Shown piece by piece: positions 1-44,499 of a stretch of DNA of 44,499 nucleotides. Source of the stretch: a virus. A model generated the notes under the pieces. That model worked only from the letters and a program-made list of their open reading frames with translations, made no database searches and was not told the DNA's origin. How positions within the stretch are numbered: position 1 is the first letter of the stretch; every line of letters starts with the position of its first letter. The translations under genes were made by a program, and so were the position numbers. The DNA is taken from positions 1 through 44,499 of the IMG/VR virus record IMGVR_UViG_3300043446_000275; one strand, given 5' to 3'.

Positions 1-139
1 AGTGACCTTCGATACCTGCAATTTGATCCTTGCGGTCGATGTTGCGTTTGTTGATTGGGGTTTCGACACCCATTTTGACTAAGTGCTCATGCACTCGTTG
101 ACCCAATTCTGGATCGCATTTTGTTTTGTTAAAACTCAT
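1..139 (-). CDS. folE: GTP cyclohydrolase I, N-terminal part (cut by window edge)
   Basis: The first 46 codons are visible, starting at an ATG that follows a strong GGAGGG ribosome site six bases upstream. The protein opens MSFNKTKCDPELGQRVHEHL and continues with GVETPINK and KDQIAGIEGH. This resembles the N-terminal arm of phage and bacterial FolE (PELG..VH..L...GVETP..., then IE.H/IM). FolE converts GTP to dihydroneopterin triphosphate, the entry step to folate and to 7-deazaguanines (preQ0/queuosine). The catalytic zinc and His residues lie beyond the window. A TGT/DpdA-like gene and a QueD-like gene a few kb away favour a 7-deazaguanine role over folate. The call rests only on the N-terminus. 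Confidence 0.6.
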   Translation of the reverse strand, partial: MSFNKTKCDPELGQRVHEHLVKMGVETPINKRNIDRKDQIAGIEGH

Positions 140-199
140 AGATAACCCTCCGTTGTGATGGTTTTAAATTGACATGTTGTAACCGTTGTGTTACATCTT

Positions 200-207
200 T
201 ATTTATC
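200..207 (-). promoter_or_regulatory. T4-type late promoter box for folE
   Basis: The minus strand reads GATAAATA, one base off the T4 late consensus TATAAATA, about 60 bases upstream of the folE ATG. The leader between them holds a small inverted repeat (TGTAAC/GTTACA, plus-strand 178-183 and 190-195) and the GGAGGG ribosome site at 146-151. Confidence 0.45.
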
Positions 208-210
208 ATC

Positions 211-459
211 TTAATGAGGGGCTTTAGGTTTTCCTATACCCCAGCGATTTCCCATAGTTGAACCACCACCTTCACCGATATCACCATCCTCACCAGTTCT
301 ACCTTTGAGTGCGCTTTCAAACACAGCATCCTTGTCTATCTTTTCAAATAGACTAGGTGCTGATTTTACACGGTTCCATCTTTTCAAGTACCGTTGTTCT
401 TCTATGTACTTAGGGTCGTTCTTATTAACATATTTCAGACCCTTACGCTTCTTAGCCAT
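211..459 (-). CDS. Hypothetical basic protein, 82 aa
   Basis: A small Lys/Arg-rich protein (MAKKRKGLKYVNKNDPKY...) with a Gly-rich stretch near residues 59-67 (DGDIGEGGGS). The start ATG overlaps the stop of the preceding gene as TAATG, so translation is probably coupled. No domain was recognised. It is the last gene of a run of small genes (873 to 211) read just before the late promoter of folE. The basic composition fits a nucleic-acid-binding or small virion protein, but this is not shown. Confidence 0.6.
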   Translation of the reverse strand: MAKKRKGLKYVNKNDPKYIEEQRYLKRWNRVKSAPSLFEKIDKDAVFESALKGRTGEDGDIGEGGGSTMGNRWGIGKPKAPH

Positions 460-656
460 TACTTAGCCTTAGCTTTTGCTTCTGCTCGTGCTGCCTTTTC
501 AGCAGTAATTTCGTTACGGCGTGCTTTGATTGCCTTAGCCATTTCTGCTAATGCTTTGCGGGCACGAGTACCTGCGGCTGAGTTACCTTTTTCAAACTTT
601 TCATGTTCTGCTAGGTATGCTTCTAAGTGTGTATTAATTTCATTGTGTGCTGACAT
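459..656 (-). CDS. Histone H1/Hc1-like nucleoid protein
   Basis: A 65-residue, highly helical Lys/Ala-rich protein. The central part, HEKFEKGNSAAGTRARKAL, closely resembles the Hc1 family signature (FEK...KGNKAAGTRARKAL.E...) known from Chlamydia Hc1 and related bacterial proteins, which bind and compact DNA. The tail is an EKAARAEAKAKAK low-complexity segment. I chose the internal ATG at 656 because AAAGGAAAG sits just upstream. The longer open frame only adds a Lys-rich read-back into the preceding gene. It overlaps the end of the upstream gene by 17 bases. Likely role: condensing phage or host DNA. Family match by eye. Confidence 0.6.
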   Translation of the reverse strand: MSAHNEINTHLEAYLAEHEKFEKGNSAAGTRARKALAEMAKAIKARRNEITAEKAARAEAKAKAK

Positions 657-873
657 TTTTCTTTCCTTTAGTTTTCTTTGGTTTTGCTTTTGCTTCTTCT
701 TGCTCAACAGAGGCAATCGCTTCTCTCACTGCTTCTAATAATGCTTCATCGTCCCAAACTAGTTCAGTTGAACCATCTTCAAAAGTCTTTACTGTCAAGT
801 GTTGACCTTGACTAATTGTTGGCCAACCACCTGATGGTTCGTTAGCCAATACTTCTTTTTTCTTTCGTGCCAT
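640..873 (-). CDS. Hypothetical protein with Lys-rich tail, 77 aa
   Basis: The protein has a basic start (MARKKKEVLANEP), a short central beta-prone region (LTVKTFEDGSTELVWDDEAL), an acidic helix (LLEAVREAIASVEQEEA) and a very basic C-terminus (KAKPKKTKGKKNVSTQ). Its ATG overlaps the upstream stop as TAATG. No family was recognised. It sits between an extremely acidic protein and the Hc1-like protein, in one tightly coupled set of small charged proteins. Confidence 0.6.
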   Translation of the reverse strand: MARKKKEVLANEPSGGWPTISQGQHLTVKTFEDGSTELVWDDEALLEAVREAIASVEQEEAKAKPKKTKGKKNVSTQ

Positions 874-1373
874 TATTCTTCCTCCTTAGTGCCTTCTTGT
901 GGTCTAGTGAAGGGCCATTGTGCTCGTTCTTCTACGATAGGTGCAAGTTCGGGTAAGACCTCTTCTTCTGTTTGACCAGTGTGAATGATTTGTTCTTCAT
1001 CACCGTCAACACGCTCAATGATTAAATCACAATCGATAATCATTTCGGTATCGCCGGGCATCCAACCTTCTTCTTCTAAATCAAGGTATGAATTTTCTTC
1101 TAAGAATTCTTCTAGCCATTCTTCTAGGTCTTCATCGTCTACTGTAACTTCTTCCCAGCAACCGTCAAATGTTTCAACAAGTTCTGTTTCATAATCACAG
1201 TTGTAGATATCTACGCCTGCTTCAATGTCAGGGGGATTGTCATCGTCTGTATAAACAATGAACTCACCACCACGCCAGCCTGTTTCGGCTGTGATAGTTG
1301 CACCATCTTTATGATAGTAGCTACGCTCAATAATTGATTTCTTCCATTGGGGTGTTACTCGCCACTCAGCCAT
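873..1373 (-). CDS. Strongly acidic hypothetical protein, 166 aa
   Basis: Asp and Glu dominate, especially in the middle (VDDEDLEEWLEEFLEE) and at the end (GTKEEE). The N-terminal third is beta-prone, with Trp, Tyr and two Cys. No catalytic motif was recognised. The start overlaps the preceding stop by eight bases. Such charge could mean a DNA-mimic or a partner for the basic Hc1-like and Lys-rich proteins encoded directly downstream, but that is speculation. Proteins of this style occur in other T4-like aquatic phages as conserved hypotheticals, from memory. Confidence 0.6.
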   Translation of the reverse strand: MAEWRVTPQWKKSIIERSYYHKDGATITAETGWRGGEFIVYTDDDNPPDIEAGVDIYNCDYETELVETFDGCWEEVTVDDEDLEEWLEEFLEENSYLDLEEEGWMPGDTEMIIDCDLIIERVDGDEEQIIHTGQTEEEVLPELAPIVEERAQWPFTRPQEGTKEEE

Positions 1374-2280
1374 TTACAGTCTCCTCGGTTACTTCTAATT
1401 CTGGGTCAATAGCAAGTCCTTGCCATTCTTTAATTTTCAATTCATCATCGTTCCACTGACTTGTCCACTTTTCACCGGTCCACTTTGCTTGATATGTATA
1501 ACTGTTCTTACCAGCAGTCTTAACCATGTACAAGCCTTCACGCACTGGATTGATTTTCTTAGGGAACCAATCAGTCATTGGGTATTCAATGTCATCCATG
1601 TTACGATACTTCTCGTAACCTTTACCATCAAACTTGTTAGAACCTGCAATATAGAATCCAAAGTCTGAACTCTTACCGCTAGTGTCTCCGCCCCAGTTGT
1701 CTAATGTTTCTTCGTTATATTGTACACCATTGATAACTTCATTACCATCAATCTCACTAACTTCTAATTTAAGTTTGGTAATATCAAATGGTGCTTGTAA
1801 TTCTAAACGACCTTCAAAGAAAGTTCCTTTCTCTGAACTAGTGCCAATGAATACGACAGTACCCGCAGGCTTCATATCGATCCATGTTTCATCGCCGTAC
1901 GAGAACTCAGGCTCACCGTCATCACCGGATAATGCATCAGTACTAGCTTCGTAAACTACATTATCGTTCTCATCTAAAATTTGAAGTGTACCTGAATCAC
2001 GGTCAACACCCCAGCAGTGACCCATGTCATCACAGTCATGCCATGAGCCGGGATAGAATGGTTGCATATCTTCAGGGACATCAGATTCGTGACTGTGGTC
2101 CCATGCATAATCACTGAGGTCAAGTCTGCGTCTTTTAAAATAGTCGTATACTTTGCGCTCTACTGTACCCATCACATATTCACCACCGTAACCCCAAAGC
2201 AAAACTTTGTAAGTACATGGGGTGAATTTTAAAATCTCAATGAGTTTTTCGTGCTCGGGATTTTTGACTGGTTCTGACAT
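1366..2280 (-). CDS. Hypothetical protein, 304 aa
   Basis: I set the start at the ATG at 2280 (MSEPVKNPEHEKLIEIL), which follows the glycosyltransferase stop by one base. The open frame extends upstream but would read back through that gene. The first 40 residues contain a helix and VLLWGYGGEYVMGTV. Residues about 60-100 are rich in Asp, His and Trp (WDHSHESDVPEDM, WHDCDDMGHCWGVD). The rest alternates short strands with acidic turns, ending in Trp/Lys-rich strands (YQAKWTGEKWTSQW). Predicted as a mainly beta protein. No family was recognised. Confidence 0.6.
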   Translation of the reverse strand: MSEPVKNPEHEKLIEILKFTPCTYKVLLWGYGGEYVMGTVERKVYDYFKRRRLDLSDYAWDHSHESDVPEDMQPFYPGSWHDCDDMGHCWGVDRDSGTLQILDENDNVVYEASTDALSGDDGEPEFSYGDETWIDMKPAGTVVFIGTSSEKGTFFEGRLELQAPFDITKLKLEVSEIDGNEVINGVQYNEETLDNWGGDTSGKSSDFGFYIAGSNKFDGKGYEKYRNMDDIEYPMTDWFPKKINPVREGLYMVKTAGKNSYTYQAKWTGEKWTSQWNDDELKIKEWQGLAIDPELEVTEETVNG

Positions 2281-2281
2281 A

Positions 2282-3472
2282 TTAGTATTTGCTTTCTCTG
2301 GAATGTTTACGATAGTCTGTTGACATACGCAACATTGTATCACCTTTACCCTCTAGAATATCACAGATTCGGTCAATCGTACCGTCATTGTAATCACTTA
2401 TTTTACCCATAAGTTCACTGGGCTTCTTCAATAATTTTTCAAGTTTGTCAAGCGCATCTTCCACAGACCAAGGAATATACATGCGAGTATGGTCATTGCT
2501 AAAAGTTTCTGGGAAACTACGATAAGCAGGATAAAGCACATTACAACCCAAAGCATCTGCTTCCGAGACAGTATTACTGACCCAATCTTGTAGCGCACAA
2601 TTAAATACCACGCGGCTATTATTAACAATGTCGTAATAAGCATTTTTATCTAAGTCCTCATAAATGTCTAATATGTCAAGTGCTTGCAAATGTCTTGTGC
2701 GTTCCATGTAACTCTCATTGTTACTTTTTAGTTTAGCACCACTGCATACACAGAAGTCAACGCCACCGCCACCTGGGTGACGAGTGTACCATGCGTCAAT
2801 CACATCCATATAGAAGTCTGGTTGCTTCTCTTGGTCCCATCGTGCTGAGAATACAACACGAGGCTTGCGCTCATGCCAGGGTGTGATTGATTTTACACGG
2901 GACTGTACTTCCTCTTTACCAAACGCAAGACCGGAGATATTATAGATTGGGGCTTCCCAGCCTGCAATCTTCATGTGCATGACCATTTCTTCGTTAGTTG
3001 CGAGGATAGCGCCCCCACTTTGACTGACAGCCTCACACACCATCTGTTCATATTTTGCCATCCAAGTTCCCATCCCCCATACGTGGACAAAATCATCAGG
3101 ATCAATTGACTGTGCCAAACATCTGACAAAAATCTTTGGACGATGCGATTGAGGAACTTGATTAATAATATAAGGCAACGACTCAAAGCCCGGTTGAAAC
3201 ATATCTTCAAAGTAGATAACATCTTCACTAGTCACTTCCCCTTCTTTCATCAATTTAACTAAGTTCATTAGTTGACTCATGCCGAAGTAGCTACGACCAT
3301 GTGCATCTAATACTTGACCTGTTACAATTTGTTGGTCAGTGGTTAATGTTTCACCACCTACAATATGATAGTTGATACCACGCTTTTCAAATACACGGGT
3401 ATTCCACTCAGTCAATTGTAGTGTGTATCTTGCTTTGTAGGGTTCAAGTCCCATATAAAATAGTTTACGCAT
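2282..3472 (-). CDS. GT-B type glycosyltransferase (GT4-like)
   Basis: The 396-residue protein has the layout of a two-Rossmann GT-B enzyme. Near residue 200 a strand plus SARWDQEKQPDFYMD resembles the 'S.R...KG.D..' opening of the donor-binding domain in GT4 enzymes. The later SRVVFNCALQDWVSNTVSEA segment followed by ALGCNVLYPAYRSFPE matches the sugar-nucleotide EX7E-type region. A nucleotidyltransferase-cupin gene lies directly upstream with an eight-base overlap, suggesting a sugar activation and transfer pair. The acceptor could be phage DNA bases (as in T4), a virion protein or a surface glycan; the sequence does not decide. Confidence 0.65.
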   Translation of the reverse strand: MRKLFYMGLEPYKARYTLQLTEWNTRVFEKRGINYHIVGGETLTTDQQIVTGQVLDAHGRSYFGMSQLMNLVKLMKEGEVTSEDVIYFEDMFQPGFESLPYIINQVPQSHRPKIFVRCLAQSIDPDDFVHVWGMGTWMAKYEQMVCEAVSQSGGAILATNEEMVMHMKIAGWEAPIYNISGLAFGKEEVQSRVKSITPWHERKPRVVFSARWDQEKQPDFYMDVIDAWYTRHPGGGGVDFCVCSGAKLKSNNESYMERTRHLQALDILDIYEDLDKNAYYDIVNNSRVVFNCALQDWVSNTVSEADALGCNVLYPAYRSFPETFSNDHTRMYIPWSVEDALDKLEKLLKKPSELMGKISDYNDGTIDRICDILEGKGDTMLRMSTDYRKHSRESKY

Positions 3473-4223
3473 CTTTTCTTTCTATATCTTCTTCAATACA
3501 TTGTTCACCATATTGTATCTCTACGATACGACAGGGAATCTCATATGGGTTAGTCAACTGATGCCAGTCGCCTACAGGAATGTGTTTACTATGATGCTCA
3601 TTCATCAATGTTACAGGTAACATATAACCATTTGGCATCGTACTAACTACATTACACATACCGTGTGTAACTAACCAATATTCATTTCGTTTGAAATGTC
3701 TTTGCATACTCAAACTCTTACCTGGATCAATAGTTAGTTCTTTAACTTTACATCCAGATACTTCGTGTAGTATACGATAGTAGCCCCATGGTCGCAATGT
3801 TTTAGGTTGTTTCCATTCGTTTAGAATCCAACTACTTGAGTTTTGTTTATTAGTACCACCGACACCGAACACAAACTCAACATCATCAAAGACCATTTCT
3901 GGAATATTGTCTTTAGTTCTATCTCCGCCATTAGCAAAGATAATTTCTGCATCAGGGTAATCTAATTTGACACGTTCAATAGCGTTAATACTCGATCCAT
4001 CACTATCATCATATTGTATAGTTTCATCTACCATAGATAGATTACCAACTATCATCATTCGTTCATAGTAAGGCATAAAAGGTTGGCCCTTTTTACGAGC
4101 CAACCATTCGTCACTGTTCAATCCGACGACTAGAATATCGCCAAGTTGTTTAGCAGCCTTGAAGTATTCAATATGCCCGCTATGTAGTGGATCGAATCCA
4201 CCAGTGACTAGTACTATCTTCAT
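3465..4223 (-). CDS. Nucleotidyltransferase (HxGH) fused to a mannose-6-phosphate isomerase-type cupin
   Basis: The N-terminal half starts MKIVLVTGGFDPLHSGHIEY, the HSGH signature of cytidylyltransferase-like enzymes (HldE C-domain/TagD type), with a partner FANGGDRTKDNIPE segment near residue 98. The C-terminal half, from RPWGYYRILHE, resembles the ManC/type II PMI cupin (RPWG.Y......VK.L.V.PG..LS.Q.H..R.E.W...G). The start at 4223 is fixed by an ATGA overlap with the stop of the small gene before it and by the usual MKIV start; an in-frame upstream Met would add 12 residues. Likely role: making or remodelling an activated sugar for the adjacent glycosyltransferase. Confidence 0.75.
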   Translation of the reverse strand: MKIVLVTGGFDPLHSGHIEYFKAAKQLGDILVVGLNSDEWLARKKGQPFMPYYERMMIVGNLSMVDETIQYDDSDGSSINAIERVKLDYPDAEIIFANGGDRTKDNIPEMVFDDVEFVFGVGGTNKQNSSSWILNEWKQPKTLRPWGYYRILHEVSGCKVKELTIDPGKSLSMQRHFKRNEYWLVTHGMCNVVSTMPNGYMLPVTLMNEHHSKHIPVGDWHQLTNPYEIPCRIVEIQYGEQCIEEDIERKDA

Positions 4224-4426
4224 CTGCGTGTATCTTCCGCCCATTGATCCTTTGCCCACTTACCAGTCAATTGTTTCTGGTGTTGACGATATACATAGGA
4301 GCGCATATCGTATAGGGTTGATTCATCAAACTTATACCCATAGTCTTGGCAGAATGTCAAGTACTTTTCCAAGTCCTCAAAGATTTGATGAACTCGTGGG
4401 TTAGGTTGGAATGTTGGTTTTGCCAT
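4220..4426 (-). CDS. Small conserved T4-like phage protein, 68 aa
   Basis: It starts MAKPTFQPNPRVHQIFEDLE and continues with YLTFCQDYGYKFDESTLYDM. From memory, very similar short proteins occur in cyanophages and other T4-like aquatic phages as conserved hypotheticals; no function is known to me. AGGAAAA precedes the ATG. The stop overlaps the next start as ATGA. The predicted structure is helical. Confidence 0.7.
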   Translation of the reverse strand: MAKPTFQPNPRVHQIFEDLEKYLTFCQDYGYKFDESTLYDMRSYVYRQHQKQLTGKWAKDQWAEDTRR

Positions 4427-4438
4427 TTTATTTTCCTA

Positions 4439-4894
4439 TTAAATTTTTAGGTTGTTGAGAGGTTGTGTTTTATTGTAATAAATCGTAGCACCATTCTCAC
4501 CGTCTTCGGAGACTGTGATAGCAATGTCACGATTGGGATATCTAGCGGCGATTTGATAATACAAAGCGTCACTTAACATTTCACAACTTTTATAATCCAA
4601 CTCAAGTGTGCCCATTGAATATAGATTCAACAACCAACGCTTGAATTGAATAAACTCAATATCCCTATCGTTGTGAAATACTTCAATCGACACATTAAAA
4701 TGAAAAATGTGACGATGTGGAGTTGCTAAAAAGCTAACATCATACTCATCACCTGTTGCTAGTGATGGGTCTGTTGCTGCCGCTGGGTACTTATGAATAC
4801 CCTCTTTTTGAAATGTTACAAAAATTGTACGCTTAGCCGCATGACTAATGCGTTGCATTTGTTCAAACAATGCGTTTTCTCTTTGAATGTCCAT
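4439..4894 (-). CDS. Possible QueD-like (6-carboxytetrahydropterin synthase fold) protein
   Basis: The 151-residue protein contains H34, PHRHIFHFNVSIEV (H60, H62, H65), DIEFIQFKRWLLN and a late VSEDGENGATIYY. This recalls QueD/PTPS proteins: a HxH zinc pair starting a strand, a 'DF..LK' helix start, and a Glu near the end in a strand before an aromatic. Resemblance is partial and no typical catalytic Cys-x3-HGH was seen. It lies one base downstream of the DpdA-like gene and about 4 kb from folE, so a step from dihydroneopterin triphosphate towards preQ0 would fit. It may instead be a conserved phage protein of other function. Confidence 0.4.
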   Translation of the reverse strand: MDIQRENALFEQMQRISHAAKRTIFVTFQKEGIHKYPAAATDPSLATGDEYDVSFLATPHRHIFHFNVSIEVFHNDRDIEFIQFKRWLLNLYSMGTLELDYKSCEMLSDALYYQIAARYPNRDIAITVSEDGENGATIYYNKTQPLNNLKI

Positions 4895-4895
4895 G

Positions 4896-6452
4896 TTATT
4901 CTCCTAGTGCTTCTGACATTGCGTCATCGCTGTCAATAATTTCTTCGTCAACTTCTGGTTCACCTTGTTCAACTTCAAATAGTTGGTCAAACATAGTCAT
5001 AGCGTTAACTGTTTTCTTACCACTGATACCTTGACTACCTGATTGGAATTGCATCCAATAGCTACTATGATAGTCAATCAAATCAATTGCTTCTTGTTTT
5101 GTTTTCTTGCTGAAAATTTCATCAACTAAGTTACCGAAGAACTGAGGACCTTCGAACTTGTGATTAAGCATCTTGGGAACAATACCTTGTTCGTAACGAC
5201 GGTTAGCCTCTTGAACTGCGTTCATGTGCATCCATACATTATGTGACTGAATCAATGTATAACTCAAAGTATCCCAACTGGTTTTAGTTTCTTTACCATG
5301 TTGCCCTAAGAAGCCGTGACCTCTATAGCACATGTCCTTAATGAGTAGTTTATCAGTAACTGGACTATCAGTAAAGACATTATGGATGCCGTCGGCTAAT
5401 ACAGCGTCCCGATACTTGCGTGTATCAGTCGCATAGTTTTTGTTCTCTGCTGTTTTGGTCATTTGATATGACCATTTCTTGTCATGCTCAATAGTTGTAT
5501 TGAAATATGCAAGACCTTTAGCCGCACTGTAGAATGGGCTAGCGCAGTCAAATGTGATAACTAGTTTTGGGTTATGATGTTTGCGTATTGCTTTTTGAAT
5601 ATCAGTAAACAATACGGCATACTCTAAAATACTTGTACCCAAGCAGTGAATCAAATCGTGCTTACCTTCTTGTAATAGCCCATCAAAGATAATATCAACT
5701 AAACGGGTCAACATCAAGTGAATGTCAATCTTGTTTTGACCACCAAACGCCCAGCCATTAAAGTGATTGTCTGGGTATTGCTTAGGATCGCAATACTTCT
5801 TCATTTCGTTATACCATTCATCACTTTGAGTGTGATTACGACCTTGAAGAACATTTAAGAACTTGCACTTACCACTACGATTGTTAATGAAGTATTCATT
5901 ATTGATATGTGTCGCCGCAATCGCTTCTTCAATCGTACTGATACCGTGAGCACTCTTGCCTGTTTTTGGATCTTTGATATGAAATGTAGTTAGTGACTGT
6001 GATGGGATATCTAAACACATACCATAGTCCATGTATGTATCCATCCATGTCAAAACTTGTTGACGCTTTTTCATAGCACGAGGACAGTTGGGGTCTTTCC
6101 AGTCAGCAGGCCATTGACACTTTAGAATCTGAAAACCACCACTGTCACCTAACATGAATGTACCAGCTTCACGCTCTCTAATGATGCTTTCACTAGGATC
6201 GTTTACTGTTGTGTCTAAGTTAGCGTGACCTGCACTATACAAGCCCCACTTGTAATAGTATAAACCTTCTTTGCTATTAAGAAAGTTTAGTTTCTCAACA
6301 TCACCATTAAAGCCTGCAGGTATACGAGCCTTATCAAAGTACTCTTCACCTTTGCGTTGCTTACCCAAGCCACTGATATAGAAGCTACTGACTGCGGGTA
6401 AGAACAATGCCCAGTCTGGATTTTGTTTTTGTGATAAGTTATCTTGTTCCAT
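4896..6452 (-). CDS. dpdA: TGT-like / DpdA-type guanine transglycosylase
   Basis: The 518 residues carry the queuine tRNA-ribosyltransferase active-site set in order: DSGGFQI (D103), CLDIPSQSL (D148), VLQGR (Q203), AFGGQN (G237-G238) and FDCASP (D302, equivalent to the nucleophile Asp). The CxCxxCx(22-29)H zinc site of true TGTs is absent. That pattern fits DpdA proteins, which exchange guanine for a 7-deazaguanine in DNA rather than in tRNA. The protein is about 130 residues longer than bacterial TGT. The start overlaps the preceding stop by one base. Together with folE this suggests the phage genome carries preQ0-type bases, which would give protection against restriction. Confidence 0.7.
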   Translation of the reverse strand: MEQDNLSQKQNPDWALFLPAVSSFYISGLGKQRKGEEYFDKARIPAGFNGDVEKLNFLNSKEGLYYYKWGLYSAGHANLDTTVNDPSESIIREREAGTFMLGDSGGFQILKCQWPADWKDPNCPRAMKKRQQVLTWMDTYMDYGMCLDIPSQSLTTFHIKDPKTGKSAHGISTIEEAIAATHINNEYFINNRSGKCKFLNVLQGRNHTQSDEWYNEMKKYCDPKQYPDNHFNGWAFGGQNKIDIHLMLTRLVDIIFDGLLQEGKHDLIHCLGTSILEYAVLFTDIQKAIRKHHNPKLVITFDCASPFYSAAKGLAYFNTTIEHDKKWSYQMTKTAENKNYATDTRKYRDAVLADGIHNVFTDSPVTDKLLIKDMCYRGHGFLGQHGKETKTSWDTLSYTLIQSHNVWMHMNAVQEANRRYEQGIVPKMLNHKFEGPQFFGNLVDEIFSKKTKQEAIDLIDYHSSYWMQFQSGSQGISGKKTVNAMTMFDQLFEVEQGEPEVDEEIIDSDDAMSEALGE

Positions 6453-6850
6453 TAAGGTATCATTGAAGGTTTAATGCCATTATCGCCCGGACTGTTTAGT
6501 AAAGTCTGAACCATTTTGATTTGTTCTTGCTTTTGTTTGATTTGTTCAACCAAGTCTTTGATAGCAGGATTTTCTTGTGCTTGTTTTTCAAGCAGTTGTT
6601 CTTCAAGCCTCTTTTTACTAGCCCAATCAAGTAATGATTGAGCTTCGTAAGTTAATTCAATCGTTGCATTAGTGCTTACAAGTGATACCCAATTACTTCC
6701 ATCAAAGACTTTGATACATTGACTATCAAGGTCATATCTCATATCACCAGTCATAAAACCATTACTGCTATAATTCTTATTGACGAATGTAGAAGGACTT
6801 CCACCTATTACAGTGATATATCTGCCACTTGTGTTAATTCCGTTCAACAT
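6452..6850 (-). CDS. Conserved phage protein with C-terminal coiled coil, 132 aa
   Basis: The N-terminal half is beta-prone (GINTSGRYITVIGGSPSTF, then GDMRYDLDSQCIKVFDGSNW). It resembles short T4-like phage proteins of the 'G...RY...S...EVFDG..W' kind. The C-terminal half (residues about 70-118) is a charged coiled coil with KKRLEEQLLEKQAQ and EQIKQKQEQIKMVQ. It starts one base after the sliding clamp stop. It occupies the place where T4 would have clamp-loader genes, but it does not look like gp62. Function unknown. Confidence 0.6.
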   Translation of the reverse strand: MLNGINTSGRYITVIGGSPSTFVNKNYSSNGFMTGDMRYDLDSQCIKVFDGSNWVSLVSTNATIELTYEAQSLLDWASKKRLEEQLLEKQAQENPAIKDLVEQIKQKQEQIKMVQTLLNSPGDNGIKPSMIP

Positions 6851-6851
6851 A

Positions 6852-7583
6852 TTATTTTGTCTGTGCTGGTAGTAAGTATTGATATACTGCTAATCCTGAA
6901 TCAACAGTAATCTCTGCGGCACCTTGGTCACTGATGCGGAAAGTCTTGTCGCCTGGCAAGCTAAGAATAGCCAACACTTCTTGAACAGGCCAGTACCATG
7001 TTTTACTCAATGTGCCTTTGACACCTGCTTCAAAAACAAAGTTACCACTGTGTGTTGATGGGTCACCAAAGTAAATCTTCAAGTCACCATTCTCAACTTT
7101 AGTAGCAAAGTTCTTTTCTTCGCTGTTAGCACTTGCCTGCTTCTTCAAACGCAAGATGCTAGCAACACTAGGTTCAAAGTCAACACCCCAGTTAACACCC
7201 TTGAACTTCAAGTCTTTAACTTTTTCTTCAACGATAGACTTAGCCATCAAACGATAGTCGTTAACGAAATCGTTGTTCTTTGTTGCAAAGTGAATTGTGT
7301 CTGGAGTTTGAACACCATCACGGTCTTTGCGTGTGATGTTAATAGATGCGTTTTCATCATAGTCATCGAAACCAAGAATAGTTTTCAACTTACCTAAGTT
7401 AGGCATACCGAATACGCCTTCGAATTCTGCGTTAGGTTGAACTAATGTACCAGTAACGACAACTGACTTATCTTCTGAAACTGCGTTAACTACTGTTGTA
7501 GTTTGTGTGCCAGTAACTTTGATTAAGTCAATGTTACCTAAGCCTTGTGTGTATTGAATAATATTCTGTAATGTATCTTTCAT
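6852..7583 (-). CDS. 45: Sliding clamp (gp45-like)
   Basis: The 243-residue protein (T4 gp45 is 228) begins with an amphipathic helix and alternating strands, contains DYRLMAKSIVEEKVK, and ends with LAVYQYLLPAQTK, typical of T4-like clamps. A trimeric ring would tether the polymerase to DNA and, in T4, also activates late transcription. AAGGAC lies five bases before the ATG. It is read after the polymerase gene across a 77-base gap without an obvious terminator, so both probably share the promoter at 10.65 kb. Confidence 0.9.
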   Translation of the reverse strand: MKDTLQNIIQYTQGLGNIDLIKVTGTQTTTVVNAVSEDKSVVVTGTLVQPNAEFEGVFGMPNLGKLKTILGFDDYDENASINITRKDRDGVQTPDTIHFATKNNDFVNDYRLMAKSIVEEKVKDLKFKGVNWGVDFEPSVASILRLKKQASANSEEKNFATKVENGDLKIYFGDPSTHSGNFVFEAGVKGTLSKTWYWPVQEVLAILSLPGDKTFRISDQGAAEITVDSGLAVYQYLLPAQTK

Positions 7584-7660
7584 TTTATGTCCTTATAAAT
7601 GTATTTAGGAATACTTGATGTGTATTATAGTGGAAGTTTTTGCGTTTGTAAACACTTAGT

Positions 7661-10369
7661 TTACCCAAATGAAAACAAATCGTCAAATGTTGATTTAACA
7701 TCGATGTTGCTCTTAATGTCCCATTCAAGGACACCGAGTAAGTTCTCAACCTTTTCATCAACAAGTGTTGATTCCATAGCATCATCATCAAATGGTAAGT
7801 CTTTGAACCATTGTGGTAATCGTAATTCGTCTGTTGGATATGCTACTGATGTGAAACCTAATGCGTTTGGCTTTAGTTTACAAACTACAATCTTCATACC
7901 ATCAACGATTTGCATTGAATAGTTGTCGCTGTGAACTCTGCGTAGATAGTTCCAATTGATAGCGGCTCTTGCGTGACCAACTTTACATACGCCTGTCTTT
8001 TCAAACACTTGTGTATGTTTGGTCAAGTTGTTAACACTCTTAGGTGAACCTTTAGTCCAACTATCTTGTTCAACCATAACACGCTTGAACTCTTTCACAC
8101 GCTCAATGACTTCCTCACGACCTTTACCTCTTTGTAGTACCATACTTAATACATCCATTAAGAATTCTTGTACATACTTTGGGGTATCTGCCCGTTTCAA
8201 GTCAAGACCCATAGCCTTGATATCACCGAGTTCACCGTCTTTATCTTTACGCTTACCCTCTTTATCAAAGATGTTGATAGCATAACGCTTTTTAACGATA
8301 AAGATAGCACGGTCACCAATCAGTTCACGACCTGCTTTGATAATCTCGCCATTCTTTCTTGGTGCATGAAATGCCCGTTCTAAGAATGCAGGGAAACTAC
8401 TATTAGCTTCGTCTGCGATTGAATCATACAATCCAATACATGTTTCTTTGTTCCAAACAAGTTCACCACTATCAATCTGAGGCTTCAATGTTGTGTATGC
8501 TGAGAAATAACATGAGTCAGTATCACCATAAACAATCGCTTCACCTTCGTGTGTATACTCGCCAGTGACAACACTATTGATTTGGCTCATCATATGTTTA
8601 ACAATCTGACGACCTGATAGTGTAACTGACTGACCGATGCGCTTATCATAGAAACGGCAGTGCTCATTCAACAATGCACCATAAGCTGAGTTCAATAAAA
8701 TCTTACGAACCAATTGACGCTTATCATAATACTCGTACATGTCTGTACCATACGCTTCTTTAGCCAACTTCTGTGTTGCTTTTCGTTCTGAGTACCAACG
8801 ACTTAGTAGACCTGGAATCACACCTTCTTTCTCGTAAGTAAAGATTGTGCCGTTCGCTGAAAGAATCCATGGCTTGTGACTATCAAAGACAAGTTTCCAT
8901 ATCTCTGCTGCCGACATTTCTACGCTACGACCATCTTCATAATCTAGTGTAAGCATAGTGCCACGCTCTTGGTTCATAATTGCTGTGTATTCCAATGAGC
9001 CAAACAAGTTTTCCCATAGAATAGCACCAGTCACATCATCGTCACCGTCTTTGTAATACTTCTTTTCTCGGGCGAGTTTAGCGCCCTTTTCTTTCATGTA
9101 CTGGTCTGTGAGGGTTTGCCTGACCTGAGCAACGATGGTCTCTGGCGCCATGTTAAGTGCTCTGATTGCTGATGGGTAGAGTGAGTTAATATCGACTGCG
9201 CCGACCCATTCGTGCATTCCTCTTTTCGGCGTAGCAACATAGGCACCTGCCGCTTGCTGTACATCTTCTGCATTTTCAACCTTTCGTTTTTTGTCTGGAA
9301 CTACTAAGCCTCTTTCATGTGCTTCGTTCATAATAGCCATTTCAATCATAGCTACTGAACCCATGACAGTGGGCATCAACACTGTATTCTCATGTGCTAG
9401 CGCATTCGCTAGTTCTAGGAATTTCGTCTTGCGATGAATCTTCACCAACAACATAGTATCTTGTCTGTTGTATTCAATAAACTTTTTAAAGTCTTTGTTA
9501 TACAACTGGTCAAGAGTACCTTCGTATGGCGTTTTGTTTTCACCAACTTCCATTTCACCGATAAAGTCTAACTTGTATGAATGGCGAGATTCATAGTTAT
9601 ACTTTTTGTAAAGTTGCAAATAGTCTAAGTGAATACGACCAATCAAATCGTATGTCATTTCAACTTTGCCGAATCGTTCATACTCACGAGGCTTAGGTAA
9701 CTGACCCAACAAACAGAATTTTCTTGTGTCATCTTTACTCATTACTCGTGTAACACGATTGACCATGTAGGGTATATCATAACCCTCTGAGTTCCAACCT
9801 GTAATCACATCAGCATCTTCAATCAACTGAAAGAATGTATCAAACATTTCCTTTTCACTACGGAAAAGCATACAGTTATCAAACTCTCTTACAATTTCCC
9901 ATGCTGTTTCATCAGTCATGTGTTTTGGTGGCGTGACTAATGTAACAAGGGTATCTAGCCAATCCAAATACATTGTGATTGCTGTTACAGGATTAAATGG
10001 ATCACTTGTAGGGCTGAAGCCTTTTACTGGATCAAAGTCTACTTCAATGTCAAAGAAACATGTGTGTAGTTTAGGAGGCTCTACACCCAAATAGTTTTCG
10101 CTTAACGCACGGAATACTACATTAACATCTGATTCGTAAAGTTGCTTACCAGAATGAATTCTACGCTCTTTTTCAAACTCAGTACGCTTGCGACTACTGA
10201 ATCTACTTACAGGTGTTCCGAACAAACTTCTTTGTTTGCCCTTAGGATCATCGTAATAAAAAACATAGTTAGCAGGGAATTCTTTATAGTGACGCTTGCC
10301 GTCATCACCGCGCTCTACAACATAGATGCGGTCTTCGTCCCTGCTATGAATAGCATCAATATATGACAT
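7661..10369 (-). CDS. 43: DNA polymerase, family B (gp43-like)
   Basis: The 902 residues are close to T4 gp43 (898). All key motifs are present: Exo I FFDIEVD (D107, E109), Exo II GWNSEGYDIPY (191-201), Exo III YNRQDTML (300-307), motif A VDINSLYPS (D393), motif B KILLNSAYGA (556-565) and motif C YGDTDS (614-619). It should therefore be an active replicase with proofreading. Its ATG overlaps the stop of the DsbA-like gene (TAATG). No intein or intron is visible. Confidence 0.97.
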   Translation of the reverse strand: MSYIDAIHSRDEDRIYVVERGDDGKRHYKEFPANYVFYYDDPKGKQRSLFGTPVSRFSSRKRTEFEKERRIHSGKQLYESDVNVVFRALSENYLGVEPPKLHTCFFDIEVDFDPVKGFSPTSDPFNPVTAITMYLDWLDTLVTLVTPPKHMTDETAWEIVREFDNCMLFRSEKEMFDTFFQLIEDADVITGWNSEGYDIPYMVNRVTRVMSKDDTRKFCLLGQLPKPREYERFGKVEMTYDLIGRIHLDYLQLYKKYNYESRHSYKLDFIGEMEVGENKTPYEGTLDQLYNKDFKKFIEYNRQDTMLLVKIHRKTKFLELANALAHENTVLMPTVMGSVAMIEMAIMNEAHERGLVVPDKKRKVENAEDVQQAAGAYVATPKRGMHEWVGAVDINSLYPSAIRALNMAPETIVAQVRQTLTDQYMKEKGAKLAREKKYYKDGDDDVTGAILWENLFGSLEYTAIMNQERGTMLTLDYEDGRSVEMSAAEIWKLVFDSHKPWILSANGTIFTYEKEGVIPGLLSRWYSERKATQKLAKEAYGTDMYEYYDKRQLVRKILLNSAYGALLNEHCRFYDKRIGQSVTLSGRQIVKHMMSQINSVVTGEYTHEGEAIVYGDTDSCYFSAYTTLKPQIDSGELVWNKETCIGLYDSIADEANSSFPAFLERAFHAPRKNGEIIKAGRELIGDRAIFIVKKRYAINIFDKEGKRKDKDGELGDIKAMGLDLKRADTPKYVQEFLMDVLSMVLQRGKGREEVIERVKEFKRVMVEQDSWTKGSPKSVNNLTKHTQVFEKTGVCKVGHARAAINWNYLRRVHSDNYSMQIVDGMKIVVCKLKPNALGFTSVAYPTDELRLPQWFKDLPFDDDAMESTLVDEKVENLLGVLEWDIKSNIDVKSTFDDLFSFG

Positions 10370-10629
10370 TAAAGAGTCTTACCCACTGTTTCCAAAATAG
10401 TATTTAACTCGTCATGTTCTTGGTTAGCTTGTGTGAGGCTTGCTTTGTGGGCAATACGAATTGCCTTTTTGAGTACAGAAGGCTTGACTTCCAATTCTTC
10501 TGCGATTGCTTTAATGGTGTCAGTCAAACCACCTTGCAATGTATCAATCTCGTGCATAACATTCATGCCTTCGTTGATAAGTTGGGTTAGTTTAATCTTT
10601 TGGTCACCGTTAAAAGTCTTTGCTGTCAT
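10369..10629 (-). CDS. dsbA: DsbA-like double-stranded DNA-binding protein
   Basis: An 86-residue helical protein with INEGMNVMHEIDTLQGGLTD, TIKAIAEELEVKPSVLKKAI and an acidic C-terminal helix. Proteins of this length and pattern (leading helix, then 'IAEEL.VKP..L.KAI') are annotated in T4-like phages as DsbA, which binds DNA at late promoters. The ATG follows TAGGAGATTT and is the first gene after the strong sigma70-type promoter. It is coupled to the polymerase gene by TAATG. Confidence 0.65.
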   Translation of the reverse strand: MTAKTFNGDQKIKLTQLINEGMNVMHEIDTLQGGLTDTIKAIAEELEVKPSVLKKAIRIAHKASLTQANQEHDELNTILETVGKTL

Positions 10630-10653
10630 AATAAATCTCCTAAAGAAGTAGTT

Positions 10654-10682
10654 ATTATATAACAGCTACGCAACAAAGTCAA
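10654..10682 (-). promoter_or_regulatory. Host sigma70-type (early) promoter
   Basis: The minus strand reads TTGACT (10682-10677), a 17-base spacer, then TATAAT (10659-10654), almost the perfect sigma70 consensus. It lies about 25 bases upstream of the DsbA-like start and its GGAG site. The direction and spacing make it the likely early promoter for dsbA, gene 43 and gene 45. A GTCAAA/TTTGAC inverted repeat overlaps the -35 region and could be an operator. Confidence 0.85.
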
Positions 10683-10708
10683 ACTTTTTGCGTAATCAAT
10701 TTGACCTT

Positions 10709-11053
10709 TTAGATGTTTGTCGATATGACTTTGATATTTTGGGGAGGTACAGTTGTACTTACAGTGTACTCGTATTCAGCTCCGGGCGTGAATTTGCCTT
10801 CTAGTCCATTTGAACTAACAGCAAGCAATGCCAATGGTTCATCTTCTGGGAACTCATCACCTAACCAATTCATCAATGCGTCTTCGGCTGCGGCTTTGTT
10901 TGGGAAGAAAAACAAATTGGATTGTGTTTCTAGTTGAGAGGACCTTGCACCTATGCTTGGAACTAAACCTTTTGCCAGAATGGATTTCACATTACGGGCA
11001 GGTGTAATATGATAAAGGATGCTTGGTTGTTTAGTGAATTCATTTGCTCTCAT
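10709..11053 (-). CDS. ADP-ribosyltransferase-like protein with capsid-targeting-like N-terminus
   Basis: The 114-residue protein starts MRANEFTKQ, one of four MRAxEF starts in this block. The rest has the look of the ART/KptA-like fold: ILYHITPARNVKSILAKGL (cf. LYHGT...N..SIL..GL), then NLFFFPNKAAAEDAL (cf. 'IYFT......A..') and a late EYEYTV strand. Such folds move ADP-ribose from NAD to proteins, DNA or RNA. T4 Alt is an injected ADP-ribosyltransferase, so a packaged effector is plausible. It is much shorter than Alt, and a catalytic Glu is not assigned with certainty. Confidence 0.5.
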   Translation of the reverse strand: MRANEFTKQPSILYHITPARNVKSILAKGLVPSIGARSSQLETQSNLFFFPNKAAAEDALMNWLGDEFPEDEPLALLAVSSNGLEGKFTPGAEYEYTVSTTVPPQNIKVISTNI

Positions 11054-11222
11054 TTATCATTCTCTTTACTAATAATGCTAATTTCAACGGATCTTTATTA
11101 AATTGTTTCTTTAACAATTCAGCCTTCACATCGATGTTGGCATCTCTATCAAACAAATTGTCTGGTATATCTTTTAAATTGTCTCTTAGTTTACTGGAAG
11201 ACTTCGGGGTGTTGTTTGCCAT
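11040..11222 (-). CDS. Small hypothetical protein, 60 aa
   Basis: Starts MANNTPKSSSKLRDNLKDIP and ends in KDPLKLALLVKRMINESK. It overlaps the end of the zincin gene by 32 bases and the next gene by 14, so it is translationally coupled to both. Similar short proteins with 'FD.DPLKL..L.KRM' are, from memory, common in T4-like phages. No function is known. Confidence 0.55.
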   Translation of the reverse strand: MANNTPKSSSKLRDNLKDIPDNLFDRDANIDVKAELLKKQFNKDPLKLALLVKRMINESK

Positions 11223-11775
11223 AAATCTTTATGTACTTTCCCGCCATCATATCAGCCATCGCTTCGATAGGACTACCTGGATAGCTGTCTCCGTCTTTAA
11301 TCATGTTCAACTGTTGTTGTCTGTGGTGTACTAACTCATGGAATATAGTACGCATGATATCAATCAAGTTTCGATTCTCGATATAAACTAGAATCTTACC
11401 ATCACTAGTGTGCATACCTGTACGATGGTCTACTTGTGCTTGTTCTGTGTCTCTGCTGAATGTGAATTCAGGCATAGGCTGTTGCATATTCAATGTTTTG
11501 ATAGACCATTGAATGAAGTCTTTAATCTTTTGCTCGTCTTGAGGAGTTTCTACGCTCTCACCTAACTTTTTTTTATACTTCTTAATCCAAGTATCAGGTG
11601 TGTTGCCATACTTTTGAACAAACAAGTCATGTAGTTCTTTACCATCGATTCCGTGGTGTTTAGATACACGTTGCATAAGTGCATCAATTGCGTCATAATC
11701 TGTACGCTTCAATGTAGGAAGTTTCTCTGCTAGTTCTTTAGCAGCGGATTCGGATAAAAATTCTATGGCTCTCAT
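11191..11775 (-). CDS. Zincin-type metalloprotease with capsid-targeting-like N-terminus
   Basis: I start at 11775 (MRAIEFLSESAAK), 194 residues, because this gives the shared MRAxEF start and lies just after a late promoter. An 11-residue upstream extension is possible. The HELVH zinc motif is at residues 146-150 and a likely third ligand is E171 in SPIEAMADMMAG, the HExxH...ExxxD/A layout of gluzincins. L-S-E after residue 6 matches the T4 prohead protease consensus (L/I/V)-x-E. Likely a packaged, injected protease acting on a host protein; the target is unknown. Confidence 0.65.
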   Translation of the reverse strand: MRAIEFLSESAAKELAEKLPTLKRTDYDAIDALMQRVSKHHGIDGKELHDLFVQKYGNTPDTWIKKYKKKLGESVETPQDEQKIKDFIQWSIKTLNMQQPMPEFTFSRDTEQAQVDHRTGMHTSDGKILVYIENRNLIDIMRTIFHELVHHRQQQLNMIKDGDSYPGSPIEAMADMMAGKYIKIYGKQHPEVFQ

Positions 11776-11780
11776 ATTAG

Positions 11781-11788
11781 TATTTATC
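11781..11788 (-). promoter_or_regulatory. Late promoter box abutting the zincin start
   Basis: GATAAATA on the minus strand is followed by CTAAT and the ATG, a gap of five bases. No Shine-Dalgarno sequence fits between. In T4 the late start point lies about five to seven bases after the box, so the mRNA would begin at or next to the ATG. Confidence 0.5.
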
Positions 11789-11811
11789 ACAAATAGGAAA
11801 ATGCTCACTTT

Positions 11812-11889
11812 TGAGATTACGGTAGCGAATCGCTTTCTCAGGCCAGCAGCCGGCCCACACTAATAACGCAAAGGTCCTAAGGTAGTGTG
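11812..11889. ncRNA. Triple-hairpin element with 23S rRNA domain IV-like sequence
   Basis: Three hairpins follow each other without a gap: 11812-11840 (TGAGA/TCTCA outside, AGCG/CGCT inside), 11841-11855 (GGCC/GGCC) and 11856-11889 (CACACTA/TAGTGTG). The 20-base loop and the first three bases of the 3' arm of the third hairpin contain GGTCCTAAGGTAG on the plus strand, identical for 13 bases to the universally conserved bacterial 23S helix 69-71 region (I-CeuI site), preceded by ATAACG as in rRNA. The first hairpin also holds GGTAGCGAA, again as in rRNA but out of order. The element lies between the Bug gene stop and the zincin promoter. Which strand is transcribed is unknown. It may also serve as a terminator, but no U-run follows. 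Confidence 0.45.
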
Positions 11890-11892
11890 TTC

Positions 11893-12855
11893 TTAGTCCA
11901 GTAGATTTACTTGTTGAGATAGAGGAATCCATACTCCTCTTAATTTCTCAATACCTCGCATAAATCCAACTGGGTTTAATTCTCTTTCATCTATGAAAAT
12001 CAAATTGTCATCATAGTATTGTTTAATCTCACTACTACGCAATGCAGGAGTGAATGTCTTTTGATACCATTCAACGATTTCTTTAGGTGTGTTCGGTGGC
12101 AAAATCATTGCCCATGCAGCAAAGATATCAATGTGTGAACCACCTACTTTGATAGGTTCTACATTTGGCATACGAGCAAGTCTACGCTCACCTGTAATAC
12201 CGATTGGTTTTACTTTACCTGCTTGAATCAATGGCAATGCGATAGCAATAGGCATAATTCCAAACTCTGTACCAGCATCACTTGCTACGCTTGTAACTGC
12301 TTGTAGTGGACCAGGGAACTGAGTAAATTTAACCATGTCTTTGTTGCCCTTAGCTTTCAACATGAAATACTCGTATGTCATTCTATGTGCGCCGCCACCT
12401 AATGCAAATGTAATTGGCTTGTTTGTTGTGCGAACTAGTTCTGTCAATTCAGCAACAGTATTAATCTTGCTGTTACTGTTTGCTACGATAGTCAATGGAC
12501 TCTTGCCCATGCCAAATACTGGTGTGAAACTGTCGTACTGAAACTTCTTAATATCTTTCTGCCAGATATCGTTTGTAACGAATGTGCTCATATAGCTAGG
12601 AATAGCAATTGTATATCCGTCTGGCTTTGCTTCCATTAATGCATTCATAGCAACAACGCTATCGCCACCTGGCTTCAATTCAATAACAAATGTTGCATTG
12701 TTAGTTTTGTTTACAACTGCTGAAATAGCACGAAAGCCTACTTCATTTCCTGAACCGGGCTGATTGCCGATGATTACAGTAATGGGTTTAGTTGGTTCCC
12801 ATGCAAATGCACTAGTACAAACTAGTGATGCAATTAAAAATTTCAAAAATCTCAC
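11893..12855 (-). CDS. Bug/TctC-family periplasmic solute-binding protein
   Basis: The 320 residues start at GTG (AGGAG five bases upstream) with a clear signal peptide, MRFLKFLIASLVCTSAFA, with likely cleavage before WEPTKP. PITVIIGNQPGSGNEVGFR matches the Bug-family opening (kPi.livp..PGg..D...R), and later segments such as GKVKPIGITGERR and LPPNTPKEIVEWYQKTF also fit (GKl..lAvt...R, P.g.P..iv...). The length is typical. These proteins bind carboxylates or similar ligands, for the tripartite tricarboxylate transporter. They are very abundant in Burkholderiales. No permease genes are present, so it would have to work with host TctAB or as a scavenger/sensor. Probably a host-derived auxiliary metabolic gene. 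Confidence 0.88.
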   Translation of the reverse strand: MRFLKFLIASLVCTSAFAWEPTKPITVIIGNQPGSGNEVGFRAISAVVNKTNNATFVIELKPGGDSVVAMNALMEAKPDGYTIAIPSYMSTFVTNDIWQKDIKKFQYDSFTPVFGMGKSPLTIVANSNSKINTVAELTELVRTTNKPITFALGGGAHRMTYEYFMLKAKGNKDMVKFTQFPGPLQAVTSVASDAGTEFGIMPIAIALPLIQAGKVKPIGITGERRLARMPNVEPIKVGGSHIDIFAAWAMILPPNTPKEIVEWYQKTFTPALRSSEIKQYYDDNLIFIDERELNPVGFMRGIEKLRGVWIPLSQQVNLLD

Positions 12856-12863
12856 TGTGTCTC

Positions 12864-13124
12864 CTATTTAAAGTAAAGATATATCAATCCTGGAATTATA
12901 ATAAAGAACTGTGGTATGAAATTTAACATTAGTGCCCGTTCATTCCATCTGTATGCTACATATATCCAGCCGCTAGCACCAATCATTTGCACGATGCTGT
13001 TCCAGGGTGTTACCCCAAGAACATGTAGTACCATTGCACATAGTATTGTTACTGCACTAAAGTATTTAATGTACCAAACATGGTCTTTTACTTTTTCAAT
13101 ATTGTCACTAGAATGTCCGGCCAT
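12864..13124 (-). CDS. Small integral membrane protein, 86 aa
   Basis: Three hydrophobic segments are visible: YFSAVTILCAMVLHVLGV, a short one near IVQMIGASGWIYVAY, and FIPQFFIIIPGLIYLYF at the C-terminus. It overlaps the end of the sulfotransferase-like gene by 37 bases and is followed after nine bases by the Bug-family gene. It is shorter than TctB (about 150 residues with four helices) and shows no clear similarity, so a transport role is only suggested by position. A holin-like role is also conceivable. Confidence 0.6.
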   Translation of the reverse strand: MAGHSSDNIEKVKDHVWYIKYFSAVTILCAMVLHVLGVTPWNSIVQMIGASGWIYVAYRWNERALMLNFIPQFFIIIPGLIYLYFK

Positions 13125-13675
13125 GTTCTCTCAATTTCTATTTGTTGGTTAAAGTTGTTATGGACCCACTCACTAGTGAAGTAGTTCCATGATGCATTAC
13201 GCTTGCTTGCATATTCTAATATATGTTTGTTCTGCGTTGATATGTCTGACAACATCTTTGTAGAGTTTTCATACCAATCATAACAAGGATACTTGATATT
13301 GAACCCACCTGCTTCGTGCCACCAAGCATAGCTAGACATATCAGGACGATACACAAGCATAATCCAATCGTCGGGGAATAGTTCTTCTATTAAATCCAAT
13401 TTATATGCCCAGTCGTGACTCTTAACAATGCGTGTGCCGCCTTTAGTTGTCCATGCGCTATCTATGTGTTCAGCATTTAAGTATGCTTCTAGTTCCATCT
13501 TGGGTCCAAAGTATGCACCCTTGTGTCCTGAGTAACTATTGTGTTCGTATGTTCTTTCAACTGTTCTGTCGCTAGTGTTGAATCCATCAAGTTGTTCTAG
13601 TATCTGTGCAATACCACTCCATCTAGATCCGGGTACTCCTGTAAAGAAGATTCTGTTTGGTAATTTAATAGTCAT
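13088..13675 (-). CDS. Sulfotransferase-like protein
   Basis: The 195-residue protein begins with a strand and a P-loop-like turn, IFFTGVPGSRWSGIAQIL, the PAPS-binding pattern of sulfotransferases. GTRIVKSHDWAYKLD resembles the '(R/K)SH' strand with a following helix, and DDWIMLVYRPDMSSYAWW recalls the 3'-phosphate-binding segment (RP...S...). Similar short genes occur in cyanophages, from memory. It could sulfate a cell-surface or virion glycan. It is preceded by another putative P-loop gene with an 11-base overlap. Confidence 0.55.
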   Translation of the reverse strand: MTIKLPNRIFFTGVPGSRWSGIAQILEQLDGFNTSDRTVERTYEHNSYSGHKGAYFGPKMELEAYLNAEHIDSAWTTKGGTRIVKSHDWAYKLDLIEELFPDDWIMLVYRPDMSSYAWWHEAGGFNIKYPCYDWYENSTKMLSDISTQNKHILEYASKRNASWNYFTSEWVHNNFNQQIEIERTWPDILVTILKK

Positions 13676-14498
13676 CTATGTGTAATTCCCCGTGCGGATA
13701 TTTTAGTTGTGCTGACTTGTATGATTGTAGCATAACTGTTGATTGTAATAGTCGTTCTTTTGTTAGTGGAAGCCCCATATAATCTGTGATAGTTTTAAAA
13801 TTACGCACCAATGACATATCACCTATGCTACTAAAAGGTATATCAAGATAGTCATAACCATCACCTAACTCTACACTTCTCCAACGGTCGTAATAATTGT
13901 ATTGTACTTCTGAGTTAAATTTACACAGATAAAATATAAATCTTTCATCATCATAGAAATCAGGTCTATTGATATCAAACTTAGGATTCTTCATTTTTTC
14001 AGGGTATGCCATTCTGAAAAAATCTAATGTCAGTTCCATGAGCCACCTTTTTTTGTTTGGTATGATATCTTTAGTGACCATGTTGTAGTATATTTGTTCC
14101 TTATCCTCAGGTGTAATTGATATGTTTATCAATTTACTGTTGTATCTATGAGTTGGGTAAGCGAACATAAGACTTTTTGGATCCATAGCATGAGTAGGTA
14201 TTGAATATATCTGATTCTCAGTATTAGTGAATCTAAATTTGTTTCTTATGTATAAAATTGAACTATTAAGATTTGCGCCACCTTTCGTGTGATACTGAAA
14301 TGACCCCTCAGTTGTACCACCTCCATATTGAGCATTGAAGTTGTGCCCACTATGCACTTCAGTAGAATAAATGTGTCCTACATACCGTCGGTTAACATTA
14401 ACATCCTCTACTAATGAATGCAATAATAGTGAAAAGAAATTGCCCGAGGCTCCTGGAAAGAATCTAACGAATACTTTGGGCTTGTCCGCATAATACAT
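13665..14498 (-). CDS. Putative P-loop/sulfotransferase-like protein, 277 aa
   Basis: It starts MYYADKPKVFVRFFPGASGNF, a strand followed by a G-A-S-G-N-F loop as in PAPS-binding folds, and near residues 220-232 has GDGYDYLDIPFSSIGD, reminiscent of the 'YLDIPFS.I' segment in sulfotransferase-like proteins. The middle is rich in Tyr, Asn and Phe. There is no signal peptide. It follows an exact TATAAATA late promoter six bases before the ATG. Function tentative; the second of two adjacent, coupled genes of this style. Confidence 0.45.
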   Translation of the reverse strand: MYYADKPKVFVRFFPGASGNFFSLLLHSLVEDVNVNRRYVGHIYSTEVHSGHNFNAQYGGGTTEGSFQYHTKGGANLNSSILYIRNKFRFTNTENQIYSIPTHAMDPKSLMFAYPTHRYNSKLINISITPEDKEQIYYNMVTKDIIPNKKRWLMELTLDFFRMAYPEKMKNPKFDINRPDFYDDERFIFYLCKFNSEVQYNYYDRWRSVELGDGYDYLDIPFSSIGDMSLVRNFKTITDYMGLPLTKERLLQSTVMLQSYKSAQLKYPHGELHIDDY

Positions 14499-14503
14499 AA
14501 ATA
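14496..14503 (+). promoter_or_regulatory. Late promoter box for the plus-strand methyltransferase gene
   Basis: CATAAATA on the plus strand lies eight bases before the ATG at 14512, with only A/T in between and no Shine-Dalgarno. It overlaps the start codon of the divergent gene, so the two transcription units are back-to-back. Confidence 0.4.
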
Positions 14504-14504
14504 A

Positions 14505-14512
14505 TATTTATA
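14505..14512 (-). promoter_or_regulatory. Exact T4-type late promoter TATAAATA
   Basis: The minus strand reads TATAAATA, the T4 late consensus, then TTATTT and the ATG of the minus-strand gene at 14498. It overlaps the first base of the plus-strand start codon. Together with the plus-strand box it forms a nearly symmetric divergent promoter in 17 bases. Confidence 0.6.
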
Positions 14513-15048
14513 TGACAGTAGACCAACAATACTTAAACTCATACTTCGGGACAGTTTGGCATCGCAACAATGGCGACATGTCCAACTACACAAAGACAGG
14601 ATTAACTTTAGTAAACAAAGTAACTGATTACGAACTAGTACTTGATGTAGGGTGCGGAGCTAATCCTTTCAAGGGCTTGATTAAGAACTTAGTAGGCATT
14701 GACCCTGCATTTGACCAAGCAGATTATAAATGCACAATTGAAGAATTTGAAACAGACACTAAGTTTGATGTAGCATTCTGTTTGGGTAGTATTAACTTTG
14801 GTGACAAAAGTGATATTGTACGACAGATAGCTAAAGTAGTGTCGTTATTGAAGCCTAAGGCTAGAATCTATTGGAGATGTAATCCTGGATTACAAGACCA
14901 TGCCAATGATGATTGTAAACAGATACAATTCTATCCATGGTCTGTTATAGAACATGTAACTTTTAGCGAACACTTTGGATTTAAGTTAGTAGAATGTTCT
15001 TGGGATAGTAAGAACAGATTATACGCTGAGTGGGTTAGAGCGGCGTAG
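14512..15048 (+). CDS. SAM-dependent methyltransferase (class I)
   Basis: One of only two plus-strand genes. The 178 residues show motif I VLDVGCGANPF, then LVGIDPAF (acidic end of strand 2), FDVAFCLGSINF (strand 4) and LKPKARIYWRCNPG (strand 5), the class I Rossmann methyltransferase order. The substrate is not evident; it lacks a DPPY-type motif, so a small molecule, sugar or lipid is more likely than DNA adenine. Its end converges with, and overlaps by 30 bases, the end of a minus-strand gene. Neighbouring sulfotransferase-like genes suggest glycan or surface modification. Confidence 0.75.
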   Translation: MTVDQQYLNSYFGTVWHRNNGDMSNYTKTGLTLVNKVTDYELVLDVGCGANPFKGLIKNLVGIDPAFDQADYKCTIEEFETDTKFDVAFCLGSINFGDKSDIVRQIAKVVSLLKPKARIYWRCNPGLQDHANDDCKQIQFYPWSVIEHVTFSEHFGFKLVECSWDSKNRLYAEWVRAA

Positions 15049-15939
15049 TACAAATACATTTGAACCACTAGAACCAATTTGTTGTTGTGCATCAGGGCTT
15101 AACTTACTTGTATCAAACTGTTGATATCCAAACTGTTTAGCAAATCTGTTGACTAACTTCTGATACAATGCACCGCGACTTTCTCCCTTACCACTGAATA
15201 CAATAATCTTTGGTTGATATCCTTGTAGATATTTTTGTATTGCTGCCATCACAGTAGCAAATACTCTAGGGGCATCTTGGTCGTTAGTAGCATCAAAATT
15301 ATCCATCTTACTGAATTCAATATCAGTTACATTATCTCTGACAGGAACAAAGTTGATATCAATATACTGTCCTTGACGGTCATATGCTCTTGCGTGAATC
15401 TCTTTAGGACCAAACTGGTCATCCCATTCTAAATTATAACCATTGTCAAATAGTTCATCAAGTTGATTCTCTGGCTTGTCATATGCTCTACGGTCTGTGA
15501 GAGAAAATGTCATACCATTCACTGAATCTTTTCTACTATACAAGTCCCAGTCAGGGAGTAGTCTTTTAATCATCTTGGCATACAGTGCGATACGACTATC
15601 TTCTTTTGCATTGAATGTAATTTCTTCTACTCTATCAAGTCCGTATTCTTTTAAGAATGCTCGGGTAATATCTACTGCTGTTGACATTACTTCTGCTGAA
15701 TTACCTGTACCAGTTTGTCCGAACAAGTCTAACTCATCAGGGTCTACATCAGGTTTTCTTATTAAACGAAATTGTATTTCCCACTTCTTAGGATTAGCAA
15801 CACCAGTAAACGCTTGCCAAAGATAATCTCTATTACCTACTTTGAAGAACGCAGATACTTCGTTAGTACCAAGGCGCGCCCACTCCCAGTTTTTCTTACC
15901 GGGAGCAAATACTTCAGTGATAAATTCACTTGCTCTCAT
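15019..15939 (-). CDS. Virion-type protein with two related domains and a capsid-targeting-like N-terminus
   Basis: Starts MRASEFITEVFAPGKK, with ITE matching the prohead protease consensus. After it, residues about 15-150 form a domain ending in EEITFNAKEDSRIALYAKMI, and residues about 165-300 form a second ending in KIIVFSGKGESRGALYQKLV. Both have the order strand, (A/G)K-E-S-R, then ALY.K helix, so the gene looks like an internal duplication. The ESR.ALY.K pattern slightly recalls the acetyl-CoA loop and helix of GNAT enzymes, but the fold is uncertain. The ATG overlaps the GNAT stop (ATGA). Probably packaged and injected. Confidence 0.6.
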   Translation of the reverse strand: MRASEFITEVFAPGKKNWEWARLGTNEVSAFFKVGNRDYLWQAFTGVANPKKWEIQFRLIRKPDVDPDELDLFGQTGTGNSAEVMSTAVDITRAFLKEYGLDRVEEITFNAKEDSRIALYAKMIKRLLPDWDLYSRKDSVNGMTFSLTDRRAYDKPENQLDELFDNGYNLEWDDQFGPKEIHARAYDRQGQYIDINFVPVRDNVTDIEFSKMDNFDATNDQDAPRVFATVMAAIQKYLQGYQPKIIVFSGKGESRGALYQKLVNRFAKQFGYQQFDTSKLSPDAQQQIGSSGSNVFVLRRSNPLSV

Positions 15940-16646
15940 TTTCCTGTCCAGACTGCCATTAACGTAGTTGTAGCATCATATCCATATATTTTGCTTAATG
16001 AGTTCTTAACATAGGGTTCCAGTTGACCGTTACCAGGGACGACATCAAACGCCCAGTAACTAGCATACTTGTTTTGTCCGAGGAAGCGGCCACCTAGTTC
16101 CATGACTTGGTCTATTGTTTTTTCAATATTCTTTTCATGTTTTGAACCCGGAACAGCAATGCTCGTGTCAAGTTGACGATTTTCTAGTTGTAGTATACCT
16201 ATAACTTGAACTCCTGGGATATGGACTAAACTTAACCAATTACGTCTGCCACCTGGGGTTTGAGCAGAACCTGCCATTAATGGGCGTTTCATAATAGAGA
16301 GTACGATACCGTACAATGCTTTAGCCAACCCACGACCACGATAATCTTCATCTACTGTGATAGTCTCTACTGTGAGAGGTTGTTGTTTATTGTACCTAAT
16401 TGGTAAATCCGAGTTTTCAAGTTCTAAAACAGCAATAGCATCTGTGTGATTTTTGTTAGGATCAACTATGAGTATGCGTGTGAGATAACCTGCGTTTTCA
16501 ATAGCATAAGCAAAGCCACTGCCGCCAGGTAAAGGTTTTAATGTTGAGGGGTTTATATTGTTATAGTCCTGCAATGATTCTTTGCCGCCGCCGTATTGAT
16601 TTGCGGGAATAGCTTCAATCTCGGTTAAAAATTCACTTGCTCTCAT
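15936..16646 (-). CDS. GNAT-type acetyltransferase with capsid-targeting-like N-terminus
   Basis: Starts MRASEFLTEIEAIPANQ, with LTE as the likely protease site. The GNAT core is visible at residues about 108-130: ETITVDEDYRGRGLAKALYG, where RGRGLA is the acetyl-CoA pyrophosphate loop. A long beta-prone tail follows. The start overlaps the Dps stop (TAATG). Likely substrate: a host protein or small molecule after injection. It is one of three consecutive genes (Dps, GNAT, duplicated-domain protein) with tight overlaps. Confidence 0.7.
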   Translation of the reverse strand: MRASEFLTEIEAIPANQYGGGKESLQDYNNINPSTLKPLPGGSGFAYAIENAGYLTRILIVDPNKNHTDAIAVLELENSDLPIRYNKQQPLTVETITVDEDYRGRGLAKALYGIVLSIMKRPLMAGSAQTPGGRRNWLSLVHIPGVQVIGILQLENRQLDTSIAVPGSKHEKNIEKTIDQVMELGGRFLGQNKYASYWAFDVVPGNGQLEPYVKNSLSKIYGYDATTTLMAVWTGK

Positions 16647-17086
16647 TACTCACGTTCTTTTTTAAGAATACTACGAATGAACCATGCTTTCTTAGCATAC
16701 AAGTCTTGTAGTTCAGCCATGTAGTTAGCAATACCCTGTTGACGCTCTTGTGTTGCTTGGTCAAACATTTCAACAACTAACTGTATCATTGCTTCACAAT
16801 CTTGCAATGATTCTGCAAACATCAATTCAGCACGAGGAATTTTTGTTTGGTCTTGAATGATACTCAATTCAGCATAACGAGTTAAGCTACCCGGAGTGTA
16901 TGCACCTAAAATTCTTACATACTCTGCGATACGGTCGATTGTCCCGCTTACATCACCATACAATGTGTCAAAGAATTCATGGTATTGAGGGAAGTCACTA
17001 CCTTCAATGTTCCAATGAAAGTTTTGTGATTTGATAGCAAAACTTTGTGTGCTTGCTAGTAATGTTTTTAGGCTGTCTGATAACAT
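16646..17086 (-). CDS. dps: Dps-like ferritin-fold protein
   Basis: The 146 residues contain the Dps signature SQNFHWNIEGSDFPQYHEFFDTLYGD (two close His, then H, D and D/E ferroxidase ligands between subunits) and DRIAEYVRILGAYTPGSL. Length and four-helix layout fit Dps, which forms a 12-mer that stores iron and protects DNA from peroxide. The protein lacks a Lys-rich DNA-binding tail. An AGTAAATA late-type box lies three bases before the ATG. Packaged with or expressed beside injected effectors, it might guard DNA or sequester iron. Confidence 0.85.
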   Translation of the reverse strand: MLSDSLKTLLASTQSFAIKSQNFHWNIEGSDFPQYHEFFDTLYGDVSGTIDRIAEYVRILGAYTPGSLTRYAELSIIQDQTKIPRAELMFAESLQDCEAMIQLVVEMFDQATQERQQGIANYMAELQDLYAKKAWFIRSILKKERE

Positions 17087-17088
17087 AA

Positions 17089-17151
17089 TTATTTACTTGG
17101 TTGTGGGGGAGGACTACCTTTACGATTCCAATAGAATTCAAAGTAGTCCAT
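17089..17151 (-). CDS. Mini-ORF, 20 aa
   Basis: A 20-codon frame fits exactly in the gap between the GP88-like gene and Dps: MDYFEFYWNRKGSPPPQPSK, stop. The aromatic start and Pro-rich end look unlike random translation. The ATG overlaps a TAAATA sequence and no ribosome site is visible. The region could equally be just promoter sequence for dps. Confidence 0.3.
   Translation of the reverse strand: MDYFEFYWNRKGSPPPQPSK
17090..17097 (-). promoter_or_regulatory. Late-type box before dps
   Basis: AGTAAATA on the minus strand, two mismatches from TATAAATA, followed by ATT and the ATG. It resembles the box-next-to-start layout seen at 11.78, 14.5, 32.98 and 41.36 kb, but is weaker. Confidence 0.3.
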
Positions 17152-17155
17152 TTAT

Positions 17156-18394
17156 TTAGTGTCTCAATAGTAGTGTTGAAAGAACATTTGGATCGTTAGC
17201 ACTGATATCACCTTCACCAGGTGCAACGATAACATTGTACTTCATACCCTTAACTTTAGGCTTGCTTGTATACTCATCATAAGAAAGAATACTACTTGGG
17301 CTAATCTTATAAGCCTGTGCCAATCGTTGTTTTAGTTCTGGTAACTTTTCTGGTTGAACTTGCCATTGACCACTTGCTCCCTTGATTAAGTTACCTTTTT
17401 CATTCTTAACTAACAAGTCTTGGAACATTTCATCAGGAACGATACGACTGTTCTTAGTTGTATCTAAGTTAGGGTCAGCAGCCTTAACTTGTTTCTCTTG
17501 TGATGTATGAGCACCTTCACTCCAGTTGATAATGAAGTTCGCTGGCTTCTGTGCTAATGCTGCACCTGCCATCTTTGTATAAGCATAGAACTTAGTATCA
17601 GGATGCTTTTGTGCCATCTTCAATGCTAAGTCTAAGTATTCTGGACTAAAGAAGTCACCGGCATCATGCCAACGAATAGTTACGGTGTAGCCACCCTTCT
17701 TGCCTAATGCTTCTTCTTTAGCAATTTCGCTACTTAACTGACTGAAGAAACCATTTGGATCATTCAATAGATATGTTAAGATACGACCATCACTCAACCA
17801 AGCCGCCTTGAATTGAACTTTGCCGCCCTTCATAGCGAAACAATCAACTTTGCATGAACCAGCGCCTGGACATGTGTTAACAACAATTAGTTTGTTAGTA
17901 GATTCATCTACTGCGATACCTGTCAATGCTGCAAAGCCAACGTTAAAGAACTGTTCTAGGGCTCCGTTGCTATGCTTCATCTTTTCATTTTGCTTTAGTA
18001 ACTTTTTAGGGCGTTGCTTCAATGCTTCGATAACTGCTTCTTCTTTGAATCGTTTACCTGCTTCGTCATAGTACTCAATAGCACTACTACGATGAATATA
18101 AGGCATCTTGTACTTGTCAGTCTTTGTCTTACCAGTAGTATACTTAGGGATACCCTTCTTATCTACTTTAACATTTCCTTCTTTGTCTAAGTCATCAGTG
18201 CCTTTGATTCGTGTCATGTAGTCTTGAAACTCTTGACCACCTAACTCACGCTGTTGTGCTGGCAATATTGTTGCTTCATCAACTTCTTCATCACCTTGAC
18301 TAGCAACAAACTGTTGTGGTGTCATTACTTTAACACCGGCAAAAGCACCGGGTAGTTTTGGCGTTACGCCTTCAAATAGTTCTTTAAAATTCAT
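17156..18394 (-). CDS. GP88-like protein with capsid-targeting-like N-terminus
   Basis: The C-terminal two thirds resemble the phage 'gene product 88' family: VVNTCPGAGSCKVDCFAMKG (C175, C181, C185) and later TIRWHDAGDFFSPEYLDLAL, then DTKFYAYTKM. The Cys cluster suggests metal or Fe-S binding; the family's biochemical role is not known to me. The start MNFKELFEGV and EEVDEATI near residue 40 give two possible prohead-protease sites (LFE, VDE). It starts right after the modular polyprotein gene (one base apart). Confidence 0.65.
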   Translation of the reverse strand: MNFKELFEGVTPKLPGAFAGVKVMTPQQFVASQGDEEVDEATILPAQQRELGGQEFQDYMTRIKGTDDLDKEGNVKVDKKGIPKYTTGKTKTDKYKMPYIHRSSAIEYYDEAGKRFKEEAVIEALKQRPKKLLKQNEKMKHSNGALEQFFNVGFAALTGIAVDESTNKLIVVNTCPGAGSCKVDCFAMKGGKVQFKAAWLSDGRILTYLLNDPNGFFSQLSSEIAKEEALGKKGGYTVTIRWHDAGDFFSPEYLDLALKMAQKHPDTKFYAYTKMAGAALAQKPANFIINWSEGAHTSQEKQVKAADPNLDTTKNSRIVPDEMFQDLLVKNEKGNLIKGASGQWQVQPEKLPELKQRLAQAYKISPSSILSYDEYTSKPKVKGMKYNVIVAPGEGDISANDPNVLSTLLLRH

Positions 18395-18395
18395 A

Positions 18396-20705
18396 TTAAC
18401 AATTCCATCTCTTTAATGCTTTTGCTTTCGCTGTCGGACGACCCTTCTCATCCTTCATCGGGCCTTCAACGCCACTCATTCTAGCACAGAATGATTTACG
18501 GCGATTGGCTGCTTTACTGCCAGCTTTTAATTTGCTTGGCTTAGTTGTAACAGCAGTCTTTAACTTGCTACCTGGATTCTCTCTGCGATATGCTTTAACT
18601 GCTTTATCACTCATACCATCAGTCTTGTCACTCTTGTTGACTTTCTGCCAATCTTCTTTAGCAACTATATCTTTATCTTGTGGCTTGCTACCGATATCTT
18701 TATCTTTTGCTTTTGAACTGATACCTTTATCGGTACCCTTCTTAAAGATTTGTAAATCTCTGTATAAGTCATTTGCTAACTTATCTTCGGCTATCTCACC
18801 TTCAGGTAATACTCCCTTTGGACCGCCCCTCATTCTATAAGGGCTAGAAGCCTTCATTGTATCTGACCTTACTTTTTTGATAGTTCCAATTTTGCCCTTC
18901 TTATCTGTTTTATACAAATCATCTGGACCAATTGGTTCTCTATGTCCTAATGTATCAAGATTAGGTGCCTTAGTGTTTCTTCTTGAAGGAGAGCCACCGC
19001 GTAAAGCGTTCATTACTTCACCGACTGAATTAAATGTACCTTGAACATCATCTCCATAGCTACCTTCTTTGTCTTTGAAGTCAACTTTAATTTCACCTGT
19101 CTTTAAGTTATGCTCTATAGTACCGTCTGCATAGAAACCACCTTCACCATCATCGAACCAATATGACTTAACATCTGGATCAGATTGATAGTCATCTGGA
19201 TACCAACCAGACCAATTGCCGTGCAACTTTTCTAATGCTTTTTCTAAGTTGGCTTCACCTTCGTTAACTGGTACACAGTTATTAACACGAACGCCACCCT
19301 TCATCTTAGTTCCTTGCTTTTTATAACCGGTCCAGCACTTAGGATCTAAGCGTGTTTTTTCTTCCGCCACACCTTGCTGAAAGTCATCCATTGGGAAAGT
19401 TAAGAATTGTGTTCCTCTGCGTAAAATAATATTTGGTTCATCTTCATCAATTGAAATTCCCATTGATGCTAACGTCTTTTCGGCTTTTGCGTGTTGCTGT
19501 GCATTGCCTAACCACCACAATTTTACCAGTTTAACTAACAAATCATATTCATCATCGCTGTCACCATCAGATGGTTCAACTGCAAATTCGTTGAGTGCGC
19601 CTTCCGCCACACCTTGTTCTTCACTTTGAATATCTACAACATTACCACCTGATAGTTTAACCATCATTGGACCTTGTGGACCAAACATCTTCTTAAAGCC
19701 TGCTGTACTCATGCGACCAGCAACTGTACCATCTTCAATCTTACCAATACGACCTGAAGTAATAGGAACTGCCTTACTACTAGGTAAAATCTTTTTACCG
19801 TTGTGTCCTCTCATTGCTAATAGTTCTTGTAAGATACCGTCTGCGTTATCTATTACAACTTGTTTAGCTTCTTCTGGACTATGTGCTAGAACATAATAAA
19901 AGCGACCACGATAATCACTATACTTACCAGCATAGTAGTTGTTGAAAATAACAACTTGCCAAGTCTTTAGCCCCTTAAGAACATTAAATGTTGTCTCTGG
20001 ACTAGCTTCTGCCATGCCTTCTTCTTCTACTTTACCTGCATTGTGTGCTTTCCATGCAGTAGCATAAGCAATTGCTTTTTCTTTGTCTGTTAGTTTACCG
20101 TCTTTAGCATAGCCAGCTTTAATGTGCTTTACCATGCGTTCAGCTTTAGCTCCGGGAGGGGCTACTTCGTCAACTGATTCGTTCTTTGGATACCAAATCT
20201 TACCTGGACCAAATGCTTTATCAGCGATTTGTTGTGCAAGTCTGTTGCCAGTGCGAATATACCACTTACCTGTGCGAGTTTGCTTTAATCCAAGCTCTTG
20301 TGCTTTTGCCGGATCAGTTACATTATAGAAAATCATTCCAGTTTCTCTACGCATTCTATCATCGTACTCTGGATTGAACTCGTCATCTTCACGCTCTTTA
20401 CGACCAAAGCCAGTTACGCTTGAATCATAGTCACGCTGATATGCGTCACGGTTATTAAAGCGACCTTCTTTGACGGCTGCGCTGTTAGGATATTTTGCAC
20501 TGGTCTTGATACCAGCAAACATAGAGCCCTTACCGCGTCTTTGCATCTTTCCTACTGGTTGCGATACAGAAGCTACAGAGCCTGCACTAGTAGTACCGCA
20601 ATCTGATTCTAGCATTTCGTCACTACGACCGAACTTAGGTGGTATTGTTTTGACGCTAGGAGTCGATGCTGGGGTTAGATTTTCTTGTAAGTGTTTGATT
20701 TTCAT
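18396..20705 (-). CDS. Modular virion-internal polyprotein, 769 aa
   Basis: Low-complexity, charged linkers separate short globular blocks. The start MKIKHLQEN resembles a capsid-targeting peptide. Candidate (I/L/V/M)-x-E protease sites fall at block borders: SVDEVAPP, GMAEAS, QGVAEGAL, QGVAEEKT, PVNEGEAN, VLPEGEIAED. Blocks include TGMIFYNVTDPAKAQELG through KIWYPK, a helical KHIKAGYAKDGKLTDKEKA unit, WSGWYPDDYQSDPDVKSYWF and a Cys-containing end KSFCARMSGVEG...KALKRWNC that, from memory, recurs in many phage proteins. A late promoter lies about 22 bases upstream. Likely cleaved in the prohead into separate internal peptides. Confidence 0.6.
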   Translation of the reverse strand: MKIKHLQENLTPASTPSVKTIPPKFGRSDEMLESDCGTTSAGSVASVSQPVGKMQRRGKGSMFAGIKTSAKYPNSAAVKEGRFNNRDAYQRDYDSSVTGFGRKEREDDEFNPEYDDRMRRETGMIFYNVTDPAKAQELGLKQTRTGKWYIRTGNRLAQQIADKAFGPGKIWYPKNESVDEVAPPGAKAERMVKHIKAGYAKDGKLTDKEKAIAYATAWKAHNAGKVEEEGMAEASPETTFNVLKGLKTWQVVIFNNYYAGKYSDYRGRFYYVLAHSPEEAKQVVIDNADGILQELLAMRGHNGKKILPSSKAVPITSGRIGKIEDGTVAGRMSTAGFKKMFGPQGPMMVKLSGGNVVDIQSEEQGVAEGALNEFAVEPSDGDSDDEYDLLVKLVKLWWLGNAQQHAKAEKTLASMGISIDEDEPNIILRRGTQFLTFPMDDFQQGVAEEKTRLDPKCWTGYKKQGTKMKGGVRVNNCVPVNEGEANLEKALEKLHGNWSGWYPDDYQSDPDVKSYWFDDGEGGFYADGTIEHNLKTGEIKVDFKDKEGSYGDDVQGTFNSVGEVMNALRGGSPSRRNTKAPNLDTLGHREPIGPDDLYKTDKKGKIGTIKKVRSDTMKASSPYRMRGGPKGVLPEGEIAEDKLANDLYRDLQIFKKGTDKGISSKAKDKDIGSKPQDKDIVAKEDWQKVNKSDKTDGMSDKAVKAYRRENPGSKLKTAVTTKPSKLKAGSKAANRRKSFCARMSGVEGPMKDEKGRPTAKAKALKRWNC

Positions 20706-20726
20706 ATAAAATATCCGCTAATAAGA

Positions 20727-20734
20727 TATTTATC
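20727..20734 (-). promoter_or_regulatory. Late promoter box for the polyprotein gene
   Basis: GATAAATA on the minus strand, 21 bases before the ATG at 20705 and just before the end of the upstream protease gene. There is room for a normal leader here. Confidence 0.5.
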
Positions 20735-20739
20735 TATTT

Positions 20740-21492
20740 TCAAGGGTTTGTGATAGAAGTAATAATCCAGAAGTCACTACTCATTGTGGTATCCTGAATC
20801 ACTTGATAGGGCATGTAGAAATATCCGCGGTCTCCCCAGCCTGTTCCCCAGCTATTTCTAGCTATAAAACGCTGGGTAGAATCATTGTATCCTACTAATG
20901 TTACTGCGTGTCCACCCAATAATTGCTCACGAGCCTTGTTAGGATAAGGCATCATACCTGTTCTAGCAACATTATCAGTTTCAAAACTCTCGTAAACATC
21001 GAACCCGACAACAACAGGATAGCCCTGTGCTAATGCTGCTTTTACTGCTGCAAAATCAGCACAACGCTGATATGCTACTGCTTTTCTTGTGGCTGCGTTT
21101 GTGTAAGCCGCTTGGCTAGGGCGATATGCGAACTTTCTAGCGTCATAGGGCCATAATGATTCTAGTGGAGCACCAACTTTATTTACTGCTTTAATGCCAT
21201 CACGGATATATGCGCCTGAATCATAGTTAACTGTACCTTCGTAAACACGCTCCTGATAGTAAATAAACAAACGACTAACCTCTGTATTCTTCTTTGCTCT
21301 GCGGCATAGATATTCAATCAAACTTGCAATAGCGTTCCCAGTACAACTACCCAAATTTCCCTGATTTTCAATTGCTGAACAGTTTGCTCGTAAGTCTACG
21401 CTTGTAGGTACTGTTGCTAATGTTCTAGGGACGAAAGCGTGGTCTCTATTGTCTGCTTTATCTCTTTTCCAGTGGTAATTGTTGTTAGGCAT
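20740..21492 (-). CDS. Papain-like (C1A) cysteine protease
   Basis: The 250 residues carry the full C1 set: oxyanion Gln and Cys in NQGNLGSCTGNA (Q44, C50), His in GGHAVTLVGY (H195) and Asn in ARNSWGTGWG (N213). PTSVDLRANCSAIENQG is the usual mature-enzyme start. There is no signal peptide and no inhibitory propeptide (only about 30 residues precede the mature domain). AAGG precedes the ATG. Lying between fibre and internal-protein genes it is probably a virion protein; it may act on host proteins or the cell envelope. Confidence 0.88.
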   Translation of the reverse strand: MPNNNYHWKRDKADNRDHAFVPRTLATVPTSVDLRANCSAIENQGNLGSCTGNAIASLIEYLCRRAKKNTEVSRLFIYYQERVYEGTVNYDSGAYIRDGIKAVNKVGAPLESLWPYDARKFAYRPSQAAYTNAATRKAVAYQRCADFAAVKAALAQGYPVVVGFDVYESFETDNVARTGMMPYPNKAREQLLGGHAVTLVGYNDSTQRFIARNSWGTGWGDRGYFYMPYQVIQDTTMSSDFWIITSITNP

Positions 21493-21509
21493 TCTATTTT
21501 CCTTTATTA

Positions 21510-21517
21510 TATTTATT
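21510..21517 (-). promoter_or_regulatory. Late promoter box for the cysteine protease
   Basis: AATAAATA on the minus strand, 17 bases before the ATG at 21492, with an AAGG ribosome site between. It overlaps the end of the pirin-like gene. Confidence 0.4.
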
Positions 21518-22184
21518 TTAAATCGAACAATATAATCTCAGCGTCAGTTGTTTGTATATCTATTGAGACTTCATTCTCAAAACTATACCCGTCACCCTCG
21601 ATGAAATTATCATTGTTTATCGACCCGGATCCAGTAACCACATACAGATAGTATTTGCGTACTGGGTTTAGTTGAAAAGTATATGGTTCTGTGAATATCC
21701 CTGCTAGTAATCTAGCGTCAGCACGAATAGGTAGTGTAGCAGTTATATCACAAAACTTGTTTAGTTTATCTTCACGAGTAAACTGATGATAGTTGTAAAC
21801 GGGGGTTGCATTCTTAACTTCACTGCGAATCCATAACTGTAGATAACGAATAGGTTTGTCACTACCATTACCTTCACTATGAAACATACCCGATCCACTA
21901 CACATTCTTTGTACTGCACCAGAGGGTATGTCTATGTGTCCGTTCGTGTCATCTACATGGTAGCAGGGTCCATCAACTACATAACCAAAGATTTCTCTAT
22001 CAACATGCTTATGTCTGCCTACATGGTAGCCCGGCTCTACTCTATCATCGTTGATAGTCTCTAGTGCGCCAAAGTTCATATACTGCCAATCCATGTACGC
22101 TTGAAAAGTAAAGGTTCTATAACTTAATATAGAACCTTTAGTTTCAATAACGCCACGTGTGTTAGCAGGGCGTTTTGTTATCAT
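21513..22184 (-). CDS. Pirin-like bicupin
   Basis: The 223 residues match pirin layout. The N-terminal cupin contains EPGYHVGRHKHVDREIFGYV (three metal-type His and a Glu) and SGSGMFHSEGN. The C-terminal half ends in a second, weaker cupin (YLYVVTGSGSINNDNFIEGD). Bacterial pirins include quercetin dioxygenases and redox-sensing regulators. It sits directly after the fibre gene (one base) and is transcribed with it, an unusual place for a metabolic gene; a structural use of the cupin fold is possible. Confidence 0.75.
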   Translation of the reverse strand: MITKRPANTRGVIETKGSILSYRTFTFQAYMDWQYMNFGALETINDDRVEPGYHVGRHKHVDREIFGYVVDGPCYHVDDTNGHIDIPSGAVQRMCSGSGMFHSEGNGSDKPIRYLQLWIRSEVKNATPVYNYHQFTREDKLNKFCDITATLPIRADARLLAGIFTEPYTFQLNPVRKYYLYVVTGSGSINNDNFIEGDGYSFENEVSIDIQTTDAEIILFDLK

Positions 22185-22185
22185 A

Positions 22186-23799
22186 TTAGCAGTCGAACCA
22201 ATTGTAATCTGCTTCGCCGATAACTAAATCAAAACGATAGATGATACGCACCTTGTATGATAGACTCCAATCATTGTATGTTTGATTGCTAAAGAAAATG
22301 ATACCGTAACGGTCAAAATCTTGCATAGGATAGCAACTTAAAGTACTCATGCCCCAGTCACTAGCATCATCTTGATTATAAGGATCGTATGGGCTTTGGT
22401 TGTAATTACCCATACCCGTCCAACCAAAGTTAGTACAGATTGAACCTGTATCAGCGTCCCAAGAACCAATTTGTGGACGATATACTTGCATTAATAATTG
22501 TCCCGTACCGCCCATGACGCCATTACCTTCACCTGGATTGTATTCAGTGCCGAGGTCATCTTTCCAGTCGAACCACTTGTAACCGTTGTTCCAGTTGTTA
22601 GATGCATTTCCTGGACGATATACATCTACTTCTAAAGCTGTTGCTTTTGAATAGAAATTAACTTCAATAGTGTCACCAGTAGTATATGTTACTTGGTCAA
22701 ACGGGTTAAGGTAAAATTGAGTTTGTTCATAGTTGTAGTTCTGATACCAATAGAAGTTTACTGGACTACCACCGTTGATAGTCAAATAACCACTACGATA
22801 TGTTCCACCATTATACTTGTTATTACTTGTACCAATCGGATATGCTGCCTCAAGTAAGAAATTAGGATAAGCTGTAGATGGAATAGTAAGGTTCCAATCA
22901 TTACTTCTATCATCGACCGCAGTGAAGCTAAATGTTTTTAATTCAGATGTTACTGATTTGTATGGAGTACCATCAAATGTTATTGTTAGAGTTCCGTCAT
23001 TATTATCAACTACGTCGGTGATGTTTCTTGTAGAATAGTTGTCTGAATATATAACGATATAGTGTTTACTGAAATATTCAGAGTTAGTTAAATCTGCTAC
23101 TGCGCTGCCAGAACCTGTACCCATCCAATTATAAAATTCATCATTACTAATAGTTACTGTGTTACTAGCTACAGATTCACTTACATCAGGGATATATGTG
23201 CTATAGTTATCATAATTAGAACCAACATATGTTGTACCTTCAGTCCAGTATTTGATAACAACAACATCATCTACTGAGAACACTGTGTTGTCCCATACAT
23301 TCAGTGTATATGAATCAGCACTAGGATTAGCTAGGCTGTTGAAATAACTAGTGAAGTTACTAACATCATAATCAGTTTTCTTATAGATATAGATATTGTT
23401 TTCACGTTGCCAAGTTGTCCAAACATCTGCAATTTCAGGTGTATCTGTACCAGTGAATGTTAAGTTACTATCACCTGACAGTGCTGCAATCATTGGAGCA
23501 GTCAATGTGACTTCAAACTTCTTGTAACCTTCTGTTTCGAAAGTAAACTCTTTCTTACCTTGCACACGAGTAAAGTGATAAGTGTTATCGTTAACACCAT
23601 CAGTAAAGCCAGTAGAGTAATCTCCTGCTCCACCGCCTCCGCCACTAGCATAGTCTAGTAAGTTCCAAGTTGTTGAACCGTCACCGTATTTGACTTTGTT
23701 TGTATCTGTTTCTAGACCAGGTTCACCTTGTGATAGAATTGGATTTGTTGAAGTCCAGTTCGCTGCCGAATCTCGTCTTAGTTGAATTTTGCTTGACAT
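22186..23799 (-). CDS. Tail fibre / receptor-binding protein with Mtd-like N-terminal domain
   Basis: Starts MSSKIQLRRDSAANWTSTNP and continues GEPGLETDTNKVKYGDGSTTW, the 'IQ.RRDTA..W...NP.L..GE.G.....K.K.GDG...W' pattern of the major-tropism-determinant N-terminal domain used to attach fibres. A Gly-rich hinge follows near residue 54. The remaining 480 residues are beta-rich with many Tyr, Asn, Ser and Thr, typical of trimeric distal fibres. A late promoter and AGGAG site precede the ATG. Its N-terminus is paralogous to the gene ending at 24819. Confidence 0.8.
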   Translation of the reverse strand: MSSKIQLRRDSAANWTSTNPILSQGEPGLETDTNKVKYGDGSTTWNLLDYASGGGGGAGDYSTGFTDGVNDNTYHFTRVQGKKEFTFETEGYKKFEVTLTAPMIAALSGDSNLTFTGTDTPEIADVWTTWQRENNIYIYKKTDYDVSNFTSYFNSLANPSADSYTLNVWDNTVFSVDDVVVIKYWTEGTTYVGSNYDNYSTYIPDVSESVASNTVTISNDEFYNWMGTGSGSAVADLTNSEYFSKHYIVIYSDNYSTRNITDVVDNNDGTLTITFDGTPYKSVTSELKTFSFTAVDDRSNDWNLTIPSTAYPNFLLEAAYPIGTSNNKYNGGTYRSGYLTINGGSPVNFYWYQNYNYEQTQFYLNPFDQVTYTTGDTIEVNFYSKATALEVDVYRPGNASNNWNNGYKWFDWKDDLGTEYNPGEGNGVMGGTGQLLMQVYRPQIGSWDADTGSICTNFGWTGMGNYNQSPYDPYNQDDASDWGMSTLSCYPMQDFDRYGIIFFSNQTYNDWSLSYKVRIIYRFDLVIGEADYNWFDC

Positions 23800-23817
23800 T
23801 TATATATCTCCTATTAT

Positions 23818-23825
23818 TATTTATC
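23818..23825 (-). promoter_or_regulatory. Late promoter box for fibre/pirin genes
   Basis: GATAAATA on the minus strand, 18 bases before the ATG at 23799, followed by ATAATAGGAGATAT with a good ribosome site. It sits immediately after the stop of the collagen-like gene. Confidence 0.5.
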
Positions 23826-24809
23826 TTATACCAATCGTTCCATGACGATGGTGTTTTTCTTGTAGCCTGGACCGATTATCAATGTGATTCTGTACATTCT
23901 ACGATTTGTTAAATCTTGCACAAAATATACAGATTTATCGCCTGCCCATGGAAAACTCCATGTAAAAATTTGCTGATATGTGGTGTTTAATGTGTCACCT
24001 GTCCAATATCTTGAATCAAATGTACCAGCATAATTGCCTGGACACCAGAAACATTCTCCTGAAATTCTTGTACTCATTGTACCACTAGTTACACGCATTT
24101 GTAAACTACGAGTACCTGATGCCGGTAATTGAACTGCTAGTGTATCTAATACAAGTTCTACACCATCATCTATGTTAGCAGCCTTGTAGCCTACAGGCGC
24201 AGTTACAATGATAGGAGCGAACGGATTAGGTGCACTTCCTACTACAGGAGGACCACCCACTGCTGGTGCAGTAGTTGCAGTTGTACTTACTTTGCCAGCA
24301 TCAACTGTAGTGCCGTCACTCTTAGTAATGATTAAATTACCAGTACTGTTAACAGTAGCACTAGTGATGCTTACTCCGTCTTTACCTGCAGGTCCTGTTG
24401 CGCCAGTAGCTCCTGTCTCCCCTTTAGGGCCGGCTACACCTTGAACTCCCTGTGGCCCTTGTTCACCTTTGAGTCCTTGTATACCCTGTGCTCCTGGGAT
24501 TCCTGGCAAGCCTTGATTCCCCATCGGTCCGGGTTCACCTTGAAGACCTCGCTCACCTTGAAGACCTCGCTCACCTTGTGCACCAGTCTCGCCCTTCTCA
24601 CCTTGAATGCCTTGCTCACCGCGATAGCCTCTTTCGCCTTGCTCACCCTTGTCACCTTGGGGTCCAGGGATAGTAACTACGCCCTGAGCATCAACACTTT
24701 GAATTGCTGTTGCTAATGTTTCGAGGTTCTTGTTTAATTCATCTGCGAATGAATCTAGTCTAAGATATGCAGGAACTTTAACTTGTTGTAAATCTATTTT
24801 GTTAATCAT
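23826..24809 (-). CDS. Collagen-like tail fibre protein
   Basis: After a helical start (INKIDLQQVKVPAYLRLDSF), residues about 49-147 are some 33 perfect Gly-X-Y triplets (GPQGDKGEQGERGYRGEQ...), which should form a trimeric collagen helix. The last 180 residues form a beta-rich C-terminal domain beginning DGVSITSATVNSTGNLIITK. Phage collagen-like segments act as rigid fibre shafts. The repeated codons make near-identical DNA copies (for instance GAGCGAGGTCTTCAAGGT) that could mediate slippage or recombination. Confidence 0.88.
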   Translation of the reverse strand: MINKIDLQQVKVPAYLRLDSFADELNKNLETLATAIQSVDAQGVVTIPGPQGDKGEQGERGYRGEQGIQGEKGETGAQGERGLQGERGLQGEPGPMGNQGLPGIPGAQGIQGLKGEQGPQGVQGVAGPKGETGATGATGPAGKDGVSITSATVNSTGNLIITKSDGTTVDAGKVSTTATTAPAVGGPPVVGSAPNPFAPIIVTAPVGYKAANIDDGVELVLDTLAVQLPASGTRSLQMRVTSGTMSTRISGECFWCPGNYAGTFDSRYWTGDTLNTTYQQIFTWSFPWAGDKSVYFVQDLTNRRMYRITLIIGPGYKKNTIVMERLV

Positions 24810-24818
24810 CTATTATCC

Positions 24819-26780
24819 TTACAATGTGAAACTACTAGTAATCCACCAGTAGCAGAAGCCACCTCTATCTCTATATGAGGTAACCTTTATAGCTTCCCAT
24901 TGCATCATGGTGTATGGAGGACCGTCCCATAAACCAACAACGAAAGCAGCAGGTGTATCATTGATAATAGTTAGTTCAATACCAGCTCTAGGTGGTTCAG
25001 GTAAGTCTACACTATGAGTACCGTTATTACTATACCCATCTTGTTCTACCACATAAATTACATTGTAGTCTGAGAAAGTAGGAGTGAACGGTGTATTTTC
25101 AGTTTGTCCCCACAAGACCAAGTCTAATTGTCCTGTAGTATTCATCGCCCAATCACCGTTCTGATTAGATACATTAATCTGATTGTCTCTACCATTGACT
25201 TTTAGTGTAGTCATTGCGGAACTAATATTTACATTACCTGGATCAGTTCCTGAAGGTGAAGTTAATGCAATTGTTAAGTCAGCACCTGATATTTCTTGAA
25301 TCGCAATTCCGTAACCTGGAATTGAAATACTGCCACTATAGTCAGTAAACTCCCCGTTTCCGTATATTAATAACTTTGTACCAGTGATAGCTGTCAACGG
25401 TGCTGTCGGTGGTGTGAAGTTAGCTGTGTAAACAGCAGTACCTTTCACAAATCTAAAGTTAGAAATTTGTGTACCATGACAACCGTAACCTACTGCTCTA
25501 CCAACTAATACAGATTCGTTACAAGGGAATTCATTATAATTATTATCAACATCACCTGAACTTGCAGTAATCTTATTACCATCTATGTATAATCTAACTT
25601 TGCCTGCATTTCTAACAAATGCAATGTGATGCCAGGTATCAACAGTGATAATACCATATACTTGAAAGTAACCACCCATCCATGCGCCACCGTTAATACC
25701 GTTGAAGATACCCATAGCAGCGGTACCAGTCAGAATACTCAAACCGTTCGCATTGTTATTAGTACCGAACATAGGGGCATAGCCACTAGTAAAGTCAGTA
25801 CTAGAAAATTTCATATAGGCTTCAACTGTAAAGTCATCATATGCTCCTACCCAGAAATCACTACTAGCTGACACTACTAGACAGCGACCGTTGTCAAACT
25901 GTATACTCTGTGACAGTCCGGTTGGGTTAGTAACAGGAGACTCATATATATAAGTTGTCGCGCCGCCCACTTCTGACACACCTTTGCCCACGTGTGCCAT
26001 GTATGGAGTATATGCACTACTATCTACTGGTATACTAAGATTAGGATCCACATACAAACCTAATTGATTTGATGCAGGAGTATCAATATAGTAATAGTTG
26101 TTATTCAACTCTGTTGTTGTATTGATGTTAGTAATCTTAACTTTTGAACCAGTATACAATCCATGGTCAGTTAATGTAGTAACTGTAGTTCCCATTGCAC
26201 CTAGTGTAATATCAGTGATATCAAATGAAAGACCAGTGTATCCGGGTTCAGTTGTAATAATAGTGTTTGGTGGTAATGTCACATTGCCATTACTACCCAA
26301 TACCCAATCATTATTAGCTAGGCCTGCTTGTCTAGTTCTAAAGACAATATCAGTATCATCAGCTGCCTTAACATATAAGTTAGGACCATCATCAATCGTA
26401 GATCCGTTAGTCAAAGTTAATATGCCGTTGCTACCAAACTGCCATGTATTTGTAGTACTACCATCATCAGTTTTGATTTGCAAGTTTGCACTAGATGCAG
26501 GATGAATGTCAGCATTACCTGTACTAGGGTTAGTAAATACAACGCCAGTTGGTAGTGTTACATTACCATTGGCCGCTACAGTTAATACCTTTAGACCATT
26601 AACAAGTCTAGTATGCTCAGGGCTTGCTAGATATGGTAATGAGTTCCAATGACTAGTACCGTCGCCCATCTTGATTTTATTATTAGTAATATCAAGACCG
26701 GGTTCGCCGTCAGCTAATATTGGATTGATGCGAGACCAGTTACTAGCCGTGTCTCGTCTTAGTTGAATTTTATTTGCCAT
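24819..26780 (-). CDS. Tail fibre with Mtd-like N-terminus and laminin-G/lectin-like domain
   Basis: The N-terminus MANKIQLRRDTASNWSRINP plus GEPGLDITNNKIKMGDGTSHW matches the fibre gene at 22186-23799. Residues about 290-440 look like a concanavalin/LamG fold: DDFTVEAYMKFSSTD, TVDTWHHIAFVRNAGKVRLY and IDGNKI are hallmark strands of that family. The rest is beta-rich repeats. It probably binds host glycans. It is followed after nine bases by the collagen-like gene. Confidence 0.8.
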   Translation of the reverse strand: MANKIQLRRDTASNWSRINPILADGEPGLDITNNKIKMGDGTSHWNSLPYLASPEHTRLVNGLKVLTVAANGNVTLPTGVVFTNPSTGNADIHPASSANLQIKTDDGSTTNTWQFGSNGILTLTNGSTIDDGPNLYVKAADDTDIVFRTRQAGLANNDWVLGSNGNVTLPPNTIITTEPGYTGLSFDITDITLGAMGTTVTTLTDHGLYTGSKVKITNINTTTELNNNYYYIDTPASNQLGLYVDPNLSIPVDSSAYTPYMAHVGKGVSEVGGATTYIYESPVTNPTGLSQSIQFDNGRCLVVSASSDFWVGAYDDFTVEAYMKFSSTDFTSGYAPMFGTNNNANGLSILTGTAAMGIFNGINGGAWMGGYFQVYGIITVDTWHHIAFVRNAGKVRLYIDGNKITASSGDVDNNYNEFPCNESVLVGRAVGYGCHGTQISNFRFVKGTAVYTANFTPPTAPLTAITGTKLLIYGNGEFTDYSGSISIPGYGIAIQEISGADLTIALTSPSGTDPGNVNISSAMTTLKVNGRDNQINVSNQNGDWAMNTTGQLDLVLWGQTENTPFTPTFSDYNVIYVVEQDGYSNNGTHSVDLPEPPRAGIELTIINDTPAAFVVGLWDGPPYTMMQWEAIKVTSYRDRGGFCYWWITSSFTL

Positions 26781-26783
26781 TGT

Positions 26784-28625
26784 TTATGCTCCACCGCCAT
26801 CTAAGTTATATTGATTTACTTCAGTAAGTCTGTTGCCACCATCGAATGATGCATCTGCTACACCATGTCTTGTTGAACTAAAGCCGCCGTCTGCAAATGC
26901 TACATCGACTTCGATATCATAATGAGCCATTGCACCACCACCATCTAAGTTGATGTTTCGTTGTACATACGCTGTCTGTTGCTTAGTCCCGTCAGGGAAT
27001 TTCAACTCACCTTTGTTAGTAAATCTAAACTGATAGGTATCTTCGTCTGTGTTGATAACAACATCTTTTTCAGCATCGATAACAATGTTATATCTACCTT
27101 GTGCAACATTATCTTGTTGTCCAGTGACACTACCAGCGTTTTGTGTATATAGAGCAGTAGCATTTCCTCCTAACCTCAATGAATCGGACACCGAGTTTTG
27201 GCCGTCAACTGCAATATTCAAGTTTTTAATGTATGTTCTTAATGCACCGATATCTTGGTCTGCACCAAATCCGATATAATAGTCATTATTTGTATTAAGT
27301 GTTTCATCTAATGTCAGTGTGTCTAATACAATATCTGAGGTATCCATTGTCTCTAACATAATGTTAGGACTGTTATTAGGATCATATGTAAATCTTACAC
27401 GATAAGTTCCGGGCCCGGGTATATTCCATCCAGTACTGGTAAAATTATTTGGTGCAGAAATCTCTGGGGTAAACCAGTTATACTGAACTGCGATTCTAGT
27501 TGAATTAGAATCTTCCCAATGCCATTGAGGTTGTGTGCCTTGTTCAAATACACATAAACCAAAATCGCTTTGTTCTGAATTTATCTCCATATCAACCGTG
27601 ACAGTCACTTTAGTTGTACCACTAATAGAGAAATTAGTTCTGACTGGATAACTGATATTATTTTCTCCGGCATCACCACTGAAGAACACACCTTGAGATG
27701 TCTGGCCGGCGTGTGCTAATGTTCCTGGCTCATAATCTAAGAAATCCGGTAATGTACTAAATGAACCTGTACCGATAATGCTAGTTGAGCCACCACCTAA
27801 TACAGAGGAACCGTAAGCGTCAATAATGTCACCACCTTCTGGTAATGTTAAATTACCTGATGGGTCAAACAACCACTCTTTTGCGCCACCGTTTTCATTT
27901 ACACTAACTTTTAACGGAGAATTGTTGTTACTACCGATGACCACATAACCTTCACCGTTCTGTAAGTTTAAGAAACCAGTGCCATCAGCATATACTGTAT
28001 TTCCTTCGAATGACAAATCACCAGTGTTAGCATTTCCGCCGCCACCTGACGGGTCTTGGTTTTCCCACTTCTCTTGACTGCTGTTCCAAGTTAAAACTTG
28101 TCCGTTGCTTGGTCCATCTAACTGAACATCATCTAAACCTTCTAATGCTGATGAGCCACCACCGTTAAATTCACTTTCAATTTCTCCTGCACCACAACGA
28201 ACTTTGAATGGGATTTCAGTCCAATCTCCGCTAGTTGAAGGATCAATTTGTGTGCCCTCTGGTGCTGCGAACATTACTGTACTATAAGTAACTGCTTCAC
28301 CTGTATAACCTGCACCGCCTGTAACCACATCAATGCCATCAATATAGCCGTCATCATCTAATTCTGCAATAGCGTAAGTGGCAGCAGTCCAACCGTTTAT
28401 TGGACTATTACCTTGAATAATAGTGTAATATGTGTATCCGTCGATGACTACTGGTGTACCAGTCCATGTAGCTGTTTGGTCTTCAGTATCATCTACCTCA
28501 ATCGCAACACTAGTACCAGCTCTAGTTACACCTGGAATAACTAGTTTGCCCTGCGCACTAGTATCAATTAGTACACCATTGATGCTAAGTGCAGGGCTTT
28601 GAATTTCAAAAGGTTTCATTGTCAT
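26784..28625 (-). CDS. Tail fibre / virion beta-rich protein, 613 aa
   Basis: The N-terminus SPALSINGVLIDTSAQGKLV is followed by strands, then linkers LEGLDDVQLDGPSNGQVLTW and GGGGNANTGDLSFEGNTVYA like those in the neighbouring 895-residue gene. Residues about 280-460 look like a jelly-roll carbohydrate-binding domain (TGWNIPGPGTYRVRFTYD). The C-terminus carries two copies of NLDGGGA about 45 residues apart. AGGAAAA precedes the ATG. A structural component of the fibre array. Confidence 0.7.
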   Translation of the reverse strand: MTMKPFEIQSPALSINGVLIDTSAQGKLVIPGVTRAGTSVAIEVDDTEDQTATWTGTPVVIDGYTYYTIIQGNSPINGWTAATYAIAELDDDGYIDGIDVVTGGAGYTGEAVTYSTVMFAAPEGTQIDPSTSGDWTEIPFKVRCGAGEIESEFNGGGSSALEGLDDVQLDGPSNGQVLTWNSSQEKWENQDPSGGGGNANTGDLSFEGNTVYADGTGFLNLQNGEGYVVIGSNNNSPLKVSVNENGGAKEWLFDPSGNLTLPEGGDIIDAYGSSVLGGGSTSIIGTGSFSTLPDFLDYEPGTLAHAGQTSQGVFFSGDAGENNISYPVRTNFSISGTTKVTVTVDMEINSEQSDFGLCVFEQGTQPQWHWEDSNSTRIAVQYNWFTPEISAPNNFTSTGWNIPGPGTYRVRFTYDPNNSPNIMLETMDTSDIVLDTLTLDETLNTNNDYYIGFGADQDIGALRTYIKNLNIAVDGQNSVSDSLRLGGNATALYTQNAGSVTGQQDNVAQGRYNIVIDAEKDVVINTDEDTYQFRFTNKGELKFPDGTKQQTAYVQRNINLDGGGAMAHYDIEVDVAFADGGFSSTRHGVADASFDGGNRLTEVNQYNLDGGGA

Positions 28626-28640
28626 TTTTATTTTTTCCTA

Positions 28641-31328
28641 TTAGTATAGTGTTGCTGAAAAAATTTCAGTACATGTTGATAGAACTGATACTGAATTCAT
28701 TGTGCTTGTTGGTCTGCAAATAATTTCAACTCTATTGATAGATGAATTCCATCGGGTAGATAATGTTACTAATGGGTTAGCACTTGTGTAAACTAAACCA
28801 TATGCACTACCTGACACTGTATTATTTCGTATGCTCTTTGCAACTATCATTTCACAACTTTGTGTATCCGTATCAGATTGACCATCTTCCACGCCTTCGA
28901 TGTTGAACAACAACTTTAGTGTTTGGAAATTAGCAGTGCCTGTATAGACTACTGTATCCATATTAGGGTTACATGTTACATAGCCACCACTTCGTTGAAT
29001 TACACCACTAGAATAGTCAACATTACCGTTAATAGTAATGCCACTGAATGAAGGTGTGTCACTTGAATTCAATGATTGATTGAATGGGTTGCCGCCGCTG
29101 CCACCTAATACAGTAACGCCGTTGCTATCAACGATATCACCATTTACCGGTAAGTGCAATACGCCTGCGTTGTCAAAGTTCCATGTGTTTTCAGCACCAC
29201 TGAAGTCGGTTGTTAGCTGTATGTTTGCGGCACCGATGTTTACTTGTGTAGTCTTGCTACCAGTATCAACATCATTGTTTATAAAATTGATGCCGACACC
29301 GCCACCTAGTGGGTTGTATACACGAACATTTAAGTCATTGCCTTCTTGTGCATGGATATGACCAGGGACAGTTAATGTTCCAGATGTACCGAAGATCCAG
29401 TTTTCAGAACTATTGCTTCTTAATGTGTATCCGTCGCCGTTAGTGTAGAAACCTGCACCATTGCTATCACGCAAGTCTAGACTTGTTGTAGCTTGATTGT
29501 CTGTAGCAAATTTACCTGAATCTCCTGAACCAATCTTAGCACCGTTAGGGAATGTTAGCATACCATCATGACTATATTGCCATGTGTGAGAATTGGCACG
29601 AATATTAACGATACCGTTAGCGTCAAAATTGACTAATTCAGATGCTTGGTTACCAGCGTCGGTATCACTTGGTAAATACAACCATGTATTACCATCTTGC
29701 GGGCTAATATAGATAGCGCCTCCGTTGGTATTTCGAATCCAAGTTCCTTCAAACCCAATATCACCGGTGTTTGTACCACCACCTCCTAATGGACTAGACC
29801 ATGACAAGTTACCTGCACCATCAGTCATTAATATTTGTCCACTGGATCCGCCGCCAATTTTAACGTTACCAACGTGACCCAAGTTAGCACCCACTGAATT
29901 AACAATATTAAAACCATCTAATGTAGGAGCAGGGCTTGCACCAGTTGATACCAGTGATCCGGTTACTGCAATGTTTCCGTTAACAGTAAATGTCTTAGTG
30001 CTGTTACTCATTACAGCAAATACATTATCTGAATAGAAACCGCCCATGCCGAATACAATATCGTTATGTGTTCCTACACCATCTGTAGCAATAACTAAAT
30101 TACCACCTTGACCATCAAATCCTACTTGACCTTTAACAAAGAAATAGCCATCACCGGGTCCAGTAATCGAATAGTTAATATCATTGAAGTTGTGACTAGT
30201 AAAGCCCATATCAGCCCAGCCACTAGAATCATTACCCTGGTCACCATATGCTACCCAATCACTACTACCATTCGGCGAACCGTTAATGATAACTGCTTGA
30301 ATATATGTACCATATTCATTGTGCATCACTAATGTAGGTGCAACTAAATCAGATGTTTCAGCATAAGATCCTACATATAATGTATGACTATCAACACCAG
30401 TCATATGTATGTTGCCATTGAATATGTGCTTGATGCCATTGGCATTTATATTACCAGCAACACCCAATCCACCATCAGTTATCAATGCACCGTTAGATGA
30501 CGTGGTTGACGCAGTAGTGTTACTTAAATGTAGAACATTGGCTTTATTTAATAATAAATCTGTATTGTCAGTTAAGTTAGCAATATCGGTTGGGATAGTT
30601 GGAATATCACCTAATGTAATATAATGACGACTATTCAATGAACTGTTTGATACATAATCATACGCAAGTAAATTTGTAGTAGTAATAAAATTCTGACTAC
30701 CAACATATGTTTTTGTAGCATAATCATTTAATGTAGTAGACAATGCCGAACTAGTAATATATCCTTGACTAGTTACATAATTCTCAGTTGCCAAACCAAC
30801 AACGCTAGGAATACTTGGCTTGTTGTTCAAATCTTCATAGTTACCAGTACGACCTGCTGTAGAAATGGTCGGTAGATATTCTAAATCATTGTAGTTACCT
30901 GAGGTAGCGACTAATGCTAAACTTGTAGAATCTATTTTACTTGCTAATGCGTTGTTTACGAATGTTTCCGTAGCTAAACCAGTAATGCTAGGAATAGTTG
31001 GCTTGTTAGTCAAGTCATTGTAGTTACCTGTAGTTGCTACGGTAGCAAAACTTGGCTTACCTGTAATATTACCCCATGTAGCTTTGTTATCTACATATGT
31101 TGTATTAGCGTATGCTTGTAAGTTAGGCTTGTTTGTTAAGTCGTTGTAGTTGCCGCTGAAGCCGCCGCCACCTCCGCCTTGACCTAATGAAATACCGCCA
31201 GGTGTTACACCGTCACTAAGATACATTGAACCCGTATCTGGATTATAAAATATTGTTCCCGCTTGACCAACAAATTCTGACGGCTCTTGTAAAACCAAGC
31301 CGGCTTTAATTTTCTTTGTATTCGACAC
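28641..31328 (-). CDS. Long tail fibre protein, 895 aa
   Basis: Starts at GTG, directly after the stop of the preceding gene (TAAGTG), and opens MSNTKKIKAGLVLQEPSEF with a GTIFYNPDTGSMYLSDG segment typical of fibre bases. Residues about 57-170 contain four related 'GNY(N/E)DL(T/N)NKP' repeats. Several 'ATENYVTS...ALST' triple-helix-like segments follow, then a DNA-shared GGGGTNTGDIGFEGTWI linker. The end is beta-rich. The many Gly/Asn/Ser repeats fit a trimeric fibre shaft. Confidence 0.78.
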   Translation of the reverse strand: MSNTKKIKAGLVLQEPSEFVGQAGTIFYNPDTGSMYLSDGVTPGGISLGQGGGGGGFSGNYNDLTNKPNLQAYANTTYVDNKATWGNITGKPSFATVATTGNYNDLTNKPTIPSITGLATETFVNNALASKIDSTSLALVATSGNYNDLEYLPTISTAGRTGNYEDLNNKPSIPSVVGLATENYVTSQGYITSSALSTTLNDYATKTYVGSQNFITTTNLLAYDYVSNSSLNSRHYITLGDIPTIPTDIANLTDNTDLLLNKANVLHLSNTTASTTSSNGALITDGGLGVAGNINANGIKHIFNGNIHMTGVDSHTLYVGSYAETSDLVAPTLVMHNEYGTYIQAVIINGSPNGSSDWVAYGDQGNDSSGWADMGFTSHNFNDINYSITGPGDGYFFVKGQVGFDGQGGNLVIATDGVGTHNDIVFGMGGFYSDNVFAVMSNSTKTFTVNGNIAVTGSLVSTGASPAPTLDGFNIVNSVGANLGHVGNVKIGGGSSGQILMTDGAGNLSWSSPLGGGGTNTGDIGFEGTWIRNTNGGAIYISPQDGNTWLYLPSDTDAGNQASELVNFDANGIVNIRANSHTWQYSHDGMLTFPNGAKIGSGDSGKFATDNQATTSLDLRDSNGAGFYTNGDGYTLRSNSSENWIFGTSGTLTVPGHIHAQEGNDLNVRVYNPLGGGVGINFINNDVDTGSKTTQVNIGAANIQLTTDFSGAENTWNFDNAGVLHLPVNGDIVDSNGVTVLGGSGGNPFNQSLNSSDTPSFSGITINGNVDYSSGVIQRSGGYVTCNPNMDTVVYTGTANFQTLKLLFNIEGVEDGQSDTDTQSCEMIVAKSIRNNTVSGSAYGLVYTSANPLVTLSTRWNSSINRVEIICRPTSTMNSVSVLSTCTEIFSATLY

Positions 31329-31580
31329 TTAGATTTCTCCCCTTTGAATTTGCTGTACTGGTATTCCAGCATTCTTTTTTATTATTGTTAATTCTGCATC
31401 TTCGCAATTGTCATACATGTTATCTACGCCAGTTGCTTTCTTTAGTAATTCTAATTCCTGCTGTAACGGTGATACCATTGTTTCTTGCTTCTCATCCTGA
31501 GTGTCGGTGACCTCAGGTTCGGCGGAGTTTTCTTCCGCCGCCATACTTGTTAGTATTGTAATTAATTCTTTAATTTGCAT
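31329..31580 (-). CDS. Small acidic protein, 83 aa
   Basis: It opens MQIKELITILTSMAAEEN, followed by an acidic low-complexity stretch (EPEVTDTQDEKQET) and a helix SPLQQELELLKKATGVDNMY. From memory, similar 'PLQQ.LELLKK..G' ends recur in T4-like virion or accessory proteins. Its stop touches the GTG of the long fibre gene. Perhaps a small chaperone or assembly helper. Confidence 0.55.
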   Translation of the reverse strand: MQIKELITILTSMAAEENSAEPEVTDTQDEKQETMVSPLQQELELLKKATGVDNMYDNCEDAELTIIKKNAGIPVQQIQRGEI

Positions 31581-31581
31581 A

Positions 31582-32046
31582 TTAGTTCACTGCGATCCAG
31601 TTGTATCCGTCAGACAATATTTCTTCACTAGTCTGTCCTTCTACCACTACTATAGTATTTAGCGAACTGTCTTGTACAATCAAATGCTGAAACTGACTTC
31701 TGTTAATCACAATCATTCTACGACCTGTCATTGTTACCGCCGGTGCTAGACGAATTGTTCTGTCTACATTTATAGGATCACCAGTTAACACTGTGGCAGT
31801 AACACTTGAATCAATAAATGAAACTTCAGTTAGGTTCAAATCAACTAAATCTAATACTGTATCAGCGGGATTCGCTTGAACAATATTTGTTACTACATTG
31901 TTGATTTGTTCTAGAACAACCGCTGAGCGGGTATCTCCGGCGCCAATACTAGATGAAAATACTTCAATTTCTTTTTGTTTTATATATTGTAATCCTGGGT
32001 CCGCATTTGTGTTGACTACTGGTGGTTTATATAATATCGTTGACAT
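31582..32046 (-). CDS. Hypothetical virion-type protein, 154 aa
   Basis: A beta-prone protein with an N-terminal segment (TILYKPPVVNTNADPGLQYI), helix (AVVLEQINNVVTNIVQANPA) and a C-terminal strand region ending in EGQTSEEILSDGYNWIAVN, which resembles ends of phage tail-fibre or decoration proteins ('sdGtnWi.v'). AAGG precedes the ATG. It is located in the fibre operon and most likely is structural. Confidence 0.6.
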   Translation of the reverse strand: MSTILYKPPVVNTNADPGLQYIKQKEIEVFSSSIGAGDTRSAVVLEQINNVVTNIVQANPADTVLDLVDLNLTEVSFIDSSVTATVLTGDPINVDRTIRLAPAVTMTGRRMIVINRSQFQHLIVQDSSLNTIVVVEGQTSEEILSDGYNWIAVN

Positions 32047-32058
32047 TTCTTTTCCTTA

Positions 32059-32979
32059 TTATGGTCTCAATAACGGTGGTCTGCCGTTACGCTTAATTTT
32101 GCTTCCCAATCGTTTAGCATTATCTTGCATTGAATATGAATTAACATCTACACTCAACGCCATCTTCCAGCGTGGATCATCTTTCTCTGCTGGACTAGGT
32201 ATGTAACCTGAACACTCATACATCTGCCATTCTTGTTGAATATCAGGTGTAATGTCAGGCTGATTTACTTCTGCAAGACTTAATTGTTCATCGTGTAGTT
32301 CTTTTAATTTCTCGTACAATTCTTTTATTGTACCTTTACTACGCAATATCTTAAATGCTAGATTTTCTGGGCTGAACTCGCCTGCTTTATCTAAGCCAAC
32401 TTGTCTATATTTCTTTAGTGTTTTAATTACACGGGTAATCTTTTCAGGGTTATTCGTCTTTAGTGCATACTGTGCTAGTTTGAAAATCTTACGGTACTTT
32501 TCTTTAGTAGCGATTTGGTCAAAGTCTGCTTTACGCTTTCTAGGTAACTTAATCCACTTGTCATTCAATACTGAATATTCACCTAGACTGATGACGGGCT
32601 GATTGGCATCCTGTACATATAACTCTACTTCGTAACCCTTGATAATAATATCGTGTTCTTCGTTGTAAACTGTCTTTTTAGCATTGAATAATTCACGGTA
32701 AACATCATCGTGTTCAAACTGAGAAATGTCTACTAATAAGTGTAAATCAATATCGCTTAATCTTGTATAACTGTAAGCTGCGTTTGAGCCTGACAATGTA
32801 ATGTCTTGTACATGTAAATCAGGTAACCCTAGATGTTCCATGAAATCGTTAGCAATAATTAACAATTGCTCTCTGACTTCAGGGTTTAAGTGGTCACCGT
32901 CAAATAGGGCCTGATTCAGTTCATCATGGAAGTGAACCACATCTTTCAGGTTAAAGTTCTCTAATTCTCTAAAGTGCAT
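32059..32979 (-). CDS. Nucleotidyltransferase (Pol beta-like) with phage-type C-terminal module
   Basis: I start at the ATG at 32979 (MHFRELENFNLKDVVHFHDE) because it lies four bases after a late promoter; the longer frame adds 10 residues. Residues about 60-85 carry TLSGSNAAYSYTRLSDIDLH, the GS...SDIDL catalytic motif of the MNT/Pol beta superfamily, and GYEVELYVQ may supply the third Asp/Glu. The C-terminus GYIPSPAEKDDPRWKMALSV recurs, from memory, at the end of many phage proteins. A packaged effector adding nucleotides to RNA or protein is possible; the MHFREL start is only weakly like the MRAxEF tag. Confidence 0.65.
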   Translation of the reverse strand: MHFRELENFNLKDVVHFHDELNQALFDGDHLNPEVREQLLIIANDFMEHLGLPDLHVQDITLSGSNAAYSYTRLSDIDLHLLVDISQFEHDDVYRELFNAKKTVYNEEHDIIIKGYEVELYVQDANQPVISLGEYSVLNDKWIKLPRKRKADFDQIATKEKYRKIFKLAQYALKTNNPEKITRVIKTLKKYRQVGLDKAGEFSPENLAFKILRSKGTIKELYEKLKELHDEQLSLAEVNQPDITPDIQQEWQMYECSGYIPSPAEKDDPRWKMALSVDVNSYSMQDNAKRLGSKIKRNGRPPLLRP

Positions 32980-32983
32980 TATG

Positions 32984-32991
32984 TATTTATA
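32984..32991 (-). promoter_or_regulatory. Exact late promoter TATAAATA
   Basis: TATAAATA on the minus strand, then CATA and the ATG at 32979, a gap of only four bases. It lies directly after the U-run of a terminator hairpin, so transcription stops and restarts here. Confidence 0.6.
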
Positions 32992-32992
32992 T

Positions 32993-33027
32993 AAAAAAAT
33001 GGTTATCACGTTTCCATGATAACCATT
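32993..33027 (-). terminator. Rho-independent terminator
   Basis: An inverted repeat with 11 pairs (TGGTTATCA/TGATAACCA core, 8-base loop) at 32998-33008 and 33017-33027 is followed on the minus strand by TTTTTTT. It ends transcription coming from the glycosyltransferase gene upstream, and the next late promoter begins at once. Confidence 0.85.
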
Positions 33028-33031
33028 GTGT

Positions 33032-33051
33032 CATAATAGTAGACTATTATG
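33032..33051. repeat. Perfect 9-bp inverted repeat over the glycosyltransferase stop
   Basis: CATAATAGT-AG-ACTATTATG on the plus strand. It contains the tandem TAA TAG stops of the minus-strand glycosyltransferase gene and sits just upstream of the terminator. It could be a second 3' hairpin protecting the mRNA end. Confidence 0.5.
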
Positions 33052-33991
33052 CCTGAGGGGGTTGTTGTTTCTTCATTTCTTCAATGTACATAGGTCCGAT
33101 TGTATTCAACAAGTGTGTTTGATTTTCCATGCAGAATACATAACTACCTGAGTGACGCAATAATACTCGCTTGTCAACCCAGATTTTACCACCTAAGTCA
33201 CGCCAGTTTTCACAGAATGTCCAGTCTTCACTGTAGTAACGATTCTGACGAACTGCTGTATCAAAGTATGTCTTTAAGTGTTGGTCATACTTTGGATCCA
33301 AGCCGATATCGTTTTTATATTGCTTGACCGCTGGGTGTGACTTCAATTTCTCAAATACATGACGCTTCATTAACAAGAAACCTGTACCTGCTTTAGATAC
33401 TTCTTGTAGACCATCTGGTCCTTCTTCTGCGCCTTCAAATCCGTTAACTACCCACTTGATTGGCATAGTCTTCATTGGGTATAGTCCACCGATAACATCA
33501 ACGTCACGGTTCAACAATACTAACAAGTGCCATGGCTCCCAACCAATGTCTGCGTCAACAAAGAATAAGTGTGTTGCACCTTCTTGTTCTAAGAACTTAG
33601 CTGTTAGTGTGTTTCTAGCACGGCTGATAAGTGATTCGTTGACCATTGTTTCCAATGTCCAATCGATACCTAATTGACGGGCTGTGTTAGCCCACTTGAT
33701 AAATGACATGAATGTAGATTCTGTCAACATGCCACCATAGCATGGCATTGCAATGTGGACTTTAGTTGTTTTCAAGTAATCAACATTAACTTGAACTTGC
33801 CCTTGTTGAGCTTGTTTTTGTTGTTGCTCTTGTGCCGCTTGTTCAGCAATTTCTTGAACTTTTTCTACTGGAACTGTTTTAGGTTCTTTTGTAGCTTTAG
33901 TTGCTTTTGCTGGAGCTTTCTTTGCGGGTGCAGCCTTAGCCGGAGCCTTTTTTGCTGCTACTGTTTTTGCTGGTGTTTTCTTTGTTGCCAT
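33047..33991 (-). CDS. GT-A glycosyltransferase with histone-like Lys/Ala tail
   Basis: Residues 1-60 are a Lys/Ala/Pro repeat (TVAAKKAPAKAAPAKKAPAK), like the tails of H1-like and alveolate/bacterial DNA-binding proteins. A Gln-rich linker follows. The catalytic part starts TTKVHIAMPCYGGMLTESTF and has HLFFVDADIGWEPWH, where D-A-D is the DxD metal site, and later YSEDWTFCENWRDLGGKIWV typical of GT2/GT-A enzymes ('ED..f..r.r..G.ki..d'). A late-type box and GAGG precede it. A DNA-binding tail on a sugar transferase suggests that phage DNA might be the acceptor. Confidence 0.8.
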   Translation of the reverse strand: MATKKTPAKTVAAKKAPAKAAPAKKAPAKATKATKEPKTVPVEKVQEIAEQAAQEQQQKQAQQGQVQVNVDYLKTTKVHIAMPCYGGMLTESTFMSFIKWANTARQLGIDWTLETMVNESLISRARNTLTAKFLEQEGATHLFFVDADIGWEPWHLLVLLNRDVDVIGGLYPMKTMPIKWVVNGFEGAEEGPDGLQEVSKAGTGFLLMKRHVFEKLKSHPAVKQYKNDIGLDPKYDQHLKTYFDTAVRQNRYYSEDWTFCENWRDLGGKIWVDKRVLLRHSGSYVFCMENQTHLLNTIGPMYIEEMKKQQPPQA

Positions 33992-34014
33992 TTGGTCCTC
34001 TTTAAAGATGTAAT

Positions 34015-34022
34015 TATTTACA
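34015..34022 (-). promoter_or_regulatory. Late-type box before the glycosyltransferase
   Basis: TGTAAATA on the minus strand, 23 bases before the ATG at 33991, with AAAGAGGAC as ribosome site between. One base differs from TATAAATA. Confidence 0.4.
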
Positions 34023-34041
34023 CAGTAAAGAGGGGGTCAAA

Positions 34042-35139
34042 TTATTTTTCGTCTAGGTAATCTTCCGCCAAACCTTTACTACGAGCTTCTTTGTCTAAAT
34101 CTAATTTACGCTGACGAATAGCTTCTTTATCATGACCTGGCTCACGTTCCATATCTTGCAATGCTTTACGCTTTGCATCTAAATCTTCTTGACCTTGTAG
34201 TGCTGATTCAGCCATTTCAGGTTGTGTGCTTATACGATATTGATTCTTGTCTACAGGACGAACTTCAATATCATTCATTGTGATAGCATACTTCTTAGTT
34301 AATAATGGAACTAATTTATCTAATAGATAATAAGGAATATTCTCCGCTACTTTATGTCTGTTACCCGATTTCGACAAATAATATGCATTAATCTTAGCAT
34401 TACGATCCATGATACGGGATTCGTTCAATGCCTGCTGAACTAAAGACATAAATCTTTTCTTTTGTTCAACACTAGCTTCTTTAATATACGGACGCATTTT
34501 ATTAATTTGCTCCGCTAATTTCTTTTGTTTTACTTTATCCATAGCATTAACTTTGATATCGGTTGCGGGTGCAGGTGCTGCTAGATATTTGTCTAGCATC
34601 TTTTTAATTGTTTGTTGCTGTTTACTCTTAGGATATAATTCACGAATTAATTCTAATTTACCTTTATCGTCAGCACTTGTATACATATTACGGACTTGTG
34701 TACCTGAGTAAATCTCTTGTCCACCTACCATGAATGTATGCTTCTTAGATACAAACACATAACCATGCTTACTGAAAGGTTGCATTGGTTCACCTGGCAC
34801 ATATGGTTGATAGTATGCAGGTGAGCCATCTTTCTTTGTATATGGCATAGGGTCTCGTTCGCTACGAACAAGAATGAATACATCTTTTTGTGGGTCGTAT
34901 TGACTTAATATCTCAACTGGGTTGATAGGATTTCTAGTCTCAACCATTGGATCCTTAACACCTGCTTGTTGTGCTAAGAATTGTTTGTCTTTAAAAGGGA
35001 TAGGACGTTGTTTAGTGTCATTACTAGCAGCCACATATAGTGCTGCGTTAGGAAATGCTTCTTTAGCCTGTAGATAGCTAGATAAATGTCCTACATGAAA
35101 TGGCTGAAAGCCGCCACCATAAACAACGATTGTAGCCAT
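34042..35139 (-). CDS. NMNAT-like nucleotidyltransferase with virion-type C-terminal region
   Basis: Residues 1-180 match the HxGH adenylyl/cytidylyltransferase fold: VVYGGGFQPFHVGHLSSY, then a late GTQVRNMYTSADDKGK (cf. ISGT..R). The C-terminal half is helical and charged with several (L/V/M)-x-E sites: LNESRI, VAENIP, MAESAL, LAEDYL, and an ALQGQEDLDAKRKALQDMER helix that, from memory, recurs in virion polyproteins. The enzyme part could make NAD or an activated sugar/lipid head group; the tail suggests packaging in the prohead. Confidence 0.7.
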   Translation of the reverse strand: MATIVVYGGGFQPFHVGHLSSYLQAKEAFPNAALYVAASNDTKQRPIPFKDKQFLAQQAGVKDPMVETRNPINPVEILSQYDPQKDVFILVRSERDPMPYTKKDGSPAYYQPYVPGEPMQPFSKHGYVFVSKKHTFMVGGQEIYSGTQVRNMYTSADDKGKLELIRELYPKSKQQQTIKKMLDKYLAAPAPATDIKVNAMDKVKQKKLAEQINKMRPYIKEASVEQKKRFMSLVQQALNESRIMDRNAKINAYYLSKSGNRHKVAENIPYYLLDKLVPLLTKKYAITMNDIEVRPVDKNQYRISTQPEMAESALQGQEDLDAKRKALQDMEREPGHDKEAIRQRKLDLDKEARSKGLAEDYLDEK

Positions 35140-35140
35140 T

Positions 35141-35497
35141 TTAGTAACAGACCTTCATATAATCTAATGTACCACTGGTATAAGCAGTAGTCTTGCAACG
35201 CAACCAAGCAAAGTTACCTTGAATGTTCATATAACCATACTTGGGATTTTCTACTGTACCGCCGTTGCCGTTACCTGATGTACATACTAGGTTGTAAACT
35301 GTGAACCAGTCAGTATCATTTTGAGGGTCATCAACTAATGTAGCTTGTACAACTGCTGTTCCCAAGAACCCGGTGACTTTCCATGTTAGTGTTTGTAGAG
35401 TTTTACCGGATACATAATAGCATGCGGCAGGCTGTTTTGTACCAACAGTAATGGAAGTAGTCTGTGGTAACAATGTTAGTACTGAAGTTTGTGCCAT
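35141..35497 (-). CDS. Hypothetical structural-type protein, 118 aa
   Basis: A short beta-rich protein (TSVLTLLPQTTSITVGTKQP...) ending FAWLRCKTTAYTSGTLDYMK, a pattern seen in phage tail or decoration proteins ('W.R...t.ytsGt'). It overlaps the stop of the upstream mini-gene as TAATG. No enzyme motif. Probably a virion component. Confidence 0.6.
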   Translation of the reverse strand: MAQTSVLTLLPQTTSITVGTKQPAACYYVSGKTLQTLTWKVTGFLGTAVVQATLVDDPQNDTDWFTVYNLVCTSGNGNGGTVENPKYGYMNIQGNFAWLRCKTTAYTSGTLDYMKVCY

Positions 35498-35661
35498 TAT
35501 GCTTGTACCACTTCAACTACGACTGAATCGCCCACTAATTCTTGTGCTACTTGCTCAAGTGCGGCTTGAATGTCAGAACCAGCGATAGAAGATGCTTCTT
35601 CGCTGTCCTTAACTATTTTACTGAATTTAATGACGATTACGTCTTCTACAATCTTTGCCAT
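35497..35661 (-). CDS. Small hypothetical protein, 54 aa
   Basis: Translation gives MAKIVEDVIVIKFSKIVKDS, then an alanine-rich helix (SIAGSDIQAALEQVAQELVG) and a final strand DSVVVEVVQA. The strand-helix-strand pattern, a GGAG site 7 bases upstream, a late promoter and a TAATG overlap with the next gene all support a real gene. Confidence 0.75.
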   Translation of the reverse strand: MAKIVEDVIVIKFSKIVKDSEEASSIAGSDIQAALEQVAQELVGDSVVVEVVQA

Positions 35662-35682
35662 GAAAATACTCCACTAATAGAG

Positions 35683-35690
35683 TATTTATC
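35683..35690 (-). promoter_or_regulatory. Late promoter box with overlapping hairpin
   Basis: GATAAATA on the minus strand, 21 bases before the ATG at 35661. Its end is part of a 7-bp inverted repeat (AATACTC/GAGTATT, plus-strand 65-71 and 80-86 of the 35600 block) whose second arm contains most of the GGAG ribosome site. Confidence 0.5.
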
Positions 35691-35694
35691 ATAG

Positions 35695-36447
35695 TCAGAC
35701 AGGATCAGGACGCTTTTCTAGCTTGAAACGCTTGCTAATCATATCACCAAACATCAATGCAAACAATGTATCCGTAGATTCTTCGTTAAAATCGATGAAA
35801 TAATGACTAGAACAATAGTGATTATTCCAGTACCAAGCATTACGATGACGACCATCAGGAGATAACCATAGTCTAAAGCTATTGCTAGGAACAATCACAG
35901 TATCAGTACCTTTGTATCTGTCAATAAAGCGCCTCATGCTTTCTTTCCAGTTTTCATCAATACGCTTACTTTTCAAGTAAACACGATACTTATACTTGGG
36001 TTCTTTCACATAGTACTTTGTACCATGCGGAATAGTCTGGTCAATCTCAGTATAGTCAATTATAGCAATACCCGGGCCAATCTTTTCTAATGTTTTCAAC
36101 AACTGTAAGTCATTACTAAAAACACCTGCTGTATTACCCTCTACACGGATCATCGCAAGTTTGTTCTTGCTATCTGTGTTGGTATTGCGCCATGTTATGA
36201 ACCGTTCAATACTATCTAAATCGATGCTATCCAGTTCTTGTTGCATTTTAGTACCATGACGACCTTTCTTCAAACGCTCAATTACTTTGAGGTAATCTAA
36301 AAAGTTCTTAGCAAAGTATGTGCGATTCAAACCACTGAGGCTTATTCTCGCTCTATACTGATACTTACTATAATACAATGTACTACGGTGGTCGACCAAG
36401 TCGATTCCCGTAGTTGCTTTATTCGGATGTGACTTCAATGATACCAT
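35695..36447 (-). CDS. Hypothetical protein, 250 aa
   Basis: A basic protein rich in Tyr, Arg, Lys and Asp. It has a helical middle (TKMQQELDSIDLDSIERFIT), strands such as KYKYRVYLKSKRID and an aromatic RNAWYWNNHYCSSHYFIDFN segment. From memory, similar 'R.YLK......W..ql..fi' proteins occur in T4-like cyanophages as conserved hypotheticals. The start overlaps the clpA end by 29 bases. Function unknown. Confidence 0.65.
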   Translation of the reverse strand: MVSLKSHPNKATTGIDLVDHRSTLYYSKYQYRARISLSGLNRTYFAKNFLDYLKVIERLKKGRHGTKMQQELDSIDLDSIERFITWRNTNTDSKNKLAMIRVEGNTAGVFSNDLQLLKTLEKIGPGIAIIDYTEIDQTIPHGTKYYVKEPKYKYRVYLKSKRIDENWKESMRRFIDRYKGTDTVIVPSNSFRLWLSPDGRHRNAWYWNNHYCSSHYFIDFNEESTDTLFALMFGDMISKRFKLEKRPDPV

Positions 36448-38698
36448 CTTCTCCCACTTTCGCTACTAGTTTCTGAATTACATCAAACTCAATCTCACCA
36501 CTAAGTCCGATGTGTACATTAATTGTAGCAGATTTGATTCGTTCAAACAAGATTTTCTTTGACAGAGGTACCCTAATTAGTTCATCAATCTTACGACTTA
36601 ACGGACGAGCACCCATCTTGCTATCATAACCTTTTTCAGCTAGATATTCAACAACTGGCTCACTCAAGTTCAATGTGATATCGTGTACAGACTTCAATGA
36701 CTTCTTCAAATCTTCTGCAAATTTTACCACAATCTTCTTAATAGCAAGCATATCTAGTTTACCGAACTTACAAATCAAGTCAATACGGTTTCTGAATTCT
36801 GGTTTAAAGAACTCTTTCAATGCTTTGTCATCTTCACCTGTGCGTTCGTTAGAACCGAAACCGATAACACTACGCTCACTATCAGCACTACCCAAGTTAC
36901 TTGTCATAATGACAATTGCGTTCTTAGCATTGACAACTTTACCGTTACTACCAGTGATACGACCTTCGTCTAATAGTTGCAAGAAGATGTTGAAGATATC
37001 GGGGTGTGCCTTTTCAACTTCATCAAACAACAAGATAGCGTGTGGATTCTTGCTCAAGTCATTAATCAAGCGACCACCACCTAAGTTACCTTCACCGAAG
37101 CCGACATAGCCAGGGGGAGCACCAATCAAACTACTGACACTGAACTTTTCACCGTATTCTGACATGTCATACTTCATCAATGGCATGTCTAAGTTCTTAC
37201 TCAATAGTTTAGCAAGTTCAGTTTTACCTGTACCTGTTGGTCCTAAGAATAAGAAACTAGCAAGAGGCTTAGTCTCGTTTCCAATGCCTGCGAATGAAAC
37301 ATAGACCCTTTCAAGTACTTTGTCAACTGTTTCTTCTTGACCATACAACTTATCTTTCACATTTGATTCTAAGTTAACAATACGGTCGCTACGGTCATCG
37401 CTCAACTTGTCAGCAGGAACGCCTGTATACTTTTCAACTTGCTCGTAGATAAGTTCTTTAGTAATGATTGCACCTTTATTTTCTGCTACACGCTGTTTAG
37501 CACATGCGGCATCTAACAAGTCAATACTTTTGTCTGGGTTCTTACGATCCTGAATGTAACGGGTTGCACCTTCAACTGCGGCTTCAATCGCTTCGTCTGT
37601 GATTTCAACACTGTGGAAGTCATTCAATCGTGCTGATAGACCTTTTAGAATACGAACTGTACTTTCTTGACTTGGTTCGTCAACACTAACTTTGTAGAAT
37701 CTACGCATCAACGCACGATCCTTTTCGAAGGATTCGTAGAATTCTTCCCATGTTGTGCTAGCGATAACTTTGATTGTGCCTTTAGTTAGTGCTGGCTTAA
37801 TCATGTTACTAAAGTCAACACTACCATTCGTTGAACCACCTGCACCCTGCATAGTATGTGCTTCGTCAATGAATAGAATAGACTTCTTCTTAGTTGCAAG
37901 TGCTTCTAATACTGCTTTGACCTTTTCTTCAAAGTCGCCACGATACTTACTACCGGCTAACAATGAACCGATTTCAAGACTATACAATTCATGACCTTGT
38001 AAGAAGTCAGGAACTGACTTCTCAACAATCTTTTGTGCAAGACCTTCTGCAATAGCAGTCTTACCAACACCCGGGTCACCGACCATCAATACATTACTCT
38101 TGAATCGTTTTGCCAATACATTGACAATATCTTCAACTTCTTTTGTACGACCGATTACTGGTTCTAATCTATCTTCACGAGCCTGTGCTGTAAGATTAAT
38201 TGTATATTCTTCCAACACTTCATCAGCTTGGTCTTCACTCATGCTTACTTCGTTGTGATTGCTCTTATAGTGTTTCTGCCAGAAGGGAACAAACTCAGTC
38301 TTTGAGAACCCATACTTCAATAGGAAGTAATGTGCGTGACTATTGGTTTCTGCTGAAATACTCAGGTACAAGTCAATTGTAGTAATCATTTTACGACCAG
38401 TGAACATAACTTGTGTCACTGAACGGTTCATAACACGCTCTAAACTGTTAGTTTTGCGAGGTTGTACTTCTTGACCTTGGTCTACATTTACCACGATAGA
38501 TGTTAAACTATCCAAGTATGCACTAATATCACCCACTAGACCATCTACATTTGTACCGAATTGTTCGATACACTTCTTAAATGGTCCGTATGTTACTAAT
38601 GCTAATAATAAATGCTCTACTGTGCAATATTGATGGTTGCGTTGTTTCGCCATCCCAATCGCTTGTTCGATGATGGATTCGATTTCTGGTGAATGCAC
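36419..38698 (-). CDS. clpA: ClpA-type AAA+ unfoldase
   Basis: The 759 residues nearly equal E. coli ClpA (758). They contain a Clp N-domain (IEQAIGMAKQRNHQYCTVEH), Walker A GDPGVGKT (207-214) and Walker B FIDEA (276-280), the GSKYRGDFEE pore loop, then Walker A GPTGTGKT (486-493), LLFDE (556-560) and FKPEFRNRID. Before that last motif is SVIGFGSN with I612-G613-F614, at the place of the ClpP-docking IGL/IGF loop. It starts with GTG after AAGGAAA. It would unfold proteins and, with host ClpP, degrade them. Confidence 0.92.
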   Translation of the reverse strand: MHSPEIESIIEQAIGMAKQRNHQYCTVEHLLLALVTYGPFKKCIEQFGTNVDGLVGDISAYLDSLTSIVVNVDQGQEVQPRKTNSLERVMNRSVTQVMFTGRKMITTIDLYLSISAETNSHAHYFLLKYGFSKTEFVPFWQKHYKSNHNEVSMSEDQADEVLEEYTINLTAQAREDRLEPVIGRTKEVEDIVNVLAKRFKSNVLMVGDPGVGKTAIAEGLAQKIVEKSVPDFLQGHELYSLEIGSLLAGSKYRGDFEEKVKAVLEALATKKKSILFIDEAHTMQGAGGSTNGSVDFSNMIKPALTKGTIKVIASTTWEEFYESFEKDRALMRRFYKVSVDEPSQESTVRILKGLSARLNDFHSVEITDEAIEAAVEGATRYIQDRKNPDKSIDLLDAACAKQRVAENKGAIITKELIYEQVEKYTGVPADKLSDDRSDRIVNLESNVKDKLYGQEETVDKVLERVYVSFAGIGNETKPLASFLFLGPTGTGKTELAKLLSKNLDMPLMKYDMSEYGEKFSVSSLIGAPPGYVGFGEGNLGGGRLINDLSKNPHAILLFDEVEKAHPDIFNIFLQLLDEGRITGSNGKVVNAKNAIVIMTSNLGSADSERSVIGFGSNERTGEDDKALKEFFKPEFRNRIDLICKFGKLDMLAIKKIVVKFAEDLKKSLKSVHDITLNLSEPVVEYLAEKGYDSKMGARPLSRKIDELIRVPLSKKILFERIKSATINVHIGLSGEIEFDVIQKLVAKVGEDGIIEVTSE

Positions 38699-38719
38699 TA
38701 TAGTTTCCTTTTAAAATTT

Positions 38720-38727
38720 TATTTACT
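38720..38727 (-). promoter_or_regulatory. Late-type box before clpA
   Basis: AGTAAATA on the minus strand, 21 bases before the GTG of clpA, with AAAAGGAAAC between. It overlaps the dnaJ stop. Confidence 0.35.
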
Positions 38728-39523
38728 TGGTACGACTTTGCAAAATGCTATCAGTTATACGAGAATCTATTTTATCAGGAATGAATGGTTTTAGCAAGAT
38801 TAATTGGTCACCAAATTGACTACTGTTTAGAATGGGTAAGCCTTGACCCGCAATGCGTAGTGTGGCATCTGGTTGTGTTCCGGGCTTTACATCGACTGTA
38901 AATGTTTTACCCGAAATAGTAGTGAACTCAAAATTTGTTCCAGCAATCAAATCCAATACACTAATGCGTTGTGTTGCTTGTAAGTTTTGTCCAACACGGT
39001 CAAACTTAGCATGCGGGTGAACTCTAAAGTCAACTAACAGTATAGCACCTTGAATGATATTATCAAAGCGCATTGTTTGCCCGTTCTCTACACCTTTAGG
39101 TATCTGGACTTTCACAACTTGCACACCGTTAGGTCCTTGCATTTGTAGCATTTGTTCGCCGCCGTTATAAACTTGTTCTAGTGATACCCAAATAGTTGTG
39201 CGGTAGTTTTGTTGGAATGGATTGTGAAATGGTCCGCCGCCACCGCCAAACATTTGACCAATAATATCATTGATATCAAAACCTTGAGTATGGAAACTGA
39301 ATCCACCTGGGAATCCTCCACCAAACTGTTGGCGGGGGTTGTCATACTCTTGTCTCTTTTGTGGGTCAGATAATGTTTCGTAGGCAGCTTGTACCTTTTG
39401 GAACATAGCAGTGTCACCGCCCTTATCTGGGTGATGCACGGCTGCTAGTTTTCTATATGCTTTTTTGATTTCGTCGGGGGTAGCGTCACGTGCTACCCCG
39501 AGTGTTTTGTAATGGTCGCTCAT
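38723..39523 (-). CDS. dnaJ: DnaJ/CbpA-type co-chaperone
   Basis: A J-domain with HPD at 31-33 ([20 protein letters not shown]) is followed by a Gly/Phe linker ([20 protein letters not shown]) and a C-terminal substrate domain. The Cys-rich zinc finger of class A DnaJ is missing, so this is class B (CbpA-like). It would activate host DnaK. It is followed by clpA after 24 bases. Confidence 0.92.
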
Positions 39524-39533
39524 AACATTGATG

Positions 39534-39554
39534 TTAGCACAGTTTGTGTGCTAA
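39534..39554. repeat. 8-bp inverted repeat in the dnaJ leader
   Basis: TTAGCACA-GTTTG-TGTGCTAA on the plus strand, ten bases before the dnaJ ATG. The leader between the late box and the gene shows no Shine-Dalgarno. It could be a repressor-type operator or an mRNA hairpin controlling dnaJ. Confidence 0.5.
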
Positions 39555-39559
39555 GTCAA

Positions 39560-39567
39560 TATTTATT
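39560..39567 (-). promoter_or_regulatory. Late promoter box for dnaJ
   Basis: AATAAATA on the minus strand, 36 bases before the dnaJ ATG and overlapping the holin stop. Confidence 0.4.
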
Positions 39568-40183
39568 ATGCTACTCCGGCGACCTTTTCTTTTGTTCTGC
39601 CGTATGCTGCGATACCTAGAACTGCACCCATTGCAATGTGATACAAACCTGCACCTTGCAATGTTAATGGTTGCCATTGACTTGTTACTGAACCATGACT
39701 CATTGCTTGCAACACTGACCATAATACTGGGAAGATAACAAAGTCACAAGTACATGTCAACATATAGATCCAACCCATCATTGGGCGCATCTTCTTGTTG
39801 ATCCAATCTGTTGCGTCTTTATCAAGTGCTACAGTGGACTCGCCACCTTCACTCATAGCACCACCGCCGCTCTTTAATAAGTCTGCTGGGTTGTGTTGTT
39901 GTGCCATTGATCCTGCTCCTGGAACTGACGGACTTGCTCCGAAACTGCTAGTTGTTGTAGATGTTGATGTTGTAGAACTAAAGCTGCCGGCGGCACCGAA
40001 GCCTGTTGCTTGAGGTACGCTAGGTGTTGTTGTGCTAGTTGTTGCATTTCCGAATCCTCCTCCGAATGAACTGCCTGTTGGGAACGCTGACACAGCCGGG
40101 TCTGCTGCCAACGCTTCGTGATGGTCATCATCAGTTGCGATTGGGGTTTCTGTTCCTGCTTTTCTTGCTAATAATGTTGCCAT
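39566..40183 (-). CDS. Probable holin with low-complexity N-terminal region
   Basis: Residues 30-110 are Ser/Thr/Gly/Ala-rich (FGAAGSFSSTTSTSTTTSSF). The C-terminal 80 residues resemble the 3-TM holin superfamily: DWINKKMRPMMGWIYMLTCT, a second hydrophobic span near FVIFPVLWSVLQAM, and LYHIAMGAVLGIAAYGRTKE. Such holins form inner-membrane pores at lysis. An endolysin gene was not found in this window. The long N-terminal region is unusual for a holin and could have another role. Confidence 0.6.
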   Translation of the reverse strand: MATLLARKAGTETPIATDDDHHEALAADPAVSAFPTGSSFGGGFGNATTSTTTPSVPQATGFGAAGSFSSTTSTSTTTSSFGASPSVPGAGSMAQQHNPADLLKSGGGAMSEGGESTVALDKDATDWINKKMRPMMGWIYMLTCTCDFVIFPVLWSVLQAMSHGSVTSQWQPLTLQGAGLYHIAMGAVLGIAAYGRTKEKVAGVA

Positions 40184-40184
40184 A

Positions 40185-40733
40185 TTATAATCCTGCCTTT
40201 GATAAAAAATTCTTTAATACCGAGTCGTGCTCTTTGTATACTTCTTTGTGTGGGATGCCTGCAATTTCACGCATCTCATTTAATTCTGCTTCTTCTTCAC
40301 CTTCTGGGTGAGCCTCACGATAGTCGTGTGGGCTAGAAACGATTACTGATTTTAGTACTTCAACATCAGCATCATAATCTTCGCCGTTAACAGTAACAGT
40401 CCATTCAGTTAGTTTAATATCAGTCAAAGTTTCTAAGTCCTGTAATAATTCAACGATGCGTTCTGCTGACTTTGAACGTCTAGGCATCTCAACGAACACT
40501 AAGTTCTTGCCCGGTACATATTCACCTTCACTTACTTGTGCATCTAGTACCCAATCATACCCACGCTCGAACCAATCAGTTAAATCTTGACTGGCTTGTT
40601 GTCCTCTTACGATGAATGCTAATGTAACAATTTCATCATCAGTACCTGCTTTAGCGGAATACTCATCTACTGATAAAGTAGAGATAACTTGTCCTGCTAA
40701 ATCGTGATAATCTAAGTTCTCGTTAAGTTGCAT
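40185..40733 (-). CDS. Conserved hypothetical protein, 182 aa
   Basis: An N-terminal alpha/beta part (EIVTLAFIVRGQQASQDLTD), a central VFVEMPRRSKSAERIVELLQ segment and an acidic C-terminal helix with LNEMREIAGIPHKEVYKEHD. From memory, 'L..MR..AGI' ends appear in many T4-like aquatic phage proteins linked to structural genes. The ATG overlaps the preceding stop (TAATG). Function unknown. Confidence 0.6.
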   Translation of the reverse strand: MQLNENLDYHDLAGQVISTLSVDEYSAKAGTDDEIVTLAFIVRGQQASQDLTDWFERGYDWVLDAQVSEGEYVPGKNLVFVEMPRRSKSAERIVELLQDLETLTDIKLTEWTVTVNGEDYDADVEVLKSVIVSSPHDYREAHPEGEEEAELNEMREIAGIPHKEVYKEHDSVLKNFLSKAGL

Positions 40734-41353
40734 TACATTGCTCCTGGCATCGGGATAGCTCCTGCAGCAGGGGCAGCAGGAGCGGGTGCTCCCATACCTT
40801 GGTCAGCTGGTGCTTGACCTTCATTTTCTTCAGTACCTGCTTTATCTAGATCCTCGTCATACGCATCATCTAGTTCTTCTAGGTCTAATGTCTCTCCTGC
40901 TAGGTCAATTGAACCTTCACGGATATCGTTCATTAGTTCTTTTGGAATCTCAATACGAACTAACCAAACCCACTTCTTAACCATCTTAGGATAAACTGTT
41001 CCTGCTTGGAAGTCATCGTGACTTTCTAATTTTACTGGAACTTCAATCTGTGTTTTCTTAAAGTGAATCATGCAGTCTAAGTGTAATAGACGCTTGCCAC
41101 CTCTTGGGTCTGGCATTAGATTCTCTGGGTACATAAAGATACACGCTACGGTGTATTTCTTAATCTTTGGACCATCCACTAACTCACCTAGAATCCAGTT
41201 CTTGTAAGCATATAGGTCTGCTTCATCCAACACACGCTCAAAGTCCAATAATGTGCTGATTGAGCCGTCGCTGGTATAGATACCTTTGATGGTATCAATG
41301 ATATTTTCATAGTCAATATCGTTGAAAAAGTCGTCTGCTGGTAGTTTGCTCAT
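40733..41353 (-). CDS. Conserved T4-like phage protein, 206 aa
   Basis: It contains LYAYKNWILGELVDGPKIKK, VACIFMYPENLMPDPRGGKR and WVWLVRIEIPKELMNDIREG, closely resembling conserved T4-like cyanophage/pelagiphage proteins known to me only as hypotheticals, often near virion genes. The C-terminus is an Ala/Pro/Gly-rich tail (GMGAPAPAAPAAGAIPMPGA). A late-type box ends four bases before the ATG. Confidence 0.65.
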   Translation of the reverse strand: MSKLPADDFFNDIDYENIIDTIKGIYTSDGSISTLLDFERVLDEADLYAYKNWILGELVDGPKIKKYTVACIFMYPENLMPDPRGGKRLLHLDCMIHFKKTQIEVPVKLESHDDFQAGTVYPKMVKKWVWLVRIEIPKELMNDIREGSIDLAGETLDLEELDDAYDEDLDKAGTEENEGQAPADQGMGAPAPAAPAAGAIPMPGAM

Positions 41354-41357
41354 GTTG

Positions 41358-41365
41358 TATTTATC
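41358..41365 (-). promoter_or_regulatory. Late promoter box abutting a start codon
   Basis: GATAAATA on the minus strand, followed by CAAC and the ATG at 41353. No ribosome site fits. A second GATAAATA lies at 41414-41421 and would give a leader of about 55 bases. Confidence 0.5.
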
Positions 41366-41413
41366 ATTCTTGCAATGATTGTGAGCAATTAAGAAAGTTT
41401 GGGGTTAGCTTAA

Positions 41414-41421
41414 TATTTATC
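41414..41421 (-). promoter_or_regulatory. Second late promoter box in the divergent phoH intergenic region
   Basis: GATAAATA on the minus strand. The 167-base gap 41354-41520 holds this box, the box at 41358-41365, the phoH promoter region and a small hairpin at 41482-41498. Confidence 0.4.
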
Positions 41422-41449
41422 AAAATCCCTTGCGTTTAAAGTACACTAC

Positions 41450-41478
41450 TTGATAAGGATCAATAGTCTTTAAATATT
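41450..41478 (+). promoter_or_regulatory. Possible host sigma70-type promoter for phoH
   Basis: TTGATA (41450-41455), a 17-base spacer and AATATT (41473-41478), reading towards phoH. The -35 element is good and the -10 is weak. A GAGTG/CACTC hairpin follows in the leader and AAAGGAG lies six bases before the TTG start. Confidence 0.45.
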
Positions 41479-41520
41479 ACTGAGTGGTATGAGCACTCGG
41501 CTCTACAAAAGGAGAATACT

Positions 41521-42306
41521 TTGAGCAAGCGAAAAACTAGCGCATTACGCAAAACAGAACAAGACACACGTTACTCACACAGCAAAAAACAGGACAGTCA
41601 GCAAACATTCTACGTAAATGAAAATAAGACAATAAATTTCAATCAAACCCGCGCTAAAGTTGACAAAAGACCGATTACTCTGGTCCCTAAGTCAGTCAAT
41701 CAAGAAAAATACATCCTAGCACTCACTGATGAGACTACAGACATTGTAGTAGTCGGTGGACCTGCAGGTACAGGTAAGACTTATCTTGCTATGTTAGCAG
41801 CTATCAAGGCTCTAAAAGCAGGTGAGACAGACCGTATTATCTTGACTAGACCTGCGGTAACAGTAGATGATGAACAACATGGTTTCTTACCAGGTGACAT
41901 TAATCAGAAGATGGAACCTTGGACTAGACCACTGTTGGACGTGCTTAGAGAGTATTATACGGCAGCGGAAATCGCCCACATGCTAGAAGAACAGATAGTG
42001 GAAATTGCACCCCTAGCATTTTGTCGAGGTCGAAACTTTAAAAATAGCTGGATAATCTTAGATGAAGCTCAAAATGCAACACCTGGTCAACTCAAAATGA
42101 TTATGACCCGTATCGGCGTTAACAGTAAGATTGTAATTACTGGTGACATTGAACAAGCCGATAGAAAAACAGCCGACAATGGGCTAATGGACTTACAAAA
42201 TCGATTGAGAAAGGGGGTGATTCCAGGGTTGCAACTATGCCACTTTGAACTAAAAGATGTTCAAAGACACCGCATCATTGAGCATGTACTTCGCTTGTAC
42301 GCTTAA
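41521..42306 (+). CDS. phoH: PhoH-like ATPase
   Basis: The 261 residues include Walker A GPAGTGKT (80-87), TRPAVTVDDEQHGFLPGD, Walker B WIILDEAQN and the TGDIEQAD segment, all typical of PhoH. Start is TTG, with AAAGGAG six bases before it; no ATG fits the family start better. The first 60 residues are basic and Gln-rich. PhoH is common in marine and freshwater phages; its function is uncertain, perhaps RNA-related, often phosphate-linked in hosts. One of two plus-strand genes, ended by a strong bidirectional terminator. Confidence 0.93.
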   Translation: MSKRKTSALRKTEQDTRYSHSKKQDSQQTFYVNENKTINFNQTRAKVDKRPITLVPKSVNQEKYILALTDETTDIVVVGGPAGTGKTYLAMLAAIKALKAGETDRIILTRPAVTVDDEQHGFLPGDINQKMEPWTRPLLDVLREYYTAAEIAHMLEEQIVEIAPLAFCRGRNFKNSWIILDEAQNATPGQLKMIMTRIGVNSKIVITGDIEQADRKTADNGLMDLQNRLRKGVIPGLQLCHFELKDVQRHRIIEHVLRLYA

Positions 42307-42309
42307 TCA

Positions 42310-42332
42310 AAAAGGGGCTTAGTGCCCCTTTT
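42310..42332. terminator. Bidirectional intrinsic terminator
   Basis: AAAAGGGGC-TTAGT-GCCCCTTTT, a 9-bp stem with a 5-base loop flanked by A and T runs on both sides. It ends phoH on the plus strand and the clamp-loader operon on the minus strand (whose last gene stops at 42331). Confidence 0.9.
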
Positions 42333-42582
42333 ATTCGCCTTGTAGTTTTTCTAACTCGGCAATGTAATCTGGATAAATCTGTCGATAATGTTCGACAATG
42401 ATATCCCAATTCGTTTGTACAACCTGTCCTTGTACAACACTCTTTTGAACTTTCTTTTCTTTAAAGTCTAAGATGATGTTTGCTGTGGTAAGGTCACGTT
42501 CTTTAAGATTTTTTACAATCTCAACTTGCTCATCAATCTTGCCGTCAGGCTTTCTTATGTATGTAATTACTAGATATCTCAT
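42331..42582 (-). CDS. Small conserved phage protein, 83 aa
   Basis: Starts MRYLVITYIRKPDGKIDEQV and continues RDLTTANIILDFKEKKVQKS. From memory, similar 'RYLV..YYRKPDG.IDE' proteins are frequent in T4-like aquatic phages, often beside the clamp loader. No motif for gp62 was seen. Predicted strand-helix mix. It begins one base after the gp44 stop. Last gene before the terminator. Confidence 0.65.
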   Translation of the reverse strand: MRYLVITYIRKPDGKIDEQVEIVKNLKERDLTTANIILDFKEKKVQKSVVQGQVVQTNWDIIVEHYRQIYPDYIAELEKLQGE

Positions 42583-42583
42583 A

Positions 42584-43507
42584 TTAACTCGTCAATTCTA
42601 CTATTGTTGCTGCCAAACTAATCTCAGGAATTCCCACGAGACTTAAGTTAGCTAATCCGTTTCTAATGATAATGATGCTTGCATCACGCTTTTCATTAGT
42701 ATTGCCCCACAAATCTAAGTTGTTATACATCCAACGATAGATATCTTCTAATCGTGTAGGATACATACCTAGATACTGCAATAGTTGCTGACGACCTTCT
42801 AAGACTTTACCTTTTTTGAACAACTCAGTTGCTTCAAACAATAGTTCATCTTCGCCGTTGCCACTATCCACTGGTGGTAACAATTTACCTGTGCTACTAT
42901 TTACTTGAATTTGATTCAAACACTTACGCAAGTCTGGATATGTAGCATCTACATAGCTATCCAATACTTCTAAATCAAACTCTACATTCTCACTTACTAA
43001 TACAGTTGCGGCTCTTGCTGTAAATTCAGTCTTATCTGTTTTAGTGATTCTAAACTCGTGACAGCGAGACTTTAATGCTGGAATGATTCTATGCTCATAG
43101 TTACAAGTAAGAATGAATCGTGCAGTCATGTGATATGCTTCCATATCATTACGCAATGCTGCCTGACCAGCTGGAGTCAAATAGTCTGCTTCGTCTAAGA
43201 GAACAACTTTGAACTTACCAAAGGGCATAGTTTGAACAAAGCCAACAATCTTGTTACGAACAACATCAACACTATTTTCACGACTTGCGTTGATTTCTAA
43301 GATATCGAATTCTTCAACACCTAGTTCTTTCATCAACACTTTTGCTAGTGTAGTTTTACCTGTACCGGGTTCTCCTGACAATAACAAGTGAGGGATAGAT
43401 TCATTCTCAATCCAGCCTGTTACTTGTTGTTTTTGTCGTTCGTCCACAAAAACATAATCTTCTACAGATTGTGGGCGATACTTCTCTACCCATAATTGAT
43501 TGTTCAT
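42584..43507 (-). CDS. 44: Clamp-loader large subunit (gp44-like AAA+ ATPase)
   Basis: The 307 residues (T4 gp44: 319) have the RFC-like N-terminus WVEKYRPQSVEDYVF, Walker A GEPGTGKTT (45-53), Walker B LLDEAD (103-108), sensor-1 TCNY (134-137) and the SRC motif (147-149). It loads the gp45 clamp on DNA with gp62. No gp62 gene is recognisable nearby. Its ATG overlaps the preceding stop (ATGA). Confidence 0.93.
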   Translation of the reverse strand: MNNQLWVEKYRPQSVEDYVFVDERQKQQVTGWIENESIPHLLLSGEPGTGKTTLAKVLMKELGVEEFDILEINASRENSVDVVRNKIVGFVQTMPFGKFKVVLLDEADYLTPAGQAALRNDMEAYHMTARFILTCNYEHRIIPALKSRCHEFRITKTDKTEFTARAATVLVSENVEFDLEVLDSYVDATYPDLRKCLNQIQVNSSTGKLLPPVDSGNGEDELLFEATELFKKGKVLEGRQQLLQYLGMYPTRLEDIYRWMYNNLDLWGNTNEKRDASIIIIRNGLANLSLVGIPEISLAATIVELTS

Positions 43508-43866
43508 CGCTTCAACGCCTCTAAAGTCATAATTTTACTAAGTGCATCACCCAAGTCAGCATCACTCGGAATCAAGTGTAGTGCTTGTGTATTCTGGTCT
43601 TTTCTTTCATCGTAGTAAGAATATTCTACAATGTGTCCACCTGTTGCTGGATACAATCTAAACACTAGTGGAGATTGATTTAAGTTAACATGATTTCCAT
43701 CACTAGCCATATCAGATTTGTTAATACCGATTCTAGTTCCTCTAGGTCCCCGTGGTCTAGCAACTAAGCCTACTTGATTAGCGAAACCCGTTTCTTCGCG
43801 GGCCTGTTTTTCTGCTGTTTCAACTTCACTGATGCCGTTATACAGCCACTTAAAAAACCATTTCAT
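43504..43866 (-). CDS. Hypothetical protein, 120 aa
   Basis: I start at 43866 (MKWFFKWLYNGISEVETAEK) because the frame above it would read back into the GroES-like gene, whose stop is two bases upstream. The middle (GLVARPRGPRGTRIGINKSD) is basic and turn-rich, followed by strands GHIVEYSYYDERKDQNTQAL and a helix. From memory, similar short proteins beside clamp-loader or co-chaperonin genes occur in T4-like cyanophages. Function unknown. Confidence 0.6.
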   Translation of the reverse strand: MKWFFKWLYNGISEVETAEKQAREETGFANQVGLVARPRGPRGTRIGINKSDMASDGNHVNLNQSPLVFRLYPATGGHIVEYSYYDERKDQNTQALHLIPSDADLGDALSKIMTLEALKR

Positions 43867-43867
43867 A

Positions 43868-44245
43868 TTATACCTTATCACTAAATGTCAAATCATTGAC
43901 GGGTTCATCTGATACGAGTAGTATATCATTTAAATCTACTCGGCGTATAGTCTTTTTACCCTCTTCGTCCTCAATGTTGACTCCGCGAGTCCAACGACCA
44001 TGACTAATGCAAATCCATTTACCCGGAACTAACTCTGGGTTAGTTTGGTTAGGACCAACAGCATAAATCTTTGCCCATCGTGGGCGAATACCCGCTGACT
44101 TCATATCATCGTTTGGTAGTACAATACCACCATGTGTGATACGCTCGTCAAATGTCATGTCACATACAATAACATGCTCACCTACAGGTTTGAATTGGCT
44201 CTTGTTGAACTTATGTGGTTCAAATGCTAACTTTAGTTCGGTCAC
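43868..44245 (-). CDS. GroES-like co-chaperonin (gp31 analogue)
   Basis: Contains FKPVGEHVIVCDMTFDERIT, GGIVLPNDDMKSAGIRPRWA, KIYAVGPNQTNPELVPGKWI and RRVDLNDILLVSDEP, in the order of GroES strands and mobile loop (mobile loop around residues 29-44). Length 125, slightly longer than GroES (97) and close to T4 gp31 (111). T4 gp31 replaces host GroES with GroEL for capsid protein folding. The ATG overlaps the preceding stop (ATGA). Confidence 0.78.
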   Translation of the reverse strand: MTELKLAFEPHKFNKSQFKPVGEHVIVCDMTFDERITHGGIVLPNDDMKSAGIRPRWAKIYAVGPNQTNPELVPGKWICISHGRWTRGVNIEDEEGKKTIRRVDLNDILLVSDEPVNDLTFSDKV

Positions 44246-44499
44246 TTAGTTTCTTCCTCGTCATCGTTTTCAAACAATTCTTTTTCTGCTTCGGTTAACT
44301 CAACTGGTTCATCGACAACAGGTTCGGGTGTAGTATCGGGTTGAATTGTCTGTGTTTGTCTTACTGGACTGCTAGGTGTCAAGTGCGGTGGCAGTTCTCC
44401 GCTTACTGTATTTTGGTATGACGCTTTAACTCGTTTAGTATTATCCTGAATAATACGGTTATTGCTATCTAATACATCACCGCGGGCATTAACATTCAT
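44242..44499 (-). CDS. Hypothetical phage protein, up to 85 aa (start at window edge)
   Basis: The frame opens at the last three bases of the window with ATG: MNVNARGDVLDSNNRIIQDN, a pattern of small T4-like phage proteins ('N.RGD.LD..G.II..'). The rest is Pro/Thr/Glu-rich and disordered (TTPEPVVDEPVELTEAEKEL). The true start may lie further upstream. The stop overlaps the GroES-like start. Confidence 0.55.
   Translation of the reverse strand: MNVNARGDVLDSNNRIIQDNTKRVKASYQNTVSGELPPHLTPSSPVRQTQTIQPDTTPEPVVDEPVELTEAEKELFENDDEEETK

Follow-up and report, generated by a model that had tools for sequence, protein, structure and literature searches.

The window analysed here, a stretch of 44,499 nucleotides that makes up positions 1 to 44,499 of IMG/VR virus record IMGVR_UViG_3300043446_000275, carries on its minus strand a member of what is almost certainly a new structured RNA family, non-coding and encoded by phages. 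The element is a new RNA class, for which we found neither a match in Rfam 15 nor a description in the literature searched, which included papers on relatives of phage PA5oct and on jumbo phages. The family is large, diverse and strongly constrained, and it is common to uncultivated giant phages and to the Pseudomonas phages PA5oct, MIJ3 and Paride; the retention of a single-copy RNA through so much sequence change speaks for a real job in infection. As to what this job may be, we put forward, as an explanation with about an even chance of being right, that the element is a 3'-end-derived, trans-acting, single-copy phage ncRNA.

The element in the window

The element consists of the following parts.

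11799..11893, minus strand: whole RNA element, matching covariance model R2 over model positions 1-95 with 100.2 bits
11856..11889, minus strand: hairpin A, stem CACACTA/TAGTGTG, with the conserved CCTTAGGACC in its internal loop
11841..11855, minus strand: hairpin B, stem GGCC/GGCC, with the loop GGCTGCT that pairs with the 3' tail
11812..11840, minus strand: hairpin C, lower helix TGAGA/TCTCA, upper helix of 3 bp, loop ATTCGCTAC
11799..11811, minus strand: 3' tail AAAAGTGAGCATT, whose AGC(A) and AGT form the pseudoknot helix with the loop of hairpin B

The original prediction had seen three adjacent hairpins without gaps, and these are indeed present, with arms at 11812-11816/11836-11840, 11841-11844/11852-11855 and 11856-11862/11883-11889. 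It missed the pseudoknot, formed in the window by TGCT at 11802-11805 with AGCA at 11845-11848 (plus-strand letters), so that the element reaches from about 11799 to 11893, beyond the 11812-11889 first proposed. The 13-base identity to 23S rRNA that had drawn attention to the site is also real: GGTCCTAAGGTAG at 11873-11885, a single exact copy within the window, equals the E. coli 23S rRNA from position 1921, and GGTAGCGAA (11821-11829), noted in the first hairpin of that prediction, likewise matches 23S rRNA (TTCGCTAC, antisense at 1930). In the sense of the RNA, the CCTTAGGACC of hairpin A corresponds to plus-strand GGTCCTAAGG and is antisense to 23S positions of about 1921-1930. Folded as a single sequence, the window element is unexceptional (z of -0.22 and +0.07), and the claim therefore had to be tested by comparison.

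Recovery of the family

A 17-mer from the element, CAAAGGTCCTAAGGTAG, matched 78 IMG/VR stretches, about 74 of which share the whole 90-nt element between differing flanks. Looser patterns added many more copies, and the covariance models R1 and R2 recovered at least 198, aligned as A6 and A7. A chance match is ruled out by the complete elements present in about 74 of those 78 stretches and by the covariation described below. Loss of the structure in related phages had been named beforehand as the outcome that would speak against the prediction; related phages do conserve the element, and the proposed search of viral metagenomes for compensatory changes returned overwhelming covariation over the same set. 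The window element itself has the three covarying hairpins, the pairing of loop B with the tail, and an intercistronic site after a same-strand stop codon that mark the family.

No convincing match to the family was found in cellular genomes; one match in a Salinimicrobium genome (L232) was weak, lacked the structure and was judged to be chance. A search of the 4227 families of Rfam 15 gave no covariance score at the gathering threshold and nothing meaningful at relaxed E-values.

The element is present once in 20 of 22 whole records and in all five further IMG/VR records, with record sizes of up to 524 kb. The two exceptions carry two copies each, G001 (524 kb) at C1:108412 and 513695 and G022 at C1:76943 and 266277; the copies of either pair have clearly diverged from each other, and both copies in G001 start immediately at a stop codon. 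A multi-copy or terminator repeat is ruled out by this copy number of one to two per genome, and the strong divergence of the G001 copies, together with the covariation of the RNA, speaks against a transposon-like element.

Fold, covariation and strand

Across the family, the RNA is 75-110 nt long and forms three hairpins and an H-type pseudoknot, made by loop B and the 3' tail and enclosing hairpin C. Hairpin A has a variable stem and the conserved CCUUAGGACC in an internal or hairpin loop, often with an extra inner stem, and all six of its modelled pairs covary in the family alignment. The arms of hairpin B, whose family loop is GGCUGCU, covary as well, with 98-99% of cells paired. Both short helices of hairpin C covary; its loop is AUUCGCUAC or one of the alternatives ACGCCA, GUCGUGC or CCGGGAAUCC, and it is followed by the 3' tail AAAGUGAGC. 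In alignment A7 (98 distinct rows), 92.1% of cells are paired, and compensatory changes on both sides are seen in 22 of the 25 pairs, those of the pseudoknot among them; there are 621 double-change cells against 212 in shuffles, and the covariation score of 0.589 (0.157 when shuffled) was reached by none of 500 shuffles. This signal is lost when the partners are slid by one column, and A6 (95 rows) behaves likewise. RNAalifold on a raw MAFFT alignment recovered only hairpin B, due to misalignment.

Both A6 and A7 were fitted to the covariance model, and two model-free checks were therefore added, swapping of the tails and counting of G-U against A-C pairs. Among copies with a non-canonical loop B, the pseudoknot scored 359 with each copy's own tail and 264.8 +/- 13.3 with swapped tails; examples of such compensation are GGCTACT/AGTAGCC (L272), TCTCCC/GGGAGA (L238) and CCCTTGA/TCAAGGG (L061). 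For the minus strand, G-U outnumbers A-C by 19:1 in loop-anchored stems without any model, and by 19:0 in hairpin B of the covariance-model alignments. This excess shows that the element acts as RNA and that its functional strand is minus, the orientation of the genes on either side. Of the two orientations that had been considered, it is thus the one running with the neighbours that holds a conserved phage RNA, and the idea of a plus-strand rRNA mimic is contradicted. The same counts weigh against a replication origin or other DNA-level signal, an extremely improbable reading that the single copy and the nearness to polymerase genes would suit, and the GC skew of two large contigs has no turning point at the element.

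The hairpin-C loops fall into discrete types (UUCGCUA, ACGCCA, GUCGUGC and CCGGGAAUCC) that are swapped as blocks, GUCGUGC being found for example in L125, L126, L128 and L143; this block exchange suggests alternative partners or tertiary contacts. A subfamily (L237, L239, L276, L295 and L310) is marked by a long hairpin A, whose CCUUAGG can form pairs with a CCUAAGG further downstream inside the element.

Genomic setting

In the window, the element lies between the following features.

11893..12855, minus strand: upstream gene, TctC-type receptor (Pfam PF03401); the first base of the element falls within its TAA stop codon (11893-11895)
11781..11788, minus strand: GATAAATA, resembling a T4 late promoter by its sequence, between the element and the next ATG (11775)
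11191..11775, minus strand: downstream gene for a protein starting MRAIEFLSES, with a HELVHH motif read in the sequence
10369..10629, minus strand: dsbA-like transcription regulator (PHROG 12534/639); a sigma70-type promoter stands before it at 10682-10654
7661..10369, minus strand: family-B DNA polymerase (phrog_262), closest among cultured phages to those of Sinorhizobium phage Phosso, Agrobacterium phage Atu_ph07, XaC1 and RaK2 (42-48% identity)

The position just after a stop codon is general: in most of the 183 non-redundant copies, the element begins between -21 and +12 nt from a stop codon on the same strand, and the genes upstream fall into 67 protein clusters, including Dps-like, TctC, desaturase-like, nuclease-like and tail proteins (names mostly read from the sequences). 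Homologs of the TctC-type receptor, a host-like metabolic gene, are found in 14 of the 183 loci, in different phages (e.g. L048, L119 and L197). Promoter-like boxes are enriched after the element and not before it. A sigma70 promoter lies between the element and dsbA in 29 of 44 cases, and a T4-late-like TATAAATA-like box follows 48 of 136 other copies, as against 29 of 915 random positions. Upstream of the 183 copies, no promoter belonging to the element itself was found, and release from the mRNA is for this reason assumed.

We regard the element as probably embedded in a 3' UTR. The RNA would be made as the 3' end of the mRNA of the upstream gene and would either stay there or be set free as a stable, compact RNA; it may then work in trans, as a phage RNA gene in single copy that presents the invariant hairpin-A motif and the hairpin-C loop to a putative partner, protein or RNA. 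Action in trans, taken by itself, is to our minds an evenly balanced proposition.

Wherever they were found in the IMG/VR loci, dsbA homologs (126 of 126) and the DNA polymerase (118 of 118) lie downstream on the same strand, at variable distance. This regularity would suit a regulatory leader or antiterminator of the dsbA-polymerase operon, which we nevertheless consider very unlikely: the promoter that often intervenes places the element outside the dsbA-polymerase transcript. Nor does the element lie in the 5' UTR of one recurring set of genes, as expected of a riboswitch; the downstream genes vary and a promoter is often found between. In the window, MRA-type genes separate the element from the dsbA promoter; the gene starting MRAIEFLSES is among those found between the element and dsbA-polymerase in a minority of relatives. 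Near-identical MRA(S/N/I)EF(L/I)TE-like N-termini occur in the window at 11028-11054, 15914-15940 and 16621-16647 and at the gene start at 11775, as if many proteins of this phage group shared an N-terminal tag.

The GC hairpin directly followed by a U-run that makes an intrinsic terminator was not found, a run of at least five T following the element in 20 of 152 copies; in the window, no minus-strand terminator was predicted at this site. The ten positions that follow the tail GUGAGC hold almost no G (0-10%; 152 copies). A stop-codon read-through signal was rejected, as the frames past the stop close at different places when read from the sequences.

Cultured phages and the choice between cis and trans

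In PA5oct, the element lies at NC_071039.1:115466-115564 (E 1.3e-5; 6.9e-6 in MIJ3, both per genome), and its sequence is 98-100% identical in related phages including Paride. It begins at the stop codon of gp295, keeps CCUUAGGACCG and AUUCGCUAC, and has a pseudoknot that reads GCUGU/GCAGC in the sequence. Directly 3' of it stands an intrinsic terminator, TAGGAGAC..GTCTCCTA-TTTTT; in MIJ3, too, a terminator of this kind comes after the element. The dsbA-polymerase genes are 100 kb away, which argues further against the leader and shows that linkage to the polymerase is not essential: the element moves independently of the polymerase operon, and it stands at the end of a transcript. Since these carriers can be cultured in the laboratory, expression, deletion, partners and self-cleavage are all directly testable. 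No convincing member was found in the relatives by polymerase, RaK2, XaC1, Phosso and Atu_ph07, or in PhiW-14, SCTP-2, Vibrio phage 2.275, T4, KVP40, HTVC008M, P-SSM2, CBB or Munch; an R1 match in XaC1 lay inside a CDS, and those in Vibrio phage 2.275 (E 0.9) and T4 (E 0.5) were rejected.

The main alternative is a cis-acting 3'-end or insulator element that ends, stabilizes or processes the upstream transcript and thereby prevents its reading into the promoter of the following unit, which is often dsbA-DNA polymerase. The operon-border position and the constant placement of dsbA and polymerase downstream in the IMG/VR loci also fit such a role, since the element stands exactly at borders of transcription units. 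Terminator hairpins occupy the same border before dsbA-polymerase in phages without the element, namely XaC1 and Vibrio phage 2.275 in a pattern scan and RaK2 by eye (the scan did not list it). However, genomes with many such borders have one or two copies, the scarcity of U-runs noted above is unlike a terminator, which moreover has no need of conserved unpaired loops or of a pseudoknot, and the PA5oct element is followed by an ordinary intrinsic terminator anyway. We see the insulator as somewhat unlikely. Action in trans is more likely than action in cis, given that the element is single-copy, is indifferent to its neighbours and in PA5oct ends a transcript that is terminated separately.

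Complementarity to 23S rRNA

Each of the 183 non-redundant copies has, as its longest antisense match to E. coli rRNA, a stretch of 10-17 nt, with at least 11 nt in 180 of them, a count that is partly circular because the searches were seeded on the motif; it is nearly always the hairpin-A motif that matches. Among about 179 downstream stretches taken as controls, nine reach at least 11 nt and most have 8-9 nt. A scan not seeded on hairpin A found CCTTAGGACC kept in 108 of 122 among the matches listed. In the 14 exceptions, the pairing to 23S rRNA is broken (the CCCTAGGACC group, L340 and L080) about as often as it stays G-U-compatible (the CCTTAGGGCC group, L310 and L084). Where hairpin A is long, the motif lies in an intramolecular helix, as seen in the sequences of L237, L239 and L310 and as predicted for PA5oct. 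The hairpin-C loops TTCGCTA and ACGCCATT match nearby 23S segments, and the other two of the four types, GUCGUGC (35 copies) and CCGGGAAUCC (three copies), have no rRNA match. A likeness to the 16S 530 loop sits in the pseudoknot loop, where unrelated pairs replace it in many copies.

These data bear on the proposal that the minus-strand RNA exposes a loop complementary to the ribosome and thereby touches host translation. The complementarity stands, with an antisense match of at least 10 nt in every copy. The exposure does not hold in the long forms, where the motif lies within a helix, and the role is weakened by variants that break or bury the pairing. Half of the loop types lack a match as well. 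In its full form, the ribosome idea takes the RNA to be antisense to 23S positions of about 1917-1933; hairpin C would face 1930-1938 or 1968-1979, and the target would be ribosomes or nascent rRNA. The universal match, up to 17 nt, its survival in the unseeded scan and the adjacency of the 23S segments matched by two of the loops favour it; the broken, buried and unmatched variants do not, and a chance rRNA match of one short conserved motif is not very unlikely. We consider this antisense reading quite unlikely, and give the same slim chance to a phage RNA that would act on the host ribosome by pairing of the hairpin-A motif around 1917-1933, helped by hairpin C in some lineages. If true, it could for example mean that assembly of new 50S subunits is blocked late in infection.

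Comparison with known systems

Pistol-type ribozymes are small and combine three stems and a pseudoknot with clustered invariant unpaired nucleotides. Like these and other small self-cleaving ribozymes, the element has about 80-100 nt, three stems, a pseudoknot and invariant unpaired nucleotides, and it is also portable, single-copy and free of gene association, so that it might be a new small self-cleaving ribozyme, with cleavage as a putative activity. We hold this to be unlikely: topology, conserved sequences and the exchangeable hairpin-C loop differ, the latter occurring as at least four unrelated sequences, which one would not expect of a catalytic core; a cleavage site is not apparent; and the known Rfam ribozymes (pistol, hammerhead, twister and others) gave no core or fold match even at E<=10.

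GOLLD is a phage-linked non-coding RNA with strong covariation (PMC12286853); compared with it and with other large phage-linked ncRNAs, the element is far smaller, shares no motif and has no Rfam match. The best sub-threshold Rfam match, at chance level, was the coronavirus frameshift element RF00507 (11.9 bits against a gathering threshold of 46, E 4.5), in which, as in our element, the loop of a hairpin pairs with a segment beyond a third hairpin inserted between them (H-type). Unlike that element, the phage RNA lies after and not before the stop codon, and the frames past the stop close variously. The 13 bp of plus-strand GGTCCTAAGGTAG are identical to what we take to be the I-CeuI target in 23S rRNA domain IV; the RNA strand of the element is the complement of this target, and no endonuclease gene was noted adjacent. 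Finally, the put and nut antitermination RNAs of HK022 and lambda are phage RNA structures that likewise occur once or twice per genome. They stand near promoters at the starts of operons, whereas the element described here stands at operon ends, with the promoter after it.
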